A stretch of DNA of 61,641 nucleotides from Candidatus Planktophila sp. GTDB lineage: Bacteria; Actinomycetota; Actinomycetes; Nanopelagicales; Nanopelagicaceae. The DNA lies in NCBI GenBank assembly GCA_009694515.1, contig SHUV01000004.1:1-61641 (forward strand), given 5' to 3'. Position 1 is the first letter of the stretch. Each line of letters begins with the position of its first letter. Positions 1 through 61,641 of the stretch are shown piece after piece. The notes under the pieces were generated by a model, which saw nothing but the letters and a program-made list of their open reading frames with translations, made no database searches and was not told where the DNA came from. The position numbers and the translations under genes were made by a program.

Positions 1-1358
1 GAACTTCCATAGATAGAACCACCTGGTGCATGCACGCTCTCTTGTAAATCAAGTGGGGTGCGAATTTCAAGAACTTCTAGCCGATCACGTACTGCAATTC
101 CAGCAGCCTCCATCTGATTGATGATTGAGTGGGCATAGCGTTGGTTAAATTCAGCATCACTCCAATCGAAACCACCTTCATACGGGTCATGTCGTGGTGC
201 ATTAACTAAGACGAACCAGGCCTCATGTCCGGCATCTTTAACCATCAGCGGATCTCGCGGGGCGCAGATATAGATAGTAGGTTTTTCAACTGGAGTCTTG
301 CTGGTGAAGATTGATTCAAATTCGAGATCGTAATTTTCGGGAAAGAGAATTGTGTGGTGGGCAAGTGGTTCTGTAGTAGTTGGCTTGAGCCCTAAGAGCA
401 GTGAGAATCCAGCAAGTGAAGGCTCTGATTTAGCTAGCTGCTTACGAATCTTTACCACTTTATTTGTCGGTGCCATCAGGTTGTTATAAACAAATTGGGC
501 ATCAGCATTTGCCACAACGCGATCAAATTCTTCATGATGGCCCTGGACCACGACACCTGTGACAGCACCTGACTTAGTTGTGATTTCATCTACGTAGGTG
601 TTTAGGCGAATAGTGACCCCAAGTTTTTCACAGCGCTCAGTAATTTTTTCAGAGAGCGTGCCAACGCCACCTTTTACGTGCCAAGCACCAAAAGCCTCTT
701 CCACGAAGGCGATAGTGGAAAGCACAGCAGGGGCTACGCGTGGATCTGAGCCGCTATATGTTGCATAGCGATCCATGATCTTGGCCAAATAGGGATTGCG
801 AATTCCGATTCCACGCAGTGATTTCCAGGGGGCAATCGTCTTGAGATCGCGCATCAGTCGTGGTCTTTTAAGTAATGAGAGCGGAGATTTCAACTCTGAT
901 TCCACAAATGGTCCGCGCGAGACATCCCACATCGCCTCTGCCTGGCGCATGAGCTGATCCCATTCAAGGGCGGCTTCTTCTCCAAGTGATTCAGAAATTG
1001 CGGCCAGAGTTTTCTTACGAGAAAGATTAGAAAATTTCACACTCTTGCCATCATGGAAGCGGTAATCAAAAGAAGGATTTACTTCTTCAATCTCAAGAAC
1101 GCGGCCCATGACATCTCCGGTGCGCTGAAAGAAATCACGATAGACAGCTGGCAGAGTCAGAAGTGAAGGCCCGGTATCAAATGCATAGCGGCCGATCCAT
1201 TCAGTTCGGCACTTTCCGCCGGTGCGGTTGGAGCTTTCAAAGATTGTGACGAGATGTCCTGCTTTTGCTAAGCGAGCTGCGGTGCAGAGTCCGCCAATAC
1301 CCGCGCCCACAACTGCAATGCGCTCAGGGTGCTTTACCTTCCCCACGTGTCCGGTCAT
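1..1358 (-). CDS. crtI: Phytoene desaturase family protein CrtI (C-terminus cut by window edge)
   Basis: FAD-dependent desaturase that introduces the conjugated double bonds of phytoene on the way to lycopene. The ATG at 1358 opens a frame that stays open to base 1, about 452 codons. The N-terminus carries the dinucleotide fold VGAGIGGLCTAARLAKAG followed by FESSNRTGGKCRTE, as in CrtI/CrtN enzymes, and DTGPSLLTLP lies shortly after. The last visible residues (APGGSIYGSS) resemble the conserved C-terminal FAD-contact region, so only the last few dozen residues are missing. Its start overlaps the stop of the glycosyltransferase gene by 4 bp (ATGA), so it is the downstream gene of a leftward carotenoid operon. 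Family assignment is firm; whether it desaturates phytoene or a later intermediate cannot be told from sequence. Confidence 0.9.
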   Translation of the reverse strand, partial: MTGHVGKVKHPERIAVVGAGIGGLCTAARLAKAGHLVTIFESSNRTGGKCRTEWIGRYAFDTGPSLLTLPAVYRDFFQRTGDVMGRVLEIEEVNPSFDYRFHDGKSVKFSNLSRKKTLAAISESLGEEAALEWDQLMRQAEAMWDVSRGPFVESELKSPLSLLKRPRLMRDLKTIAPWKSLRGIGIRNPYLAKIMDRYATYSGSDPRVAPAVLSTIAFVEEAFGAWHVKGGVGTLSEKITERCEKLGVTIRLNTYVDEITTKSGAVTGVVVQGHHEEFDRVVANADAQFVYNNLMAPTNKVVKIRKQLAKSEPSLAGFSLLLGLKPTTTEPLAHHTILFPENYDLEFESIFTSKTPVEKPTIYICAPRDPLMVKDAGHEAWFVLVNAPRHDPYEGGFDWSDAEFNQRYAHSIINQMEAAGIAVRDRLEVLEIRTPLDLQESVHAPGGSIYGS

Positions 1359-2428
1359 ACGGTGCGACCTTTCCACTGAATAGTTCCGCGCTTGGCCCAA
1401 GAGTATGCGATGAGATAGAGAAGAAGGGCAGCGGAAAGTGGGTGCAAGAGGGCGTAGAGCGGATTGGAGCGAGCACGAATAGCGCTCAGTGCTCTCGTCA
1501 ATGCAATACAGATGAATGCGATCCCGCCAATGAAATAGCCATCGAGTATGAGTAGCAGTGGTGCTAGACCGGTTGCTGCAATAAACAGTGAAGCAACAAT
1601 GGCGCCGAGTGCGCCACCAAATGCTTTGTGAAGAGATTTGCCGTAGCCCTGGCGAATCTCATCAAAGCTTGTATACATGCGCGTATATGAAATCCCGGAA
1701 CCTTCAGTCACAACCCCTGAAAACCCTGCGGTAATCAGTGACCTAGCTAGTTCTACATCATCAAGAATCTTGGCTGAGACAGAGGTGAAACCATCGATTG
1801 CAGTCAGCGCCTTGGCGCGAACAAGAAAGAATTGTCCGTTACCAACAGCTGTACTTCTGTGTGGAACTTTCTCGGCCAGGCGCAGAATGACAGTGCTCAT
1901 CCATGACCAGTGAAGTATTGGTTGAATCAATTTTTCACTGAAAGTGTCTGCGATTTGGCGCGGATATGGTGAAATAAAAGCTAGCGATAGATCTTGGAGT
2001 TGATTGACCGCAAGCGCAATGGCATCGGGTTCTAATCGCACATCGGCATCTAGGCAAATAATAATTTCACCTGTGCTTCTTGCAAAGCCAGTGTGGAGGG
2101 CAGAGACTTTACCGAGCCATCCTTGGTGTGGGCCATCGGCTTCGATCACAGAAAACCGAGAATCTGCCCCGATTGCTGATATGAGCACCTCAGCTGTGTT
2201 ATCAGTTGATTGGTCGTTAATGATAATTACTTCAAGCTGGGCAACATTTTTTTGTGCCACTAGCGCCGCAATGCAAGGGCCGACATTGGCCTGTTCATTG
2301 CGTACTGGCAGCAGCACGGTTACTGATGTGAAAATCGCCGCCTTATTGCGAGGAATTCGGATGGTAAAGAAGTTAAAAAGCGCGATGAGCAAGACCAGAT
2401 AACACAGGAGAAAGAGTGCAAAGCGCAT
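1355..2428 (-). CDS. Glycosyltransferase family 2, CruG/CrtQ-like carotenoid glycosyltransferase
   Basis: A 357-residue membrane-associated GT2 enzyme. An N-terminal membrane segment (residues 3-25) precedes the GT-A fold: VTVLLPVRNEQANV, IIINDQSTDNT and the metal-binding CLDADVRLEP. DDVELARSL and the QGYGKS stretch correspond to the acceptor side (ED and Q..RW-like positions), and two or three helices close the C-terminus. It sits between cruF and crtI with 6 bp and -4 bp spacing, so a role in glycosylating a hydroxylated carotenoid, as CruG does beside CruF in cyanobacteria, is the best inference. Hopanoid-type GT2 proteins look similar, so substrate is not proven. Confidence 0.75.
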   Translation of the reverse strand: MRFALFLLCYLVLLIALFNFFTIRIPRNKAAIFTSVTVLLPVRNEQANVGPCIAALVAQKNVAQLEVIIINDQSTDNTAEVLISAIGADSRFSVIEADGPHQGWLGKVSALHTGFARSTGEIIICLDADVRLEPDAIALAVNQLQDLSLAFISPYPRQIADTFSEKLIQPILHWSWMSTVILRLAEKVPHRSTAVGNGQFFLVRAKALTAIDGFTSVSAKILDDVELARSLITAGFSGVVTEGSGISYTRMYTSFDEIRQGYGKSLHKAFGGALGAIVASLFIAATGLAPLLLILDGYFIGGIAFICIALTRALSAIRARSNPLYALLHPLSAALLLYLIAYSWAKRGTIQWKGRTV

Positions 2429-2434
2429 CAGAGG

Positions 2435-3241
2435 CTAATCTTTATTACCGAGCCAGCTAGAGAAGAAATAAGGAGTAAGAATCACTCCCATCACAATTCC
2501 AGCGAAGACGGCCAAACCTGGGCGATCAAAGAAGAAGAGATTGCCGATGAAACCTGAGAACCAGGTCCAAATTAATAGCGCATCGACAGCAGCGAGTGAA
2601 GCGCTCTCTTTGCGTCGCTCGCGCGGCAAAATCAGATGCAAGATTCCGGTTATAACCAACCCGGAAAGTAACCAACCAAAGGCATTGGAAAGTGGAATAT
2701 CGGGGGTAAAGGGCACATGCGCACCAGGTACTTCCCACGTCCAACGACCGGCGGCAACCATCTGTGGATCAAGAAATAAATCCCAGGCCATCAGAAGTGC
2801 TCCGCCGTAGATAAATACCCAGTTGGTTGTGACTCGACGCGCTGCTGTGAGTGCTGGATGCACCATCATCAACCAGGCAAAGGGAACAACGAGTGGAACA
2901 CCGAAGAGCGCAACACCTAGCGAAGAGTCATATTCGTAAGTACCAAAGGGCCATCCGGTATGTAATCCTAGAGATTCTATTCCGAGGCCAAAGAGAAACA
3001 CTGCTGGCACATATCGTGAGGAGTATTTGAATCCATAAGAGAGATGACCATGCAAAATCATGGCAAAGGCCCCGGCATAGACAGTTGCGATTGTGACAAT
3101 ACGAAGTGCTTCACCGCCAATGAGCGGATAAGAAATTTGCAGAACAATCGTGAGCCCAACGAGTGCGTAAAGGAAGTTGCGAGTTTTCGGGGAGACTCCG
3201 CCACGGCGTCTGCGACGTGGGTTGTAATGGCGGATCGACAT
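2435..3241 (-). CDS. cruF: CruF-like carotenoid hydratase (DUF422 membrane protein)
   Basis: A 268-residue polytopic membrane protein of the CruF / bisanhydrobacterioruberin hydratase family, which adds water across the C-1',2' end double bond of an acyclic carotenoid end group. Conserved pieces visible are LGLHTGWPFGTYEY, VPFAWLMM, AWDLFLDP and IPLSNAFGWLLSG; about seven hydrophobic helices alternate with short loops. The N-terminus is very basic (RRRRRGG). The gene starts 14 bp after the crtA-like stop and ends 6 bp before the glycosyltransferase, so it is co-transcribed. A hydroxylated end group made here would be the natural acceptor for the next gene's sugar. Family call is good; the exact substrate is unknown. 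Confidence 0.8.
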   Translation of the reverse strand: MSIRHYNPRRRRRGGVSPKTRNFLYALVGLTIVLQISYPLIGGEALRIVTIATVYAGAFAMILHGHLSYGFKYSSRYVPAVFLFGLGIESLGLHTGWPFGTYEYDSSLGVALFGVPLVVPFAWLMMVHPALTAARRVTTNWVFIYGGALLMAWDLFLDPQMVAAGRWTWEVPGAHVPFTPDIPLSNAFGWLLSGLVITGILHLILPRERRKESASLAAVDALLIWTWFSGFIGNLFFFDRPGLAVFAGIVMGVILTPYFFSSWLGNKD

Positions 3242-3255
3242 AGGTCAAGTCTGCC

Positions 3256-3954
3256 TTACTTTTGGGTAATCGAAGAAATATCACCTCGAAGTTCCAGGAC
3301 CTCAAAGCGGGCGAAGAGTTCTTCGCTATACCAATCAATATCTTTAGTCTGCGCTATCGCCTTCTGATGTGCGGCGCCCTTATATGCAAAATCTCGCAGG
3401 GCAGATGCGGATTCCCACAGCGAGAAAGTCCCTTGTAATCCGATAGGTGCTTCACCAATTCCTATAGCAGCAATAAAGCCGGGAGATTGATGTAAATCTG
3501 TGACCACAGGAGGCACCGATCTCCAAAATATTAAGTTCTTACTCCACTTAATTCGCGCACGTGTTATTGCGGCAATCTTTGCATCAGGGTTTAGTTGTGG
3601 CGCTGTGAAATCAAATGGGTTCTTCTTCGCCCACAGCCCGTGTGATGACAGCGGAGTGAGCACAGCGCGGAATTCAGAAGTCGAACGTCTACGCCAGTTG
3701 CGGATTATTGAAGACTCATCAAAGGTGGAGATACGGTCTCTTGCTATAACAACCACCATGCCCCAGCGATAGAGATTGGCATCATTCGGAGTAAAAGTCT
3801 CACCGCTGCCGGTGCCGAGCATCTTGGCAAATGAAATTCCGGTGAACATTCGCGTTCGCAGAGCATGGGTGGCCATACTCACAAAAGCAAAAGGGATACT
3901 CTTGACTTTTACAGTAAAGAAGTACGCGAGCGCCACCTTCTCGTCACCAGTCAT
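3256..3954 (-). CDS. crtA: CrtA-like spheroidene monooxygenase family protein
   Basis: A 232-residue protein resembling CrtA, the acyclic carotenoid 2-oxygenase of purple bacteria. Matching features are FAFVSMATHALR, SFAKMLGTGSGETFTP near the N-terminus and the C-terminal FSLWESASALRDFAYKG with WYSEELFARFEV. I start at the ATG at 3954 because the minus strand has TATCCT at 3966-3961 followed by exactly 6 nt and then ATG, the leaderless arrangement seen repeatedly in this window; a TTG at 3960 is a weaker option. It is first in the leftward carotenoid operon. Its 5' end lies 21 bp from the divergent aquaporin start, so the two promoters are interleaved. A keto group on the carotenoid is the predicted product, by family only. 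Confidence 0.75.
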   Translation of the reverse strand: MTGDEKVALAYFFTVKVKSIPFAFVSMATHALRTRMFTGISFAKMLGTGSGETFTPNDANLYRWGMVVVIARDRISTFDESSIIRNWRRRSTSEFRAVLTPLSSHGLWAKKNPFDFTAPQLNPDAKIAAITRARIKWSKNLIFWRSVPPVVTDLHQSPGFIAAIGIGEAPIGLQGTFSLWESASALRDFAYKGAAHQKAIAQTKDIDWYSEELFARFEVLELRGDISSITQK

Positions 3955-3960
3955 AGGCAA

Positions 3961-3966
3961 AGGATA
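3961..3966 (-). promoter_or_regulatory. Leaderless -10 element for the crtA operon
   Basis: TATCCT on the minus strand, then 6 nt (TTGCCT), then the ATG of the CrtA-like gene. No Shine-Dalgarno sequence fits between. It overlaps the AAAGGA ribosome site of the divergent aquaporin gene. Confidence 0.5.
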
Positions 3967-3975
3967 CCGGTCATC

Positions 3976-4656
3976 ATGTTGAGCAGAAAGTTAGCCAGTG
4001 AATTTCTCGGCACCGCCACCTTAATCGCCACTGTGGTGGGATCTGGAGCAATGGCCACGGCGCTAAGCAACGATATTGGAATCCAGTTGCTGATTAACAC
4101 CATTGCCACAGTCTTTGTCCTCTATATCCTGATTACATTACTTGGCCCCATCAGTGGGGCCCACTTCAATCCAATCGTCACCGGGGTTGAGCTATTCACG
4201 AAGAAGATAAAGACAAAGGTATTTGCGCTGTATGTAGTAGCCCAGCTCGCAGGTGCAGCCGTCGGAGCAATAGTTGCCAATCTGATGTTTAAATACACTG
4301 CAATTTATATTTCACAAAAAGAGCGCACCGGTGCAAACTTGTTGCTTGGTGAAGTTGTGGCCACGGCAGGTCTGATTTTGATTATTCACTTAGCGCTCAA
4401 GCAGAAGGAGGATAAGAAGATTGCTCGGCTAGTTGCTGCCTGGATCGGAGCTGCTTACTTCTTCACTTCCTCTACCTCTTTTGCCAATCCAGCGGCGGTC
4501 TTTGGTCGCATGCTCTCCGATACTTTCTCGGGAATAGCACCTAAGTCAGCGCCACTGTTTGTACTGGCTGAAATTCTCGGCGGGCTTCTCGGATACCTAG
4601 GCTTTAGAGCACTCACCTCTAAAGCCAAGTCAACTAATCAAAAGTCAGGAAAATAA
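3976..4656 (+). CDS. Aquaporin / glycerol facilitator (MIP) family channel, AqpS-like
   Basis: A 226-residue channel with six hydrophobic segments and the two half-helix boxes of the MIP family: AHFNPIV (NPI at 65-67, a variant of NPA) and SFANPAAV (NPA at 171-173). The start ATG at 3976 has AAAGGA 11 nt upstream; a longer in-frame start would run through the crtA-like gene and is not needed. It abuts the arsenate reductase gene directly (stop TAA then ATG). In rhizobia the aquaglyceroporin AqpS lets arsenite leave the cell after ArsC reduces arsenate, replacing the ArsB pump; the same pairing here supports that role. Passage of other small neutral solutes is equally possible. Confidence 0.85.
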   Translation: MLSRKLASEFLGTATLIATVVGSGAMATALSNDIGIQLLINTIATVFVLYILITLLGPISGAHFNPIVTGVELFTKKIKTKVFALYVVAQLAGAAVGAIVANLMFKYTAIYISQKERTGANLLLGEVVATAGLILIIHLALKQKEDKKIARLVAAWIGAAYFFTSSTSFANPAAVFGRMLSDTFSGIAPKSAPLFVLAEILGGLLGYLGFRALTSKAKSTNQKSGK

Positions 4657-5055
4657 ATGAGTAAGCCAAGCGTTCTCTTTGTCTGCGTTCACAATGCAGG
4701 TCGTTCCCAGATGGCGGCAGGTTTTATGCGCGAGCTCGGCGCGGGGCGCGTAGAAGTGCTCTCTGCGGGCTCTGCACCGAAAGACTCAATTAATCCGGTT
4801 GCCGTTGCAGCGATGGCTGAAATCGGAATTGATATTGCAAATAACACTCCCAAGATTCTTACACCAGAAGCGGTGCAACAATCTGATGCCGTGATCACTA
4901 TGGGCTGCGGTGATGCCTGCCCTTACTACCCAGGTAAGCGTTATGAAGATTGGGTTCTAGATGATCCGGCGGGACAAGGGATTGAATCTGTACGCGTGAT
5001 TCGTGATGACATTAAAGGCAGAGTAGAGAAGTTACTTACAGAGTTACTCGCTTAA
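4657..5055 (+). CDS. arsC: Arsenate reductase, low-molecular-weight phosphatase fold
   Basis: A 132-residue cytoplasmic enzyme that reduces arsenate to arsenite. The phosphate-type loop VCVHNAGRS contains the nucleophile C10 and R16 in C-x5-R spacing; a second pair C84 and C88 in MGCGDACPYYP provides the thiols used in thioredoxin- or mycothiol-coupled ArsC; DDPAG at about 102-106 holds the general acid aspartate. Length is normal for the family. It follows the aquaporin with no gap and has AGGA 8 nt before its ATG. No arsR or arsB is visible nearby. A true tyrosine phosphatase is less likely because of the extra cysteines. Confidence 0.88.
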   Translation: MSKPSVLFVCVHNAGRSQMAAGFMRELGAGRVEVLSAGSAPKDSINPVAVAAMAEIGIDIANNTPKILTPEAVQQSDAVITMGCGDACPYYPGKRYEDWVLDDPAGQGIESVRVIRDDIKGRVEKLLTELLA

Positions 5056-5540
5056 TTGCCAACGACCATTGGCTGTGCGCCGGTGCAGGTAATGAGCTCT
5101 GCATAAGTGGTTGGGTAAACCGCATGCGGATGGCCAGATGCCGCCCAGACGATGTCGTAATCGTTGAGTGCTAGATCGATCAACGTCATTTCTGGTTTAT
5201 TTAACCAACCAATTGGCGCAACTCCGCCCACTGAATATCCAGAGACCTCCTTCACGTAATTGGCATCTGCGCGACCTAGCTCTGCAATTCCTAAATTCTT
5301 TGCAACAAGGACGGTATCTACGCGATGGCGACCGCTAGTGATTATCAGAAGTGGATTGCCGGATGGAAGTTTGAAGATTAGCGATGATGCAATTTGGCCA
5401 ACTTCTATGCCAAGGCCATTGGCAGCATCGATAGCGGTGCGCGCAGTTTCGGCAAGGATATTTACCTCACCCTTAACGCCGAGCTTTGTGGCTACTTCCT
5501 GAAACCTTTTAACTGCAGCCTTCTTCAGAATTCCATCCAT
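5052..5540 (-). CDS. YbaK/EbsC-family aminoacyl-tRNA deacylase
   Basis: A 162-residue YbaK/ProX-type editing domain that hydrolyses mis-charged aminoacyl-tRNA in trans, typically Cys-tRNA(Pro) or a related species. The fold shows IASSLIFKLPSG, LLIITSGRHRVD, the conserved lysine in VAKNLGI, and the glycine-rich GYSVGGVAPIGW loop followed by HAVYPTTYAEL near the end. It converges on arsC with a 4-bp overlap and is divergent from the MFS gene. On the minus strand TAAAGT lies 6 nt before the ATG, so the mRNA is probably leaderless. The exact tRNA substrate is not predictable from this view. Confidence 0.85.
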   Translation of the reverse strand: MDGILKKAAVKRFQEVATKLGVKGEVNILAETARTAIDAANGLGIEVGQIASSLIFKLPSGNPLLIITSGRHRVDTVLVAKNLGIAELGRADANYVKEVSGYSVGGVAPIGWLNKPEMTLIDLALNDYDIVWAASGHPHAVYPTTYAELITCTGAQPMVVGN

Positions 5541-5546
5541 GGGCGA

Positions 5547-5563
5547 ACTTTATGAGATAGCGT
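5547..5563. promoter_or_regulatory. Back-to-back leaderless promoters for ybaK-like and MFS genes
   Basis: The 29-bp gap between two divergent ATGs holds TAAAGT on the minus strand (5552-5547, 6 nt before the 5540 ATG) and TAGCGT on the plus strand (5558-5563, 6 nt before the 5570 ATG). The -10 hexamers sit 5 bp apart, so simultaneous occupancy by two polymerases looks impossible. Confidence 0.5.
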
Positions 5564-5569
5564 CATCAT

Positions 5570-6790
5570 ATGTCTTCGGGCGCTCAAACTATTTATCAGC
5601 GGGGGATTCGGGCTCGTAATGCGCTCTGGGCATCATTTTTCCTCCTTGGCTTTGCCGGCATTGCCTGGGTGCCGCGCATTCCTGAGATCAAAGATTCTTT
5701 GGGCTTAAGTGATGGTCAATTTGGGTTACTGCTCTTAGCAAGTACGGCTGGCGCCATTCCGGGTGCGCAGTTGGCTGGGCGCGCAGTGCATATGTATGCC
5801 TCGCAAATAGTTGTGCGTATTTCAGGAGTGCTCCTGCCCGTCGGTGTGTTTGTTATGGGATATTCATCGAGTGTTGAAGTTTTAGCAGTCGGCTTGTTGA
5901 TTATGGGCTTCAGTGCTCCGTTTATGGATGTCGCAATCAATGCGCAAGCGGTGGCAGTTGAACGCCATACGCAAGGGCGCTGGATGTCTAGTTTTCATGG
6001 TTTGTGGAGCGTGGGCGCATTTGCAGCCACCCTCCTTGGTGGCGCAATCTCGCATATATCAACTCCGCGAGAGAACTTATATCTCATCTCGATTCTGACG
6101 CTAATTGCATATTTCATCGTCACATATTTCTTGCTGCCACCAGATCTGGATGGACATCTAGGAGAAGAAGGAACAACGACTGAATCAAAAGTTCCACTCT
6201 TTGGTAAGCAATCACTTGTCTTGTGGGCGCTGGGTATCGGCCTCATCTGCTCACTGATTCCGGAAGGCGGAGCATTTGATTGGAGTGGAATTTTACTCAA
6301 AGACCATATGGGAATTAGCAAAGGGCTAACGGCTGCAGCTGCCACCGCTTTTTCAATTGCCATGATTGTGAGTCGATTAATTGGTGATCGATTCTTTGAG
6401 ATGTGGGGCCATGTAAAGACGGTGCGCTATGGCGGCATCTTTGGTGGAAGTGTGTGGGGGCTAAGCATTGCCATTGGTATTCCACTCTCTCATTCACACC
6501 AATTACTCGGTCTTATCATTGTCTGCTTTGGCTTTGCAGCCGCAGGCTTTGGTATTGGTCCTTTCTTTCCAGCCTTCTACTTGGCTGCCGCATCAGTGCC
6601 CGGAGTTGTGCCCTCTGTGGGCCTCGCGCGCGTGGGGCTAATTGCTTTCGGTGCTTACTTTGCTGGCCCCACATTGATGGGCGGGATCGCCGAAGTGGCA
6701 TCGCTGCCAATTGCCTTTATCTTTCCGGTCGCGCTATTTTTTGTCGTTGCCGTGCAAGCTAAATACATCAAGGTGCGTGAGATTAATTAG
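5570..6790 (+). CDS. MFS transporter, YbjJ-like
   Basis: A 406-residue major facilitator superfamily protein with about twelve hydrophobic segments. The N-terminus (NALWASFFLLGFAGIAWVPR, IPEIKDSLGLSDGQFGLLLL) is typical of the YbjJ/fucose-permease-like branch, and the central loop (DLDGHLGEEGTTTE) separates the two six-helix halves. ATG at 5570 is preceded by TAGCGT and 6 nt, consistent with a leaderless message. The gene ends by overlapping the convergent TauE gene by 4 bp. Substrate unknown; YbjJ-type members are poorly characterised, and drug or sugar export have both been suggested for relatives. Confidence 0.85.
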   Translation: MSSGAQTIYQRGIRARNALWASFFLLGFAGIAWVPRIPEIKDSLGLSDGQFGLLLLASTAGAIPGAQLAGRAVHMYASQIVVRISGVLLPVGVFVMGYSSSVEVLAVGLLIMGFSAPFMDVAINAQAVAVERHTQGRWMSSFHGLWSVGAFAATLLGGAISHISTPRENLYLISILTLIAYFIVTYFLLPPDLDGHLGEEGTTTESKVPLFGKQSLVLWALGIGLICSLIPEGGAFDWSGILLKDHMGISKGLTAAAATAFSIAMIVSRLIGDRFFEMWGHVKTVRYGGIFGGSVWGLSIAIGIPLSHSHQLLGLIIVCFGFAAAGFGIGPFFPAFYLAAASVPGVVPSVGLARVGLIAFGAYFAGPTLMGGIAEVASLPIAFIFPVALFFVVAVQAKYIKVREIN

Positions 6791-7527
6791 ATCCAAGTTT
6801 TAATCACGGTAAAGGTTGCCAGGGCAAAGAGCAGGTAGGCAAAGGATGCGCGCAGGACTTTAGGGTCGGTGCGATGGGCCTGCGATGATGCAATTTGTGC
6901 GACCACAATGGCGGCAGCTCCAATAAAGATTGGGATATGCCACTGCACATCGCCCCACAGATCTGGGCGGCCCAAGAAGGCAGTGAGTGAGTTGATACAG
7001 ATAATAAAAAGTGCCGTTCCGGCAGCGACTACTTGCGGTGTTCCAAAGAAGAGCACCAGCACTGGTAGCGCTATGAATCCACCGCCTATTCCAAAGAGTC
7101 CGGTAATGGAGCCAATAACCAGCGACATCACTATGAGCACTGGTATGGGCATGCGCTTTTGTTCTTCAAGTTTTGGTGGGCGCAACATAGAAGCACCAGC
7201 AACTACAAGCACAACAGCTAATCCAGAAGTAATAAATGCATCAGGTAATTTATCTGCAATCGATGAGAAGCCGAGGTTGGTAATGAGCCCGAATGCCCAG
7301 ATTACTAAGGCATCGCGGTAGAGCACCTGCTTCTTGTGTGCTTTCGGAATGACACCAGAGGCTGCTGCTAGAAAGACCACCGCGATAGCCGCCGTGGTTG
7401 CTTCGTTCGGGTCAAAACCAAAGCCATAGATGAGGATCGGCACAGAGAGCATTGCGCCACCTGCGCCAACAAAGCCAAGTACTGCGCCAATAAATGATCC
7501 AGCAATCAGGGCTCCGAGGATTTCCAT
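6787..7527 (-). CDS. TauE/SafE family permease
   Basis: A 246-residue membrane protein of the sulfite exporter TauE/SafE (DUF81) family with eight predicted helices in two repeats: GSFIGAVLGFVGAGGAMLSVP in the first and SITGLFGIGGGFIALPVLVL in the second, each with the glycine-rich family motif. I use the ATG at 7527 rather than an upstream in-frame start at 7563, because 7551-7584 is the terminator hairpin of the upstream gene and GGAAAG lies 8 nt before 7527. Transported anion (sulfite, sulfoacetate or another organosulfur or C2 compound) cannot be assigned. Converges with the MFS gene. Confidence 0.85.
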   Translation of the reverse strand: MEILGALIAGSFIGAVLGFVGAGGAMLSVPILIYGFGFDPNEATTAAIAVVFLAAASGVIPKAHKKQVLYRDALVIWAFGLITNLGFSSIADKLPDAFITSGLAVVLVVAGASMLRPPKLEEQKRMPIPVLIVMSLVIGSITGLFGIGGGFIALPVLVLFFGTPQVVAAGTALFIICINSLTAFLGRPDLWGDVQWHIPIFIGAAAIVVAQIASSQAHRTDPKVLRASFAYLLFALATFTVIKTWI

Positions 7528-7550
7528 AGCCGCATCTTTCCATGAGAAAG

Positions 7551-7584
7551 CGAAAGCCCCCACGACTTCTCGCAGGGGCTTTCG
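7551..7584 (-). terminator. Terminator hairpin after the DoxX gene
   Basis: A perfect 10-bp stem, CGAAAGCCCC paired with GGGGCTTTCG, with a 14-nt loop, begins 15 bp after the DoxX stop. On the minus strand the stem is followed by CTTTCTC, only weakly T-rich. It separates the DoxX gene from the TauE gene and rules out the longest TauE start. Confidence 0.65.
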
Positions 7585-7599
7585 TGAATTACTGGCTAA

Positions 7600-8022
7600 T
7601 TAGAAGTTAAAGAATGCAAGATTTCCGACGCTTGGTCCGAATTCTGTCAGTGTTCCCCATGCGATAAGTGCGAAGAGGATTAGCGCAGCTCCGGCAAGTG
7701 CGATGTCCTTGTTAAAGGCGATCATTTCGTTCTGCTTCGCTGTTGGATCAGTCTCTTTCCAGAAGTTATGGAAGATCACTGCGGCCAGGATGAGCGTGAT
7801 TGCGAGCAAGAGCGCGCCAAGGTCTACCCAGAATCCGGCTGCGATATAGATACCGCCAAGAAGGAAGAAGAGACCGGAAATCATTACTCCGAGCTTTGCA
7901 GCCGGGAGCTTCTTGTACTGGGCATAACCTGTCATCGCTTCAAGCTTTGCAAAGTGAGCGATACCTGATGTCACAAAAATAAGCGCGAAGAGGATTCGCC
8001 CGATTACTAGAACTGCGTCCAA
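7600..8022 (-). CDS. DoxX family membrane protein
   Basis: A 140-residue four-helix membrane protein of the DoxX family. Helix 1 runs from residue 3 (VLVIGRILFALIFVTSGIAHF) and is followed by KKLPAAKLGV and a glycine-rich helix 2. The start is a TTG with a strong AGGAG 6 nt upstream. DoxX proteins act in thiosulfate:quinone oxidation in archaea, in complexes with superoxide dismutase and a thiosulfate sulfurtransferase in mycobacteria, and in many redox-stress loci; none of these partners is next to it here. A perfect 18-bp palindrome lies 42 bp upstream and may be an operator for it. Function remains open. Confidence 0.8.
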   Translation of the reverse strand: MDAVLVIGRILFALIFVTSGIAHFAKLEAMTGYAQYKKLPAAKLGVMISGLFFLLGGIYIAAGFWVDLGALLLAITLILAAVIFHNFWKETDPTAKQNEMIAFNKDIALAGAALILFALIAWGTLTEFGPSVGNLAFFNF

Positions 8023-8063
8023 TTGATTCTCCTAAAGGTTGGGGTGGGTCTTACTTCTAAGAG

Positions 8064-8081
8064 TAGTTGAAATTTCAACTA
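8064..8081. promoter_or_regulatory. 18-bp perfect palindrome, putative operator upstream of DoxX
   Basis: TAGTTGAAATTTCAACTA is self-complementary over all 18 bases. It lies in the 193-bp divergent region between the DoxX gene and the DNA-damage operon, nearer DoxX, in the place of its promoter. Size and AT-rich dyad form resemble MarR-family operators, and DoxX genes are often controlled by such regulators; no regulator gene is in the window. Confidence 0.55.
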
Positions 8082-8144
8082 TATTTTGCCACGCCACACA
8101 TGATCGGGCTGCCTAGTTGAGCGTGAATCGAGCGGGAGTTGCCC

Positions 8145-8167
8145 TTGTCAGAGCTCTGGACTACTTT
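8145..8167 (+). promoter_or_regulatory. PafBC/RecA-NDp-type DNA-damage promoter
   Basis: TTGTCAGAG, 8 nt, then TACTTT. This matches the mycobacterial RecA-independent damage promoter consensus tTGTCRgtg-N8-TAnnnT, now attributed to the activator PafBC, at all but one core position (A for T in GTG). It ends immediately before the LexA box. Confidence 0.65.
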
Positions 8168-8183
8168 TCGAACATCTGTTCGA
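8168..8183 (+). promoter_or_regulatory. LexA (SOS) box
   Basis: TCGAACATCTGTTCGA matches the actinobacterial/Bacillus SOS box TCGAACrnnnGTTCGA with perfect dyad arms (GAAC-N4-GTTC). It covers the expected transcription start of the adjoining promoter, so LexA bound here would block initiation of the DUF6504-dnaE2-dinB operon. Confidence 0.85.
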
Positions 8184-8215
8184 ATATCCACAAGCACTAG
8201 GGGAAGTAATAAAAG

Positions 8216-8494
8216 ATGGCAGCAGAAGTAGTAAGGCCGCACGAGGTCCTATCCGATGGTGGGCTCACACCTATCGAATTCACCTTTAAAGGTAAACGTT
8301 TTCGTATCCATGCAGTCTTATCTAGATGGTGTGAAGCAGGTGGATGGTGGAATCGCATTAGCGATGGAAAGTTTCGCCCTGATGATCAAGCACGCGCACT
8401 CTGGACGGTAGAGGCGGCGCCTATTGGGGCGCTGACAACCTTCCAACTCGAACGTGATGAGACAACAGGTCAATGGATTATTAGAGCTATCTAG
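8216..8494 (+). CDS. DUF6504 family protein, first gene of the SOS operon
   Basis: A 92-residue soluble protein. Visible landmarks are FTFKGKRFRIHAVLSRWCEAG, the aromatic stretch GGWWNRISDG, and a closing WTVEA...FQLERDETTGQW. Small proteins of this kind sit beside imuB/dnaE2 genes in many actinobacteria (DUF6504), and the GGWW element is the family's hallmark as far as I recall. The ATG at 8216 has AGGGGAAG about 9 nt upstream. It is 33 bp downstream of the LexA box and 16 bp ahead of dnaE2, so it is damage-inducible with the two polymerases. Its biochemical role is unknown. Confidence 0.75.
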   Translation: MAAEVVRPHEVLSDGGLTPIEFTFKGKRFRIHAVLSRWCEAGGWWNRISDGKFRPDDQARALWTVEAAPIGALTTFQLERDETTGQWIIRAI

Positions 8495-8510
8495 TCATGA
8501 GACATCAAGT

Positions 8511-11500
8511 ATGAGTTTTATCCATCTGCGTACAGCAAGTGCCTATTCATTTAAATATGGCACTACTCAGCCACGTGATCTTGTTGCCCGGGCATCTGAA
8601 TTCGAGATGCCGGCTTTGGCACTAACAGATCGCGATGGTCTAGCTGGCGCAATTCGTTTTACGAAAGCGTGCGTAGCGCACGGCATCGCACCGATTATCG
8701 GAATCAACCTGCCGATCTATCTGGGCGATACATCGGGTGTCTTACCGCGCGTCACAATCTTGGCGCATGGCGATGGGGGATGGCGCAGTTTGGTGCGCTT
8801 GATGACCGGCATACATATGAATACCGATAGCCGAAAGCCAGTACTCACACCCGAGCTCCTTGAAAAATTTAACCAGTACACATCTCATCTGCACCTACTC
8901 CATGGCCCCGAATCACCAGTATCGCAGGCGATTGCCGCACATCGCTTTGATGCTGCCCTTACTATCTTTAACCAAACTCGCGATCTCTTTGCCGACCATG
9001 CCATTGAATGTGTTTCGCACTTGGTGGCCGGTAATGGCCCGCGCTCTACCGTGCACGCAGCGCGCAGTCTTATCTTTGCTCGCGATAACGATATTGATGC
9101 GGTCATTACCAACGCTGTGCGGATGCGTGATCGTTCTGATGGTCCGGTTGCTGATGTCTTAGATTGCGCTCGCCAGTTAGTGCCGCTACATCCACGCAAC
9201 GTCGAACGTCGCAACGCGGAAGCCTATTTAAAGAGCAGCGATGAAATGATTGCACTCGCTGCTGAAATCGCACGAGCAGCAGGGGAGCGCACACCACGTT
9301 TACTACTCAAGACAACGCGTCAGTGGGCCGAACGTGCAGTCTTATCACCGCATCGCGATATTGGGTTGGGTGCAATTCAGCTACCGGAAGCCCATGTTGT
9401 GGGCGCTGATTCACCTGCTGCCATGCGCACACTTTTGCGCACTCGCGCTGAAGCTGGAATTAATTGGCGCTATAACGATGGCGCAACGATTGCCAAAGCG
9501 TGCGCACGTCTTGATGATGAACTGGCAACAGTTGCAACGCTGGGATATGAGTCTTACTTTCTTACCGTTGCCGATATCACCGATATGGCGCGGGCTGCCG
9601 ATATTCGGGTGGCAGCACGTGGCAGCGGCGCCGGTTCATTGATCTGTCACTTACTTGGAATCTCTGGCGTTGATCCGATGCAACATGGGCTACTTATGGA
9701 ACGCTTTTGTTCACCGCTGCGCTGGGCGCTACCTGATATTGATATCGATGTTGAATCTGCAAGACGCCTTGAAATTTATGAGATGGTCTTTAAGCGTTAT
9801 GGAGCACAAGATTGGAGTAAGCCAGGTGCTCTTTCTCGTTGCGCCACGGTTGCCATGGTCGACACCTATCGCGCGCGTCATGCAATTCGCGATGCCGGAG
9901 CGGCGCTAGGCATGCCCGCTATGGAGATTGATTTATTAGCAAAGTCGATGCCGCATATTCGAGCCGGCAATATTGATGCCGCCCTCAACTCGTTACCTGA
10001 GTTAAAGAATATGAATACATCGGCGCCTTTAACTCGGGCAACGATTGCTCTCGCTGCTCGCCTTGATGGCCTGCCGCGCCATCTTGCCATGCATCCGTGC
10101 GCCATGGTCTTATCTAATGCATCTTTTCTTGACCGGGCACCGATACAACTCAACGCTGGCGGCTTTCCGATGGTCGAATTTGATAAAGATGATGTGGAAG
10201 ATATTGGCTTACTCAAGCTCGATATCTTGGGCGTGCGGATGCAATCAGCTATCGCACATGCTGTGCATGAAATTAAACGAATTGAAGATACCGAAATAGA
10301 TATCGATGCCGTGCCACTCGATGATGCCGAGACCTATAACCTGATTCAATCAACACGCACGCTCGGTATCTTTCAAGTAGAGAGCCCCGGACAACGCGAA
10401 CTTGTGGGCAAGTTAGAGCCGCGCACATTTAGTGATCTGATTATCGATATCTCACTCTTTCGGCCAGGGCCGGTCAAGAGTGACATGATCCGCCCATTTC
10501 TTGAGGCCAGACATGGCTTTACTTCGGCGCAGATCATTCATCCTGACTTACTTCCTATCTTGTCGGAAACTGAAGGTGTTGTGGTCTTTCACGAACAAGT
10601 CATTTCGATTATCTCGGTCATGACAGGTATCTCACTTGCCGCCGCTGATGAGAAACGTAGGGCGCTGGGGGATAAAGGCGGCCAACAAGAAGTTTGCGAT
10701 TGGTTCTTTCCTGCTGCAACCCAGCGCGGTTATGAGTTACAGGTAGTTACTGAAATCTGGGAAGTATTGCGCGCCTTTGCATCCTTTGGTTTCTGTAAAG
10801 CACATGCGGCTGCCTTTGCCCTGCCTACCTATCAATCAGCCTGGCTTAAGACCCATCACCCAGCTGCATTTATGGCCGGGGTTTTAACGCACGACCCCGG
10901 TATGTATCCCAAGCGACTCATGCTCGATGAAGTGCGCCAGTTGGGTGTGGGTATCGCACCCCTTGATATCAATAAATCAGCTGCCGATTATCACGTGGAG
11001 CGCACCCTCGATGGTGATGCCATCCGAATCGCTTTCGCAACCGTTGCTGGAATTTCTGCAAAAGAAATTGCATCCATTATTAGCGGGCAGCCCTATATCG
11101 ATCTCGCCGATTTCTATCGCAGATCTGGCGCCTCAACTCCAGTGATTGAAAACCTTATCCTCACCGGAGCTTTTGATTCGATTCACAGCAATCAACGCGA
11201 TCTGCTGCTGCACTTTAGCGATCTTCAGAAATCTCCCGTGGCCCACCTTCCTGGCGCACAACTCACCTTTGGTTTTGCAGCACCCACACTGGAAAGTAGC
11301 GGTCTTGCACCCATGAACTCGGCCGAGAAAGTGCGTAATGAGATAAAGCATCTAGGTATGGATGTCACCGAACATATGCTCAGCTTTTATGCGCCATTTC
11401 TTAATGCAATTGGGGCGGTGAAATCATCGGATTTACTTTCCTTGCGTTCAAAGTCCTCGGTACTTGTGGCTGGCGTGAAAGTTGCTTTGCAAACTCCGCC

Positions 11501-11747
11501 GGTGCGCTCTGGTCGCCGCGTTATCTTTCTTACCTTAGATGATGGCTATGGATGCAGTGATTCCACCTTCTTTCCTGATGCCCAAGTCGATCATGCATCT
11601 ACCTTGTATTCGACATCGCTGCTTTTGGTGCGTGGGCAAACTCGGCGCACAGGTGCACGTGGCATATCAATACGGGCAACAGCAGTGTGGGACTTAAGCC
11701 TGGCCTACGAAAAATGGCGCGCGCATAGAGATAGTGTGGCGATATGA
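8511..11747 (+). CDS. dnaE2: Error-prone DNA polymerase III alpha subunit DnaE2 (ImuC)
   Basis: A 1078-residue C-family polymerase used in translesion synthesis. Order: degenerate PHP domain (1-200), palm with PDIDIDVESA (two catalytic aspartates), fingers, tandem HhH region, OB-like C-terminus. RGSGAGSLICHLLGI and SLFRPGPVKSDM are alpha-subunit signatures. The PHP metal site is eroded: where the replicative dnaE in this window has HLHVHTEYS and MTDHG, this protein has HLRTASAYS and LTDRDG, so PHP exonuclease activity is not expected. I start at ATG 8511; an earlier frame start overlaps DUF6504. It overlaps dinB by 4 bp. Induced with the operon through the LexA/PafBC promoter. Confidence 0.88.
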   Translation: MSFIHLRTASAYSFKYGTTQPRDLVARASEFEMPALALTDRDGLAGAIRFTKACVAHGIAPIIGINLPIYLGDTSGVLPRVTILAHGDGGWRSLVRLMTGIHMNTDSRKPVLTPELLEKFNQYTSHLHLLHGPESPVSQAIAAHRFDAALTIFNQTRDLFADHAIECVSHLVAGNGPRSTVHAARSLIFARDNDIDAVITNAVRMRDRSDGPVADVLDCARQLVPLHPRNVERRNAEAYLKSSDEMIALAAEIARAAGERTPRLLLKTTRQWAERAVLSPHRDIGLGAIQLPEAHVVGADSPAAMRTLLRTRAEAGINWRYNDGATIAKACARLDDELATVATLGYESYFLTVADITDMARAADIRVAARGSGAGSLICHLLGISGVDPMQHGLLMERFCSPLRWALPDIDIDVESARRLEIYEMVFKRYGAQDWSKPGALSRCATVAMVDTYRARHAIRDAGAALGMPAMEIDLLAKSMPHIRAGNIDAALNSLPELKNMNTSAPLTRATIALAARLDGLPRHLAMHPCAMVLSNASFLDRAPIQLNAGGFPMVEFDKDDVEDIGLLKLDILGVRMQSAIAHAVHEIKRIEDTEIDIDAVPLDDAETYNLIQSTRTLGIFQVESPGQRELVGKLEPRTFSDLIIDISLFRPGPVKSDMIRPFLEARHGFTSAQIIHPDLLPILSETEGVVVFHEQVISIISVMTGISLAAADEKRRALGDKGGQQEVCDWFFPAATQRGYELQVVTEIWEVLRAFASFGFCKAHAAAFALPTYQSAWLKTHHPAAFMAGVLTHDPGMYPKRLMLDEVRQLGVGIAPLDINKSAADYHVERTLDGDAIRIAFATVAGISAKEIASIISGQPYIDLADFYRRSGASTPVIENLILTGAFDSIHSNQRDLLLHFSDLQKSPVAHLPGAQLTFGFAAPTLESSGLAPMNSAEKVRNEIKHLGMDVTEHMLSFYAPFLNAIGAVKSSDLLSLRSKSSVLVAGVKVALQTPPVRSGRRVIFLTLDDGYGCSDSTFFPDAQVDHASTLYSTSLLLVRGQTRRTGARGISIRATAVWDLSLAYEKWRAHRDSVAI

Positions 11748-12934
11748 GTGAAGAGCTGGTGCAAGCAACAATCTTGCATGTAGATATGGATGCGTTCTAT
11801 GCATCTGTGGCCGAGCTCGATAACCCGCAATATAAAGGTAAGGCTCTTGTCGTTGGCGCCGGTGTGCGCGGCGTAGTTCTTTCGGCAAACTATGAAGCGC
11901 GTAAATTTGGTATTCGCGCTGCCATGCCGGTGGGACGAGCAAAACGCATGGCGCCTCATGCCATCTTTATCGCACCAGAGCATCATCGCTATGCCGAAAT
12001 TTCAGAGCGAGTGATGACGATATTTAACTCCTTCACACCCCTTGTTGAACCCATCTCACTCGATGAGGCATTTCTTGATGTGACAGGTGCGCAGAAACTA
12101 TTTGGTGATGGACGCGAGATTGCCGCCAAGATTCGGGCGCAGGTAGAGCAGGAAGAAGGAATTACCTGTTCGGTGGGAATTGCGCAATCTAAATTTATTG
12201 CAAAGCTGGCATCGCAACACTGCAAACCCAATGGCATGCTAGAAATCAAATCAGATCGAATCCTGGAGTTCTTACATCCACTTCCCGTGCGCGCACTATG
12301 GGGAGTGGGCCCCAAGACTGCTGAGTCACTGGATCGACTCGGGCTACATACTGTTGCTGATATCGCCAATACTCCGCGGTCCACTCTCGTGCGTGCACTC
12401 GGAGATGCCACCGGCGAATCACTCTATGAACTTGCCTGGGGTCGTGATTATCGAAATGTGATTTCAGATGAGCCTGAGAAAAGTATTGGTAATGAAGAAA
12501 CATTCGCCCGAGATATTGATAGCCCGGAAGAAATTTTGGCTGAGTTCTTGCGCATGGCAGAGAAAGCAACGGCGCGCCTGCGAGAGCGCGGCTTATTTGC
12601 CAAGACAGTGACGATGAAGATTAAGTTTGCAGATTTCACAACACTCAGCCGGGCAAAGACACTTCCGATTGGAATCGATGGCACACATGAGACCTATGAA
12701 ATTGTGAAGAAGTTATATCTAGCCCTTCACAATGAAGGTGCACGGATTCGCCTGGTCGGGGTGTCACTGAGTAATTTGCTTGATGAGGCGCCGGTGCAGC
12801 TAGAACTTGGCGCGCGCGAGCGCGGGTGGCGTGATGCCGATACCGCTATCGATAAGGCAAAAGCCCGTTTTGGCGGGGGCAGCGTGCGCCCAGGGAGGCT
12901 GATAACGGGGGATTCTGGCGAGGGTGAGGCTTAA
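11744..12934 (+). CDS. dinB: DNA polymerase IV, DinB-type Y-family polymerase
   Basis: A 396-residue Y-family polymerase. Catalytic carboxylates are intact: LHVDMDAFYAS at residues 11-21 (D14) and ISLDEAFLDVT at about 105 (D/E pair). The little finger is complete, and a short QLELG near residue 355 could be the beta-clamp peptide. The tail WRDADTAIDKAKARFG is typical of actinobacterial DinB. Because the active site is intact, this is a working Pol IV rather than ImuB, the catalytically dead clamp adaptor that usually accompanies DnaE2. ATGA overlap with dnaE2 indicates translational coupling. No imuA-like gene is seen in the operon. Confidence 0.9.
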   Translation: MSEELVQATILHVDMDAFYASVAELDNPQYKGKALVVGAGVRGVVLSANYEARKFGIRAAMPVGRAKRMAPHAIFIAPEHHRYAEISERVMTIFNSFTPLVEPISLDEAFLDVTGAQKLFGDGREIAAKIRAQVEQEEGITCSVGIAQSKFIAKLASQHCKPNGMLEIKSDRILEFLHPLPVRALWGVGPKTAESLDRLGLHTVADIANTPRSTLVRALGDATGESLYELAWGRDYRNVISDEPEKSIGNEETFARDIDSPEEILAEFLRMAEKATARLRERGLFAKTVTMKIKFADFTTLSRAKTLPIGIDGTHETYEIVKKLYLALHNEGARIRLVGVSLSNLLDEAPVQLELGARERGWRDADTAIDKAKARFGGGSVRPGRLITGDSGEGEA

Positions 12935-12958
12935 CTAGCGCAAGAAAAAGAAGTGTTC

Positions 12959-12964
12959 TACAGT
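12959..12964 (+). promoter_or_regulatory. Leaderless -10 element for the DUF3040 gene
   Basis: TACAGT followed by 6 nt (GTGTAT) and ATG at 12971. No ribosome binding site is present in the short 36-bp gap after dinB, and no good -35 match is seen. Confidence 0.45.
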
Positions 12965-12970
12965 GTGTAT

Positions 12971-13318
12971 ATGTCTTTATCTGATCGCGAGCGCCGCTTA
13001 TTGGCCGAGATGGAAGCTGCCCTGGCAACTGATGACCCAGGGCTAGAGTCAAAGTTGGCTGGCTCCACCATGACTGCTACCAAGCCTCGGCTGCTGCTGG
13101 CACTGGCCCTGGTTGTGCTAGGCATCGGCGTCATCTTTGCAGCCCTTATCTCAAAGACCACCCCGGTGGGAGTTGTGGGCTTTCTGATCTCCCTCACCGG
13201 AGTCCTTACCCTGATTCGCTCCCTTGGCGCTGTGACTAAAGACGCCCCACGTGCTAAATCCTCGCGTAAATCTCTCTCCAAGCGATTTGAGGATCGTTGG
13301 GATCAACGAGATCTCTAA
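12971..13318 (+). CDS. DUF3040 family membrane protein
   Basis: A 115-residue small membrane protein typical of actinobacteria, often placed just before mraZ and the dcw cluster. It opens with the DUF3040 signature LSDRERRLLAEMEAALATDDP (here residues 2-22), followed by two hydrophobic helices (about 44-62 and 67-85) and a basic C-terminal tail (SSRKSLSKRFEDRW). The ATG at 12971 is chosen over an upstream in-frame start because TACAGT lies 6 nt before it. It is followed by a good terminator, so it is not part of the mraZ transcript. No biochemical function is known to me. Confidence 0.88.
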   Translation: MSLSDRERRLLAEMEAALATDDPGLESKLAGSTMTATKPRLLLALALVVLGIGVIFAALISKTTPVGVVGFLISLTGVLTLIRSLGAVTKDAPRAKSSRKSLSKRFEDRWDQRDL

Positions 13319-13339
13319 GTAAGCACCGCACCTAACCTG

Positions 13340-13366
13340 CCCTGATCCTACGGTCGGGGTTTTTTT
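13340..13366 (+). terminator. Intrinsic terminator between DUF3040 and mraZ
   Basis: CCCTGATC and GGTCGGGG form an 8-bp stem (two G-U pairs) around a CTAC loop, followed by seven T residues. It closes the DNA-damage/DUF3040 region. Confidence 0.85.
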
Positions 13367-13386
13367 ACGCCCTATTTCAGCCCACC

Positions 13387-13416
13387 TTGAAAGGGGAGGG
13401 GGAGGGAAAATAATGG
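13387..13416 (+). promoter_or_regulatory. Promoter of mraZ / dcw cluster
   Basis: TTGAAA at 13387-13392, 17 nt of G-rich spacer, then ATAATG (or TAATGG one base on). The MraZ repeats begin 4 bp downstream, at the expected start of transcription. Confidence 0.5.
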
Positions 13417-13419
13417 CAG

Positions 13420-13459
13420 AAAGTGGTGATAAAAGGAGGAAAGTGGTGTAAAGTGGGGA
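13420..13459 (+). promoter_or_regulatory. MraZ operator: 10-bp-period AAAGTGG repeats
   Basis: AAAGTGGTGA at 13420, a degenerate unit at 13430 (TAAAAGGAGG), AAAGTGGTGT at 13440 and AAAGTGGGGA at 13450, with a weaker fifth unit (TTAAGCGGGA) after 13460. Units are on one helical face at exactly 10-bp spacing. MraZ is known to bind direct repeats of this sort (TGGGN-N5 in E. coli, AAAGTG[T/G] in Mollicutes) ahead of its own gene. Confidence 0.75.
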
Positions 13460-13510
13460 ATTAAGCGGGAATTTCACGCTTACGCCACTTGGGGAAGGGG
13501 TTTGATAGAG

Positions 13511-13942
13511 ATGTTTCTCGGTACTCACGAACCACGCCTTGATGAAAAAGGGCGGCTAATCCTTCCCGCCAAATTCCGCGAAGAGCTCTCACCAGGTCTA
13601 GTTATTACTAAGGGTCAAGAGCGATGCCTCTACGTATTTCCCGCAACTGAATTCGCAACAATTACCGAGACCTTGCGTCAGGCACCTGTGACTGCAAAGA
13701 GCGCTCGCGATTACCAACGCGTGATGTTTGCCGGCGCCCACGATGAAATTCCTGATCGCCAAGGTCGGGTGACGATTCCACAAGGACTTCGAACATATGC
13801 CGGTCTTGAAAAAGAGTGCGTAGTAATCGGTGCAAATACCCGCGTTGAAATTTGGGATAGCGCTGCCTGGAATGAATATCTCGCTGATCGCGAAAAGAGT
13901 TTTGCTGATGTTTCTGAAGAAGTTTTTCCGGGACTTTTTTAA
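13511..13942 (+). CDS. mraZ: MraZ, transcriptional regulator of the dcw cluster
   Basis: A 143-residue protein with two SpoVT/AbrB-like swapped-hairpin domains. Both DNA-binding motifs are visible: [17 protein letters not shown] at residues 8-24 and the second copy [18 protein letters not shown] at about 77-94. MraZ forms a ring-shaped oligomer and represses its own operon in the organisms tested. The ATG at 13511 is preferred to a TTG three codons earlier because [15 protein letters not shown] is the normal family N-terminus. Its 3' end forms one arm of a 14-bp inverted repeat reaching into the gap before rsmH. The operator repeats lie just upstream, which fits autoregulation. Confidence 0.95.
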
Positions 13943-13955
13943 AACATCAGCAAAA
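13900..13955 (+). repeat. 14-bp perfect inverted repeat spanning the mraZ stop
   Basis: TTTTGCTGATGTTT (13900-13913, inside the last codons of mraZ) and AAACATCAGCAAAA (13942-13955, starting at the stop codon) are perfect complements around a 28-nt loop. There is no T-run after the stem, so it is not a standard terminator; mRNA stabilisation or 3'-end processing are possible roles. Confidence 0.6.
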
Positions 13956-13991
13956 AACATTTATAACTGAATAAGAAGTTAACAACTAAAT

Positions 13992-14113
13992 AGAGCGCTC
14001 ATTTGTGGCCACCGCCGACCTCTCCATACCAGTTGGGCTGGCAGCGACGTCCCTTCCCCGGCGTCGCTATCGCAATAGATCCGTCGGCCGGCGGTGACCA
14101 GAGCTGAGCGCTT
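13992..14113 (+). promoter_or_regulatory. Structured 5' leader RNA of rsmH, probable mraW RNA motif
   Basis: Nested pairing across the mraZ-rsmH gap. Outer stem AGCGCTCA (13994-14001) with TGAGCGCT (14105-14112), 8 bp. Next stem GGCCACCGCC (14007-14016) with GGCGGTGACC (14090-14099), 9 of 10 pairs. Inner hairpins AGCGACG/CGTCGCT (14043-14049 with 14062-14068) and CCAG/CTGG (near 14030-14041). GC-rich arms stand out in an otherwise AT-rich gap. A conserved 'mraW RNA' upstream of mraW (rsmH) is known from actinobacteria; I match it by position and overall form, not by alignment. Confidence 0.6.
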
Positions 14114-14136
14114 AGCAAGTAAGACAGAGGATGGGA

Positions 14137-15090
14137 ATGGGGGAGAAGATGCAACACATATCTGTGATGCGCGATCGCTGCGTAGAACTCCTTGCCCCCG
14201 CAATTGAAAAATCAGAGAACCCTGTTGTTATCGATGCAACCCTTGGCTTAGGTGGACATACCGAAGCGCTTTTAGCGAGATTTAAAAATCTCACCGTTAT
14301 CGGTATTGACCGCGATGAGATTGCGTTAAGCCGAGCGAAAGAAAGACTTACCCCATATGCAGATCGATTAAAGACTGCTCATTGCGTCTTTGATGAAATT
14401 TCTGCGGTAGCAAAAAGCTTTGGCTATAGCCATATCAATGGCGCCCTCTTTGATTTAGGGGTCTCCTCCATTCAACTTGATGAGTCAGAACGTGGTTTTT
14501 CATACTCACAGGATGCGCCTCTTGATATGCGCATGGATCGCAGCCAAGGAATTACCGCATCTGAAATCGTTAATACCTATGAGCCAGGCAAACTAGTTCA
14601 TATTCTTCGCGCCTACGGGGAAGAGAAGTTTGCAACCCGCATCGTTGAAAACATTGTCAAAGCCCGCGCCAAAGCGCCCTTAAATTCAACGACTGAACTT
14701 GCAACGCTAGTAAAAGAGAGCATTCCTGCCGCCACTAGGCGCACAGGTGGAAATCCAGCAAAGCGAACCTTTCAAGCGTTACGTATCGAGGCAAATGATG
14801 AACTCGGAGCAATTTCGCGCGCACTTCCCGATGCTCTTGATTTGTTAATGGTGGGCGGGCGCCTGGTCGTGATGTCTTTTCAATCACTGGAAGATCGCAT
14901 CGTTAAAGAGATTTTTACCGAAGCATCAACATCTAAGAGCCCGCGTAATCTTCCAATCGAACTTCCGGAATATGCGGCCAAGTTCTCACTTGTCTTTCGT
15001 TCAAGTCAGACCCCGTCGGAGGAAGAGCTAGCGAGCAATCCACGTTCTGCCTCAGTTCGCCTTCGCGCAATTGAACGGGTGGCTGCCTAA
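14137..15090 (+). CDS. rsmH: 16S rRNA (cytosine-1402-N4)-methyltransferase RsmH (MraW)
   Basis: A 317-residue SAM-dependent methyltransferase modifying C1402 of 16S rRNA in the decoding centre. The SAM loop DATLGLGGHTEALL, GIDRDEIAL, the FDLGVSSIQLDESERGFSY block and KRTFQALRIEANDEL are all family signatures. Start choice: ATG 14137 has GAGG at a good distance (6 nt), while ATG 14149 has GGAG only 3 nt away; either is possible and the family N-terminus (HISVMRDRCVELL) is retained by both. It lies behind the structured leader described separately, and its stop overlaps the ftsL start by one base (TAATG). Confidence 0.93.
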   Translation: MGEKMQHISVMRDRCVELLAPAIEKSENPVVIDATLGLGGHTEALLARFKNLTVIGIDRDEIALSRAKERLTPYADRLKTAHCVFDEISAVAKSFGYSHINGALFDLGVSSIQLDESERGFSYSQDAPLDMRMDRSQGITASEIVNTYEPGKLVHILRAYGEEKFATRIVENIVKARAKAPLNSTTELATLVKESIPAATRRTGGNPAKRTFQALRIEANDELGAISRALPDALDLLMVGGRLVVMSFQSLEDRIVKEIFTEASTSKSPRNLPIELPEYAAKFSLVFRSSQTPSEEELASNPRSASVRLRAIERVAA

Positions 15091-15500
15091 TGTCACTAGC
15101 AACTGCCCGCGCATTACTGCCTTCGCGCACGCCAGCAAAGAATCGTAAACCGGTGGGGGAGCGAACTGCCGATGTCATTCTTGGGCTATTTCCTGATGTG
15201 AATAGCGGAGCACGTGCTACCCAGAAATACTTTGCAAAGTTCCTGACAATTGTCAGTTTAGTTGGATTTCTTGCACTTCTTGGAATCAATACCTTGCTAG
15301 CGCAAGATGCCTTCACGCTCTCGAATCTGAAGTATGAAGCTAAGCAGTTGGTAGATCAGCGAGATGCGATTAATCGCGCCATCGATTCACATGCGGCGCC
15401 AGAAAATCTTGCTGCTGCTGCCACTCTGCTTGGGATGCGCCCATCTGAGACACCGGTATTTCTAGATCTCACTCCTGTGGTGGGTGCAACCAATGGGTAA
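15090..15500 (+). CDS. ftsL: Cell division protein FtsL-like
   Basis: A 136-residue bitopic membrane protein by its place between rsmH and ftsI. A cytoplasmic N-terminus of about 48 residues, one membrane helix (TIVSLVGFLALLGINTLLAQ, near 53-72) and a short periplasmic coiled-coil-like segment (LSNLKYEAKQLVDQRDAINR) match the FtsL/septum initiator layout. Sequence conservation in FtsL is low, so the call relies on topology and synteny. It would bridge FtsQ and FtsW/FtsI in the divisome. The start codon is within the rsmH stop; the 3' end overlaps ftsI by 8 bp. Confidence 0.8.
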   Translation: MSLATARALLPSRTPAKNRKPVGERTADVILGLFPDVNSGARATQKYFAKFLTIVSLVGFLALLGINTLLAQDAFTLSNLKYEAKQLVDQRDAINRAIDSHAAPENLAAAATLLGMRPSETPVFLDLTPVVGATNG

Positions 15501-17298
15501 TCTGCGCCTGGCACATTCAAGGATTGCCATCCTTGTCACTGTCATCTTTGGCGTGCTTATTCTCTTTGCCTGCCAACTCGTTCGTGTGCAAGTAATTCAA
15601 GCCAACGCCTATCAAGCTAAAGCCGCAAACGAGATGCAATCCACGAGAGTCATACCCGCGCCTCGTGGTGAAATTACCGATGTTAACGGAATTGGCTTTG
15701 CTCGCAGCGTCTCTGCCATCAATATTGTGGTTGACCAAAATCAGATTACCGACCCGGCCCGGGTCGCAGCATTTGTCGCTCCGATTTTAAATTTACCTGC
15801 AGAAGATATTCAGAGCAGCATTACGGGTACTCGAAAGTATTCAATTGTGCTTAAGAATGCGCGTCCAGCGCTCTGGGATCGACTCACAGAAGAGCTCTAT
15901 AACTACAACAAAACACTCGCGGGCAAGGAACTTGAGAATCGAATAATTGGCTTCTTTCCAGAGCGCGTATTCATCCGCGAATATCCATCCGGTTCCCTGG
16001 TCTCATCACTCATCGGTTTTGTGCGCGCCGATGGCATTGGCGCATCAGGTCTGGAATCAGGGCAGAACTCATTGATTACCGGTACCGATGGTCGTTACTC
16101 CTATGCCCGTGGATATGGAGCAGAAATTCCGGGTTCGCAGCGCGAACTAGTCGCGGCCAAATCAGGAACCAATATTCGTCTCACAATTGATCGTGATGTT
16201 CAGTGGGTGGCAGCGGAGGCTATTGCGACTGCGGTAAAGGATTCAGCCGCATCGAATGGAACAGTCATCGTGATGGATCCAAAAACTGGTGAAATCATTG
16301 CCCATGCAACTGCACCTACCTTTAACCCAAATGATACAAAAAATGTTGAACTCTCATTGATGCGAAATCCGTCAGTACAAGATGTGTATGAGCCGGGCTC
16401 GACTGGCAAAGTAATGACGATGGCAGCAGCACTTGAAGAGAAAACAGTTTCGCCTACAACAGTCTTTACTGTGCCTTACATGCTTAAACGTGGTGGTGAG
16501 GCATTTCATGACCATGAAAAACATCCTATTCAGCATCTGACCACTTCCGGAATTCTTGCCGTCTCTAGCAATACTGGAACTATTCAGGTGGGAGAAACTC
16601 TCAGCCACGATACCTTGTATAGCTATTTACGAAAGTTTGGAATTGGATCAAAGACTGGTTCTGGACTTCCGGGTGAATCAGCTGGCCTCTTACGTCCTGT
16701 CTCGGATTGGTCTAGAACAACAGCTCCCACAGTTGCCTTCGGTCAAGGGTATTCACTGACAGCAATGCAAGCGACAAGTGTCTTTGCCACCATTGCTAAT
16801 CATGGAGTTCGCGTTTCTCCCACAGTGATTGCCGGAACAAGTGATGCATCAGGACATTTCACTCCAGCTGCTAATAGAAGTTCCACGCGAGTGATCAGTG
16901 AAGACACAGCGGTAAAGCTACGAATCATGATGGAGAGCGTTGTCTCAGCCCATGGAACCGCGCCGAGTGCGGCAATTCCTGGTTATCGAGTGGCTGGAAA
17001 GACAGGAACAGCTGACCGATACGACCAAAACACTGGTCGCTACAGCGGTTACACCGCATCCTTTATTGGATTCGCACCAGCAGATGCTCCTCGTTACGTC
17101 ATCAGTGTTACTTTGCAGGATCCCAAGAATGGCCACTGGGGCGGATCACTTGGTGGGCCAGTGTTTAAGAAGGTAATGACTTTCGCATTGCAATCAGAAA
17201 ATGTTGCACCCACTGGAACCAAGGTCCTGCCGGTAGCGCTGACTAAATCAGAGCTGGCACGAGCTCGCGTCACACAGATAGCGACGAAGAACCAATGA
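15493..17298 (+). CDS. ftsI: Peptidoglycan transpeptidase FtsI (PBP3 class B)
   Basis: A 601-residue class B penicillin-binding protein that cross-links septal peptidoglycan. One N-terminal membrane helix (about 11-30) precedes the pedestal domain (APRGEITDVNGIGFARS at about 55). The penicillin-binding domain has all three motifs: S303-TGK306 in EPGSTGKVMT, S358-S-N360, and K503-TG in VAGKTGTAD. No PASTA repeats follow, unlike some clostridial homologues. I start at ATG 15493; a GTG three codons upstream is possible. Overlaps ftsL by 8 bp and murE by 4 bp. Confidence 0.95.
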   Translation: MGNLRLAHSRIAILVTVIFGVLILFACQLVRVQVIQANAYQAKAANEMQSTRVIPAPRGEITDVNGIGFARSVSAINIVVDQNQITDPARVAAFVAPILNLPAEDIQSSITGTRKYSIVLKNARPALWDRLTEELYNYNKTLAGKELENRIIGFFPERVFIREYPSGSLVSSLIGFVRADGIGASGLESGQNSLITGTDGRYSYARGYGAEIPGSQRELVAAKSGTNIRLTIDRDVQWVAAEAIATAVKDSAASNGTVIVMDPKTGEIIAHATAPTFNPNDTKNVELSLMRNPSVQDVYEPGSTGKVMTMAAALEEKTVSPTTVFTVPYMLKRGGEAFHDHEKHPIQHLTTSGILAVSSNTGTIQVGETLSHDTLYSYLRKFGIGSKTGSGLPGESAGLLRPVSDWSRTTAPTVAFGQGYSLTAMQATSVFATIANHGVRVSPTVIAGTSDASGHFTPAANRSSTRVISEDTAVKLRIMMESVVSAHGTAPSAAIPGYRVAGKTGTADRYDQNTGRYSGYTASFIGFAPADAPRYVISVTLQDPKNGHWGGSLGGPVFKKVMTFALQSENVAPTGTKVLPVALTKSELARARVTQIATKNQ

Positions 17299-18794
17299 TT
17301 CGCCCACTTGCAAATTTCTCCCTCAACCTATCTGAGGTGGCGCAACTTGTAAGCGCTGAAAATATTGAGGCAATCGAGAAATCATCTGCAGGTATTGAAA
17401 TCACAGGAGTAGTGCACTCTGATTCTGAAGTTGAAGCTGGAGATATTTTCTTAGCAATTCCGGGAACAAAAGTGCATGGGGCAAGCTTCATCGCAGCAGC
17501 CGTTGCTCGGGGAGCAGTTGCAGTTGTTACTGATGTAGCTGGTGCAGCCCTCACAAGTGCCTTACCTACGTTGGTAGTAAAAGATGTTCGCAGCGCTGGC
17601 GCCATGATTGCCTCATCTCTATATAAAGATCCAACTCGGGACTTAGCCACTATCGGCATCACCGGCACCAACGGCAAGACCACGGTATCTACCTTGCTCT
17701 ATCAACTCTTTGCAGGTGCCGGGCGCGAGACAGGACTTATTGGCACCATCGAAACCAGGATTGGATCCGAGGTTCTCAAAAGCGTGAGAACCACGCCGGA
17801 GGCACCTGAATTACAGGCTCTATCTGCGGTGATGCGGGAGCGACATATGCGAGCGATAGTGATGGAGGTTTCCAGCCACGCACTATCCATGAATCGCGTG
17901 AAAGCTTCTCACTTTGCAATGGTGGGTTTTACTAATCTCTCGCAAGATCATCTTGATTTTCATAAAGATATGGAATCTTATTTCACAGCTAAGGCAAAGC
18001 TATTTACTTATGAGTATGCCGATCTTGGTTTAATCAATATTGATAATGAGTACGGTGCAAGACTGGTTGCGCAGTGTGAAATTCCAGTTGTCACACTCTC
18101 GCGGAGTAATAGCGCTGCCCAATGGCATTTCACTGCGGTTCACACTATTGCATCAGGGGCTGAAATCAGTATCAGAGGTAACGGTGGAATTCTGATTGAG
18201 AGTAAGACTTCCTTACTTGGTGGGTATAACTTAGATAATCTACTCATGGCAGTTGCCATTGCCTACGAATCCGGAATTGATCCCGTTGAAATCGCTTCAC
18301 TTATTCCTGCTCTTACTGGAGCCCCCGGCAGAGTGGAACCTATTTCGCTAGGTCAGAATTTCACCGCACTGGTCGATTATGCGCACTCACCCGATGCGGT
18401 TGAGAAGGTGCTTGCAGCAGCGCGCGAATTCACAAGTGGAAAAGTGATTGCGGTATTGGGTTGTGGTGGAGATCGAGATTCCACTAAGCGCCCCCTCATG
18501 GGTCAGGCACTAGCCAGCGGTAGTGATATCGCAATCTTTACTAGCGATAATCCACGTAGTGAGAGCCCGGCAGAGATTTTGCGCCAGATGACAGCGAAGG
18601 TGGATATAGATGAACCATCAAAGATTATTGAAGATCGCTTAGCTGCCATTACCTACGCGGTGAACCTGGCTTCCGATGGCGATACCATCTTGATTCTGGG
18701 TAAAGGTCACGAAGTGGGTCAGGAAGTCGCTGGCGTTATTACTCCATTTGATGATCGACTCACGCTGGCGCAAGCGATTGAGGCTAAAAAATGA
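17295..18794 (+). CDS. murE: UDP-MurNAc-tripeptide synthetase MurE (meso-diaminopimelate adding)
   Basis: A 499-residue ATP-dependent ligase adding the third residue to the peptidoglycan stem. ATP loop TGTNGKTTVSTL near residue 120, carbamylated-lysine region SHFAMVGFTNLSQDHLDFH, and the amino acid selectivity motif D418-N-P-R421 followed by SESP. DNPR is the signature of enzymes using meso-diaminopimelate, as opposed to lysine, so the wall is predicted to be of the DAP type. The C-terminal GKGHEVGQE motif is present. Overlaps ftsI and murF by 4 bp each. Confidence 0.95.
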   Translation: MIRPLANFSLNLSEVAQLVSAENIEAIEKSSAGIEITGVVHSDSEVEAGDIFLAIPGTKVHGASFIAAAVARGAVAVVTDVAGAALTSALPTLVVKDVRSAGAMIASSLYKDPTRDLATIGITGTNGKTTVSTLLYQLFAGAGRETGLIGTIETRIGSEVLKSVRTTPEAPELQALSAVMRERHMRAIVMEVSSHALSMNRVKASHFAMVGFTNLSQDHLDFHKDMESYFTAKAKLFTYEYADLGLINIDNEYGARLVAQCEIPVVTLSRSNSAAQWHFTAVHTIASGAEISIRGNGGILIESKTSLLGGYNLDNLLMAVAIAYESGIDPVEIASLIPALTGAPGRVEPISLGQNFTALVDYAHSPDAVEKVLAAAREFTSGKVIAVLGCGGDRDSTKRPLMGQALASGSDIAIFTSDNPRSESPAEILRQMTAKVDIDEPSKIIEDRLAAITYAVNLASDGDTILILGKGHEVGQEVAGVITPFDDRLTLAQAIEAKK

Positions 18795-20170
18795 TTCCTA
18801 TGCAAGGGCTGAAAATCGCAGAAATTGTCGGTGGCACACTCCATGGTGATGATGTCACGGTTACGCAGGCACCTGTCATTAATTCCGGGAAAGCGATTAC
18901 GGGTTCCATCTTTCTTGCAATAAAGGGCGAGAATGCGGACGGCCATGATTTTGTCGAAGATGCACGCGCCCACGGTGCGGTGCTAACACTAGGAAGCAAG
19001 GCAGTAGCTGGACCTCACATTATCGTCGATGATGTCATTGTCGCAGTAGGAAAATTGGCGCACCATGTTCGCATGCAATTGCCAAACCTCACAGTTATTG
19101 GAATTACTGGATCGCAAGGAAAAACAACGACGAAGGAGTTACTGGCTTCAGTACTTTCCAATGTTGCCAAGACAGTTGCCCCATCTGGAAATTTCAATAA
19201 TGACTTGGGGATGCCAATTTCATTATTAGAGTGCACGGAAGAGACTCGTTATTGTGTTGTTGAGATGGGTGCACGCCACGCTGGTGATATTGCTAGGTTG
19301 GCTGCTATTGCTGCGCCCAATATTGGGGTTGTCTTAAAAGTTGGCTCTGCCCATAAAGGTGAATTTGGGTCAGTTGAAATGATTGCGCGAACTAAGTCAG
19401 AGTTAATTTCGGCTTTGGCCCCAAGCGCCGTTGCAATCTTAGGAACTTATGATGAGTTCACGCCAAAGATGGCGGCACTTCATAGTGGAAAGAGTTCACT
19501 CTTTGGAGAAAAAAGTAGCTGCGATATTCGTGCCACAGATATTGAATTCCGCGAAGGCCGTGCTCATTTTGATTTAGTTACCCCTGAGGGAAGAACTGCG
19601 GTAGGACTTCGTATCGTTGGCTTGCATCAAGTTGCCAACGCACTTGCTGTTGCAGCTGTCGCAACTGAACTCGGACTCTCACTTGATCAGATTGCTGGTG
19701 GGTTATCAACGGCAGAATCTGGCGCTAAATGGCGGATGGAGATTATTGAACTTCCACAATTGCTTTTGATTAACGATGCCTACAACGCCAGTCCAGAGTC
19801 CATGGTTGCAGCTCTTGGCACGCTAGCTCTCTTTGCGCAAGAACGTGGGGGAGAGTCATGGGCATTCTTGGGAAAGATGCACGAACTCGGCGAGTCATCC
19901 CAATCTGACCATGCCGATATTGGCACCCTTGCCTGTGAGCTTGGAATTGACCATCTGGTCTGTGTCAATGCACCGGAGTATGAGAGCTCGGCAGAAAATG
20001 GATCCTTAACCACAATCCATTTATGTGCGAGCAAAGATGAGGCGGGTGCGATCGCGCGCAATATCAACGAAGGTGACGTGGTCTTAGTGAAAGCGTCTCG
20101 TTCCGAGAAACTTGAAGAGCTTGCAGAAAGTATTTCTGTGCAATGGAGTGAAAGGATGGTTGCAGAGTGA
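18791..20170 (+). CDS. murF: UDP-MurNAc-tripeptide:D-Ala-D-Ala ligase MurF
   Basis: A 459-residue ligase that adds D-alanyl-D-alanine to complete the pentapeptide. ATP loop [15 protein letters not shown] near residue 106, then [26 protein letters not shown], and [11 protein letters not shown] in the C-terminal domain, all characteristic of MurF rather than MurC/D/E. A second in-frame ATG lies three codons in (18800); the upstream one gives the ATGA coupling with murE. The stop overlaps the GTG of mraY by 4 bp. The D-Ala-D-Ala ligase gene itself is not in this window. Confidence 0.95.
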
Positions 20171-21225
20171 AACTGATTTTGATTGCTGGAGCCCTGGCGC
20201 TCTTTTTCTCGCTATTCGGTACACCTGTACTTATCAAAGCACTTGCCCGACGCGGATATGGGCAAATAATCAGAGATGACGGTCCAACTACACACCATAC
20301 AAAACGTGGAACCCCCACTATGGGCGGCATCATCATTATTTTTTCCGCACTCATTTCATACTTACTTGCCCACTTAGTGCTGGGAAGCACTATCTCAGTT
20401 TCAGCAGTTCTTATCCTCGGCCTGGTTGTGGCACTTGGGCTCGTTGGTTTTCTCGATGACTACATGAAAGTCGCTAGACAGAATTCGGCTGGAATATCAG
20501 GTAAGGCGAAGATTTTTGGCCAAGTATTTTTTGCTTCCATCTTCGGATATCTCGGAACTCATTTTCCAGACAAAGATGGTCTGACTCCTATCTCACTTAA
20601 TCTCTCGACCCTGCGCGATACCAGTATTTCGCTCGGTCCAATTCTGGTTGTGGTCTGGATTGCATTTATGGTGACCGCTACAAGTAACGGAGTAAATCTC
20701 ACCGACGGCCTAGACGGCCTTGCTAGCGGAGCATCTGTCATGACTTTCCTTGCTTTCATACTTATTGGGGTGTGGGAGTTTGGACAAAGCTGTGCGGTAG
20801 CGGTGACAGCTAATTGTTATAACGTTCGAGATCCACTTGACCTCGCAGTTCTTGCTGCTGCATTTGCAGGTGCGTGTACCGGATTCCTTTGGTGGAATGC
20901 ATCGCCGGCAAAGATTTTTATGGGTGATACTGGCTCACTAGCTCTCGGTGGAGCGCTAGCCGGGATGGCTGCTTCACTTCGAGTAGAGCTTCTATTAATT
21001 CCACTTGGCGGAATCTTTGTCATCATCACACTCTCAGTTGCACTTCAAGTTATTTACTTCAAAGCAACTGGTGGAAAACGCTTATTTAAGATGGCTCCTT
21101 TGCAACACCATTTCGAATTGCTGGGTTGGGGAGAAGTCACCATCGTGCTGCGATTCTGGATTATTGCTGGCTTGAGTGTGGCGCTCGGACTTGGACTGTT
21201 TTATACCCAGTGGGTTGCTGGATAA
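20167..21225 (+). CDS. mraY: Phospho-MurNAc-pentapeptide transferase MraY
   Basis: A 352-residue integral membrane enzyme making lipid I from UDP-MurNAc-pentapeptide and undecaprenyl phosphate. Conserved motifs in order: [18 protein letters not shown] (about 38-55), GFLDDYMKV with the paired aspartates, [28 protein letters not shown], and [13 protein letters not shown] near the end. About ten hydrophobic helices. The start is a GTG inside the murF stop (GTGA). The 13-bp gap to murD holds an AAGG site. Confidence 0.95.
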
Positions 21226-21238
21226 ATACAAGGTAGCT

Positions 21239-22636
21239 ATGCCACAGAATTTATATGTCGAATTATCTGACAAGCGCATCCTGGTAGCCGGGGCAGGTGT
21301 CACAGGAGTTGCTGCAGCGCGTGCACTTACTAAGCGTGGGGCGAAGGTAACTATTACTGACGAGAAAGTGTTGGAGCTTGATGGCTTTGAAGTACTTCAG
21401 CCAACTGGTGTAAAAATTTCAGAATTCGATTTACTTCTTCTATCTCCAGGCTGGCGCGAAGATCATCCGCTCGTGATCTCTGCCCGAAAAAAAGATGTTC
21501 CCATCATCAATGAGATCGACCTTGCCTGGAGTTTAAAAAGTCCTACTCAAAAATGGATTGGCCTCACCGGAACTAACGGTAAGACATCAACGGTAGAACT
21601 CACCGCACACATGATTCGTACTGGCGGAGTTTCTGCTCTTGCCTGCGGAAATGTAGGAATAACAGTGATTGAAGCCGTTGAATCCCCAGAAAAGTATGAG
21701 TTCCTGGTTCTAGAACTTTCATCCTTCCAGCTTCACTGGCTTGAGGATGCTCATTTTGTCTCGGTTGCAATTCTTAATATTGCCGAAGATCACGTTGACT
21801 GGCATGGAAGCCTTGATGCCTATGCCGCAGCTAAATTCTCTCTTCTAGAAAAGAGCAACACAGCTATTCTCAATGCAGAAGATGGGCGAGTAGTCACCCA
21901 TAGTGCGCACTGGCAGGGAAGAAAGGTATTTTTCTCACTGGATACTCCAGCGCCAGGTGAAATCGGAATCGTTGAAGAACTCCTTGTCGATCGCGCCTTT
22001 GTGGCAGATGCCCAAGAAGCTGCCATGTTCTGCGAACTCGCTGAAGTATTGCCCACCGTTCCTCATAATGTTTCCAATGCCCTTGCGGCTGCAGGGCTAG
22101 CAAGAACAGCTGGTATCGATCACGAGAAGATTCGGGCAGCGATTACGACATTTAGACCCGGTCGACATCGCATCGAAACTGTCTTAGAGAAAGATCGCAT
22201 CACCTGGATTAATGATTCAAAGGCTACAAACCCACATGCAGCAGCTGCGTCAATCATGTCAGCACTTTCGGTGATCTGGGTTGCTGGTGGGTTGGCTAAG
22301 GGCGCTGCAATGGGAGAACTCGTCGAGCGAGTCAAGAGTCGGGTGCGCATTGCCATTCTTATTGGCGCCGACCGTGAATTAATTGCAGCAGAGTTGCGTT
22401 CACACGCCCCGCAGATTGAAATCATCATGATTGATGCACCTGCTAACTATCAGATTGGTGCAACTGATAACTCTCTTATGGAGTCGGTAGTCAGAAGCGC
22501 GCGCGATAAGGCGCTGCCAGGGGACACGGTTCTCCTTGCACCTGCGTGCGCGTCTATGGATCAATTTCTCTCTTACGCCGATCGTGGAGATAGATTTACC
22601 CAAGCAGTAAAGAAGGTAGTTGAAAATGGCAATTAA
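21239..22636 (+). CDS. murD: UDP-MurNAc-L-alanine:D-glutamate ligase MurD
   Basis: A 465-residue cytoplasmic ligase adding D-glutamate. N-terminal Rossmann-like domain (RILVAGAGVTGVAAARAL), ATP loop GLTGTNGKTSTVELT near residue 113, then ELSSFQLHW and NIAEDHVDWHG, and a C-terminal domain with WINDSKATNPHAA and LLAPACASMDQF. I start at ATG 21239, with AAGGTAG just upstream, rather than at a start inside mraY. It overlaps ftsW by 11 bp. Confidence 0.95.
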   Translation: MPQNLYVELSDKRILVAGAGVTGVAAARALTKRGAKVTITDEKVLELDGFEVLQPTGVKISEFDLLLLSPGWREDHPLVISARKKDVPIINEIDLAWSLKSPTQKWIGLTGTNGKTSTVELTAHMIRTGGVSALACGNVGITVIEAVESPEKYEFLVLELSSFQLHWLEDAHFVSVAILNIAEDHVDWHGSLDAYAAAKFSLLEKSNTAILNAEDGRVVTHSAHWQGRKVFFSLDTPAPGEIGIVEELLVDRAFVADAQEAAMFCELAEVLPTVPHNVSNALAAAGLARTAGIDHEKIRAAITTFRPGRHRIETVLEKDRITWINDSKATNPHAAAASIMSALSVIWVAGGLAKGAAMGELVERVKSRVRIAILIGADRELIAAELRSHAPQIEIIMIDAPANYQIGATDNSLMESVVRSARDKALPGDTVLLAPACASMDQFLSYADRGDRFTQAVKKVVENGN

Positions 22637-23789
22637 GACCCGTGAGACTTTCCTAGCAAAACCCGTCAATCATCTTTATATGTTATTAGTCAGCGCCGGC
22701 GCCCTTAGTTTCTTAGGGCTAGTGATGGTTTTTTCAGCTTCATCGATCCACGCACTTGATACGCGCGGAACCGCGCTAGCTATCGTTTTACGACAATTTC
22801 TATTCTTGTTATTGGCCCTTCCATTGGCAGCCTTTCTCGCAAAAATGAGCGGTAAAAAATGGGATGCAATCGGTAAATTGGGATTCATTATCTCGATTCT
22901 AGTCCTCATGATTCTGCTGATTCCTGGTGTGGGTAAGACGGTTAATGGAAATACAAACTGGATTAATTTCAAATACTTTGATGTTCAGCCAAGTGAAATT
23001 GCGAAATTCTTTATGATTTTATGGGCAAGCCATCAACTCGCTCGCCGAGAACTAAGTGGCAAGTTTGATACCCACGTTCTTAAGTTAATTGCTCCCGCAT
23101 TCTGTTTCATTCTCTTCTTGGTGTTGTTAGGCAGGGACTTGGGAACTGCCTCGGTCATTGCCGTGATTTTGGCTGGCTTGCTCTTTGTCTCAGGAATCAG
23201 ATTGCGAGTTTTCGGCACTATCTGCGTAATAGGTGCCATGATATTTGCAGCACTTGTCGTAACATCGAGCTATCGCATGCAGAGATTCTTAGTCTTTCTC
23301 GATCCATTTGCACCAGAAGATTACAAAGATCTTGGATGGCAGCCGGCCCACAGTCTGCTTGGCTTAGCAAGTGGCGGACTCTTCGGTGTGGGCCTCGGTG
23401 GTAGCCGCCAGAAATGGGGAAATCTTCCCGAGGCACATACAGATTTCATCTTCTCGGTCATCGGTGAAGAGCTAGGACTTGTGGGAACGCTGGGAGTTCT
23501 CGTACTGATTGCTACCTTGATTTATTCCATCTTTAGAATTGCCTTACGCGCACAAGATCCGATGACTCGATATGCATGTGCTGGAATCGGTGTTTGGATT
23601 GCAGTGCAATCATTTTTGAATATTGGTTCGGCAACGAGCGTTCTTCCAGTCGTGGGAGTGACGCTGCCGCTAGTTTCCTACGGTGGTTCGGCACTCGTTG
23701 CAACAATTTGTGCTCTGGGCTTTGTCGCCGGTGCCGCCCTGCGTGATCCTGAAGTTCGAAAAGAAATTGTAAAGAAGCGCCAGAAGTGA
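22626..23789 (+). CDS. ftsW: Septal peptidoglycan polymerase FtsW (SEDS family)
   Basis: A 387-residue SEDS glycosyltransferase with about ten membrane helices that polymerises lipid II at the septum together with FtsI. Signatures: LVMVFSASSIHA, NWINFKYFDVQPSEIAKF, LLGRDLGTASV with the catalytic aspartate, HTDFIFSVIGEELGLVG, and GVTLPLVSYGGSA. ATG at 22626 has AAGG at a good distance; a TTG two codons before is less likely. The C-terminus is short, without the long extension found in mycobacterial FtsW. The stop overlaps the murG GTG start by 4 bp. Confidence 0.94.
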   Translation: MAIKTRETFLAKPVNHLYMLLVSAGALSFLGLVMVFSASSIHALDTRGTALAIVLRQFLFLLLALPLAAFLAKMSGKKWDAIGKLGFIISILVLMILLIPGVGKTVNGNTNWINFKYFDVQPSEIAKFFMILWASHQLARRELSGKFDTHVLKLIAPAFCFILFLVLLGRDLGTASVIAVILAGLLFVSGIRLRVFGTICVIGAMIFAALVVTSSYRMQRFLVFLDPFAPEDYKDLGWQPAHSLLGLASGGLFGVGLGGSRQKWGNLPEAHTDFIFSVIGEELGLVGTLGVLVLIATLIYSIFRIALRAQDPMTRYACAGIGVWIAVQSFLNIGSATSVLPVVGVTLPLVSYGGSALVATICALGFVAGAALRDPEVRKEIVKKRQK

Positions 23790-24868
23790 CTCGAATTCTC
23801 TTTGCCGGGGGAGGCACCGCAGGACATATAGAACCTGCTCTGGCCACCGCTCGTCAGTGGAGATCAACTCATCCCCACGATCGCATTGATTTCCTGGGAA
23901 CCTCGAGTGGACTTGAGGCAAGAATTATTCCGGAGGCAGGATTTAACCTGCTGCTCATCACCAAAGTGCGCATTGCTCGTTCACTTTCGCCTTCATTACT
24001 TATTGCTCCATTTACTCTGATTAAATCTATTGCGCAGTGCATGACCCATCTGAGAGGTGTTGATCTCCTGGTTGGATTTGGTGGCTATGTTTCCGGACCT
24101 GCATATATTGCGGCTGCGCTCAGGCGCGTTCCAATTGTTATTCATGAAGCAAATGCCAAGCCAGGTATCGCTAATCGCTTAGGTGCCCTTTTTACCAAGA
24201 ACACTGCGCTTTCTTACCCTGTCTCGACTGGTTCGCTTGCGCATTCACTTATTGTGGGTCTGCCTCTGAAAGAAAATATTGCGCTGGCATTTTCTCGCGC
24301 TGAAAAAAATTGGGCTGGTGCGCGCGCAGCGGCTAAGTCGGAACTCGGCTTTAGTACGCAGAAGCCCCTGATATTTGTCTTTGGGGGTTCCCAAGGCTCC
24401 ATGGCAATCAATAATGTAATCACTGAGTGCAGAGGCGAGTTGACAGTGCGAGGATTTCAAATCTTGCATGGTGCTGGCGGCTCGGCTGAGCTCATCTCAT
24501 CGGATGAGAATTACCAGGTTCACCCGTACATTTCAGATATGGCAACAGCATATTTATCAGCTGACCTCATTATTTCTAGAAGTGGCGCTGTGACTTGTGC
24601 CGAGGTCAGCACCTTAGGAAAATTTGCGCTCTTTATTCCCCTTCCCGTTGGTAACGGTGAACAGAGCCTCAATGCCGCAGAGTTGGTAAGTGACTCGAGA
24701 GCCGAGATATGTGAGCAGCGAGAGTTCACATCTCTCTGGCTTAGCGCAAATATCGACCGACTTCTGGAAAAAAGTTCCCAGCGCCCAGCCAGCGGATCAG
24801 ATAAAGATATGCAGGCAGCTGCAAAGATTTCAGCACTGATGGAATTTGTACTCTCGGGCGGAAAATAG
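23786..24868 (+). CDS. murG: MurG N-acetylglucosaminyltransferase (lipid II synthesis)
   Basis: A 360-residue GT-B enzyme that adds GlcNAc to lipid I on the inner membrane face. The N-terminal G-loop FAGGGTAGHIEPAL (here residues 6-19), VGFGGYVSGPAYIAA, the nucleotide-sugar region IFVFGGSQGS and IISRSGAVTCAEV are present. The second G-loop and the PLPVGNGEQSLNA motif are slightly altered from the common P...A...DHQ..NA, with GE replacing DH. Start is GTG overlapping the ftsW stop. The next gene, murC, begins immediately after the stop. Confidence 0.95.
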   Translation: MTRILFAGGGTAGHIEPALATARQWRSTHPHDRIDFLGTSSGLEARIIPEAGFNLLLITKVRIARSLSPSLLIAPFTLIKSIAQCMTHLRGVDLLVGFGGYVSGPAYIAAALRRVPIVIHEANAKPGIANRLGALFTKNTALSYPVSTGSLAHSLIVGLPLKENIALAFSRAEKNWAGARAAAKSELGFSTQKPLIFVFGGSQGSMAINNVITECRGELTVRGFQILHGAGGSAELISSDENYQVHPYISDMATAYLSADLIISRSGAVTCAEVSTLGKFALFIPLPVGNGEQSLNAAELVSDSRAEICEQREFTSLWLSANIDRLLEKSSQRPASGSDKDMQAAAKISALMEFVLSGGK

Positions 24869-26242
24869 ATGCACTCCCTACACGGTAAGAAGATTCACTT
24901 CATCGGAATCGGTGGTTCTGGCATGAGTGGGCTGGCACGGATTGCCCTCTCCGATGGAATTACGGTAAGTGGTTCAGATTCAAAAGATTCCACCGTACTC
25001 AGCGCCCTTGTTGCGTTAGGTGCCACCGTGTATTCACAGCATGCAGCTGAAAATGTTGTGGGAGCTGATGTTGTTATCTATTCAACCGCTATCTCATCTA
25101 CCAACCCAGAAATGTCATATGCAGTGGAGCGATACATCCCAATCCTTACCCGTGCTCAAGCACTGGCTCAATTAATGGTTGGAACAAAGAGCATCGCAGT
25201 TGCCGGCACGCACGGAAAAACCACGACCTCATCGATGTTGACCGTTGCCTTGCAGGCTTGTGGAACAGATCCCTCATTTGCGATTGGTGGAACCCTGATG
25301 GCATCGGGTGCCAATGCACATAGAGGCACGGGTCAATATTTTGTGGCCGAAGCAGATGAATCTGATGGCTCATTTATTGAATACAAACCACTATCGGCAA
25401 TTGTTACCAATATTGAACACGATCACGTTGACTTCTTTCATACCCCACAAGAGGTAACAGCTGCTTTTGCCAACTTTGCTGCAACCATTTCAGCCGAAGG
25501 ATTTCTTATCTACTGCGCCGACGATGAGGGGTCTCGGAAGCTAGGCGCACAATCACACCTTTTCACCACTGTCTCTTATGGCGAAGCCGAAGGCGCCGAC
25601 CTTCGCCTTGATCAGATCGCACTTCTACCCATGGGCTCCAGCGCTCGAGTTATTTGGCATGGTCGCACGGTGGGAACGCTAAAGCTGCAAGTACCAGGCC
25701 ATCACAATGTGCTAAATGCCGCTTCATGTATTGCAATGGGGCTAAGTCTGGGCGAGCCAATTCACCAACTGCTAGTTGGCCTACATAGTTTCCGTGGCGC
25801 CGGTCGCCGCTTTGAACTTAAAGCTACCGAACACGGAATCCGGATTATTGATGATTACGGCCATCATCCGACTGAAATATCTGTGACCTTAGATGCGGCA
25901 CGCAGATATGCAGGAGATGGACGGGTCCTGGTCATCTTCCAGCCACATCGCTATTCACGTACCCAGGCTTTCCTGAGTGAATTCGCAACCTCACTTGATA
26001 AGGCCGACGATGTCACGCTGCTAGAAATCTATGCCGCGAGTGAGAAACCAATCCCTGGAATTTCGGCAGAACTCATTGCCGAGAAGATGCAACATGGACA
26101 CTTTATTCCGAATTTTGCACTTGCCGCAGAGCGCATGATCGAATTAGCCAAACCTGGAGATGTGATCATCACACTGGGCGCTGGAGATGTTAATTCACTC
26201 GCCCCCATCATTGCCGAAGGGCTGAACAAGCGCTTTGCCTAA
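24869..26242 (+). CDS. murC: UDP-MurNAc:L-alanine ligase MurC
   Basis: A 457-residue cytoplasmic ligase adding the first stem-peptide residue. N-terminal FIGIGGSGMSGLARIAL, ATP loop AVAGTHGKTTTSSML near residue 112, EADESDGSF, NIEHDHVDFF, and the C-terminal IIDDYGHHPTEI plus FQPHRYSRT are all MurC signatures. It starts with the base after the murG stop and overlaps ftsQ by 8 bp. There is no ddl gene between murC and ftsQ, as is usual in this phylum. Confidence 0.95.
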   Translation: MHSLHGKKIHFIGIGGSGMSGLARIALSDGITVSGSDSKDSTVLSALVALGATVYSQHAAENVVGADVVIYSTAISSTNPEMSYAVERYIPILTRAQALAQLMVGTKSIAVAGTHGKTTTSSMLTVALQACGTDPSFAIGGTLMASGANAHRGTGQYFVAEADESDGSFIEYKPLSAIVTNIEHDHVDFFHTPQEVTAAFANFAATISAEGFLIYCADDEGSRKLGAQSHLFTTVSYGEAEGADLRLDQIALLPMGSSARVIWHGRTVGTLKLQVPGHHNVLNAASCIAMGLSLGEPIHQLLVGLHSFRGAGRRFELKATEHGIRIIDDYGHHPTEISVTLDAARRYAGDGRVLVIFQPHRYSRTQAFLSEFATSLDKADDVTLLEIYAASEKPIPGISAELIAEKMQHGHFIPNFALAAERMIELAKPGDVIITLGAGDVNSLAPIIAEGLNKRFA

Positions 26243-26906
26243 AATTAATCGACTCACCGTTATCACTGGAACGCTCCTGCTGATTTTTATTGGTCTCATC
26301 TATCTATTTGCATGGTCTTCAATATTTACCGCCAAGAGCATTGTGATATCTGGTGCGCCAACAGTTGAGTCAAAGAAGTTAGTGCTCACGACATCTGGCA
26401 TTCTTGTTGGAGAGAAGATGGCGCGTATCGAACCGCGATCAGTTGCCCAACGTTTGAGTTCGTTGACATGGATTCAAGACGTTCAGGTCTCGCGGAACTG
26501 GATTAGTGGCGATGTGGGAATCACGGTCGAGCCTCGAAAACCTAGCGCGTATTTTGCTGGCAAAACTATCGATTCCACTGGGACGATATTTCTTCTCCCT
26601 GGATTTACCGGAGCAGATCTGCCCTATGTGGCCGCCGCAACTCCAGCCCTTGGAGTCGATGCCATCGCCCTCTTTCGCTCCCTTCCACCATCATTTCGAG
26701 GGAAGATAATTTCGTTATCTGCACGCAATGAATCCAACTTCTCCATGCGCCTTGCTTATCAAGGCAGAGAGTTGGCGGTGAAGTGGGGCGCCAGCGAGAA
26801 AAGTGCCTTGAAAGTTCAAGTATTTAACGCTCTTATGAAACTTCCGGAGAATAAGAATCTTCGCAGAGTAGATCTATCGGCTGCCCATGCACCCATTGTT
26901 AAATAG
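26235..26906 (+). CDS. ftsQ: Cell division protein FtsQ
   Basis: A 223-residue bitopic protein: short cytoplasmic N-terminus, one membrane helix (about 7-27), then a POTRA domain (FTAKSIVISGAPTVESKKLV, about 31-50) and a beta domain with VQVSRNWISGDVGITVEPRKP. It joins FtsL and FtsB in the divisome regulatory complex. The likely start is a TTG inside the end of murC; no better in-frame ATG precedes the membrane helix. The short N-terminal tail compared with mycobacterial FtsQ fits a compact genome. Last gene of the uninterrupted 13-kb run before the ftsZ leader. Confidence 0.88.
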   Translation: MPKINRLTVITGTLLLIFIGLIYLFAWSSIFTAKSIVISGAPTVESKKLVLTTSGILVGEKMARIEPRSVAQRLSSLTWIQDVQVSRNWISGDVGITVEPRKPSAYFAGKTIDSTGTIFLLPGFTGADLPYVAAATPALGVDAIALFRSLPPSFRGKIISLSARNESNFSMRLAYQGRELAVKWGASEKSALKVQVFNALMKLPENKNLRRVDLSAAHAPIVK

Positions 26907-27084
26907 CTGTGAGAATTAAATATTTTTTACATTGATTTCTTCTTACAATCTATCAACGTGTAGTTGAGAAAATAGTTCGTGGCGGTCTTTGATTACTACT
27001 ACCTAACGCCATACCTTCAGCGCAAAGACAAAGGAAGAAATGTAAGTCTCAAGTCGAGGTTTACAGTTCGCAAGGGGGACTCAC
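26907..27084 (+). promoter_or_regulatory. ftsZ upstream region (178 bp) with candidate promoters
   Basis: AT-rich gap, the largest inside the cell-division block. TACAAT at 26944-26949 is a good -10 without a clear -35. A second candidate is TTGATT, 17 nt, TACCTT near 26990-27017. A 5-bp stem TGGCG/CGCCA brackets that second site. AAGGGGG at 27073-27079 is a strong ribosome binding site for the ftsZ GTG. ftsZ having its own promoters is usual; exact starts are not settled by sequence. Confidence 0.45.
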
Positions 27085-28215
27085 GTGGCTGCACCACAAA
27101 ATTACTTAGCTGTAATCAAAGTTGTCGGTATCGGTGGCGGCGGAGTAAATGCAATTAACCGAATGATTGATGTCGGTTTAAAAGGCGTTGAGTTTATTGC
27201 CATTAATACAGATGCACAACATTTATTAATGAGTGATGCCGATGTGAAATTAGATATTGGTCGCACATCAACAAAAGGTTTGGGAGCAGGAGCTGCGCCA
27301 GAAAAGGGTCGTCAAGCTGCAATCGATCACATAGAAGAGATTGAAGAAATTCTTCGCGGAGCAGACATGGTCTTTGTTACCGCTGGTGAAGGTGGTGGCA
27401 CAGGAACTGGTGGCGCACCCATCGTTGCAAAAATTGCACGAGATCTCGGAGCGCTCACAATCGGTGTTGTCACAAAACCATTCTCGTTCGAAGGAAAGAT
27501 TCGCTCTCGTCAAGCTGATGAAGGAATCGAATTGCTGCGCGAACAAGTAGATACTCTAATTGTTATTCCAAATGATCGACTCCTTGCAATCTCTGATCGT
27601 TCAATTACGGCAGTAGATGCATTTAAGAGTGCAGATCAAGTTCTGCTCTCTGGTGTTCAAGGAATTACAGAGATCATTACACAGCCAGGTCTGATTAACC
27701 TCGACTTTGCAGATGTTAAGACTGTAATGACTGATGCCGGATCTGCTCTGATGGGAATCGGTTCTGCGCGTGGTGAAAACCGGGCAACGCGCGCGGCTGA
27801 ATTAGCAATCTCGAGTCCACTCCTTGAAGCATCTATCGATGGAGCGATGGGAGTTCTTCTCTCTGTTGCAGGTGGCTCTGACCTTGGCCTCTTTGAAATT
27901 AACGAAGCATGTGAATTGGTACAGAGCGCAGCACATCCAGAGGCGCGCATTATCTTCGGTACAACTATTGATGATGCCCTCGGTGATGAAGTACGCATTA
28001 CCGTTATTGCAGCTGGTTTTGCTAGCGGAGAACCAACAAAAGTTCAGATGCCGGTAATTAACGCATCGACTTTGGGTGGGGTTGCTGACCCCATTCCTTC
28101 CAACGATCCGCTTTCAGTAGCACTTGATCTCGACTCATCTGGACCACGTAAGCGCGTGACTTTTGAAGAGTTGATTGCTGAAGATGAGATAGATGTACCA
28201 GATTTTATGAAGTAG
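27085..28215 (+). CDS. ftsZ: Cell division GTPase FtsZ
   Basis: A 376-residue tubulin homologue that forms the Z ring. The tubulin signature GGGTGTGG is at residues 103-110; N-terminal [15 protein letters not shown] and NTDAQHL are nucleotide-binding loops; T7-loop residues [11 protein letters not shown] are intact. After a short variable linker the protein ends in [10 protein letters not shown], the conserved C-terminal peptide that binds SepF and other partners. The linker is short for an actinobacterium. GTG start with AAGGGGG 6 nt upstream. Codon choice is visibly biased toward A/T-ending and abundant codons compared with neighbours, suggesting high expression. Confidence 0.97.
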
Positions 28216-28246
28216 GCCAGAGGCTCATCGCCATGAAATCGGCACT

Positions 28247-28909
28247 ATGAATTACCGCTTTACCAATCGCACCGGAGGCGCAAGCACCGGTGCTTTTGCA
28301 TCTGCAAATCTAGGTTTTCATGTGGGGGATAACCCAGAGCAGGTAGCGCAAAATCGGGCACAGCTTTTCGAAGAGTTTGGCCCGGTAGCTTTTATGACAC
28401 AAGTGCACGGCGATCGAGTAGTGGTCGTTGAAGATCTCAGCGATGTGAATCCCACAGCCGATGCCCTTGTTACTGGAATTCTGGGAATAACATTGGCGGT
28501 GCAAGTAGCAGATTGTATTCCCCTCTTGCTCATCTCTTCGCAATCAGTTGCTGCAGTACATGTTGGAAGAAAGGGACTTGTGAACGGAGTAACCCTGCGC
28601 GCACTAGAGGTGATGCGAGATATGGGAGCGCGTGATATCCGAGCAGTAGTAGGACCAGCAATCTGCGGTGTGTGTTATGAAGTCTCAGCAGAAATCTTTA
28701 CCGAGGTGACCGCATTCCACCCTGCGGCCGCATCCAAAAGTGCGCGCGGTAACCGCGCCCTTGATTTACCATCGGCACTTGTCAAGGTACTAGAGGGCCA
28801 GAACATCACAGTTGAAATTGTGGGTGGTTGCACGGTAGAAAATAGTGAGCTCTTCTCATATCGGCGCGATGGACTAACCGGGCGCCAGGCTGGGTTGGTC
28901 TGGCTATGA
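28247..28909 (+). CDS. pgeF: PgeF/YlmD-type multicopper oxidase-like protein
   Basis: A 220-residue protein of the YfiH/YlmD (DUF152) family. The zinc/copper-type ligands are in place: QVHGDRV, ADCIPLLL and HVGRKGLVNG, with GPAICGVCYEV later. Members have been reported as polyphenol oxidases, as purine nucleoside-processing enzymes, and as PgeF, which edits wrongly inserted L-serine in cytoplasmic peptidoglycan precursors; the location within the dcw cluster favours a link to wall synthesis. No clear ribosome site precedes the ATG. It overlaps yggS by 4 bp. Confidence 0.85.
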   Translation: MNYRFTNRTGGASTGAFASANLGFHVGDNPEQVAQNRAQLFEEFGPVAFMTQVHGDRVVVVEDLSDVNPTADALVTGILGITLAVQVADCIPLLLISSQSVAAVHVGRKGLVNGVTLRALEVMRDMGARDIRAVVGPAICGVCYEVSAEIFTEVTAFHPAAASKSARGNRALDLPSALVKVLEGQNITVEIVGGCTVENSELFSYRRDGLTGRQAGLVWL

Positions 28910-29553
28910 ACCGCGGCGATGAGATTGTTCAGAATTTATTGGCCGTTCAGGGGAAAATTACCGGTCCCGACATCACTCTTATCGCTGTAACAAAGACTTA
29001 TCCAGTAAGTGATGTCCAGATTTTGCATGAGCTAGGCATTAGAAATTTTGGAGAGAATCGGAGCGAAGAAGGGCTGGAGAAAGCCGCACAAGTAGAGGGC
29101 CGGTGGCATTTCCAAGGAGAAATCCAAAGTCGCAAACTGCGCGATATAGCGCGGTGGGCAGATGTCATTCATTCACTCGATGATGCATCTCACGCCACAA
29201 AGCTAAATTCTGTGACAGAGAAAGAGATCGATATTTTTTTGCAGCTCTCACTCGATGGCGACCCTACACGCGGGGGAGTAAGGGCTTCAGAGCTTGCCGC
29301 CCTTGGCGCACATCTGCAAATTTTGCCGAATTTGAATCTGGTCGGTGTGATGTGTGTACTGCCACTTGGTATCGAAGCGCGGATCGGCTTCACCGAAGTC
29401 GCTAAAATCCATCGCGATTTTCAAGGTGAATTTCCTGCCGCGAAATCTCTATCTGCGGGAATGTCAGGCGACTTTGAAGTAGCCATCGATTGCGGTGCGA
29501 CACATATTCGAGTGGGTAGCCAAATCCTCGGGATGCGCCCTCCCCACGGGTAA
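28906..29553 (+). CDS. YggS/PLPBP family pyridoxal phosphate-binding protein
   Basis: A 215-residue single-domain alanine racemase-like TIM barrel that carries pyridoxal phosphate and helps balance PLP and amino acid pools. The Schiff-base lysine is in LIAVTKTYPV; GIRNFGENRSEEG, WHFQGEIQSRK and GMSGDFEVAIDCGATHIRVG are family motifs. It lacks the second domain of alanine racemase. ATGA overlap with pgeF and a 9-bp gap to sepF. Loss of homologues in other bacteria alters B6 homeostasis; no specific substrate is known. Confidence 0.88.
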   Translation: MNRGDEIVQNLLAVQGKITGPDITLIAVTKTYPVSDVQILHELGIRNFGENRSEEGLEKAAQVEGRWHFQGEIQSRKLRDIARWADVIHSLDDASHATKLNSVTEKEIDIFLQLSLDGDPTRGGVRASELAALGAHLQILPNLNLVGVMCVLPLGIEARIGFTEVAKIHRDFQGEFPAAKSLSAGMSGDFEVAIDCGATHIRVGSQILGMRPPHG

Positions 29554-29556
29554 CCT
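29551..29556 (+). promoter_or_regulatory. Possible leaderless -10 for sepF
   Basis: TAACCT (overlapping the yggS stop) and 6 nt before the sepF ATG, with no Shine-Dalgarno sequence in the gap. A weak match on its own; it fits the pattern seen at other 5' ends here. Confidence 0.3.
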
Positions 29557-29562
29557 ATTCAC

Positions 29563-30030
29563 ATGTCAGCACTCAATAAAATGATGGGCTTCCTTGGCCT
29601 CGTCGATACCGACCAAGAGACCGCAATCGCAGAAGGTCCTTCACGTTCTGCCGCCCCACGTGCACAACGCGAACGCACTGGCGTCACAGTTCTTGGTTCT
29701 CATAGCGCTTCCAATACAGCAAGTCAGCCTACAAAGCTGGAAGAGTCAGCTGCTCATTACAACATTGTTACTCTGCAACCACGTTCTTATTCAGAGGCTC
29801 GCAAAGTGGGCGAGTACTACCGTGAAGGTAACCCAGTCATCATCAACTTAGATGACATGGAAGAGAGTGAACGTAAGCGCCTTGTTGATTTTTCCAGTGG
29901 TCTTGTATTTGGCCTGAATGGTCGAATCGAGCGTATTAGCCTAAAAGTTTTCTTGCTCTCACCTGCAAATGTAAATGTGAGCAACGAAGATAAGACAGCT
30001 GCGCAAGCAAGCTTCTTCAACCAGAGCTGA
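29563..30030 (+). CDS. sepF: Cell division protein SepF
   Basis: A 155-residue FtsZ membrane anchor. The N-terminus MSALNKMMGFLGLVD is the amphipathic membrane-binding helix, followed by a flexible linker (about 20-65) and the DUF552 core: IVTLQPRSYSEARKVGEYYR, NPVIINLDDMEESERKRLVDF and GLNGRIERISLKVFLLSP. In actinobacteria SepF replaces FtsA/ZipA as the main anchor; neither of those is present. Binds the FtsZ C-terminal peptide. Confidence 0.93.
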   Translation: MSALNKMMGFLGLVDTDQETAIAEGPSRSAAPRAQRERTGVTVLGSHSASNTASQPTKLEESAAHYNIVTLQPRSYSEARKVGEYYREGNPVIINLDDMEESERKRLVDFSSGLVFGLNGRIERISLKVFLLSPANVNVSNEDKTAAQASFFNQS

Positions 30031-30041
30031 GGTAGTTCTTC

Positions 30042-30323
30042 ATGATTACCTCATTACTGCTGCAAGTAATCGGTCTATTTAAATTTGCGCTCTTCGCCCG
30101 AATCATTATTGATTACGTAAGAATGTTTAAGCGTGACTGGCGCCCCTCGCCCTTCATCTCATCCATATTTGAAGTAATTTATTCTATTACAGATCCACCG
30201 ATGAAGTTTGTCCAGCGCTTCGTACCTCCACTGCGCGTTGGTGGAGTAGCACTTGATCTTTCTTTCATCGTGATTTTAATTGCTTTGAGTCTGCTGCAGC
30301 GAGTAATTCTGATAGTTCTGTAA
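30042..30323 (+). CDS. YggT family membrane protein (YlmG)
   Basis: A 93-residue two-helix membrane protein. Helix 1 is at about 8-27 and helix 2 at about 70-90; the loop DWRPSPFISSIFEVIYSITDPP and PLRVGGVALDLSFIV are the YggT/YlmG repeat signature. Always found beside sepF in this phylum; implicated in division or nucleoid distribution. GAGG precedes the ATG. In relatives the next gene is divIVA; here the convergent ileS stop comes 13 bp after. Confidence 0.88.
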   Translation: MITSLLLQVIGLFKFALFARIIIDYVRMFKRDWRPSPFISSIFEVIYSITDPPMKFVQRFVPPLRVGGVALDLSFIVILIALSLLQRVILIVL

Positions 30324-30336
30324 ATTTTCGCTACGA

Positions 30337-33300
30337 CTATTTAGCTTTACTCAGCTCCACATTCACACCGAGTTCACTCTCAATAGTTGAAATACCTGAA
30401 TCTTCAGTCATAGAGAGCGCGAGAACTTCATCTGAGATGTGTGCGATATTGGAATTAATTGTCGCAACTAATTGTGCAGGTGCGTTCCACCTGACGTGAA
30501 TACGATCAGAGATTTCAAATCCGTCACTCTTTCTGCGTTCTTGAATGAGGCGAATCACTTCGCGCACGTGCCCGGCAGAAATGAGTTCGGGGCTAAGAGC
30601 AAGGTCTAGCGCAACGCTCTCCCCATCGTGGTTAGCCACCATCCAACCGCTTTTTGGGACTTCGGTAATGACCAAGTCATCTAAACCGAGTGTGAACTGG
30701 CCAACCTCTGCTGATCCTGCACTTCTTAATTTCTTCACTAGTGCGGTGGCATCAGTTGCGCCAATAAGTTTGGCGACATCCTGAACTGCCTTTCCATATT
30801 TAGCACCCAATGATTTGAAGTTTGCCTTCACCGAAATTTCTACCAGATCCCCATCAGCATCGGCGATATCTTCCAGGTCGATGACATTTAGTTCATCAGA
30901 GATTTGCTCTTTCATATCTGCAGGTAGCTGGGCCCAGCCTTGTGCTGAGATCAAAGCGCGTTGGAGGGGCTGGCGAATCTTGATTCCAGATTCGGCGCGA
31001 GCTGAGCGGCCCAGTTCCACAACGCGACGGGTAATTGCCACATGAGCATTGAGTGACAGGTCGATAAGTTTTGCATCGGATGCTGGGAAATCTGTTAGGT
31101 GGACAGAATCTGAAACATTGGTATCTGCAACGCGCACTAGCTCCTGCCAGACATGTTCAGTAATGAAGGGGACCATCGGCGCCAAGAGTTGGGTCAAGGT
31201 CACTAAACATTCATGCAGAGTTGCAAGTGCTGCCACATCGCCATCCCAGAAACGTCGACGCGATCTGCGCACATACCAGTTAGATAGATCATCGATAAAA
31301 CGGGCTAAGACTTTGCCGGCTGCCTGTGAATCAAAGTCGTTATACGCTGCGTCAACCTCAGCTACCAAAGCGTTTAGTTCACTGATAATCCAACGATCCA
31401 TTAGCGATCGATTTTTCAGAGCCGGGCTCTGGGAAAGTTTGAAATCAGATGCCTCGGCATAGAGAGCATGGAATGAAATTGTGTTCCAGTAGGTAAGTAA
31501 AGTCTTTCTGACCACATCAGAAATTGCATCGTGTCCCACGCGGCGGGCAGACCACGGTGAACCGGCTGCCAACATGTACCAACGCACCGCATCGGCGCCA
31601 TGTTGATCCATCAGTGAAATTGGCTCCAGCACATTGCCAACGTGCTTACTCATCTTGCGACCATCTTTATCAAGAATATGACCTAGACAGAGAACGCTCT
31701 TATATGAACTTTGATCAAAGACCAGCGTTCCAATCGTCATCAGGGTGTAGAACCAGCCGCGAGTTTGATCAATGGCCTCGCATATGAAATCTGCTGGGTA
31801 GGCAGCCTTGAACTTCTCAACTGAGCCAGCCTTGTGTGGATACCCCCACTGTGCAAAAGGCATCGCACCTGAGTCATACCAACAATCGATTACTTCTGGA
31901 ACACGGTTCATGACCAATGCGCACTCGCTGCAGGCAAATGAAACGTCATCTACGAAAGGGCGGTGTGGATCTAGGTTGCTCAACTCTTGACCGGCAAGTT
32001 CACCTAACTCCTTTAGCGAATCAACGCAGACTTCATGCTTATTTTCACATCGCCAAATGGGTAGCGGAGTTCCCCAATAGCGGTTACGTGAAAGAGCCCA
32101 GTCGATATTGTTATTAAGCCAATCGCCATAGCGACCAGTTTTAATGGTCTCTGGATGCCAATCAGTCTTGGCATTTTCACGAATCAATTCATCTTTAATG
32201 GAAGTCGTGCGGATATACCAAGAGGGTTGTGCGTAATAAATCAACGCGGTGTGACAGCGCCAGCAATGCGGGTACTCATGCTCATATGGTTGATGCTTAT
32301 AGAGCGCTCCACTTGCTTTGAGTTCCTTTACTAGTGGCTTATCGGCATCCTTAAAGAACATTCCTCCCACTACTGCAACCTCAGGTAAGAAAGTTCCATC
32401 TGGTGCAATGGGATTTACTACTGGCAGTCCGTAGGAGCGGCAGACCAATAAGTCATCAGCACCAAATGCGGGGGATTGGTGCACCAGACCAGTGCCATCT
32501 TCAGTTGTGACATAGGTAGCTAGAACAACAAAGTGAGAATCTGGAATATCAACATAGGTAAATGGACGGGTATATGTGGTGCGCTCTAGCTGGGCGCCCT
32601 TGATTGTCTTGAGAATCTCGTGTTCTCCAGCAACGACAGAGAGCAGTGGCTCGGCAACTACCAGCACTTCACTGACATCATCAACGGTTGCTTTAATTAC
32701 AACGTAATCAACATCTGGGTGCACGGCAATTGCGGTATTTGATACCAACGTCCAAGGCGTTGTTGTCCAGACAAGTAGCGAGGCTTTCAGATCAGAGAGT
32801 TCACCCGAAGTGATGGGGAAGCGAACATAGACAGATGGATCAACAACAGTTTCGTAACCTTGTGAGAGTTCATGATCGGATAGCCCAGTTCCGCAACGAG
32901 GGCAGTAAGGGGCAACTCGATGGTCTTGAACAAGTAGGCCCTTCTTCCAAATCTCCTTCAGGCTCCACCACACAGATTCAACATATTCAGGTGCCATCGT
33001 CCAATATGCCTGATCGAAATCAACCCAGAAACCCATTCGCTCGGTCATTTCAGTAAATGCATCTACATGTCGGGTTACTGATTCACGACACTTATCGTTA
33101 AACGGTGCGATCCCGTACTTTTCGATATCACCTTTTCCTGCGAAGCCAAGTTCTTTCTCCACTGCAATTTCTACCGGTAGGCCATGACAATCCCAGCCTG
33201 CTTTACGGGTGACGTATTTACCTTTCATTGTTTGATAACGAGGAAATACATCTTTAAAAACTCTAGCTTCAATGTGGTGTGTTCCGGGCATTCCGTTGGC

Positions 33301-33456
33301 AGTCGGTGGACCTTCATAGAACGTCCATGGCACTTGGCCCGCGCGAGATTCGGTGCTCTTTTCAAAGATTTCGTTATCACGCCAGAATTTCAGGATTGAG
33401 TGCTCCATTGCGGGCAGATCAATCTGGGCGCCGATAGCGCGAAATGGTGATGACAT
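30337..33456 (-). CDS. ileS: Isoleucyl-tRNA synthetase
   Basis: A 1039-residue class I synthetase. The HIGH-type motif is in PPTANGMPGTHHIEARVFKD near residue 50; the editing CP1 domain is at about 190-400, and the KMSKS-type motif is KDGRKMSKHVGN. The form GTHH...KMSKH and the C-terminal organisation point to the eukaryote-like type 2 IleRS typical of streptomycetes, which is often insensitive to mupirocin (inference). A pair CPRCG and the cluster around WRCHTAL are zinc-type cysteines. ATG at 33456 is preceded by the GGGGGA ribosome site sequestered in the T-box; a longer frame start would lie within the T-box. Convergent with yggT. Confidence 0.95.
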   Translation of the reverse strand: MSSPFRAIGAQIDLPAMEHSILKFWRDNEIFEKSTESRAGQVPWTFYEGPPTANGMPGTHHIEARVFKDVFPRYQTMKGKYVTRKAGWDCHGLPVEIAVEKELGFAGKGDIEKYGIAPFNDKCRESVTRHVDAFTEMTERMGFWVDFDQAYWTMAPEYVESVWWSLKEIWKKGLLVQDHRVAPYCPRCGTGLSDHELSQGYETVVDPSVYVRFPITSGELSDLKASLLVWTTTPWTLVSNTAIAVHPDVDYVVIKATVDDVSEVLVVAEPLLSVVAGEHEILKTIKGAQLERTTYTRPFTYVDIPDSHFVVLATYVTTEDGTGLVHQSPAFGADDLLVCRSYGLPVVNPIAPDGTFLPEVAVVGGMFFKDADKPLVKELKASGALYKHQPYEHEYPHCWRCHTALIYYAQPSWYIRTTSIKDELIRENAKTDWHPETIKTGRYGDWLNNNIDWALSRNRYWGTPLPIWRCENKHEVCVDSLKELGELAGQELSNLDPHRPFVDDVSFACSECALVMNRVPEVIDCWYDSGAMPFAQWGYPHKAGSVEKFKAAYPADFICEAIDQTRGWFYTLMTIGTLVFDQSSYKSVLCLGHILDKDGRKMSKHVGNVLEPISLMDQHGADAVRWYMLAAGSPWSARRVGHDAISDVVRKTLLTYWNTISFHALYAEASDFKLSQSPALKNRSLMDRWIISELNALVAEVDAAYNDFDSQAAGKVLARFIDDLSNWYVRRSRRRFWDGDVAALATLHECLVTLTQLLAPMVPFITEHVWQELVRVADTNVSDSVHLTDFPASDAKLIDLSLNAHVAITRRVVELGRSARAESGIKIRQPLQRALISAQGWAQLPADMKEQISDELNVIDLEDIADADGDLVEISVKANFKSLGAKYGKAVQDVAKLIGATDATALVKKLRSAGSAEVGQFTLGLDDLVITEVPKSGWMVANHDGESVALDLALSPELISAGHVREVIRLIQERRKSDGFEISDRIHVRWNAPAQLVATINSNIAHISDEVLALSMTEDSGISTIESELGVNVELSKAK

Positions 33457-33459
33457 AAA

Positions 33460-33655
33460 AAATCCCCCAAGAAGTAAAGAACTCTTGGAGGGACGAACTG
33501 CGCGCAGTTCGCGGTACCACCCGCCTTGTACTGACCGCCATGATGCGGGCAATACCTCTTTATTAGCTCACATCGGCTGGTTCTACCTCACCCTTTTTGG
33601 GGCGAATCTTCCAGCGTGCTCCCGAGGTGATCGCCTCTTCAACGCACTTTTCCTG
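33460..33655 (-). promoter_or_regulatory. T-box riboswitch (translational, ultrashort stem I) of ileS
   Basis: On the minus strand: stem I GTGC...GCAC with terminal hairpin GAGG-CGATCA-CCTC, whose loop carries the Ile specifier ATC (33631-33629). The T-box core GGGTGGTACCGCG is at 33522-33510; its TGGT pairs with the ACCA end of tRNA-Ile. An 18-bp palindrome (33494-33511) forms the antisequestrator. A 9-bp sequestrator pairs CCTCCAAGA with TCTTGGGGG, hiding the GGGGG ribosome site; no T-run terminator follows in a stem. Uncharged tRNA-Ile should open the site and raise IleRS synthesis. Confidence 0.92.
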
Positions 33656-33687
33656 CAAGGTATTACGACTGTAAGTCTAAACCATGC

Positions 33688-34530
33688 GTGGCAAAGTTGG
33701 TTACGAAGAGAAAAAAGCATAAGGTGCGCGGCGTGCCAGGTAAAAAAGTAGCAAAGAAGGCGACCAAGAAGGCTGTCGCAAAGAAGGCTCCTGCGAAAAA
33801 GGCAAGCAAGAAGTCGCCTGCGAAGAAGGCACCGGCAAAGAAGGCACCGGCAAAGAAAGTTGCAGCTAAGAAAGCTGCTGCGAAGAAGGCACCGGCAAAG
33901 AAAGTAACAGCGAAGAAGGCGCCTGCTCACAAAGCACCTGGTCGCCCATTTCCATCAAAAATTGGTAAGACAACCCTGACAGTAGATGAAAAATCACAGA
34001 CCGTTTCAGTTGCAACAGTGATGGCACCAACAACAGCACCGGTTGTTGAAGAACGTCGCTTAGTGATGCCGCCACCACCACGCCCAGAAAAAAGTGGAAA
34101 GAAAGTTGCACCGCTTAAGCCAATCAAGGCCGCACCTACGCCAGTACTTGCAGCTGTGGGTGAAGCACCATGGAGTGCAGCCGAACTTAAGGTCGTGAAG
34201 GCCGAGATTTCAAAAGATCTAGAGCGTTTGCGGATAGAACTTGCAAGAGTTGAAGAAGAGATGAATGAGCTGATTTCAGATTCTGGTGAAGGCGCTGGCG
34301 ATGACCAAGCTGATTCAGGAACAAAGACTTTCGAGCGCGAACACGAGATGTCACTCGTCAGCAATGCACGTGACATGGTCTTACAGACCGAACGTGCGCT
34401 AGAACGAATTGAAAATAAGACCTATGGACTCTGTGAAGATTGTGGCGCCGCTATTGGTAAACCTCGGCTACAAGTTTTCCCCCGCGCAACTTTGTGCATG
34501 ATCTGCAAGCAGAAGGAAGAGCGGCGCTAA
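33688..34530 (+). CDS. TraR/DksA-type zinc-finger protein with histone H1-like Lys/Ala tail
   Basis: A 280-residue protein. Residues 19-83 are built of AKKAPAKK-type repeats, very basic and resembling the C-terminal tail of histone H1 or mycobacterial HupB; 84-155 is Pro/Ala-rich linker; 160-240 is a predicted coiled coil; the C-terminus holds a C4 zinc finger C249-x2-C252 ... C270-x2-C273 (CEDCG...CMICK) as in DksA/TraR. DksA-like proteins bind the RNA polymerase secondary channel; the tail suggests DNA or RNA binding. Start is GTG 33688, without a ribosome site; a 12-codon ORF begins 4 nt earlier in another frame. Divergent from the ileS T-box. Confidence 0.8.
   Translation: MAKLVTKRKKHKVRGVPGKKVAKKATKKAVAKKAPAKKASKKSPAKKAPAKKAPAKKVAAKKAAAKKAPAKKVTAKKAPAHKAPGRPFPSKIGKTTLTVDEKSQTVSVATVMAPTTAPVVEERRLVMPPPPRPEKSGKKVAPLKPIKAAPTPVLAAVGEAPWSAAELKVVKAEISKDLERLRIELARVEEEMNELISDSGEGAGDDQADSGTKTFEREHEMSLVSNARDMVLQTERALERIENKTYGLCEDCGAAIGKPRLQVFPRATLCMICKQKEERR
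33742..33936 (+). repeat. Low-complexity AAGAAGGC-type coding repeats
   Basis: Imperfect tandem units such as GCAAAGAAGGCACCG encode Lys-Lys-Ala-Pro-Ala repeats. The strand is strongly purine-rich. Such tracts expand and contract by slippage, so length may vary among strains. Confidence 0.8.
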
Positions 34531-34531
34531 G

Positions 34532-34996
34532 GTGCGCCGAATATTTCTCACAGCGTGGACTATTTGGCTCTTTGACTTTGCAACAAAGCAATGGGCAATT
34601 TCAGCGCTAGAAGTTGAACCTAAGAAAATTCTAGGTTCATTTCTACAACTTTCATTGGTAAAAAATCCGGGCGCAGCATTTGGCTTTGCTACTGGCCTGA
34701 CACTCCTCTACTCAATCTTGGCAGTTGTTGTAGTTGCAACAATCGTCTACTTTGCTCGCGCGATTTCATCTCGAGGGTGGCAGCTCACAGCAGGACTATT
34801 ACTGGGGGGAGTCATGGGAAATCTCGCAGATCGCGCCTTTCGTGAGCCAGCCTTTTTTCGCGGACATGTCATTGATTGGATCGAACTGCCGAATTGGCCG
34901 GTGTTTAATCTTGCCGACTGCGCAATCGTGATCGCGGCAGCTACTGCATTCGTTTTGAGCGTCAGAAATGTTCCACCGATTACACCAGTAAGGTAG
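34532..34996 (+). CDS. lspA: Lipoprotein signal peptidase LspA
   Basis: A 154-residue membrane aspartyl protease (signal peptidase II) that removes the signal peptide of prolipoproteins after Lgt acts. Four helices; catalytic D100 in GNLADR and D129 in FNLADC; the conserved N-terminal VKNPGAAFGF is at about 43-52. GTG start, 1 bp after the DksA-like stop, and 6 bp before rluD. Its presence together with lgt later in the window shows that the lipoprotein pathway is in use. Confidence 0.93.
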   Translation: MRRIFLTAWTIWLFDFATKQWAISALEVEPKKILGSFLQLSLVKNPGAAFGFATGLTLLYSILAVVVVATIVYFARAISSRGWQLTAGLLLGGVMGNLADRAFREPAFFRGHVIDWIELPNWPVFNLADCAIVIAAATAFVLSVRNVPPITPVR

Positions 34997-35002
34997 TCAC
35001 AT

Positions 35003-35941
35003 ATGAGTAGAGAGTTAAGAACGCTGAGCGTGCCAGAAGGCGTTGAGGGCGAGCGAATTGATAGCGCCCTGACGCGAGTGCTTGGTCTCTCTCGCACGTC
35101 GGTAGTGAAGTTACTCGAAGATGGTGATATCAATTCAGGTGGACGCGCTATGCAAAAATCTGATCGAGTTACCGCAGGACAAGTCATTGAAGTTCTTCTG
35201 CCCGCACCGCTTAATCAAGACCCAATTCCACTGACTCCACTTGAGGGTCTTACCGTTGTTTATAACGATGATGACATCGTTGTTATCGATAAACCGGTTG
35301 GCTGCGCGGCCCACCCGAGCCCAGGTTGGATGGGTCCCACAGTTGTGGGCGCACTCATGGCTGCGGGCTACACAATTTCTACATCGGGCCCCGCAGAGCG
35401 GGCAGGTGTGGTTCATCGACTCGATGCCGGCACATCTGGACTCATGATTATTGCCAAGACCGATGCCGCGTATTTAAAGTTAAAAGAGATGTTTCGCGAT
35501 CATGATGTTGAAAAAACTTATCACGCACTTGTGCAAGGACATATGGATCCCTCTTCCGGAACTATCGATGCCCCGATTGATAGACATCCCAAGGAAGATC
35601 ATCGCTTTGCCGTAGTTGCAACCGGTAAAGAGAGCATCACGCACTATGAAGTCATTGAGTATTACCGCTCTGTCTCATTAGTAGAGGTGGAGTTAGAGAC
35701 TGGGCGCACACATCAAATTCGAGTTCACTTCTCGGCACTCAACCATCCACTTGTCGGTGACACTACTTATGGTGCAGATCCAGTGTTGGGCAAAAAAATG
35801 AAGATGTCTCGACCTTGGCTTCACGCTTTAGAGCTTCGCTTTAACCACCCGATTACAGGTGCGCCACTTGAGTTAGTCGCGCCATACCCACCCGACCTAC
35901 AGGCCTCTTTGGCGTTGCTATCCGAGGCAGTTCTGCCTTAG
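35003..35941 (+). CDS. rluD: RluA-family 23S rRNA pseudouridine synthase (RluD-like)
   Basis: A 312-residue enzyme: N-terminal S4 RNA-binding domain (about 14-62, RIDSALTRVLGLSRTSVVKLL) and pseudouridine synthase domain with catalytic D141 in HRLDAGTSGLM. GRTHQIRVHFSALNHPLVGD is a further family motif. RluD modifies helix 69 of 23S rRNA in E. coli; the RluA/RluC/RluD branches are hard to separate by eye, so the target positions are inferred. Conserved neighbour of lspA. Confidence 0.88.
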   Translation: MSRELRTLSVPEGVEGERIDSALTRVLGLSRTSVVKLLEDGDINSGGRAMQKSDRVTAGQVIEVLLPAPLNQDPIPLTPLEGLTVVYNDDDIVVIDKPVGCAAHPSPGWMGPTVVGALMAAGYTISTSGPAERAGVVHRLDAGTSGLMIIAKTDAAYLKLKEMFRDHDVEKTYHALVQGHMDPSSGTIDAPIDRHPKEDHRFAVVATGKESITHYEVIEYYRSVSLVEVELETGRTHQIRVHFSALNHPLVGDTTYGADPVLGKKMKMSRPWLHALELRFNHPITGAPLELVAPYPPDLQASLALLSEAVLP

Positions 35942-35960
35942 GCGCTAATGTTGCGCCACC

Positions 35961-38900
35961 ATGTCATCTGAAGATTTTTCAGCTTCACGGGCATCGACGA
36001 AAGACTCGTTTGTACATCTACATGTGCATACCGAGTACTCGATGCTCGATGGTGCCGCGCGCGTCGGTGATCTCGTTAATGAGGTAGCTCGCCAAGAAAT
36101 GCCCGCAATTGCAATGACAGATCACGGCAATGTATTTGGTGCCTTTGATTTCTATAAGCAAGCAACTAAAGCAGGCGTCAAACCGATTATTGGAATTGAA
36201 GCCTACGTTGCACCTGAATCACGATTTGATAAGAAGCGCGTTCAGTGGGCCGATGGCGGCGAAGATGATGTCTCCGGTGGTGGGGCCTATACGCATATGA
36301 CGATTTTGGCTGAGAACAATCAGGGGCTAGCAAATCTTTTTAAGCTCTCATCTCTTGCCTCATTAGAAGGTTATTACTACAAGCCCCGCATGGATCGCGA
36401 GCTGATCTCCAGATATGCCTATGGACTGATAGCAACAACGGGCTGCCCGGGTGGAGAAATCCAAACTCGTTTACGCATGGGAAATTACAAAGAGGCGCTA
36501 CGTGCGGCAAGTGATTATCGAGATATTTTCGGTGCTAATAACTTCTTTCTAGAAGTGATGGATCACCATATTGATATTGAGTCTCGCGTTAAAGCTGATC
36601 TACTTAAGCTGGGCAAAGAACTTAAATTGCCGCTGCTTGCAACTAATGATCTTCATTACACATTCCATGAGGATGCCGCAGCCCATGAAGCTCTGCTCTG
36701 TGTGCAATCTGGTTCTACCCTGGCTGATCCCAAGCGATTTAAATTCGACAATGATGAGTTCTATCTCAAGACCCCGGCCCAGATGCGCGAGCTCTTTAAA
36801 GAGATTCCAGAGTCATGCGATAACACCTTGCTCATTGCTGAACGTTGTAATGTAAAACTGCGCGAAGGTGAGAACCTCCTGCCTGCCTTTACTGTGCCAG
36901 AAGCAGAGACGGAAGATTCTTGGCTGCGCAAAGAAGCGGAACGCGGATTGCATGAACGCATGAAAGATAAGGCAACACCAGAGCACGTTACGCGCTTACA
37001 TTACGAACTCGATGTCATGATCAAGATGGGTTTCCCTGGGTACTTCCTGGTCGTTGCAGATCTTGTGGCACATGCAAAGAAAGTCGGAATTAGAGTTGGC
37101 CCAGGACGTGGCTCGGCCGCAGGTTCACTTGTGGCTTATGCACTCGGAATTACGGGCCTTGATCCGATTGAGCACGGACTTTTATTCGAGCGCTTTCTGA
37201 ATCCAGAGCGAATCTCAATGCCCGATATCGATCTCGACTTTGATGAACGTCGCCGCTCAGAAATGATTCGCTATGCAACTGAAAAATACGGTGAAGACCG
37301 TGTTGCGCAGATCATTACTTATGGAACTATCAAATCTAAGCAATCACTCAAAGATTCAACGCGCGTTCTCGGATACCCATATGCAGTCGGTGAAAAACTC
37401 ACCAAGGCACTTCCACCATCGGTGATGGGTAAAGACATCACTCTTTCTGGAGTATTCGATAGTAAAGACGCTAGATACGGAGAAGCAGGGGAGTTTAGAC
37501 AACTCTACGAAACGGATCCTGACTCCAAGCGAGTGGTAGATCTTGCAAAAGGTTTAGAAGGCCTGAAACGGCAATGGGGCGTGCACGCAGCTGGCGTTAT
37601 TCTCTCGCGCGAGCCTTTATTAGATGTGATTCCAATTCATCGCCGCGAAGCAGACGGTGCCATCATTACTCAATTCGATATGGGGGCCTGCGAATCTACC
37701 GGGCTGCTCAAAATGGATTTCTTGGGACTTCGCAACCTTTCTGTATTAGATGACGCCCTACTGAACATTAAAGCCAACCAGAATATTGATGTGGTTCTCG
37801 AAGATTTACCGCTGCACGATAAGAAGACCTTCGAACTTCTCTCACGCGGTGACACATTAGGTGTATTCCAACTCGACGGCGGCCCGATGCGTGCACTCCT
37901 TCGCAGTATGGCACCTGATTCCTTTGCTGACATTTCTGCCGTTATTGCGCTCTATCGCCCAGGACCAATGGGTGAGAATGCGCATAATAACTATGCAGAT
38001 CGAAAGAATTCACGGAAACCTGTTGAGCCAATTCATCCTGAGCTAAATCTTCCGCTACAGGAAATTCTTGGTGATACCTATGGTCTGATTGTTTATCAAG
38101 AGCAGGTAATGGCAATTGCACAAAAGGTTGCTGGCTTTACTCTGGGTCGCGCAGATCTATTGCGTAAGGCGATGGGTAAGAAGAATAAAGAGATTCTAGA
38201 TAAGGAGTACATTCCATTTGAAGCGGGAATGAAATCAAACGGTTTCTCAGAAGCTGCGACACAACGGCTATGGGAAGTTTTGATTCCCTTCTCTGACTAC
38301 GCATTTAACCGAGCACATAGCGCCGGCTATGGTGTGGTCTCTTTCTGGACTGCCTACTTAAAAGCAAATTACCCCACTGAATACATGGCGGCGCTGCTGA
38401 CAAGTGTGCGCGATGATAAAGATAAGTCGGCGCTCTATCTCTCGGAATGTCGCCGCATGGGTATTAAAGTCTTGCCGCCAGATGTTAATGAATCTGATGC
38501 CGAGTACACACCACGTGGTGTAGATATTCGCTTCGGATTAGCTGCTATCCGCAATGTCGGAGAAGGTGTTGTCGCCTCCATTAAGGGTGCCCGCGCAGCT
38601 AAGGGAGCGTTCGCCTCCTTTGGAGACTTCCTGGCAAAAGTTGATGCCAATGTGTGTAATAAGAAGACAATCGAATCTTTGGTCAAAGCCGGTGCATTTG
38701 ATTCCTTAGGTCATCCGCGTAAGGGGTTGATGGCTATTCACCTTGAAGCTATCGACTCTGTCATTGAGACAAAGCGTGCGGAAGCAATTGGTCAATTCGA
38801 TTTATTTGGCGGCGATTCGATTTCGCAAGTGGCAAGTATGGATATCGAGATTCCATCTATGGAATGGGATAAGTCAACGCTACTTACCTTTGAACGAGAG

Positions 38901-39494
38901 ATGCTCGGTCTCTATGTATCTGATCATCCGCTGCTCGGGGTGGAGCACGTTCTGCGTTCACACACAGACATGACTATTAGCGAACTACTAGATGAAAGTC
39001 CCGCTGATGGCGTCGTAACTATCGGCGGATTAATCACTGGTATCCAGCGAAAAGTTTCACGCCAAGGTGCATCATGGGCAGTGGTGAACGTTGAAGATTT
39101 AGAAGGAGCTATTGAAGTTCTCTTCTTCTCAAATACATATAATCAATACGCACTCTCTCTCACCGAAGATCGAGTGGTAGTTGTTAAGGGACGCTTCTCG
39201 CGCACCGATGAACAAGTCAGATTTACCGCCCTGGAAATGAAGATGCCAGATATTTCCGGAGCGCCCACTGGCCCGTTACTTATCACTTTGCCAGCAACGC
39301 AAGTGACACCTCCGATTGTCGAGCGAATAAAAGAGATTCTTCGTTCACATCCTGGAAAGCGTGAGGTCCACCTACATGTCGTGGATCAGCAGAAGACGAC
39401 CACTCTTAAAATTGACGCGCTAGTAACTTCATCGCCAAGTTTGAGCGCGGACCTCAAAGCAATTTTGGGCCCCGAGTGCCTGGTCCGTATTTAA
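35961..39494 (+). CDS. dnaE: Replicative DNA polymerase III alpha subunit DnaE
   Basis: A 1177-residue replicative polymerase. The PHP domain is intact (HLHVHTEYS at 19-27, MTDHGNVFG near 60), so metal-dependent proofreading by PHP, as shown for mycobacterial DnaE1, is likely. The palm has PDIDLDFDERRR; GPGRGSAAGSLVAYALGI, GVHAAGVILS, ALYRPGPM and FNRAHSAGYG follow; the C-terminal OB fold is at about 1000-1080. A GGCGC/GCGCC stem ends 3 nt before the ATG and no ribosome site is seen. Compare dnaE2, which lacks the PHP ligands. Confidence 0.96.
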   Translation: MSSEDFSASRASTKDSFVHLHVHTEYSMLDGAARVGDLVNEVARQEMPAIAMTDHGNVFGAFDFYKQATKAGVKPIIGIEAYVAPESRFDKKRVQWADGGEDDVSGGGAYTHMTILAENNQGLANLFKLSSLASLEGYYYKPRMDRELISRYAYGLIATTGCPGGEIQTRLRMGNYKEALRAASDYRDIFGANNFFLEVMDHHIDIESRVKADLLKLGKELKLPLLATNDLHYTFHEDAAAHEALLCVQSGSTLADPKRFKFDNDEFYLKTPAQMRELFKEIPESCDNTLLIAERCNVKLREGENLLPAFTVPEAETEDSWLRKEAERGLHERMKDKATPEHVTRLHYELDVMIKMGFPGYFLVVADLVAHAKKVGIRVGPGRGSAAGSLVAYALGITGLDPIEHGLLFERFLNPERISMPDIDLDFDERRRSEMIRYATEKYGEDRVAQIITYGTIKSKQSLKDSTRVLGYPYAVGEKLTKALPPSVMGKDITLSGVFDSKDARYGEAGEFRQLYETDPDSKRVVDLAKGLEGLKRQWGVHAAGVILSREPLLDVIPIHRREADGAIITQFDMGACESTGLLKMDFLGLRNLSVLDDALLNIKANQNIDVVLEDLPLHDKKTFELLSRGDTLGVFQLDGGPMRALLRSMAPDSFADISAVIALYRPGPMGENAHNNYADRKNSRKPVEPIHPELNLPLQEILGDTYGLIVYQEQVMAIAQKVAGFTLGRADLLRKAMGKKNKEILDKEYIPFEAGMKSNGFSEAATQRLWEVLIPFSDYAFNRAHSAGYGVVSFWTAYLKANYPTEYMAALLTSVRDDKDKSALYLSECRRMGIKVLPPDVNESDAEYTPRGVDIRFGLAAIRNVGEGVVASIKGARAAKGAFASFGDFLAKVDANVCNKKTIESLVKAGAFDSLGHPRKGLMAIHLEAIDSVIETKRAEAIGQFDLFGGDSISQVASMDIEIPSMEWDKSTLLTFEREMLGLYVSDHPLLGVEHVLRSHTDMTISELLDESPADGVVTIGGLITGIQRKVSRQGASWAVVNVEDLEGAIEVLFFSNTYNQYALSLTEDRVVVVKGRFSRTDEQVRFTALEMKMPDISGAPTGPLLITLPATQVTPPIVERIKEILRSHPGKREVHLHVVDQQKTTTLKIDALVTSSPSLSADLKAILGPECLVRI

Positions 39495-39504
39495 GCTATC
39501 GGTA

Positions 39505-39519
39505 ATCACGTCACGTGAT
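39505..39519. promoter_or_regulatory. Palindromic operator candidate at the -35 of the his-trp operon
   Basis: ATCACGT-C-ACGTGAT, 7-bp perfect arms about a single base. It covers positions -42 to -28 relative to a start at the hisD GTG, in place of a recognisable -35 box. No regulator gene is adjacent. Confidence 0.5.
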
Positions 39520-39534
39520 GCAGCGCTAACAAAG

Positions 39535-39540
39535 TAGAAT
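39535..39540 (+). promoter_or_regulatory. Leaderless -10 element for hisD
   Basis: TAGAAT, a strong -10 match, followed by 6 nt (GAGGGC) and the GTG of hisD. Transcription should begin at or next to the start codon. Confidence 0.6.
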
Positions 39541-39546
39541 GAGGGC

Positions 39547-40854
39547 GTGATTCGCACCCTTGATTTGCGTGGAAAGAGCCTTGATAAGGCTGGCTATCAA
39601 GGCCTGCTTCCACGGGCCACGCTAGATGTTGCACAAGCGATGGTTGCAATCGAACCAATTTTAAAGCGCGTTCGCGAAGGCAGCGAGGCAGATCTGATTG
39701 CACTTGCGCAAGAATTCGATGGCGTAACGCCAGCATCAATCAGAGTTCCACAATCAGCACTAGATGAGGCACTTGCCCAATTAGATCCGGCAATTCGCAC
39801 CGCGCTAGAGGTATCTGTGGCGCGCATTCGCATAGTACACAACGACCAGATTCGCACGGAGTCCAAGACCACCGTTGTCGACGGTGGCGTAGTAACTGAA
39901 AAATGGATACCCGTAGATCGCGTGGGGCTCTATGTTCCAGGTGGGCGCGCTGTCTATCCAAGTAGCGTGATGATGAATGTGATTCCGGCCCAGATTGCGA
40001 AAGTTTCTAGTATCGCTGTTGCTTCACCGCCACAAAAGGAATTTGGTGGCCTGCCACACCCAACAATTCTTGCAACGTGCGCGCTCCTTGGAATCACGGA
40101 AGTTTATGCAGTGGGTGGAGCACAAGCGATTGCACTCTTTGGCTATGGAATGAAGGATCTTTGCGCAAAGTGCGATTTGGTCACTGGACCAGGAAATATT
40201 TATGTGGCCGCTGCCAAGCGGGCACTTCGTGGAATCATCGGAATTGATTCAGAGGCTGGTCCTACTGAGATTGCAATTTTGGCTGATGAAAGTGCAATCG
40301 CAGCAGAAGTTGCGGCAGATCTGATCAGCCAAGCTGAGCACGATGTGATTGCCGCTGCAGTATTAGTGACCACATCGGAAAAGCTTGCGGCAGATGTAAT
40401 TGCCGAGCTTAAAGTGCGAGTGGCAAAGACGAAACACGCAGAGCGGATACGAACTGCCCTCTCAGGAATTCAGTCGGCGATAGCACTTGTTGATTCAATC
40501 GAACAGGGCCTAGCTGTTGTCAATGCTTACGCGGCCGAGCATTTAGAGATTCAGACAAAAAATGCTAGTGCCGATGCGTTGCAAATTCGCAATGCAGGCG
40601 CAGTATTTATTGGTCGCTTCTCACCAGTTTCACTGGGAGATTATTCGGCAGGTTCAAACCACGTATTGCCTACCGGGGGATGCGCATGTCACAGCAGTGG
40701 ACTTTCTGTGCAAACTTTCTTACGAGGGTTACATTTCATCGAGTATGACCAGAAAGCATTTACAGATATTGCAAGTACGGTCATTACTCTTGCCGAAGCT
40801 GAAGATCTTCCGGCACACGGTGAAGCGATGACTGCTCGATTGGAAAATTTATGA
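39547..40854 (+). CDS. hisD: Histidinol dehydrogenase HisD
   Basis: A 435-residue zinc enzyme catalysing the last two oxidations, histidinol to histidine, with [67 protein letters not shown] and [14 protein letters not shown] are family motifs; the zinc ligands are within the last four. GTG start with TAGAAT 6 nt upstream, implying a leaderless mRNA for the whole his-trp operon. ATGA overlap with hisC. Confidence 0.95.
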
Positions 40855-41948
40855 TGAGCCAAGATTGGCCATCGTGGTTGCCATTGCGCGGTAATTTGCG
40901 TGAGCTCTCAGCTTACGGTGCACCGCAGTTACCCGCCGATGCGGTCTTAAATACCAATGAAAATCCATACGCGCCTTCACCTGAACTGGCGCAGGCAATT
41001 GCCACACGGGTATTAACTGTTGCAAGTACCTTAAATCGCTATCCAGATCGCGATGCCCTATCTCTGCGCACCAAGTTGGCAGAGTTTGTGAACGATCTTT
41101 CTGCGACCTCTTTCACATCTGGAAATATCTGGGCTGCTAATGGCAGCAACGAAATCATTCAATCACTCTTCCTAGCCTTCGGTGGGGGATCAGCTATCGG
41201 TTTTACCCCTTCCTATTCGATGCACCCCCTTATTGCCGGCGTGTGTCAGGTTGCGTGGACCAATGGTTCTCGTAGAGGGGATTACTCACTTGATATTGAT
41301 AGCGCAGTTGCCCAGATTCAAAGTTCAAAGCCTTTATTGACTTTTATTACAACTCCCAATAATCCAACCGGATCTGCAGTTACCCTTGAAGAAATTGAGA
41401 AGTTAGCTATCAACACCCCTGGGCTGCTTGTTGTTGATGAAGCGTATTCAGAGTTCTCTGATGAGGCATCTGCCATAACTCTGATTGAGAAATATCCACA
41501 CGTAGTGGTCATTCGCACAATGAGTAAGGCTTTCTCATTCGCCGGTGCGCGAGTGGGATATCTCGTTGCTCACCCGTCGGTTATCGATGCCATGTTTTTA
41601 GTTCGCTTGCCTTATCACCTGAGCGCTCTGACTCAAGCTGCCGCTGAGGTCGCCCTCGATTTCAGCACCGAACTGTTGGCGACAGTGGATCAACTTCGCA
41701 GCGCTCGAAATCAGATGGCGCAGGAGTTAGAAGAATTGGGACTCACCGTCCTTCCAAGCAGCGCCAACTTCCTGCTCTTCACCGGTTTTGAGCAGTCATC
41801 GCCCGAACTCTGGCAGGCGCTGCTTGATAGAGGAGTTCTCATTAGAGATGTGGGATTATTGGGCTACCTAAGAGTCACCATTGGCAATGTGGCCGAGAAT
41901 AAGAAATTTATTGATTCACTATCGGCATGTCTAGGAGTAGAAATATGA
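40851..41948 (+). CDS. hisC: Histidinol-phosphate aminotransferase HisC
   Basis: A 365-residue PLP-dependent class I/II aminotransferase. [14 protein letters not shown] at the N-terminus, [36 protein letters not shown], and the PLP lysine in [16 protein letters not shown]. Two adjacent ATGs (40851 and 40854) are both possible; the first gives a 4-bp overlap with hisD. Its stop overlaps the hisB start in ATGA. Confidence 0.94.
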
Positions 41949-42529
41949 GAACAGCACGCGTTGAACGCACTACGAAAGAATCGAGTGTTCTAGTTGAACT
42001 TAACCTCGATGGCACCGGTGAGATCTCAGTAGATACCGGCGTTCCCTTCTTCGATCACATGCTCTCACAGCTCGGAAAACATTCAGGATTTAATCTCACC
42101 GTAAAGACATCAGGTGATGTTGATGTCGATTCACACCACACTGTGGAAGATACCTCTCTTGCTTTTGGTCAGGCGCTACGCGAGGCGCTAGGTGATAAAG
42201 CTGGCATCCGACGTTTCGGTGATGCGATGGTTCCACTAGATGAGGTTCTGGTTCAGGCTGCTGTAGATCTATCAGGCCGACCATATTTAGTGCACCGTCA
42301 ACCTGAAATTGTTGAACTCATTGGCACATTCGATACAACTCTTGGTAAGCACATTTGGGAATCTATAGTTGCAGAGGCGCGTATTGCACTGCATGTGAGA
42401 GTTCTTGAAGGTCGCAATGCGCATCACGTTTTCGAAGCGCAATTTAAAGCGGTGGCACGTGCGCTGCGCGATGCTGTCGCAATTGATCCACGAGTTGCAG
42501 GGATTCCTTCAACAAAAGGATCTCTCTAG
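41945..42529 (+). CDS. hisB: Imidazoleglycerol-phosphate dehydratase HisB
   Basis: A 194-residue manganese enzyme, monofunctional (no histidinol phosphatase domain). [34 protein letters not shown] and the second set [15 protein letters not shown] carry the metal histidines. AGGAG lies 7 nt before ATG 41945. Ends 4 bp before hisH. Confidence 0.95.
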
Positions 42530-42533
42530 CTTC

Positions 42534-43127
42534 GTGATTGCAATTCTCGATTATGGCTCTGGAAATCTTCGGTCAGCACAACGCGCCTTTGAGACATCCG
42601 GCAAAGAAGTTCTAATTACTTCTGACTATGAAACTGCTCTCAATGCCGAAGGCTTAGTAGTTCCTGGTGTGGGTGCATTTGCTGCATGCATGCAAGGACT
42701 TATAAAGGTGCGCGGAGATCAGATTGTGCGCGAACGTTTTGCGGCAAAGCGTCCAACTCTTGGAATTTGTGTTGGTATGCAAATCTTTTTTGCACGCGGC
42801 ATTGAACATGGTGAGCATGCAGGAGTCGGAATGTGGGATGCCACTGTTGAAAAACTTAACGCACCGATTTTGCCGCATATGGGATGGAATACCGTCCGCC
42901 CTGCTGCAGGCAGCACGCTCTTTGCTGGCGTTGAAGATCAATCGTTTTATTTCGTGCACTCATATGCAGCAAAAGTATCGGTGGGAGCTATGCCTACCCT
43001 TGCCAATCATGGTGAAGATTTCATCGCCGCTATTGAAGATGGCGCACTGACCGCTACCCAATTTCACCCAGAAAAGTCTTCCGATGCCGGGTTACATTTG
43101 ATTAAGAATTGGGCGCAGACGCTATGA
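42534..43127 (+). CDS. hisH: Imidazole glycerol phosphate synthase glutaminase subunit HisH
   Basis: A 197-residue class I glutamine amidotransferase that feeds ammonia to HisF. Begins [13 protein letters not shown]; nucleophile cysteine in [11 protein letters not shown] and E of the triad in FHPEKS near the C-terminus. I start at GTG 42534, since longer frame starts run back into hisB. Overlaps hisA/priA by 4 bp. Confidence 0.93.
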
Positions 43128-43849
43128 GTTATTTAGAGCTACTTCCAGCAGTGGATGTCAAAGATGGTCGCGCCGTCAGGCTTGTCCAAGGTGAACTCAG
43201 CGCCGAGACTGCCTACGGTAATCCATTGGAAGTTGCTCTTGAATTTCAAGCAGCAGGTGCTGAATGGTTACACCTTGTCGATCTCGATGCCGCCTTCGGA
43301 ATCGGTGAGAACAGTGCGCAGTTAGCAGAAGTTGTTGGCAGGCTCGATATCAAGGTGGAGCTTTCCGGTGGAATTCGCGATGATGAATCACTTGCGCGAG
43401 CACTTGCAACTGGTTGCACTCGCGTCAATCTTGGAACTGCAGCGTTAGAAAATCCAGAGTGGACCGTTCGTGTTATTGCCGAACATGGTGATCGGATTGC
43501 AGTGGGCCTTGATGTGCGCGGACATGTGCTTGCCGCACGTGGATGGACCAAAGAAGGCGGAGATCTCTTTGAAACTATTGCGCGCTTAGAGCGTGATGGA
43601 TGTGCGCGCTATGTGGTTACTGATGTAACTAAAGACGGAACCCTGCAAGGACCAAATATTGAGTTACTCAAAGAGGTTTGCGCCGTTACTTCAAAGCCAG
43701 TAGTTGCCTCCGGCGGGATTTCATCTCTTGCAGATATTGCTGCACTTTCGGCGCTGAACTCACTTGGCGTGGAAGGTGCGATTGTGGGCAAGGCGCTCTA
43801 TGCCGGTGCCTTCACCCTTGCACAAGCGTTGGCGCAGACCCGATCATGA
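43124..43849 (+). CDS. priA: Phosphoribosyl isomerase A (bifunctional HisA/TrpF)
   Basis: A 241-residue beta/alpha barrel isomerase. Catalytic aspartates in [18 protein letters not shown] and [15 protein letters not shown]; phosphate loops [10 protein letters not shown] and VASGGISSL. In actinobacteria this protein (PriA) acts both on ProFAR in histidine synthesis and on phosphoribosyl anthranilate in tryptophan synthesis; no separate trpF is found in the adjoining trp genes, which supports the dual role. Sequence alone cannot fully exclude a HisA-only enzyme. ATGA overlaps on both sides. Confidence 0.88.
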
Positions 43850-44619
43850 GTCTTTCCGTACGAATCATTCCGTGCCTTGATGTCACTGATGGCCGAGTGG
43901 TGAAGGGAGTCAACTTTACAGATCTCGTCGATGCTGGTGATCCGGTTGAAATGGCTGCGCTCTATAACAAAGAGGGCGCCGATGAGCTCACCTTCTTAGA
44001 TATTTCTGCAAGTGTTGCCGGGCGCGAAACAACTCTTGATGTGGTGCGCCGAACCGCCGAGCAAGTATTTATTCCACTGACGGTAGGCGGAGGTATTCGC
44101 ACGGTGGAGGATGTGGACCGCTTACTACGTGCAGGTGCGGATAAAATCAGTATCAATACTGCCGCGATTGCTAGACCAGAACTCATCTCTGAAATTGCAG
44201 ATCGATTTGGTTCGCAAGTTCTTGTGATCTCTATCGATGCCCGCCGGGCACGAACCGAATCTGGTTTTGAAGTAACAACTCATGGCGGTCGTCAGAGTGC
44301 GGGTATTGATGCACTTACCTGGGTTGAAAAAGCATGTGAACTAGGAGTTGGCGAGATATTGCTCAACTCAATGGATGCCGATGGAACTCGCGCCGGATAT
44401 GACATCGGAATGATCAAGGCGGTTCGTGCCGTATCAAAGGTTCCCCTAATTGCAAGCGGAGGGGCAGGTTCTCTTGAAGACTTCAGCGCCGCCCTTGATG
44501 CCGGGGCGGATGCCCTACTAGCAGCAAGCGTCTTTCACTTTGGGGTGCATCGCATCGGGGATGTGAAGAAATATCTGAATGCTCACAATTATTCGGTGCG
44601 CAATACCCAGAGCGCGTAA
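43846..44619 (+). CDS. hisF: Imidazole glycerol phosphate synthase cyclase subunit HisF
   Basis: A 257-residue beta/alpha barrel. The two catalytic aspartates are in [19 protein letters not shown] (D11) and [23 protein letters not shown] and [12 protein letters not shown] are phosphate sites. Receives ammonia from HisH and releases AICAR. I start at ATG 43846, inside the priA stop. A 14-bp gap follows before hisI. Confidence 0.95.
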
Positions 44620-44633
44620 GGCAGAATAAGCAC

Positions 44634-44984
44634 ATGAGAGCTGAACTTTCCCCAGAAGTACTCGCGCTCTTAAAAGACCCGACAACACTGATTCCTGCCA
44701 TTGCCCAAGATGTTAATACCCGAGAAGTGCTCATGCTTGCCTATATGAATACCGAAGCACTTGCACTGACTCTTGCAACTGGTAAGGCAACCTACTTTTC
44801 CCGAAGTCGCAATGAGATTTGGGTAAAAGGTGAGACATCGGGTCATACCCAGATGGTGCATGCGGTAGCACTTGATTGTGACGGCGATACACTTCTAATT
44901 ACGGTCGACCAAGTGGGCGCCGCCTGTCACACAGGAGATCGCACTTGTTTCCACCAAGCATTGGCAACATCACATGAAGATTGA
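44634..44984 (+). CDS. hisI: Phosphoribosyl-AMP cyclohydrolase HisI
   Basis: A 116-residue zinc/magnesium hydrolase opening the adenine ring of [36 protein letters not shown] and [11 protein letters not shown] plus [10 protein letters not shown] carry the metal ligands. It is monofunctional; the HisE pyrophosphatase and HisG are not in the window. CAGAAT lies 6 nt before the ATG, a weak internal leaderless site. Overlaps trpE by 11 bp. Confidence 0.94.
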
Positions 44985-46455
44985 AGAATTTCGCAAGCAC
45001 GCACAGTCTCACAATGTAATTCCTGTCTATCGAAAACTTCTTGCTGATGGCGAAACCCCACTTAATATTTATAAGAAATTAGCTCAAAATAGGCCCGGTA
45101 CCTTTCTACTGGAGTCGGCCGAGCACGGGGGAGTATGGTCTCGATATTCATTTATCGGTGTTAAAAGTCAGACCACTTTGACCGAAAAAGATGGGCAAGC
45201 GCTCTGGATTGGAAAACCTCCAGTGGGAGTTCCAACTGGAGTCGATCCACTGACTGCGCTACGCCAAAGTGTTGCTCACTTAAAGTCACCGAAAATTGAT
45301 GGCCTACCGACTCTGACCGGTGGACTCGTTGGATATATGGGCTATGACGCGGTGCGAAGATTAGAGAAATTGCCGACAAGTTCTACGCGAGATATTGAAC
45401 TTCCTGAAATCTCCTTCATGCTCACGAGTGATCTGGTTGTCATGGATCACTCAGATGGCACCATCATCTTGATTGCCAATGCAATCAACTGGGATGGATC
45501 AAGTGAGCGAGTCGATGATTCATATCTTGATGCAATCTCTCGCTTAGACCGGATGCAGAAAGAGCTACTTGGCTCCATCGCTGGAGATGTATCGGCCCTT
45601 CCCTCCTTTGATAAACCCCTATTTGATCGCAATATAAGCGAGCAGGATTTCAAGAGCAAGGTTGAAATCGCGAAGGAAGAAATTCGTGCGGGTGAAGCTT
45701 TCCAAATTGTTCTCTCGCAGAGATTTTCCATGCCAACCTCAGCTGATGCGCTAGATATCTATCGCATGCTACGCCTTAATAACCCCAGCCCATATATGTA
45801 TCTCTTTAGATTTGAAGATGGTTACGACGTTGTTGGTTCAAGTCCTGAAGCACTGGTGAAAGTTACCGGTAAGCAAGTGATGGTCCATCCAATCGCGGGA
45901 ACTCGCAAACGCTCTGACTCCATTGAAGAAGATGTGCGATTAGGTGAAGAGTTACTGGCAGATCCCAAGGAGCGGGCAGAACATTTGATGTTAGTAGATC
46001 TGGGCCGTAATGATTTAGGTCGCATCTGTGCACCTGGTTCAGTTGAGGTCATTGATTTCATGCACATTGAACGTTATTCCCATGTGATGCACATTGTTTC
46101 TACCGTCGTGGGCGAACTCGCAGGTGATAAGTTACCTATTGACGCACTCTTCTCTGTCTTTCCTGCCGGAACACTTTCGGGAGCCCCGAAGCCACGTGCG
46201 ATGGAGATTATTGAATCCCTTGAGCCCACACGTCGCGCGCTCTATGGTGGAGCAATCGGCTACTTCGATTTCACTGGCAATATTGATACCTGTATCGCCA
46301 TTCGAACAGCGTTGGTGCATAACGGGATCGCATATGTGCAAGCTGGTGCCGGGATTGTTGCTGACTCTGATCCCACTGCCGAAAATGATGAAACCCTTAA
46401 CAAGGCAGCGGCAGTATTGGGTGCTATCGCAGCTGCCAATGAGCTAAAGAGATAA
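44974..46455 (+). CDS. trpE: Anthranilate synthase component I TrpE
   Basis: A 493-residue chorismate-using enzyme. N-terminal [18 protein letters not shown] includes the tryptophan feedback site; [13 protein letters not shown]; the C-terminal chorismate domain has [36 protein letters not shown] and [12 protein letters not shown]. The trpG glutaminase is not adjacent. Because the gene starts inside hisI, there is no room for a trp leader peptide or attenuator. Confidence 0.94.
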
Positions 46456-46457
46456 CG

Positions 46458-46616
46458 ATGCTTAAGATATTTATTTCACTCGTATGTGTAGCAACTCTTG
46501 CCATCATTATTAGTCGCAAATTTCGAATTTCTAATAGATATGAGCGAGCTCCGCGAACTCTCACCCAGTGGAACGCACTGGATAAAGGCATCGATCCCAC
46601 AGAGGAAAAGCAATGA
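46458..46616 (+). CDS. 52-residue single-helix membrane protein between trpE and trpC
   Basis: An ORF of 52 codons: a hydrophobic helix LKIFISLVCVATLAIIIS (residues 2-19), a basic stretch (RKFRISNRYERAPR) and a conserved-looking end TLTQWNALDKGIDPTEE. It starts 2 bp after trpE and overlaps trpC in ATGA, so it is translationally embedded. Many actinobacteria have a longer 'trp region conserved membrane protein' at this spot whose C-terminus carries a W-x-A-L-x-x-G-x-D-P-T motif; this one appears to keep only the last helix and that motif. Function unknown. Confidence 0.75.
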   Translation: MLKIFISLVCVATLAIIISRKFRISNRYERAPRTLTQWNALDKGIDPTEEKQ

Positions 46617-47386
46617 GCGTTCTTGATTCAATTATTGAGGGCGTCCGTGAAGATCTTGCCACGCGTCGACTGCCGCTATCGCAGATTCATGAAGCGATGG
46701 AAAATGCCGCATCACCACTAGATGCTTATGCATTCCTTTCACAATCTGAGATGAATGTGATTGCCGAAGTAAAGCGATCATCACCTAGTAAGGGCGCACT
46801 TGCACCCATTACAGATCCAGCTGCATTAGCAGAGCAATATCAAGAAGCGGGTGCATCGGCTGTCAGCGTTCTCACTGAGCGTCGTCACTTTGCCGGCTCA
46901 CTCAAAGATCTCGATGCGGTGCGGGCGCGGGTAACAATTCCAGTGCTTCGCAAAGACTTTATGGTTGATGAGTATCAGTTCCTAGAAGCTCGTGCGCACG
47001 CCGCCGATATTGTCCTACTCATCGTTGCTGCTCTTTCTCGCTCTCAACTCAAAGATTTCTATGATCTCACCTGCGAACTTGGCATGGCTTCACTGATTGA
47101 GGTGCACACTGCGCAAGAACTGGAGAGCGCGATGGAGATTTCACCGCGCATGATTGGCATCAACTCTCGCAACCTCAAGACACTCGATGTCGATACCCGG
47201 GCCTTCGCTGATCTCATCCCGCAGATTCCTGATGAGATTATCCGAGTGGCTGAGTCCGGAATCTCGAGCCGAAGTGATGTTCAGGCCGCGCAAAACTGTG
47301 GAGCTTCTGTGATTTTGGTCGGTGAAGCGCTGGTTAAGTCTGGGGATCCGATTTCTGCGATGCAGGAGTTGCTGGGTCGCCGGTAG
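46613..47386 (+). CDS. trpC: Indole-3-glycerol phosphate synthase TrpC
   Basis: A 257-residue barrel enzyme. [69 protein letters not shown] and [12 protein letters not shown] are TrpC signatures with the catalytic lysines and glutamates in place. Monofunctional; TrpF activity is expected from PriA. The start overlaps the 52-residue ORF. Confidence 0.95.
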
Positions 47387-47396
47387 TCTTGGGCTT

Positions 47397-48605
47397 ATGA
47401 CTACGACTGCCGAGAATGCCCTAGCCGAGATTGCTGGACATTTTGGTCCCTACGGTGGCCGGTTCGTTCCTGAAGCGCTGATCGGCGCACTGGAAGAGTT
47501 AGATGCGGCGCGAATTTTTGCCCAGACTGATCCCACTTTTATCGCTGAATTAGCGGAGTTACATCGCACTTACACCGGTCGTCCCAGCATCATTACAGAG
47601 GCGAAAAGATTTGCTGAGCATGCAGGTGGAGCGCGAATCCTGCTTAAGCGGGAAGATCTCAATCACACTGGAAGTCATAAGATAAATAACGTTTTAGGTC
47701 AAGCACTTCTGACAAAGCGAATGGGCAAGAAACGCATTATTGCTGAGACCGGTGCCGGTCAACATGGAGTTGCATCAGCAACTGCTGCTGCATTGATGGG
47801 TCTTGACTGTGTTGTCTACATGGGCGAAGAAGATACAAGACGTCAATCACTGAATGTGGCGCGCATGAAGTTACTTGGCGCCGAAGTTATTCCGGTGACA
47901 TCGGGTTCACGCACACTTAAAGATGCAATTAACGAAGCAATGCGCGATTGGGTGACCAATGTTGAGACAACGCATTACATGCTCGGCACAGTTGCTGGAC
48001 CGCATCCATTCCCATCGATGGTCCGTGATTTTCATAAAATTATTGGCGAAGAATCTCGCGAACAAGTATTGGCGCTGACCGGAAGATTGCCGGATGCTGT
48101 GATGGCATGTGTGGGTGGGGGATCTAATGCAATTGGAATTTTCCATCGCTTTATTTCAGATGAATCTGTTCGACTGATTGGACTCGAGGCAGCAGGAGAC
48201 GGCGTTGAAACTGGTCGACATGCAGCGACCATCACTGGTGGATCACCGGGAGTTCTTCACGGAAATCGAACTTATGTATTACAAGATGCCAATGGACAGA
48301 CAATCGAATCTCATTCGATTTCGGCGGGTCTTGATTATCCAGGTGTGGGCCCAGAACATGCTTACCTTCATGACATAGGTAGAGCGGAATACCGAGCAGT
48401 CACTGACACCGAAGCGATGGAAGCATTCTCTATTTTATCTAAAACCGAAGGAATCATTCCTGCAATTGAAACAGCGCACGCTCTGGCTGGTGCGATGCAG
48501 GTGGGTAAAGAACTTGGTCCTGATGCAATTATTCTGATTAATCTCTCTGGCCGCGGAGATAAAGATGTGCAAACTGCGGCGCAGTATTTTGGAATTCCTC
48601 TTTAA
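47397..48605 (+). CDS. trpB: Tryptophan synthase beta chain TrpB
   Basis: A 402-residue PLP enzyme. [17 protein letters not shown] at the start; PLP lysine in [53 protein letters not shown] at the end. I start at ATG 47397; the 10-bp gap after trpC contains TAGTCT 7 nt before the ATG, so an extra internal leaderless start is possible. trpA follows with no gap. Confidence 0.95.
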
Positions 48606-49409
48606 ATGAGCACACCGCTTGAAACCCTTTTCACCACCGTCCGCAGCGAAAATCGCGCAGCGCTCATCGCTTACATCCCGGCCGGATTTCCTACTCAAGA
48701 GGGATGCAAAAAGGTAATTCAAGCATTTGTCGATGGTGGCGTTGATGCAATTGAAATCGGATTTCCTTATAGCGATCCAGTGATGGATGGACCAACGATT
48801 CAAGCTGCAGCCGATAGGGCGTTATCGCAGGGCACTGGGGCGAAGGAAGTTTTCGAAGCACTCAAGCACGCCACAGATTTAGGCGTGCCAGCAGTTGTGA
48901 TGACCTACTGGAACCCGATTGAAAAATACGGCGTAGAAAAGTTTGCCCAAGCGATATCAGACAACGGTGGCTCTGGAGTTATTACTCCCGATTTAACTAT
49001 TGAAGAATCAGCAGCGTGGACGGCCGCTGTTGCGCAAAGTGAAATTAATTCAATCTACGTTGTTGCACCAAGCACGAAAGATGCACGGCTTGCCAGTGTT
49101 ACTGATCATTGCAGTGGTTTTGTCTATGCGGCTTCACTGATGGGTGTGACAGGAACTCGCACAAGTGTTTCATCCGGTGCGCCAGATCTAGTAGCTCGAA
49201 TTCGAAAGAGTACGGATACGGCGGTGGCGGTAGGACTCGGTGTTTCAACGAGAGAGCAAGCCAAGGGCGTGGCAGGGTATGCCGACGGTGTGATTGTCGG
49301 CTCGGCGTTTATCAATAAACTTTTGGAGTCAGAAGATGAAGCAAGTGGCTTAATTGCTGTGCGCGAGCTTGCATCACAACTAGCACAAGGAGTACGTGAA
49401 GGACGATGA
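48606..49409 (+). CDS. trpA: Tryptophan synthase alpha chain TrpA
   Basis: A 267-residue barrel cleaving indole-glycerol phosphate to indole for channelling to TrpB. AYIPAGFPTQEG, IEIGFPYSDPVMDGPTIQ with the catalytic acids, GVITPDLTIEES, and YAASLMGVTGTRT are family motifs. The first codon directly follows the trpB stop, and ATGA couples it to the MauE-like gene. Confidence 0.95.
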   Translation: MSTPLETLFTTVRSENRAALIAYIPAGFPTQEGCKKVIQAFVDGGVDAIEIGFPYSDPVMDGPTIQAAADRALSQGTGAKEVFEALKHATDLGVPAVVMTYWNPIEKYGVEKFAQAISDNGGSGVITPDLTIEESAAWTAAVAQSEINSIYVVAPSTKDARLASVTDHCSGFVYAASLMGVTGTRTSVSSGAPDLVARIRKSTDTAVAVGLGVSTREQAKGVAGYADGVIVGSAFINKLLESEDEASGLIAVRELASQLAQGVREGR

Positions 49410-49882
49410 GAGAATTTAAGTTGTGGTTTGGTCTGGCCTCACGCTTGACCTTGGGTGGAGTTTTACTTGTTGCTGGATTCCTAAAATATGATGAGGTAGA
49501 TAAATCGCAGATGGCGGTGCGAGCCTACGAGATGCTTCCTGTCTCCCTAGCTAATTTCATCGGCATCGTTCTGCCCTTCGCTGAAATCGGGATGGGTTTA
49601 CTCCTGATCCTCGGCGCAGTTACTCGAATCACGGCGGCACTGAGTGCCTTACTCATGGTGGTCTTTGTTATCGGCATCTCACAAGCTTGGGCTCGTGGCC
49701 TTTCTATCGACTGCGGCTGTTTTGGAGGGGGAGGCCAGGTTGAGCCTGGAACTGCTAACTACATCACACCTCTCCTGCGAGACACCGGCCTATTGGCCCT
49801 TGGGATTTATCTTTTTCGCTATCCACAAAGTAAATTTAGTCTCGATAAATCATCACAGCAGAATCTAGAAAAAGGGATATGA
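49406..49882 (+). CDS. MauE/DoxX-like membrane protein
   Basis: A 158-residue four-helix membrane protein of the MauE/DoxX group (LVAGFLKYDEVDKSQMAVRAYEML at 21-44 is cut here to the family-type helix-loop). Cysteines C103 and C105 in IDCGCFGGGG, just after helix 3, are the redox-type feature of MauE, whose job in methylamine users is to help make disulfides in periplasmic MauA. The neighbour is a DsbA-like protein with a CPSC site, 1 bp downstream, so a role as its membrane electron partner is a sensible inference. Confidence 0.78.
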   Translation: MREFKLWFGLASRLTLGGVLLVAGFLKYDEVDKSQMAVRAYEMLPVSLANFIGIVLPFAEIGMGLLLILGAVTRITAALSALLMVVFVIGISQAWARGLSIDCGCFGGGGQVEPGTANYITPLLRDTGLLALGIYLFRYPQSKFSLDKSSQQNLEKGI

Positions 49883-49883
49883 A

Positions 49884-50555
49884 ATGAGCGCGAAGCCACA
49901 ACCTGGAAAAGATAACTTCACTCGCAACCTTGTCATCGGTGTTGTACTCGGTGTAGTCCTAATCATGCTCGTACCAACGATTATCTCTAAGCAGACCAAA
50001 CTAGCCGCAAAGATTCCAGCGAGTGTTTCAGCAGAACGAGGATATGGAATTGTCTTTAATGAAGAACTCACTGGCGTTCCTGTCATCGATATCTATGAAG
50101 ATTTCCAATGCCCAAGCTGCGCGCGTTTTGAAGGTACTCAAGGCCAGTATCTTGACTCAATAATTGAAGATAAGAAAGCAACCGTTGTATTCCACACTCT
50201 TTCATTTCTCGGCACCGAATCTGTCCTGGCTGCAAATGCAGCGGCATGCTCCGCTGATCAAGGTAAATTCTTAGCTTTCCACAAGATGCTCTACCAGACT
50301 CAACCTCAGGAAAATTCTGGGGCATGGACAAATGAAGCACTTGTTGCAGCTGGTGAATCAGTGGGAATCAAATCTAAGGATTACGAAGAGTGCGTCACTA
50401 ATGGCACATATGCCGATTGGGTGGGCAATGTTCAAGCTTCCGCTGCACAGAGTGATGTGAATTCAACTCCTACAGTCTTCATTAACGGCAAGGAACTTGA
50501 TCGCAACAGCTACTACGACGCAGCTGCCTTTGCTGCCGCTGTAGAGCAAGGATAA
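49884..50555 (+). CDS. DsbA-family thiol-disulfide oxidoreductase
   Basis: A 223-residue protein anchored by one N-terminal helix (about 14-34) with an extracytoplasmic thioredoxin-like DsbA domain. Active site C76-PSC79 in YEDFQCPSCARFEG; cis-proline loop STPTVFINGKEL near the end. An extra pair of cysteines (in ANAAACSADQ and YEECVTNG) is also present. Homologues help fold secreted proteins in actinobacteria. It lies between the MauE-like gene and lgt in the tail of the trp operon. Confidence 0.85.
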   Translation: MSAKPQPGKDNFTRNLVIGVVLGVVLIMLVPTIISKQTKLAAKIPASVSAERGYGIVFNEELTGVPVIDIYEDFQCPSCARFEGTQGQYLDSIIEDKKATVVFHTLSFLGTESVLAANAAACSADQGKFLAFHKMLYQTQPQENSGAWTNEALVAAGESVGIKSKDYEECVTNGTYADWVGNVQASAAQSDVNSTPTVFINGKELDRNSYYDAAAFAAAVEQG

Positions 50556-50558
50556 TTT

Positions 50559-51365
50559 TTGCGCAGTGCAATTCCAACGCCAACTATCTCGGCGTTTGAA
50601 ATTGGGCCACTCACCATTCACTTCTACGCTCTCTGCATTATTGCCGGAATTGCACTCGCAATCTGGTTAGGTAATCGCAGGTTTCTCACCTCCTTCCCCC
50701 AAGGAACAGGAGTCGTTGCAGATGTTGCGGTATTGGCAATCCCTGCTGGTGTCATTGGCGGGCGCCTCTACCACGTAGCAACTTCACCTGAAAATTACTT
50801 GGGCGATCAAGGTCGATTGATTGATGCACTGAAAATTTGGGAGGGCGGGCTTGGAATTTGGGGTGCGATTGCACTCGGTAGCGTTGTCGCCTATTTTTAC
50901 TATAAGAGAATTGCATCGACGAAAGAGTTGCCATCTTTTGCCTATTTTGCAGATGCACTTGCACCGGGTATCGCACTTGCCCAGGCGATAGGGCGCTGGG
51001 GGAATTGGTTTAATGCTGAGCTCTTTGGTCGTCCACTTGATGCACCGTGGGCACTTTCGATTCCCGCACGATCTCGCCCGGTCGGATATGAGAACTTCGA
51101 AACCTTTCACCCCACATTTCTATACGAGTCAATCTGGTGCTTACTCATTGCTGTGGTGTTACTCGCACTGCGAAAGCGGCTAGCCCCGGGATCAATCTTT
51201 CTTCTTTATATAGCTCTTTACTGCTTTGGGCGTTTCTTCATCGAAGGATTGCGGATTGATTCCACGCATTCATTTGCAGGCCTTCGCCTGAATCAATATG
51301 TTGCCGGATTGTTATTTCTTAGCGCAGGCGCAGCTTGTCTGAAGTTTTATCGGGCTTCAAGGTAG
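50559..51365 (+). CDS. lgt: Prolipoprotein diacylglyceryl transferase Lgt
   Basis: A 268-residue membrane enzyme with about seven helices that attaches diacylglycerol to the lipobox cysteine. Signature GRWGNWFNAELFGRPLD near residue 145-161, with GGRLYHVATSPENYL and the HPTFLYESIW region. A TTG start 3 bp after the dsbA-like stop; no better start precedes the first helix. Partner of LspA located 16 kb away. Confidence 0.93.
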   Translation: MRSAIPTPTISAFEIGPLTIHFYALCIIAGIALAIWLGNRRFLTSFPQGTGVVADVAVLAIPAGVIGGRLYHVATSPENYLGDQGRLIDALKIWEGGLGIWGAIALGSVVAYFYYKRIASTKELPSFAYFADALAPGIALAQAIGRWGNWFNAELFGRPLDAPWALSIPARSRPVGYENFETFHPTFLYESIWCLLIAVVLLALRKRLAPGSIFLLYIALYCFGRFFIEGLRIDSTHSFAGLRLNQYVAGLLFLSAGAACLKFYRASR

Positions 51366-51368
51366 GAT
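51363..51368 (+). promoter_or_regulatory. Leaderless -10 for the VIT1-like gene
   Basis: TAGGAT, overlapping the lgt stop, then 6 nt (TCGCAT) and ATG. Could give the transporter its own transcript. Confidence 0.4.
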
Positions 51369-51374
51369 TCGCAT

Positions 51375-52088
51375 ATGGCTTTAGAGGATATATTCCAGCG
51401 CAACCTGCACCACCGCACCCACCGTGCCGGTTGGTTACGTGCTGCCGTCCTTGGTGCAAACGATGGCTTAGTTTCAACGGCTGCGCTCATGATTGGCGTT
51501 GCAGCTGCGCGCGCCGGTGAGCAGAGTTTTCTTATCACAGCAGGTGCTGCTGGAATTGCAGCTGGTGCGATGTCGATGGCTGTCGGTGAATATGTCTCGG
51601 TTCGATCACAAAATGATATTGAAGAATCTGACAGACTCCTTGAGATTGAGCATCTAGCAATTGATCCGGAAGGCGAGTTTGAAGAACTTGTACATATCTA
51701 TATCGGGCGAGGGCTTACTCGTGAACTTGCGGTGCAGGTAGTTCATGCGATGTATGACCGCGATGCGCTGGAAGCGCATTTACGCGATGAGCTAGGACAA
51801 CACCCAAATACAAAAGCTCGTCCGGTACAAGCAGCGGTGGCATCGGCAATCGCATTTACGCTCGGAGGGTTGATTCCATTTGCGGGTGCATTCGCACCGA
51901 CCTCCGGAGCAGCCGCATCTAGCATCGTTGGATTTACCATCGTGGGTCTGGTAATTACCGGAGTTGTGAGCGCGCGCACAGCCGGGGCAAAGATACTGAT
52001 CCCTACTTTGCGAGTTATTGCGGGAGGCGTCTTGGGTATGGCCTTCACCGCCGGAATCGGATATCTCTTACATCTGAGTGGCATCTAA
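51375..52088 (+). CDS. VIT1/CCC1 family transporter
   Basis: A 237-residue membrane protein of the vacuolar iron transporter family. N-terminal AAVLGANDGLVSTAALMIGVA is the family's first helix; GAMSMAVGEYVSVRSQND gives the metal-site methionine/glutamates; the loop from about 75 to 150 is the soluble metal-binding segment rich in Glu and Asp, followed by three more helices. Bacterial members are thought to export or store Fe2+ or Mn2+; which metal is not clear. It starts 9 bp after lgt. Confidence 0.88.
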   Translation: MALEDIFQRNLHHRTHRAGWLRAAVLGANDGLVSTAALMIGVAAARAGEQSFLITAGAAGIAAGAMSMAVGEYVSVRSQNDIEESDRLLEIEHLAIDPEGEFEELVHIYIGRGLTRELAVQVVHAMYDRDALEAHLRDELGQHPNTKARPVQAAVASAIAFTLGGLIPFAGAFAPTSGAAASSIVGFTIVGLVITGVVSARTAGAKILIPTLRVIAGGVLGMAFTAGIGYLLHLSGI

Positions 52089-52180
52089 AGCACCCCCTTG
52101 CTACCCTTTAAACCAGTAGTTTCCACATAGTCGGGCCAATGATGTCCCTGAGTTAGCGAGATATAGAGGGGCATCAGCGA

Positions 52181-55100
52181 ATGGCACTTTCATCGAATTA
52201 TCCTGTCGCACAGGGTCTTTACGATCCCGCACAAGAACACGATGCATGCGGCGTCGCGATGGTTGCCACCCTCAATAAAATTGCTACACACGACATTGTT
52301 GCCAAAGCTCTTACCGCACTTCGCAATCTAGAACACCGTGGCGCATCTGGTGCTGAACCCGATAGTGGTGATGGTGCCGGAATTCTGATTCGAGTCCCTG
52401 ACGCTTTTTATCGCACCGAAGTTTCATTTACTTTACCTGCCGAAGGATCGTACGCAACTGGAATTGCATTTATCGCACAAGGCGCCGATGTTCGCGCACA
52501 GATTGCCACACTTGCAGAAGAGGAAGGTCTCACTGTCCTTGGTTGGCGCAAGCTACCAATTAATTCTTCTTCCCTAGGAAAGACCGCCCTCTCTGTCATG
52601 CCTCGTTTTGAACAACTCTTCGTTGCTGGCAAAAAGAACGAATCAGGAATCATTCTTGATCGTTTGACATTCGCACTTCGCAAGCGTGCTGAGCACGCAC
52701 TTGATCTCTATTTTCCTTCATTGTCATCTCAGACAATTGTTTACAAGGGCATGCTTACAACCGGACAACTTGAAGAATTCTTCCCAGATCTCAGTGATAC
52801 TCGCGTTGTTTCCCCACTGGCTTTGGTTCACTCACGTTTTTCTACCAATACATTCCCATCATGGCCACTTGCCCACCCGTATCGATTCATTGCCCACAAT
52901 GGCGAAATCAACACAGTAAAGGGCAATCGAAATTGGATGCGAGCTCGCGAATCACTACTTGAAAGTGATGTTTTAGGCCAAGACCTAACCCGACTCTTTC
53001 CTATCGTTGAAATGTCGGGCTCAGACTCAGCCTCATTTGATGAAGTACTAGAACTTCTCTATCTGGGTGGTCGCTCACTGCCACACGCAGTTTTGATGAT
53101 GATTCCAGAAGCTTGGGAGAACCACGCGACCATGTCCCAGAAGCGGCGCGACTTCTATGCATTTCATTCCTCACTGATGGAGCCATGGGATGGACCAGCC
53201 TGCGTTACTTTCACAGACGGCCACCAAGTGGGCGCTGTGCTGGACCGTAATGGTTTGCGCCCATCTCGTTACTGGGTCACAGATGATGGTCTCGTTGTTC
53301 TCGCCTCTGAAGTAGGCGTTCTTGATATTCCAGCGGAGAAAATTGTTCGTAAGGGTCGCCTGCAACCAGGAAAAATGTTCCTTGTTGATATCGAAGCTGG
53401 CCGCATTATCGAAGATGATGAGATTAAGGATTCATTGGCTGATGCAGCCCCATACGGCAGCTGGTTAGCCGATGGAATGATCAGACTTTCAGATCTTCCG
53501 GCGCGCGAACATATTGTCTATCCGCATAAGTCTGTGCTTCGTCGTCAAAAAGCATTTGGATATACAGAGGAAGAAATTAAGATCATCGTCACTCCGATGG
53601 CTAAGGGCGGGGGAGAAGCACTTGGTTCCATGGGAACTGATACGCCTATCGCTGCTCTTTCGGCAAAGCCACGCCTGCTCTTTGATTACTTCACTCAGCT
53701 TTTTGCACAAGTAACTAATCCGCCACTGGATGCTATTCGCGAAGAGTTAGTAACAAGCTTGGGTGGAGCTATCGGTCCAGAACACAATCTTCTTGATCCT
53801 GGTCCTGAGTCATGCCGCCAGATTTCCATCGCCTTCCCGGTAATTAACAACGATGAGCTAGCAAAGATTATTCACGTTAATGCCGATGATAATTATCCTG
53901 AACTTGAGTCCTACGTTGTTCGGGGACTCTTCCCAGTCACAGGTGATGGAAACACCCTGCAGACTCGTTTGGAAGAGATTAAAAAGGAAGTTTCACAAGC
54001 GATTGCTAATGGCGCCCACATCATCGTGCTCTCAGATCGCGATGGCGATGCCGAAGATTGCCCAATTCCTTCACTGCTGCTGACTGCCGCTGTGCACCAT
54101 CACCTCATTCGCGAGAAGTCTCGCACCAAGGTTGGTCTCGTTGTCGAAGCTGGAGATGTCCGAGAAGTTCACCATGTTGCACTTCTTATTGGTTACGGCG
54201 CAGCTGCAGTAAATCCATATCTAGTGATGGAAACTGCCGAAGATTTAGTAACGCAAGGAGTTATTACCGGCATTACACCGGAAAAGGCGGTTGCCAACGT
54301 TATTAAGGCACTCGGTAAGGGCGTTCTTAAAGTAATGTCCAAGATGGGTATCTCAACAATCGCCTCCTATACCGGAGCGCAGGTCTTTGAAGCTATTGGT
54401 TTGGGTCAAGATCTCGTTGACGAATACTTCGTCGGAACCACTTCTCGTTTAGGTGGAGTGAGCCTGGATGTCATTGCGCAAGAGACAATCAGACGTCACC
54501 ACCTGGCATACCCTGTTGGGGGAGAGATTCCTGGCGCCAAGCGCTTAGCTGTTGGTGGGGAATACCAGTGGCGCCGCGATGGTGAGCCACATTTGTTTAA
54601 TCCAGAGACGGTATTTGCACTTCAGCATGCAACTCGCAATAAGCGCTATGACATCTTCAAGCGCTATACCAACCAGGTTAATGATCAGAGTAAAACTCTG
54701 ATGACCCTGCGTGGGCTCTTTGAATTTAATACCTCACAGCGCGCTGCGATCTCTATTGATGAAGTTGAGCCAATTTCTGAGATTGTGAAGCGATTCTCAA
54801 CCGGAGCAATGTCCTATGGCTCGATTTCACAAGAAGTCCATGAGACGCTGGCCATCGCCATGAACCGCATCGGTGGTAAATCAAATACAGGTGAAGGCGG
54901 AGAAGATGCTTCTCGCTTCCTTCCCATGGCTAACGGTGATTCTAAGAACAGTGCAATCAAGCAGGTTGCTTCCGGTCGATTTGGTGTGACAAGTAATTAC
55001 CTCACCAACGCCACAGATATTCAGATCAAAGTGGCACAGGGTGCTAAGCCTGGTGAAGGAGGGCAACTTCCTGGATTCAAGGTCTATCCCTGGATCGCAC

Positions 55101-56698
55101 AAGCACGCCTCTCAACTCCCGGTGTGGGACTCATTTCCCCACCACCTCATCATGATATTTATTCGATTGAAGATTTAGCGCAATTGATTCACGACTTAAA
55201 GAATGCGAATAAGGATGCACGTGTCCATGTCAAACTTGTTGCTGAGGTGGGTGTGGGAACAGTTGCTGCAGGTGTCTCTAAAGCACACGCAGATGTCGTT
55301 CTAATCTCGGGCCACGATGGTGGAACAGGTGCATCTCCACTGACATCACTTAAGCATGCGGGTGCTCCGTGGGAGCTAGGTCTTGCCGAAACCCAACAGA
55401 CGCTGCTACTTAACAACTTGCGTGATCGCATCGTTGTGCAGGCAGATGGGCAGATGAAGACCGGTCGCGATGTAGTGATTGCAGCGCTGCTGGGTGCAGA
55501 AGAATTTGGTTTTGCAACTGCGCCATTGGTTGTCTCTGGTTGCATCATGATGCGCGTGTGCCATCTAGATACATGTCCGGTCGGCATCGCTACCCAGAAC
55601 CCAGAGCTACGTAAGAAGTTCACTGGAAAGCCTGAGTTTGTTGAGACATTCTTTGAATACATTGCCGAAGAAGTTCGGGAAATTCTGGCATCCCTTGGCT
55701 ACAAGACTTTGCTAGAGGCGATTGGCCACGTGGAGAACCTCGACACCCGCGCTGCGATAGATCACTGGAAGGCCAGCGGTCTCAATCTTTCTCCTCTTCT
55801 TATGCGCCCTGATGTTGATTCACCTCTTCACAACACCACAAAGCAAGATCACGGATTAGCGGCAGCACTTGATAACAAGCTCATCGAGCTATCAAAGGCG
55901 GCACTTGAATCCAAAGAATCAGTGCGTATTGATGTTCCGGTGCGAAATGTAAACCGCACGGTGGGAACAATGTTGGGCGCCGAGATCACACGTCGTTATG
56001 GGTCCGAAGGACTTCCTGCTGGAACTATTGATGTGACGCTGCATGGCTCTGCGGGCCAATCACTGGGGGCATTTATCCCACAAGGTCTGACCATCCGCAT
56101 GTATGGAGATGCCAATGATTATGTGGGTAAGGGAATTTCAGGTGGGCGAGTTATCGTGCGTCCAGATGAGAAAGCCACATTTAAATCTGAATCGAATGTA
56201 ATTTCTGGAAACGTCATCGGTTACGGGGCAACATCGGGAGATATTTACATCCGCGGCCTTGCTGGTGAAAGATTCTGCGTGCGAAACTCTGGCGCCACTG
56301 CAATCGTTGAAGGGGTTGGCGATCACGCACTTGAATACATGACTGGTGGCACAGTGGTCATTCTTGGCAAAACTGGACGCAATATTGCAGCAGGCATGTC
56401 TGGTGGACGTGCCTTCGTACTAGATCTTGATACCGCAATCGTTAATACCGAGATGGTCGATGTCTTGGCAGTGCCGGCAGATCAGCGCGAAAACCTACGC
56501 GCCTTGCTATCTTCTTTCCACGTCGAAACAGGATCTGAAATTACTGAATCAATTCTTAAGAATTGGGATGCAGAAGTCGCACGCTTCACATTGATTATGC
56601 CTCGTGATTACGCTCGCGTTCTGGCGGCGATTGAGAAGGCGAACCGGGAAGGTTTACCAGTTGACGAGTATGTAATGGAGGTTGCAGCAAATGGCTGA
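52181..56698 (+). CDS. gltB: Glutamate synthase large subunit GltB
   Basis: A 1505-residue enzyme making glutamate from glutamine and 2-oxoglutarate. The N-terminal class II amidotransferase begins at C23 ([11 protein letters not shown]), so a 22-residue propeptide is removed; the central and FMN domains follow ([26 protein letters not shown]), with [3Fe-4S] cysteines in [17 protein letters not shown]; the beta-helix with repeated GG..G motifs closes the protein. AGAGGGG about 9 nt before ATG. The 92-bp gap upstream shows no convincing promoter hexamers. Confidence 0.96.
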
Positions 56699-58145
56699 TC
56701 CAAAAGGATTTATGACGACTCCGCGCGAGACGCCAAAGCGACGTCCGGTAGATGTTCGTATTCAAGATTGGCGTGAGGTCTATGAACCACAGTCGATGGA
56801 GCATCTGCAAAAGCAGGCAGGACGCTGTATGGATTGTGGAATTCCCTTCTGCCACTCTGGCTGCCCACTAGGAAACCTGATTCCAGAGTGGAATGACCTG
56901 ATTTTTCGTGGCGATAAAGTTGAAGCCATTGATCGTCTGCACGTTACTAATAATTTCCCTGAGTTCACGGGTCGCCTATGTCCTGCGCCATGTGAGACAG
57001 CATGTGTTGTGGGAATTAACCGTGATGCTGTCACCATTAAGCAGATTGAACTTCGCACCATTGAACAGGCATTTGATGATAACAATGTGAAGCCGTTAGC
57101 ACCTGAGCGTCTTACCGGAAAGACCGTTGCGGTCATCGGCTCAGGCCCAGCTGGGTTAGCTGCGGCGCAACAACTTACTCGCGCTGGACACACAGTTGCT
57201 GTCTATGAGCGAGCGGATAAAATTGGCGGACTTCTTCGTTACGGAATTCCAGAATTTAAGATGGAGAAGCACATTGTTGACCGCCGCCTTGCGCAGATGG
57301 AGCAAGAAGGAACTCGATTCCGCCCAGGTGTGGATATCGGAGTGGACTTAACTGGTGCCCAACTTCGCAGCACCTACGATGCAATTGTTCTTGCAATTGG
57401 TGCAACTCAGTGGCGTGATCTTTCAATTCCAGGACGCGAAAATAAGGGTGTCTATCAGGCTATGGAATTTCTTCCTTGGGGTAATAAGCAAGCTCTGGGT
57501 GAAATCGAAGAGTCACCTATCAACGTTGCTGGAAAACATGTTGTCATTCTTGGTGGCGGAGATACCGGTGCGGATTGCTTAGGAACTTCGATTCGCCAAG
57601 GTGCGGCCAGCATTACGCAAATTGAAATTATGCCGCGTCCAACAGATGAGCGTCCATCATCACAACCATGGCCGACCTATCCAATGATCTACCGCGTCTC
57701 AAGTGCCCACGAAGAACTCGACAACCGAGTCTTCTCAGTTAGCACACAAGAATTTGTTGGCGATGGAAATGGAAATCTGAAGGCCTTAAAGCTTGTTGAT
57801 ACAAAGTTTGAAAATGGAAAGTTTGAACCAGTTCCAGGAAGTGAGCGAGAAATTCCAGCTGACTTCGTATTTCTTGCCTTGGGATTCACTGGACCAGAAA
57901 AGTCAGCCATCATCGAACAACTTGAAGTTGGCCACGATGAACGTGGCAACATTTCCCGCGATGAGAATTTCCAATCCACTGAAGAAGGAATCTTCGTTGC
58001 CGGAGATGCTGGGCGCGGACAGTCGCTGATTGTCTGGGCGATAGCCGAAGGTCGCGCAGCTGCCGCAGCTGTAGATCGATATCTGGTGGGGGAGACTCAG
58101 TTACCTTCACCGATTGAGCCCACTACTCGTTCACTTATGGTTTAA
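56691..58145 (+). CDS. gltD: Glutamate synthase small subunit GltD
   Basis: A 484-residue NADPH-dependent flavoprotein that supplies electrons to GltB. N-terminal [4Fe-4S] cysteines in [17 protein letters not shown] and [13 protein letters not shown] fold [20 protein letters not shown] fold [14 protein letters not shown]-terminal [18 protein letters not shown] 56691 with GGAGG 9 nt upstream; overlaps gltB by 8 bp. Confidence 0.96.
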
Positions 58146-58183
58146 AACGATGGCGTAATAGCCATTACACCGGAAGTTCATGT

Positions 58184-58221
58184 CAGCGACGCTGTGACTT
58201 CACCACTAGCCTAGATAGGGT
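58184..58221 (+). promoter_or_regulatory. pyk promoter region with small palindrome
   Basis: TAGGGT at 58216-58221, 6 nt before the pyk ATG, is a leaderless -10 candidate; TGTGAC at 58193-58198, 17 nt upstream, is a weak -35. CAGCGACGCTG (58184-58194, 5-bp arms) overlaps that -35. Confidence 0.4.
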
Positions 58222-58227
58222 AATCAC

Positions 58228-59667
58228 ATGCGTCGCGCAAAAATAGTTTGCACATTAGGTCCAGCAGTTGAGTCTCCAGAGAAAGTAAAGGAGCTCATCG
58301 CAGCTGGAATGAATATGGCGCGGTTAAATCTCTCCCATGGTTCCTATGAAGAGCACCAAGGGCGCCTAGACCGAGTGCGCTCGGCTGCCAAAGAAGCCGG
58401 GAAAGCTGTTGCAGTTCTGGTTGATTTACAAGGGCCAAAGATTCGTTTAGCTCGATTTGAAAACGGACCACACGAGCTATCACGTGGGGATATCTTCACC
58501 ATCACTACCGATGAAGTTGCTGGCACAAAAGAGCGCGTTGGTACTACCTATAAAGGGCTGCCAGGAGATTGCAAAGTTGGCGATCACATTCTTATCGATG
58601 ATGGAAAAGTGACAGTTGAAGTCATCGAAGTAAAAGGTAGCGATGTCATTACAAAGTGCATCCAGCCGGGTTTTGTCAGCAATAACAAGGGAATTAATTT
58701 GCCGGGTGTGGCGGTCTCCGTACCTGCCATGTCTGAAAAAGATGAGAATGATTTGCGCTGGGGACTCCGGGCTGGCGCTGATTTCATTGCACTCTCTTTT
58801 GTTCGTAATGCCGCAGATGTCAAAGATGTTCACGCAATTATGGACGAAGTGGGAATTCGCGTACCCGTTATTGCCAAGATTGAAAAACCTCAGGCCGTAG
58901 CAAACTTGGAAGAAATTATTGCCGCCTTCGATGGCATTATGGTTGCTCGTGGCGACCTCGGTGTTGAGCTACCTATTGAAGATGTTCCAATGGTGCAAAA
59001 GCGTTGCGTCGAACTCTCTCGCGATGCGGCAAAGCCAGTCATTGTTGCAACACAGATGCTGGACTCCATGATTTCTAATTCTTCTCCCACTCGCGCGGAG
59101 GCAACTGACTGCGCAAATGCTGTACTCGATGGCGCAGATGCGCTGATGCTCTCCGGTGAAACTTCTATTGGTGAATTTGCGATCCAGGCGGTTGAAACCA
59201 TGGCACGCATTATCGAGCGCACTGAAGAGTTAGGCCTAGCTCGAATTCGCCCGCTTACTAATAACCCACGTACTAAAGGTGGCGCAATCACAAAGGCGGC
59301 AGCCGAAGTAGGGGAAATTCTTGGAGCAAAATTCCTAGTGACATTCACTCAATCTGGTGACTCTGCTCGTCGTATTTCACGCCTGCGTTCACCAATTCCA
59401 ATTATTGCGATCACGCCTGATGTCGGTACCTATAACCGACTGGCAATGACGTGGGGCGTTGAGTCATTGATAATTTCAATGGTCAAGCACACCGATGAGA
59501 TGGTTTTACAAGCAGATAAAATCCTCATTGATGGAAAGCGTGCTGAAATAGGCGAGCCTGTCGTGATTGTCGCTGGATCTCCTCCAGGAATACCTGGTTC
59601 AACGAATGCGATGCGAGTACATATCGTGGGTGATGCCGTAAACGGCATTGTTCCTGCATATCGTTAA
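58228..59667 (+). CDS. pyk: Pyruvate kinase
   Basis: A 479-residue glycolytic enzyme. AKIVCTLGPAVESPEKV at the start, MNMARLNLSHGSYEEH, the B-domain, GADFIALSFVRNAADV, the PEP/metal region IAKIEKPQAVANLEEI and VARGDLGVELP, and ATQMLDSM are all present. C-terminal effector domain is complete, without a PEP-utiliser extension. TAGGGT 6 nt before the ATG suggests leaderless expression. It precedes the tRNA as in related genomes. Confidence 0.95.
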   Translation: MRRAKIVCTLGPAVESPEKVKELIAAGMNMARLNLSHGSYEEHQGRLDRVRSAAKEAGKAVAVLVDLQGPKIRLARFENGPHELSRGDIFTITTDEVAGTKERVGTTYKGLPGDCKVGDHILIDDGKVTVEVIEVKGSDVITKCIQPGFVSNNKGINLPGVAVSVPAMSEKDENDLRWGLRAGADFIALSFVRNAADVKDVHAIMDEVGIRVPVIAKIEKPQAVANLEEIIAAFDGIMVARGDLGVELPIEDVPMVQKRCVELSRDAAKPVIVATQMLDSMISNSSPTRAEATDCANAVLDGADALMLSGETSIGEFAIQAVETMARIIERTEELGLARIRPLTNNPRTKGGAITKAAAEVGEILGAKFLVTFTQSGDSARRISRLRSPIPIIAITPDVGTYNRLAMTWGVESLIISMVKHTDEMVLQADKILIDGKRAEIGEPVVIVAGSPPGIPGSTNAMRVHIVGDAVNGIVPAYR

Positions 59668-59723
59668 TCCAATGCGATTGCCGTTTCACCTATCTGCCGA
59701 CTTCTAATACGATATGGGCTCAC

Positions 59724-59796
59724 GCCTCGGTACTCCAACGGTAGAGAGGGCAGTCTCAAACACTGCATAGTGTCGGTTCGAATCCGACTCGAGGCA
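59724..59796 (+). tRNA. tRNA with CAA anticodon (Leu), short variable arm
   Basis: A 73-nt cloverleaf. Acceptor GCCTCGG with TCGAGGC (one G-T pair), discriminator A59796, no encoded CCA. D stem CTC/GAG with a C-A mismatch at the 13-22 position; anticodon stem GCAGT/ACTGC around CTCAAAC, giving anticodon CAA (59757-59759); variable region 5 nt (ATAGT); T arm GTCGG-TTCGAAT-CCGAC. CAA reads UUG, leucine, but leucine tRNAs normally have a long variable arm. The next gene starts 1 nt after the 3' end. Confidence 0.85.
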
Positions 59797-59797
59797 C

Positions 59798-60397
59798 ATG
59801 AGAAACGAAACGAGTGCAAAGAAGGCTGTCAGAATTCTAGTTGCCGAAGATGAGGCACTGATTCGCATGGACCTCGTGGAAATGTTGCAAGAGGCGGGTT
59901 ACGAAGTAATTGCCCAGGCCACTAACGGTGAAGAAGCAATTGCGTTAGCGCTAGAACACCAACCAGATCTGGCAATCCTCGATGTGAAGATGCCGGTGCT
60001 TGATGGCATTTCTGCGGCAGAAAAAATCATTGCAACTGCGCCAGTATTAATGCTGACCGCATTTAGCCAGCGTGAGCTCATTGACCGTGCTCGTGATGCT
60101 GGAGTGATGGCATATGTGGTTAAACCATTTACTATCGGCGATCTTGTTCCGGCTATTGAAATTGCCATCAGTCGCCACACACAGATGCAGTCATTGGCAC
60201 TTGAAGTCACTGATCTTCACGAGCGACTAGAAACTCGAAAGATTATTGATCGTGCAAAGGGAATCTTGATGAAAGCGCTGAACCTTTCAGAGCCAGAGGC
60301 CTTTTCATGGATTCAAAGGGCGGCGATGGACCGGCGCCTTAGTATGAAAGAGGTGGCCCAGGCCGTCATATCACCTGAGGCGGCTCTGGACAAATAG
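59798..60397 (+). CDS. pdtaR: ANTAR-domain response regulator (PdtaR-like)
   Basis: A 199-residue two-domain regulator. The receiver domain has the acidic pair E17-D18, phosphorylation site D62 (AILDVKMP), and the conserved T/S (LTAFS) and K (VKPF). The C-terminal ANTAR domain (about 140-195; RKIIDRAKGILMKALNLSEPEA) binds paired RNA hairpins and prevents termination. Mycobacterial PdtaR is the closest known relative by order and architecture. No histidine kinase is adjacent. The ATG lies 1 nt after the tRNA, with no ribosome site and no alternative start. Confidence 0.92.
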   Translation: MRNETSAKKAVRILVAEDEALIRMDLVEMLQEAGYEVIAQATNGEEAIALALEHQPDLAILDVKMPVLDGISAAEKIIATAPVLMLTAFSQRELIDRARDAGVMAYVVKPFTIGDLVPAIEIAISRHTQMQSLALEVTDLHERLETRKIIDRAKGILMKALNLSEPEAFSWIQRAAMDRRLSMKEVAQAVISPEAALDK

Positions 60398-60405
60398 TCG
60401 AACTT

Positions 60406-60434
60406 TTGGCACTTTCGTAACCAAAAAGTAATAA
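60406..60434 (+). promoter_or_regulatory. Promoter of the solute-binding protein gene
   Basis: TTGGCA (60406-60411), 17 nt, TAATAA (60429-60434): the best -35/-10 pair in the window. It predicts a 5' leader of about 100 nt. Confidence 0.75.
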
Positions 60435-60480
60435 TTAACGCGCAGAAAGTCACAAATCCGCCTTGTCTCACGGGCCGGTT

Positions 60481-60515
60481 GAGTATTACTCTAATATCTT
60501 CCCTGTCCCGGGACA
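60481..60515 (+). promoter_or_regulatory. Two short palindromes in the leader of the solute-binding protein gene
   Basis: GAGTA-T-TACTC at 60481-60491 and TGTCCCGGGACA at 60504-60515, both perfect. They lie between the promoter and AGGAAGG, the ribosome site 6 nt before the ATG. Hairpins or protein sites are both possible. Confidence 0.45.
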
Positions 60516-60543
60516 CATGAAAGACAAAACAGGAAGGCAATAC

Positions 60544-61641
60544 ATGAATAAGAAGATCGTAAGCGGCTTCGCAATAGCTGCTGCTGCAACACTTGCATTC
60601 GGTGCAGTTGCAACAGCTCCAGCGAACGCGGCACCAAAGACTGAAGTATCACTTGCATTTATGGGCCCATTGACAGGTGCTGATGCTCAGCTCGGCCAGG
60701 ATCAATATCCAGGTGCAGAGTGGGCAATTGCACTTTACAACGCAACCAACCCAAAAACAAAGGTGAAGCTCATTAAGGCAGATTCACAGTGCGACGGAAC
60801 TGTTGCAGCGAACATCGCTCCTGGTGTTGCAGCTAACAAGGAAGTAATCGGCGTAATCGGAACATCATGTTCAGGTGAGGCTCGTAACTCATTCCCTGCA
60901 TACAAGGCTGCTGGCCTCACAATGGTCGCTCCTTCAGCATCTGCTGTTTCACTAACAGATCCAAAGGCTCCAGATCGTGGATTCCCAGTCTTCCACCGTG
61001 TCGTTGCACACGATGGCTTCCAGGCACCAGCACTAGTTCGTTACGCAACAAAGGGTGTAACTGCACCTAAGATCTTCCTTGTTGATGACCAAACTACATA
61101 CGGTGCAGGACTTATCAAGTACGCATTGCCACCAGCTAAGAAAATCGGTGTAGCAGGTACAGATTCAGTTCCACGCGGAACTGCTGACTGGACATCTGTC
61201 GCATCAAAGGTGAAGGCATCCGGAGCAAACGTTGTTATCTACGGTGGTTACACCACAGAAGCAGCAAAGTTCTTTAAGGCACTTCGTGATGGTGGATACA
61301 CAGGAATTCTTGCAGCTGGAGACGGTGTTAACACATCAGACTTCCCAGACCTAGCAGGTAAGGCAGCAGAGGGCGTTCGCCTCACTGCAGCTGATGTTCC
61401 TTTCGAGAATATTCTTACTAAGGATGAGCTCGCATCATTTACAAAGATCACCGGAGTTAAGGTCCCAGGACTTTACTCAACAACTGCTTACAATGCCGCA
61501 CGTGTATTCCTTACCTGTATTGAACAGGGCAAGCTCACACGTCCAGCAATCCAGCTCTGTGTGAACAACAGTACATTCAAGGGTGCAGGCGGATCAGTAA
61601 TCAAGTTCAACCGTTATGGAGACATCATCGGTGGAGCTGAC
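60544..61641 (+). CDS. Branched-chain amino acid ABC transporter substrate-binding protein (3' end cut)
   Basis: 366 codons are visible, open at the right edge. Signal peptide 1-29: KK, a hydrophobic stretch, and an AxA-type site (ANA|AP). The mature part is a periplasmic-binding type 1 fold of the LivK group: SLAFMGPLTGADAQLGQDQYPGAEWAI, VIGVIGTSCSGEA, MVAPSASAV, FLVDDQTTYGAGL, and VVIYGGYTTEAAKFFKALRDGG. There is no lipobox cysteine near the cleavage site, unlike most binding proteins of monoderm bacteria. Codon choice is uniformly of the highly expressed type (GCA, ACA, CCA). Ligand could be amino acids, small peptides or amides. Strong promoter and AGGAAGG site upstream. Confidence 0.9.
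   Translation, partial: MNKKIVSGFAIAAAATLAFGAVATAPANAAPKTEVSLAFMGPLTGADAQLGQDQYPGAEWAIALYNATNPKTKVKLIKADSQCDGTVAANIAPGVAANKEVIGVIGTSCSGEARNSFPAYKAAGLTMVAPSASAVSLTDPKAPDRGFPVFHRVVAHDGFQAPALVRYATKGVTAPKIFLVDDQTTYGAGLIKYALPPAKKIGVAGTDSVPRGTADWTSVASKVKASGANVVIYGGYTTEAAKFFKALRDGGYTGILAAGDGVNTSDFPDLAGKAAEGVRLTAADVPFENILTKDELASFTKITGVKVPGLYSTTAYNAARVFLTCIEQGKLTRPAIQLCVNNSTFKGAGGSVIKFNRYGDIIGGAD

Follow-up and report, generated by a model that had tools for sequence, protein, structure and literature searches.

Here, we describe a 45-bp element (8139-8183) in which a -35 hexamer, a PafBC -26 element, a -10 hexamer and a LexA operator are fused into one promoter ahead of a mutagenic polymerase operon. 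We consider it likely that this single promoter carries both DNA-damage inputs, with LexA acting as a veto and PafBC as an activator. This reading follows from the geometry of the -26 element, the -10 and the operator, by which LexA should block initiation and PafBC should raise it. The window, meaning the whole stretch of 61,641 nucleotides that was analysed, lies on contig C10 of a 0.92-Mb genome (74% complete), whose source is in all likelihood a Nanopelagicales actinobacterium from fresh water.

A fused promoter ahead of DUF6504-dnaE2-dinB

The first-pass annotation had described a PafBC-type promoter directly abutting a LexA box, and on re-reading the sequence we find TTGTCAGAG-N8-TACTTT (8145-8167) in contact with a perfect LexA box (8168-8183), exactly as claimed (Table 1). 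The upstream part agrees with the RecA-NDp consensus in its quoted form, tTGTCRgtg-8nt-TannnT (Gamulin 2004, quoted in PMC5656591), except for base 8, which is A where the consensus has T in its lower-case part. The downstream part matches the LexA/SOS operator consensus of Actinobacteria, TCGAAC-N4-GTTCGA, at every defined base. No other SOS-like box with 2 or fewer mismatches occurs in the window, and since the shuffled window yields a mean of 2.2 such matches, it is the perfection of the match, and nothing less, that makes the box significant by itself.

Table 1. Coordinates of the promoter elements and operon genes in the window
Feature	Position	Strand	Basis or remark
-35-like hexamer TTGCCC	8139-8144	+	sequence; 17 nt ahead of the -10
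PafBC (-26 / RecA-NDp) element TTGTCAGAG	8145-8153	+	sequence
Spacer N8, CTCTGGAC	8154-8161		between the PafBC element and the -10
-10 hexamer TACTTT (TANNNT)	8162-8167	+	sequence; in contact with the SOS box
LexA operator (SOS box) TCGAACATCTGTTCGA, perfect TCGAAC-N4-GTTCGA	8168-8183	+	spans the predicted start site
Predicted transcription start	8174-8175	+	inferred, 7-8 nt past the -10
Possible Shine-Dalgarno GGGGAAG	8200-8206	+	sequence; leadered start in the window's genus
DUF6504 protein, operon gene 1	8216-8494	+	Pfam PF20114, E 2.2e-8
DnaE2-type error-prone polymerase	8511-11747	+	likely start at ATG 8511, in an ORF open from 8454
DinB / DNA polymerase IV	11744-12934	+	IMS domains by Pfam; scores above the cut-off of NCBIfam PRK03858

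Pfam and NCBIfam profiles uphold the earlier naming of the operon as DUF6504-dnaE2-dinB, in which the partner downstream of DnaE2 is DinB when compared with the imuA-imuB-dnaE2 mutasome cassette. The search for lexA and pafBC homologues that had been proposed as a check was also positive. The genome encodes LexA (identified by Pfam and TIGR00498, with two SOS boxes of its own upstream of lexA), RecA, and, as tandem WYL genes on contig C4, a PafC with the HTH_PafC domain (PF19187) and a PafB-like WYL partner. Because PafC is near-universal in the family (271/296 genomes), the presence or absence of PafBC was uninformative as a co-occurrence test, which was dropped.

The arrangement recurs twice in the same genome. 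An abutting PafBC-LexA composite lacking a -35 precedes recA (C9:12957-12995; L015, L028), and a third composite (C15:2589-2633; L029) precedes a LysM gene divergent to lexA, which we presume to be comparable with Rv2719c. In this third case the PafBC motif lies between two SOS boxes and faces the LysM gene, with the SOS box about 7-8 nt past the -10, roughly one helical turn downstream. As a separate observation, recA in most other genera keeps its SOS box but has a weak abutting PafBC element or none at all. Some further candidates were rejected: a perfect RecA-NDp match ahead of dnaE1 (window 35751-35773) lies inside an RluD-like coding sequence (LVGDTTYG) and is probably a coincidence, and two loose matches considered as PafBC targets (C9:39994 and C8:399) fall within coding sequence and look coincidental.

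Conservation, spread and start site

Upstream regions were chosen by DnaE2 orthology and not by motif (17 genera and 48 loci, 34 of them non-redundant) and were aligned on the SOS box. Strong information was confined to the -35 peak at -29..-25 (TTGCC, more fully TTG(C/A)C), to -22..-17 (TGTCRG), to -6..-1 (TANNTT) and to the operator, which is near-invariant. TGTC stands exactly 22 nt ahead of the SOS box at 36 of the 48 loci (25/34 non-redundant), as against 0-3 loci, about one each, for any other position. The rest of the spacer is conserved far less than TGTC; the G two bases past it, which played no part in choosing the sites, is conserved at 77-94%.

We then define the composite pattern as TGTC-N12-TANNNT running up to the first base of a single perfect SOS box. 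Allowing up to 3 mismatches, it is found in 248 of 296 family/order genomes, with the reversed pattern almost absent. Lengthening the TGTC-to-TA spacer to 13 nt (with a slightly stricter SOS box) leaves 5 of 395 genomes, compared with 210 for the 12-nt spacer. As a sequence pattern, the composite is not a chance one.

Among close relatives, where co-conservation had been suggested as a check, both boxes are present in all 15 genus-mates and abut in 14; in the single exception, 12 bp are inserted between the PafBC element and the SOS box. Three of four g9 genomes have one additional base in this layout, and the SOS box lies 6, 8 and 9 nt past the -10 in g6, g7 and g14, respectively. Loss of the PafBC motif with retention of the LexA box, which had been named in advance as evidence against the proposal, is not seen in the genus but does occur in g5, g10 and one g8 genome, where the motif is lost or degenerate. 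With the -26 element degraded and the SOS box retained in these cases, the PafBC input is probably dispensable in some lineages.

Across the class, the 210 of 395 genomes with composites have the SOS box either abutting or 8-12 nt downstream. Among the 150 non-family sites listed, the gap, counted from the -10 to CGAAC, is 0-2 nt at 93 and 8-12 nt at 46; a gap of 0 is somewhat favoured by chance, since the final T of the -10 then doubles as the T of TCGAAC, a bias from which the 8-12 nt group is free. The genes that follow include DUF222/HNH, DUF4262, HEPN_SAV_6107 and RuvC, as well as a PHP-domain protein taken to be DnaE2, and the genera include Mycobacterium, Mycolicibacterium, Mycobacteroides, Jiangella, Actinomycetospora and Nigerium. 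As for TCGAACATGNGTTCGA boxes in 15 non-family genomes, the f20 sites are mostly ordinary TTGACA-type SOS promoters, and several DUF222-type sites of f4 have TGTC at -21 to -23. The abutting composite was also seen on two IMG/VR viral contigs (L319:1155 and L320:351).

Where does transcription start? The loose motif TTGTC-N12-TANNNT alone is unenriched in the window's genome (9 matches vs 25 for the reversed pattern). The stricter TGTCRGTG-N8-TANNNT is enriched in 16 family genomes (62 matches vs 14 reversed). In 15 of 28 distinct family PafBC-type promoters that have no SOS box, an ORF begins with ATG exactly 6 or 7 nt past the -10, so that the start site is expected 7-8 nt past the -10, at ~8174, within the window's SOS box. 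Such promoters look leaderless and indicate that the PafBC-type motif is functional in Nanopelagicaceae.

In twelve other genera (L042, L137-L158, L164-L167), though not in the window's own, the SOS box itself holds the DUF6504 ATG, as TCGAACA(T/A)ATGTTCGA, reading Met-Phe-Glu (ATG TTC GAA). The DUF6504 frame is open from this ATG and no Shine-Dalgarno precedes it, which argues for a leaderless mRNA with its start site inside the operator and leaves no room for another promoter downstream. In the window's genus the in-box ATG is replaced by CTG or the frame is broken; the window has a leadered start at ATG 8216 with GGGGAAG upstream, and some of the genus-mates likewise have an SD-like stretch ahead of their ATG. 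Presumably the in-box ATG was lost and a leadered start then took over.

Other PafBC-type promoters in relatives deserve mention in their own right. The motif TGTCRGTGATGNCTGGTAGAAT is conserved 24 nt ahead of a gene starting MTFKVGETVVYPHHG (L347, L352, L354, L372), which looks like CarD, and a small Cys-containing protein (MIIxCDxC...) follows leaderless PafBC-type promoters at L346, L356, L359, L360, L363 and L366. In G271, three PafBC-type promoters (C2:772752, 773884 and 778727; L373, L374) have the downstream sequence TTCAATTGCTCAAGAAGTGA in common, which is suggestive of duplication.

Two proposed inputs on one predicted start site

Given both elements on a single -10, what might their joint logic be? 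As others have established, RecA-ssDNA leads to the removal of LexA. For PafBC, binding to the -26 motif goes via the HTH of PafB; the protein holds sigma domain 4 (sigma adaptation) and is activated by ssDNA (PMC11804915). From sequence, we infer PafBC and LexA binding, the start site and the logic at the dnaE2 promoter to be as follows. In the undamaged cell, LexA on the start site would block RNA polymerase. DNA damage would then generate single-stranded DNA to be sensed by two routes: RecA filaments on ssDNA would provoke LexA self-cleavage, and the WYL domains of PafBC would sense ssDNA directly, recruiting sigma-A polymerase to the -26 element. Any transcript would require LexA release, and its output would be raised by PafBC. 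The outcome would be two-key, AND-like control of DUF6504-dnaE2-dinB, its strictness set by how much activity the -35 allows in the absence of PafBC, and the fused layout as such suggests two-key control of mutagenesis. One published result counts against this model: in Mycobacterium smegmatis biofilms, dnaE2 induction is mostly RecA-dependent and little PafBC-dependent (PMC12702967), a comparison made at the level of regulation. The A at base 8 of the window's PafBC element and the lineages with a degenerate -26 element also weigh against it.

The first-pass annotation had gone further, proposing that activation by PafBC is needed in addition to release from LexA. The elements and the single -10 on which it built stand, and the need for PafBC is less secure in view of a conserved -35. 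A strict AND gate, in which a transcript would appear only with PafBC activation plus LexA removal, is plausible rather than proven, and we entertain it with some reserve. Consistent with it, both inputs share one -10 and one start site, a sigma-70 consensus scan found no promoter at the dnaE2 promoter with its weak -10, TACTTT, and the genus recA composites entirely lack a TTG at the -35 place (0/14). Against it, however, TTG stands at that place with a 16-19 nt spacer in 38/38 family dnaE2 composites (3.0 expected after shuffling), and in 14/21 composites from across the class that have their SOS box one turn downstream. The published consensus of PafBC-dependent promoters is without a -35, sigma domain 4 being held by PafBC (PMC11804915). 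The -35 of the dnaE2 promoters, kept at 17-18 nt spacing in each family composite, thus places the PafBC element inside a sigma-A promoter spacer, and through this -35 the dnaE2 promoter may have PafBC-independent activity, with PafBC perhaps serving just as a booster. It is mainly for this reason that we do not accept the strict AND gate.

Another possible reading is a fail-safe, OR-type promoter, in which PafBC-bound polymerase outruns or displaces LexA and either pathway alone induces. Mycobacterial mutasome genes are under both pathways with partial redundancy, as far as the summary of that work goes (Adefisayo 2021, summarised in PMC10421592), but we think an OR-type promoter unlikely here: the operator lies over the predicted start site, a position from which LexA should keep the polymerase from initiating, however it was recruited, and this operator is near-perfect everywhere in the family. 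Finally, that this is an ordinary SOS promoter (-35/-10/LexA box) with TTGTCAGAG in its spacer as a relic or coincidence is very improbable, since the fixed position of TGTC in a much less conserved spacer, the near disappearance of the pattern with a 13-nt spacer and the enrichment, within this family, of the stricter motif accompanied by leaderless ATGs weigh against it, even though some genera lose the -26 element yet keep the SOS box and the loose motif is unenriched in the window's genome.

Our preferred reading remains LexA as veto and PafBC as activator. A broader reading, which we offer tentatively, is of an Actinomycetes-wide 'all-in-one' element consisting of a PafBC site, a -10, a LexA operator and, in many lineages, a leaderless start codon. 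Such an element would be a true coincidence detector, in which expression of mutagenic repair genes would require agreement between two independent ssDNA readers, set by spacing classes (abutting or about one helical turn).

Comparison with known systems

Why actinobacteria keep two damage responses to the same ligand, ssDNA, is a question already raised (PMC11804915). Here, the sites of both regulators converge on a single predicted start site, in a layout conserved to the base in most of the family, making the choice between AND, OR and veto accessible by reporter; the composite is also present in culturable relatives (Mycobacterium, Mycolicibacterium and Jiangella), and the layout bears on the restraint of mutagenic polymerases. 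Dual PafBC/LexA control was known, the mycobacterial mutasome included, and genes with both motifs have been reported (PMC8223512). No description of the fused single-promoter form was found in the literature consulted, relative to which it appears new; an earlier account elsewhere is conceivable.

In the mycobacterial recA region, P1 is PafBC-dependent and P2 LexA-dependent (PMC5656591). It shares both regulators, the PafBC motif and the DNA-damage logic with the window but has one regulator per separate promoter, whereas the window has both on one -10 and start site. The contrast with mycobacteria that had been drawn earlier thus holds for recA P1/P2 but not in general, as single-promoter composites stand at mycobacterial DUF222, DUF4262 and HEPN_SAV_6107. 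The mycobacterial imuA'/imuB/dnaE2 genes are likewise an error-prone DnaE2 mutasome under SOS and PafBC, so far as the summary states (Adefisayo 2021, via PMC10421592); unlike them, the window's operon is DUF6504-dnaE2-dinB, and the likeness is one of regulation.

In Streptomyces venezuelae, SOS boxes were placed on dnaE2-dinP by LexA ChIP/SPR, as on the window's actinobacterial dnaE2 operon, but the PafBC motif is reported not to be conserved there (PMC9380542). Comparable to another site of the window's genome is the lexA-Rv2719c region of Mycobacterium tuberculosis, where a PafBC motif lies beside lexA, facing away from it and close to SOS boxes (PMC8151990); the same layout is found ahead of the LysM gene, where, unlike in the abutting form, the SOS box lies ~8 nt past the -10. 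Set beside these systems, the composite is a variant of the dual PafBC/LexA control already known, widespread and of unusual compactness.
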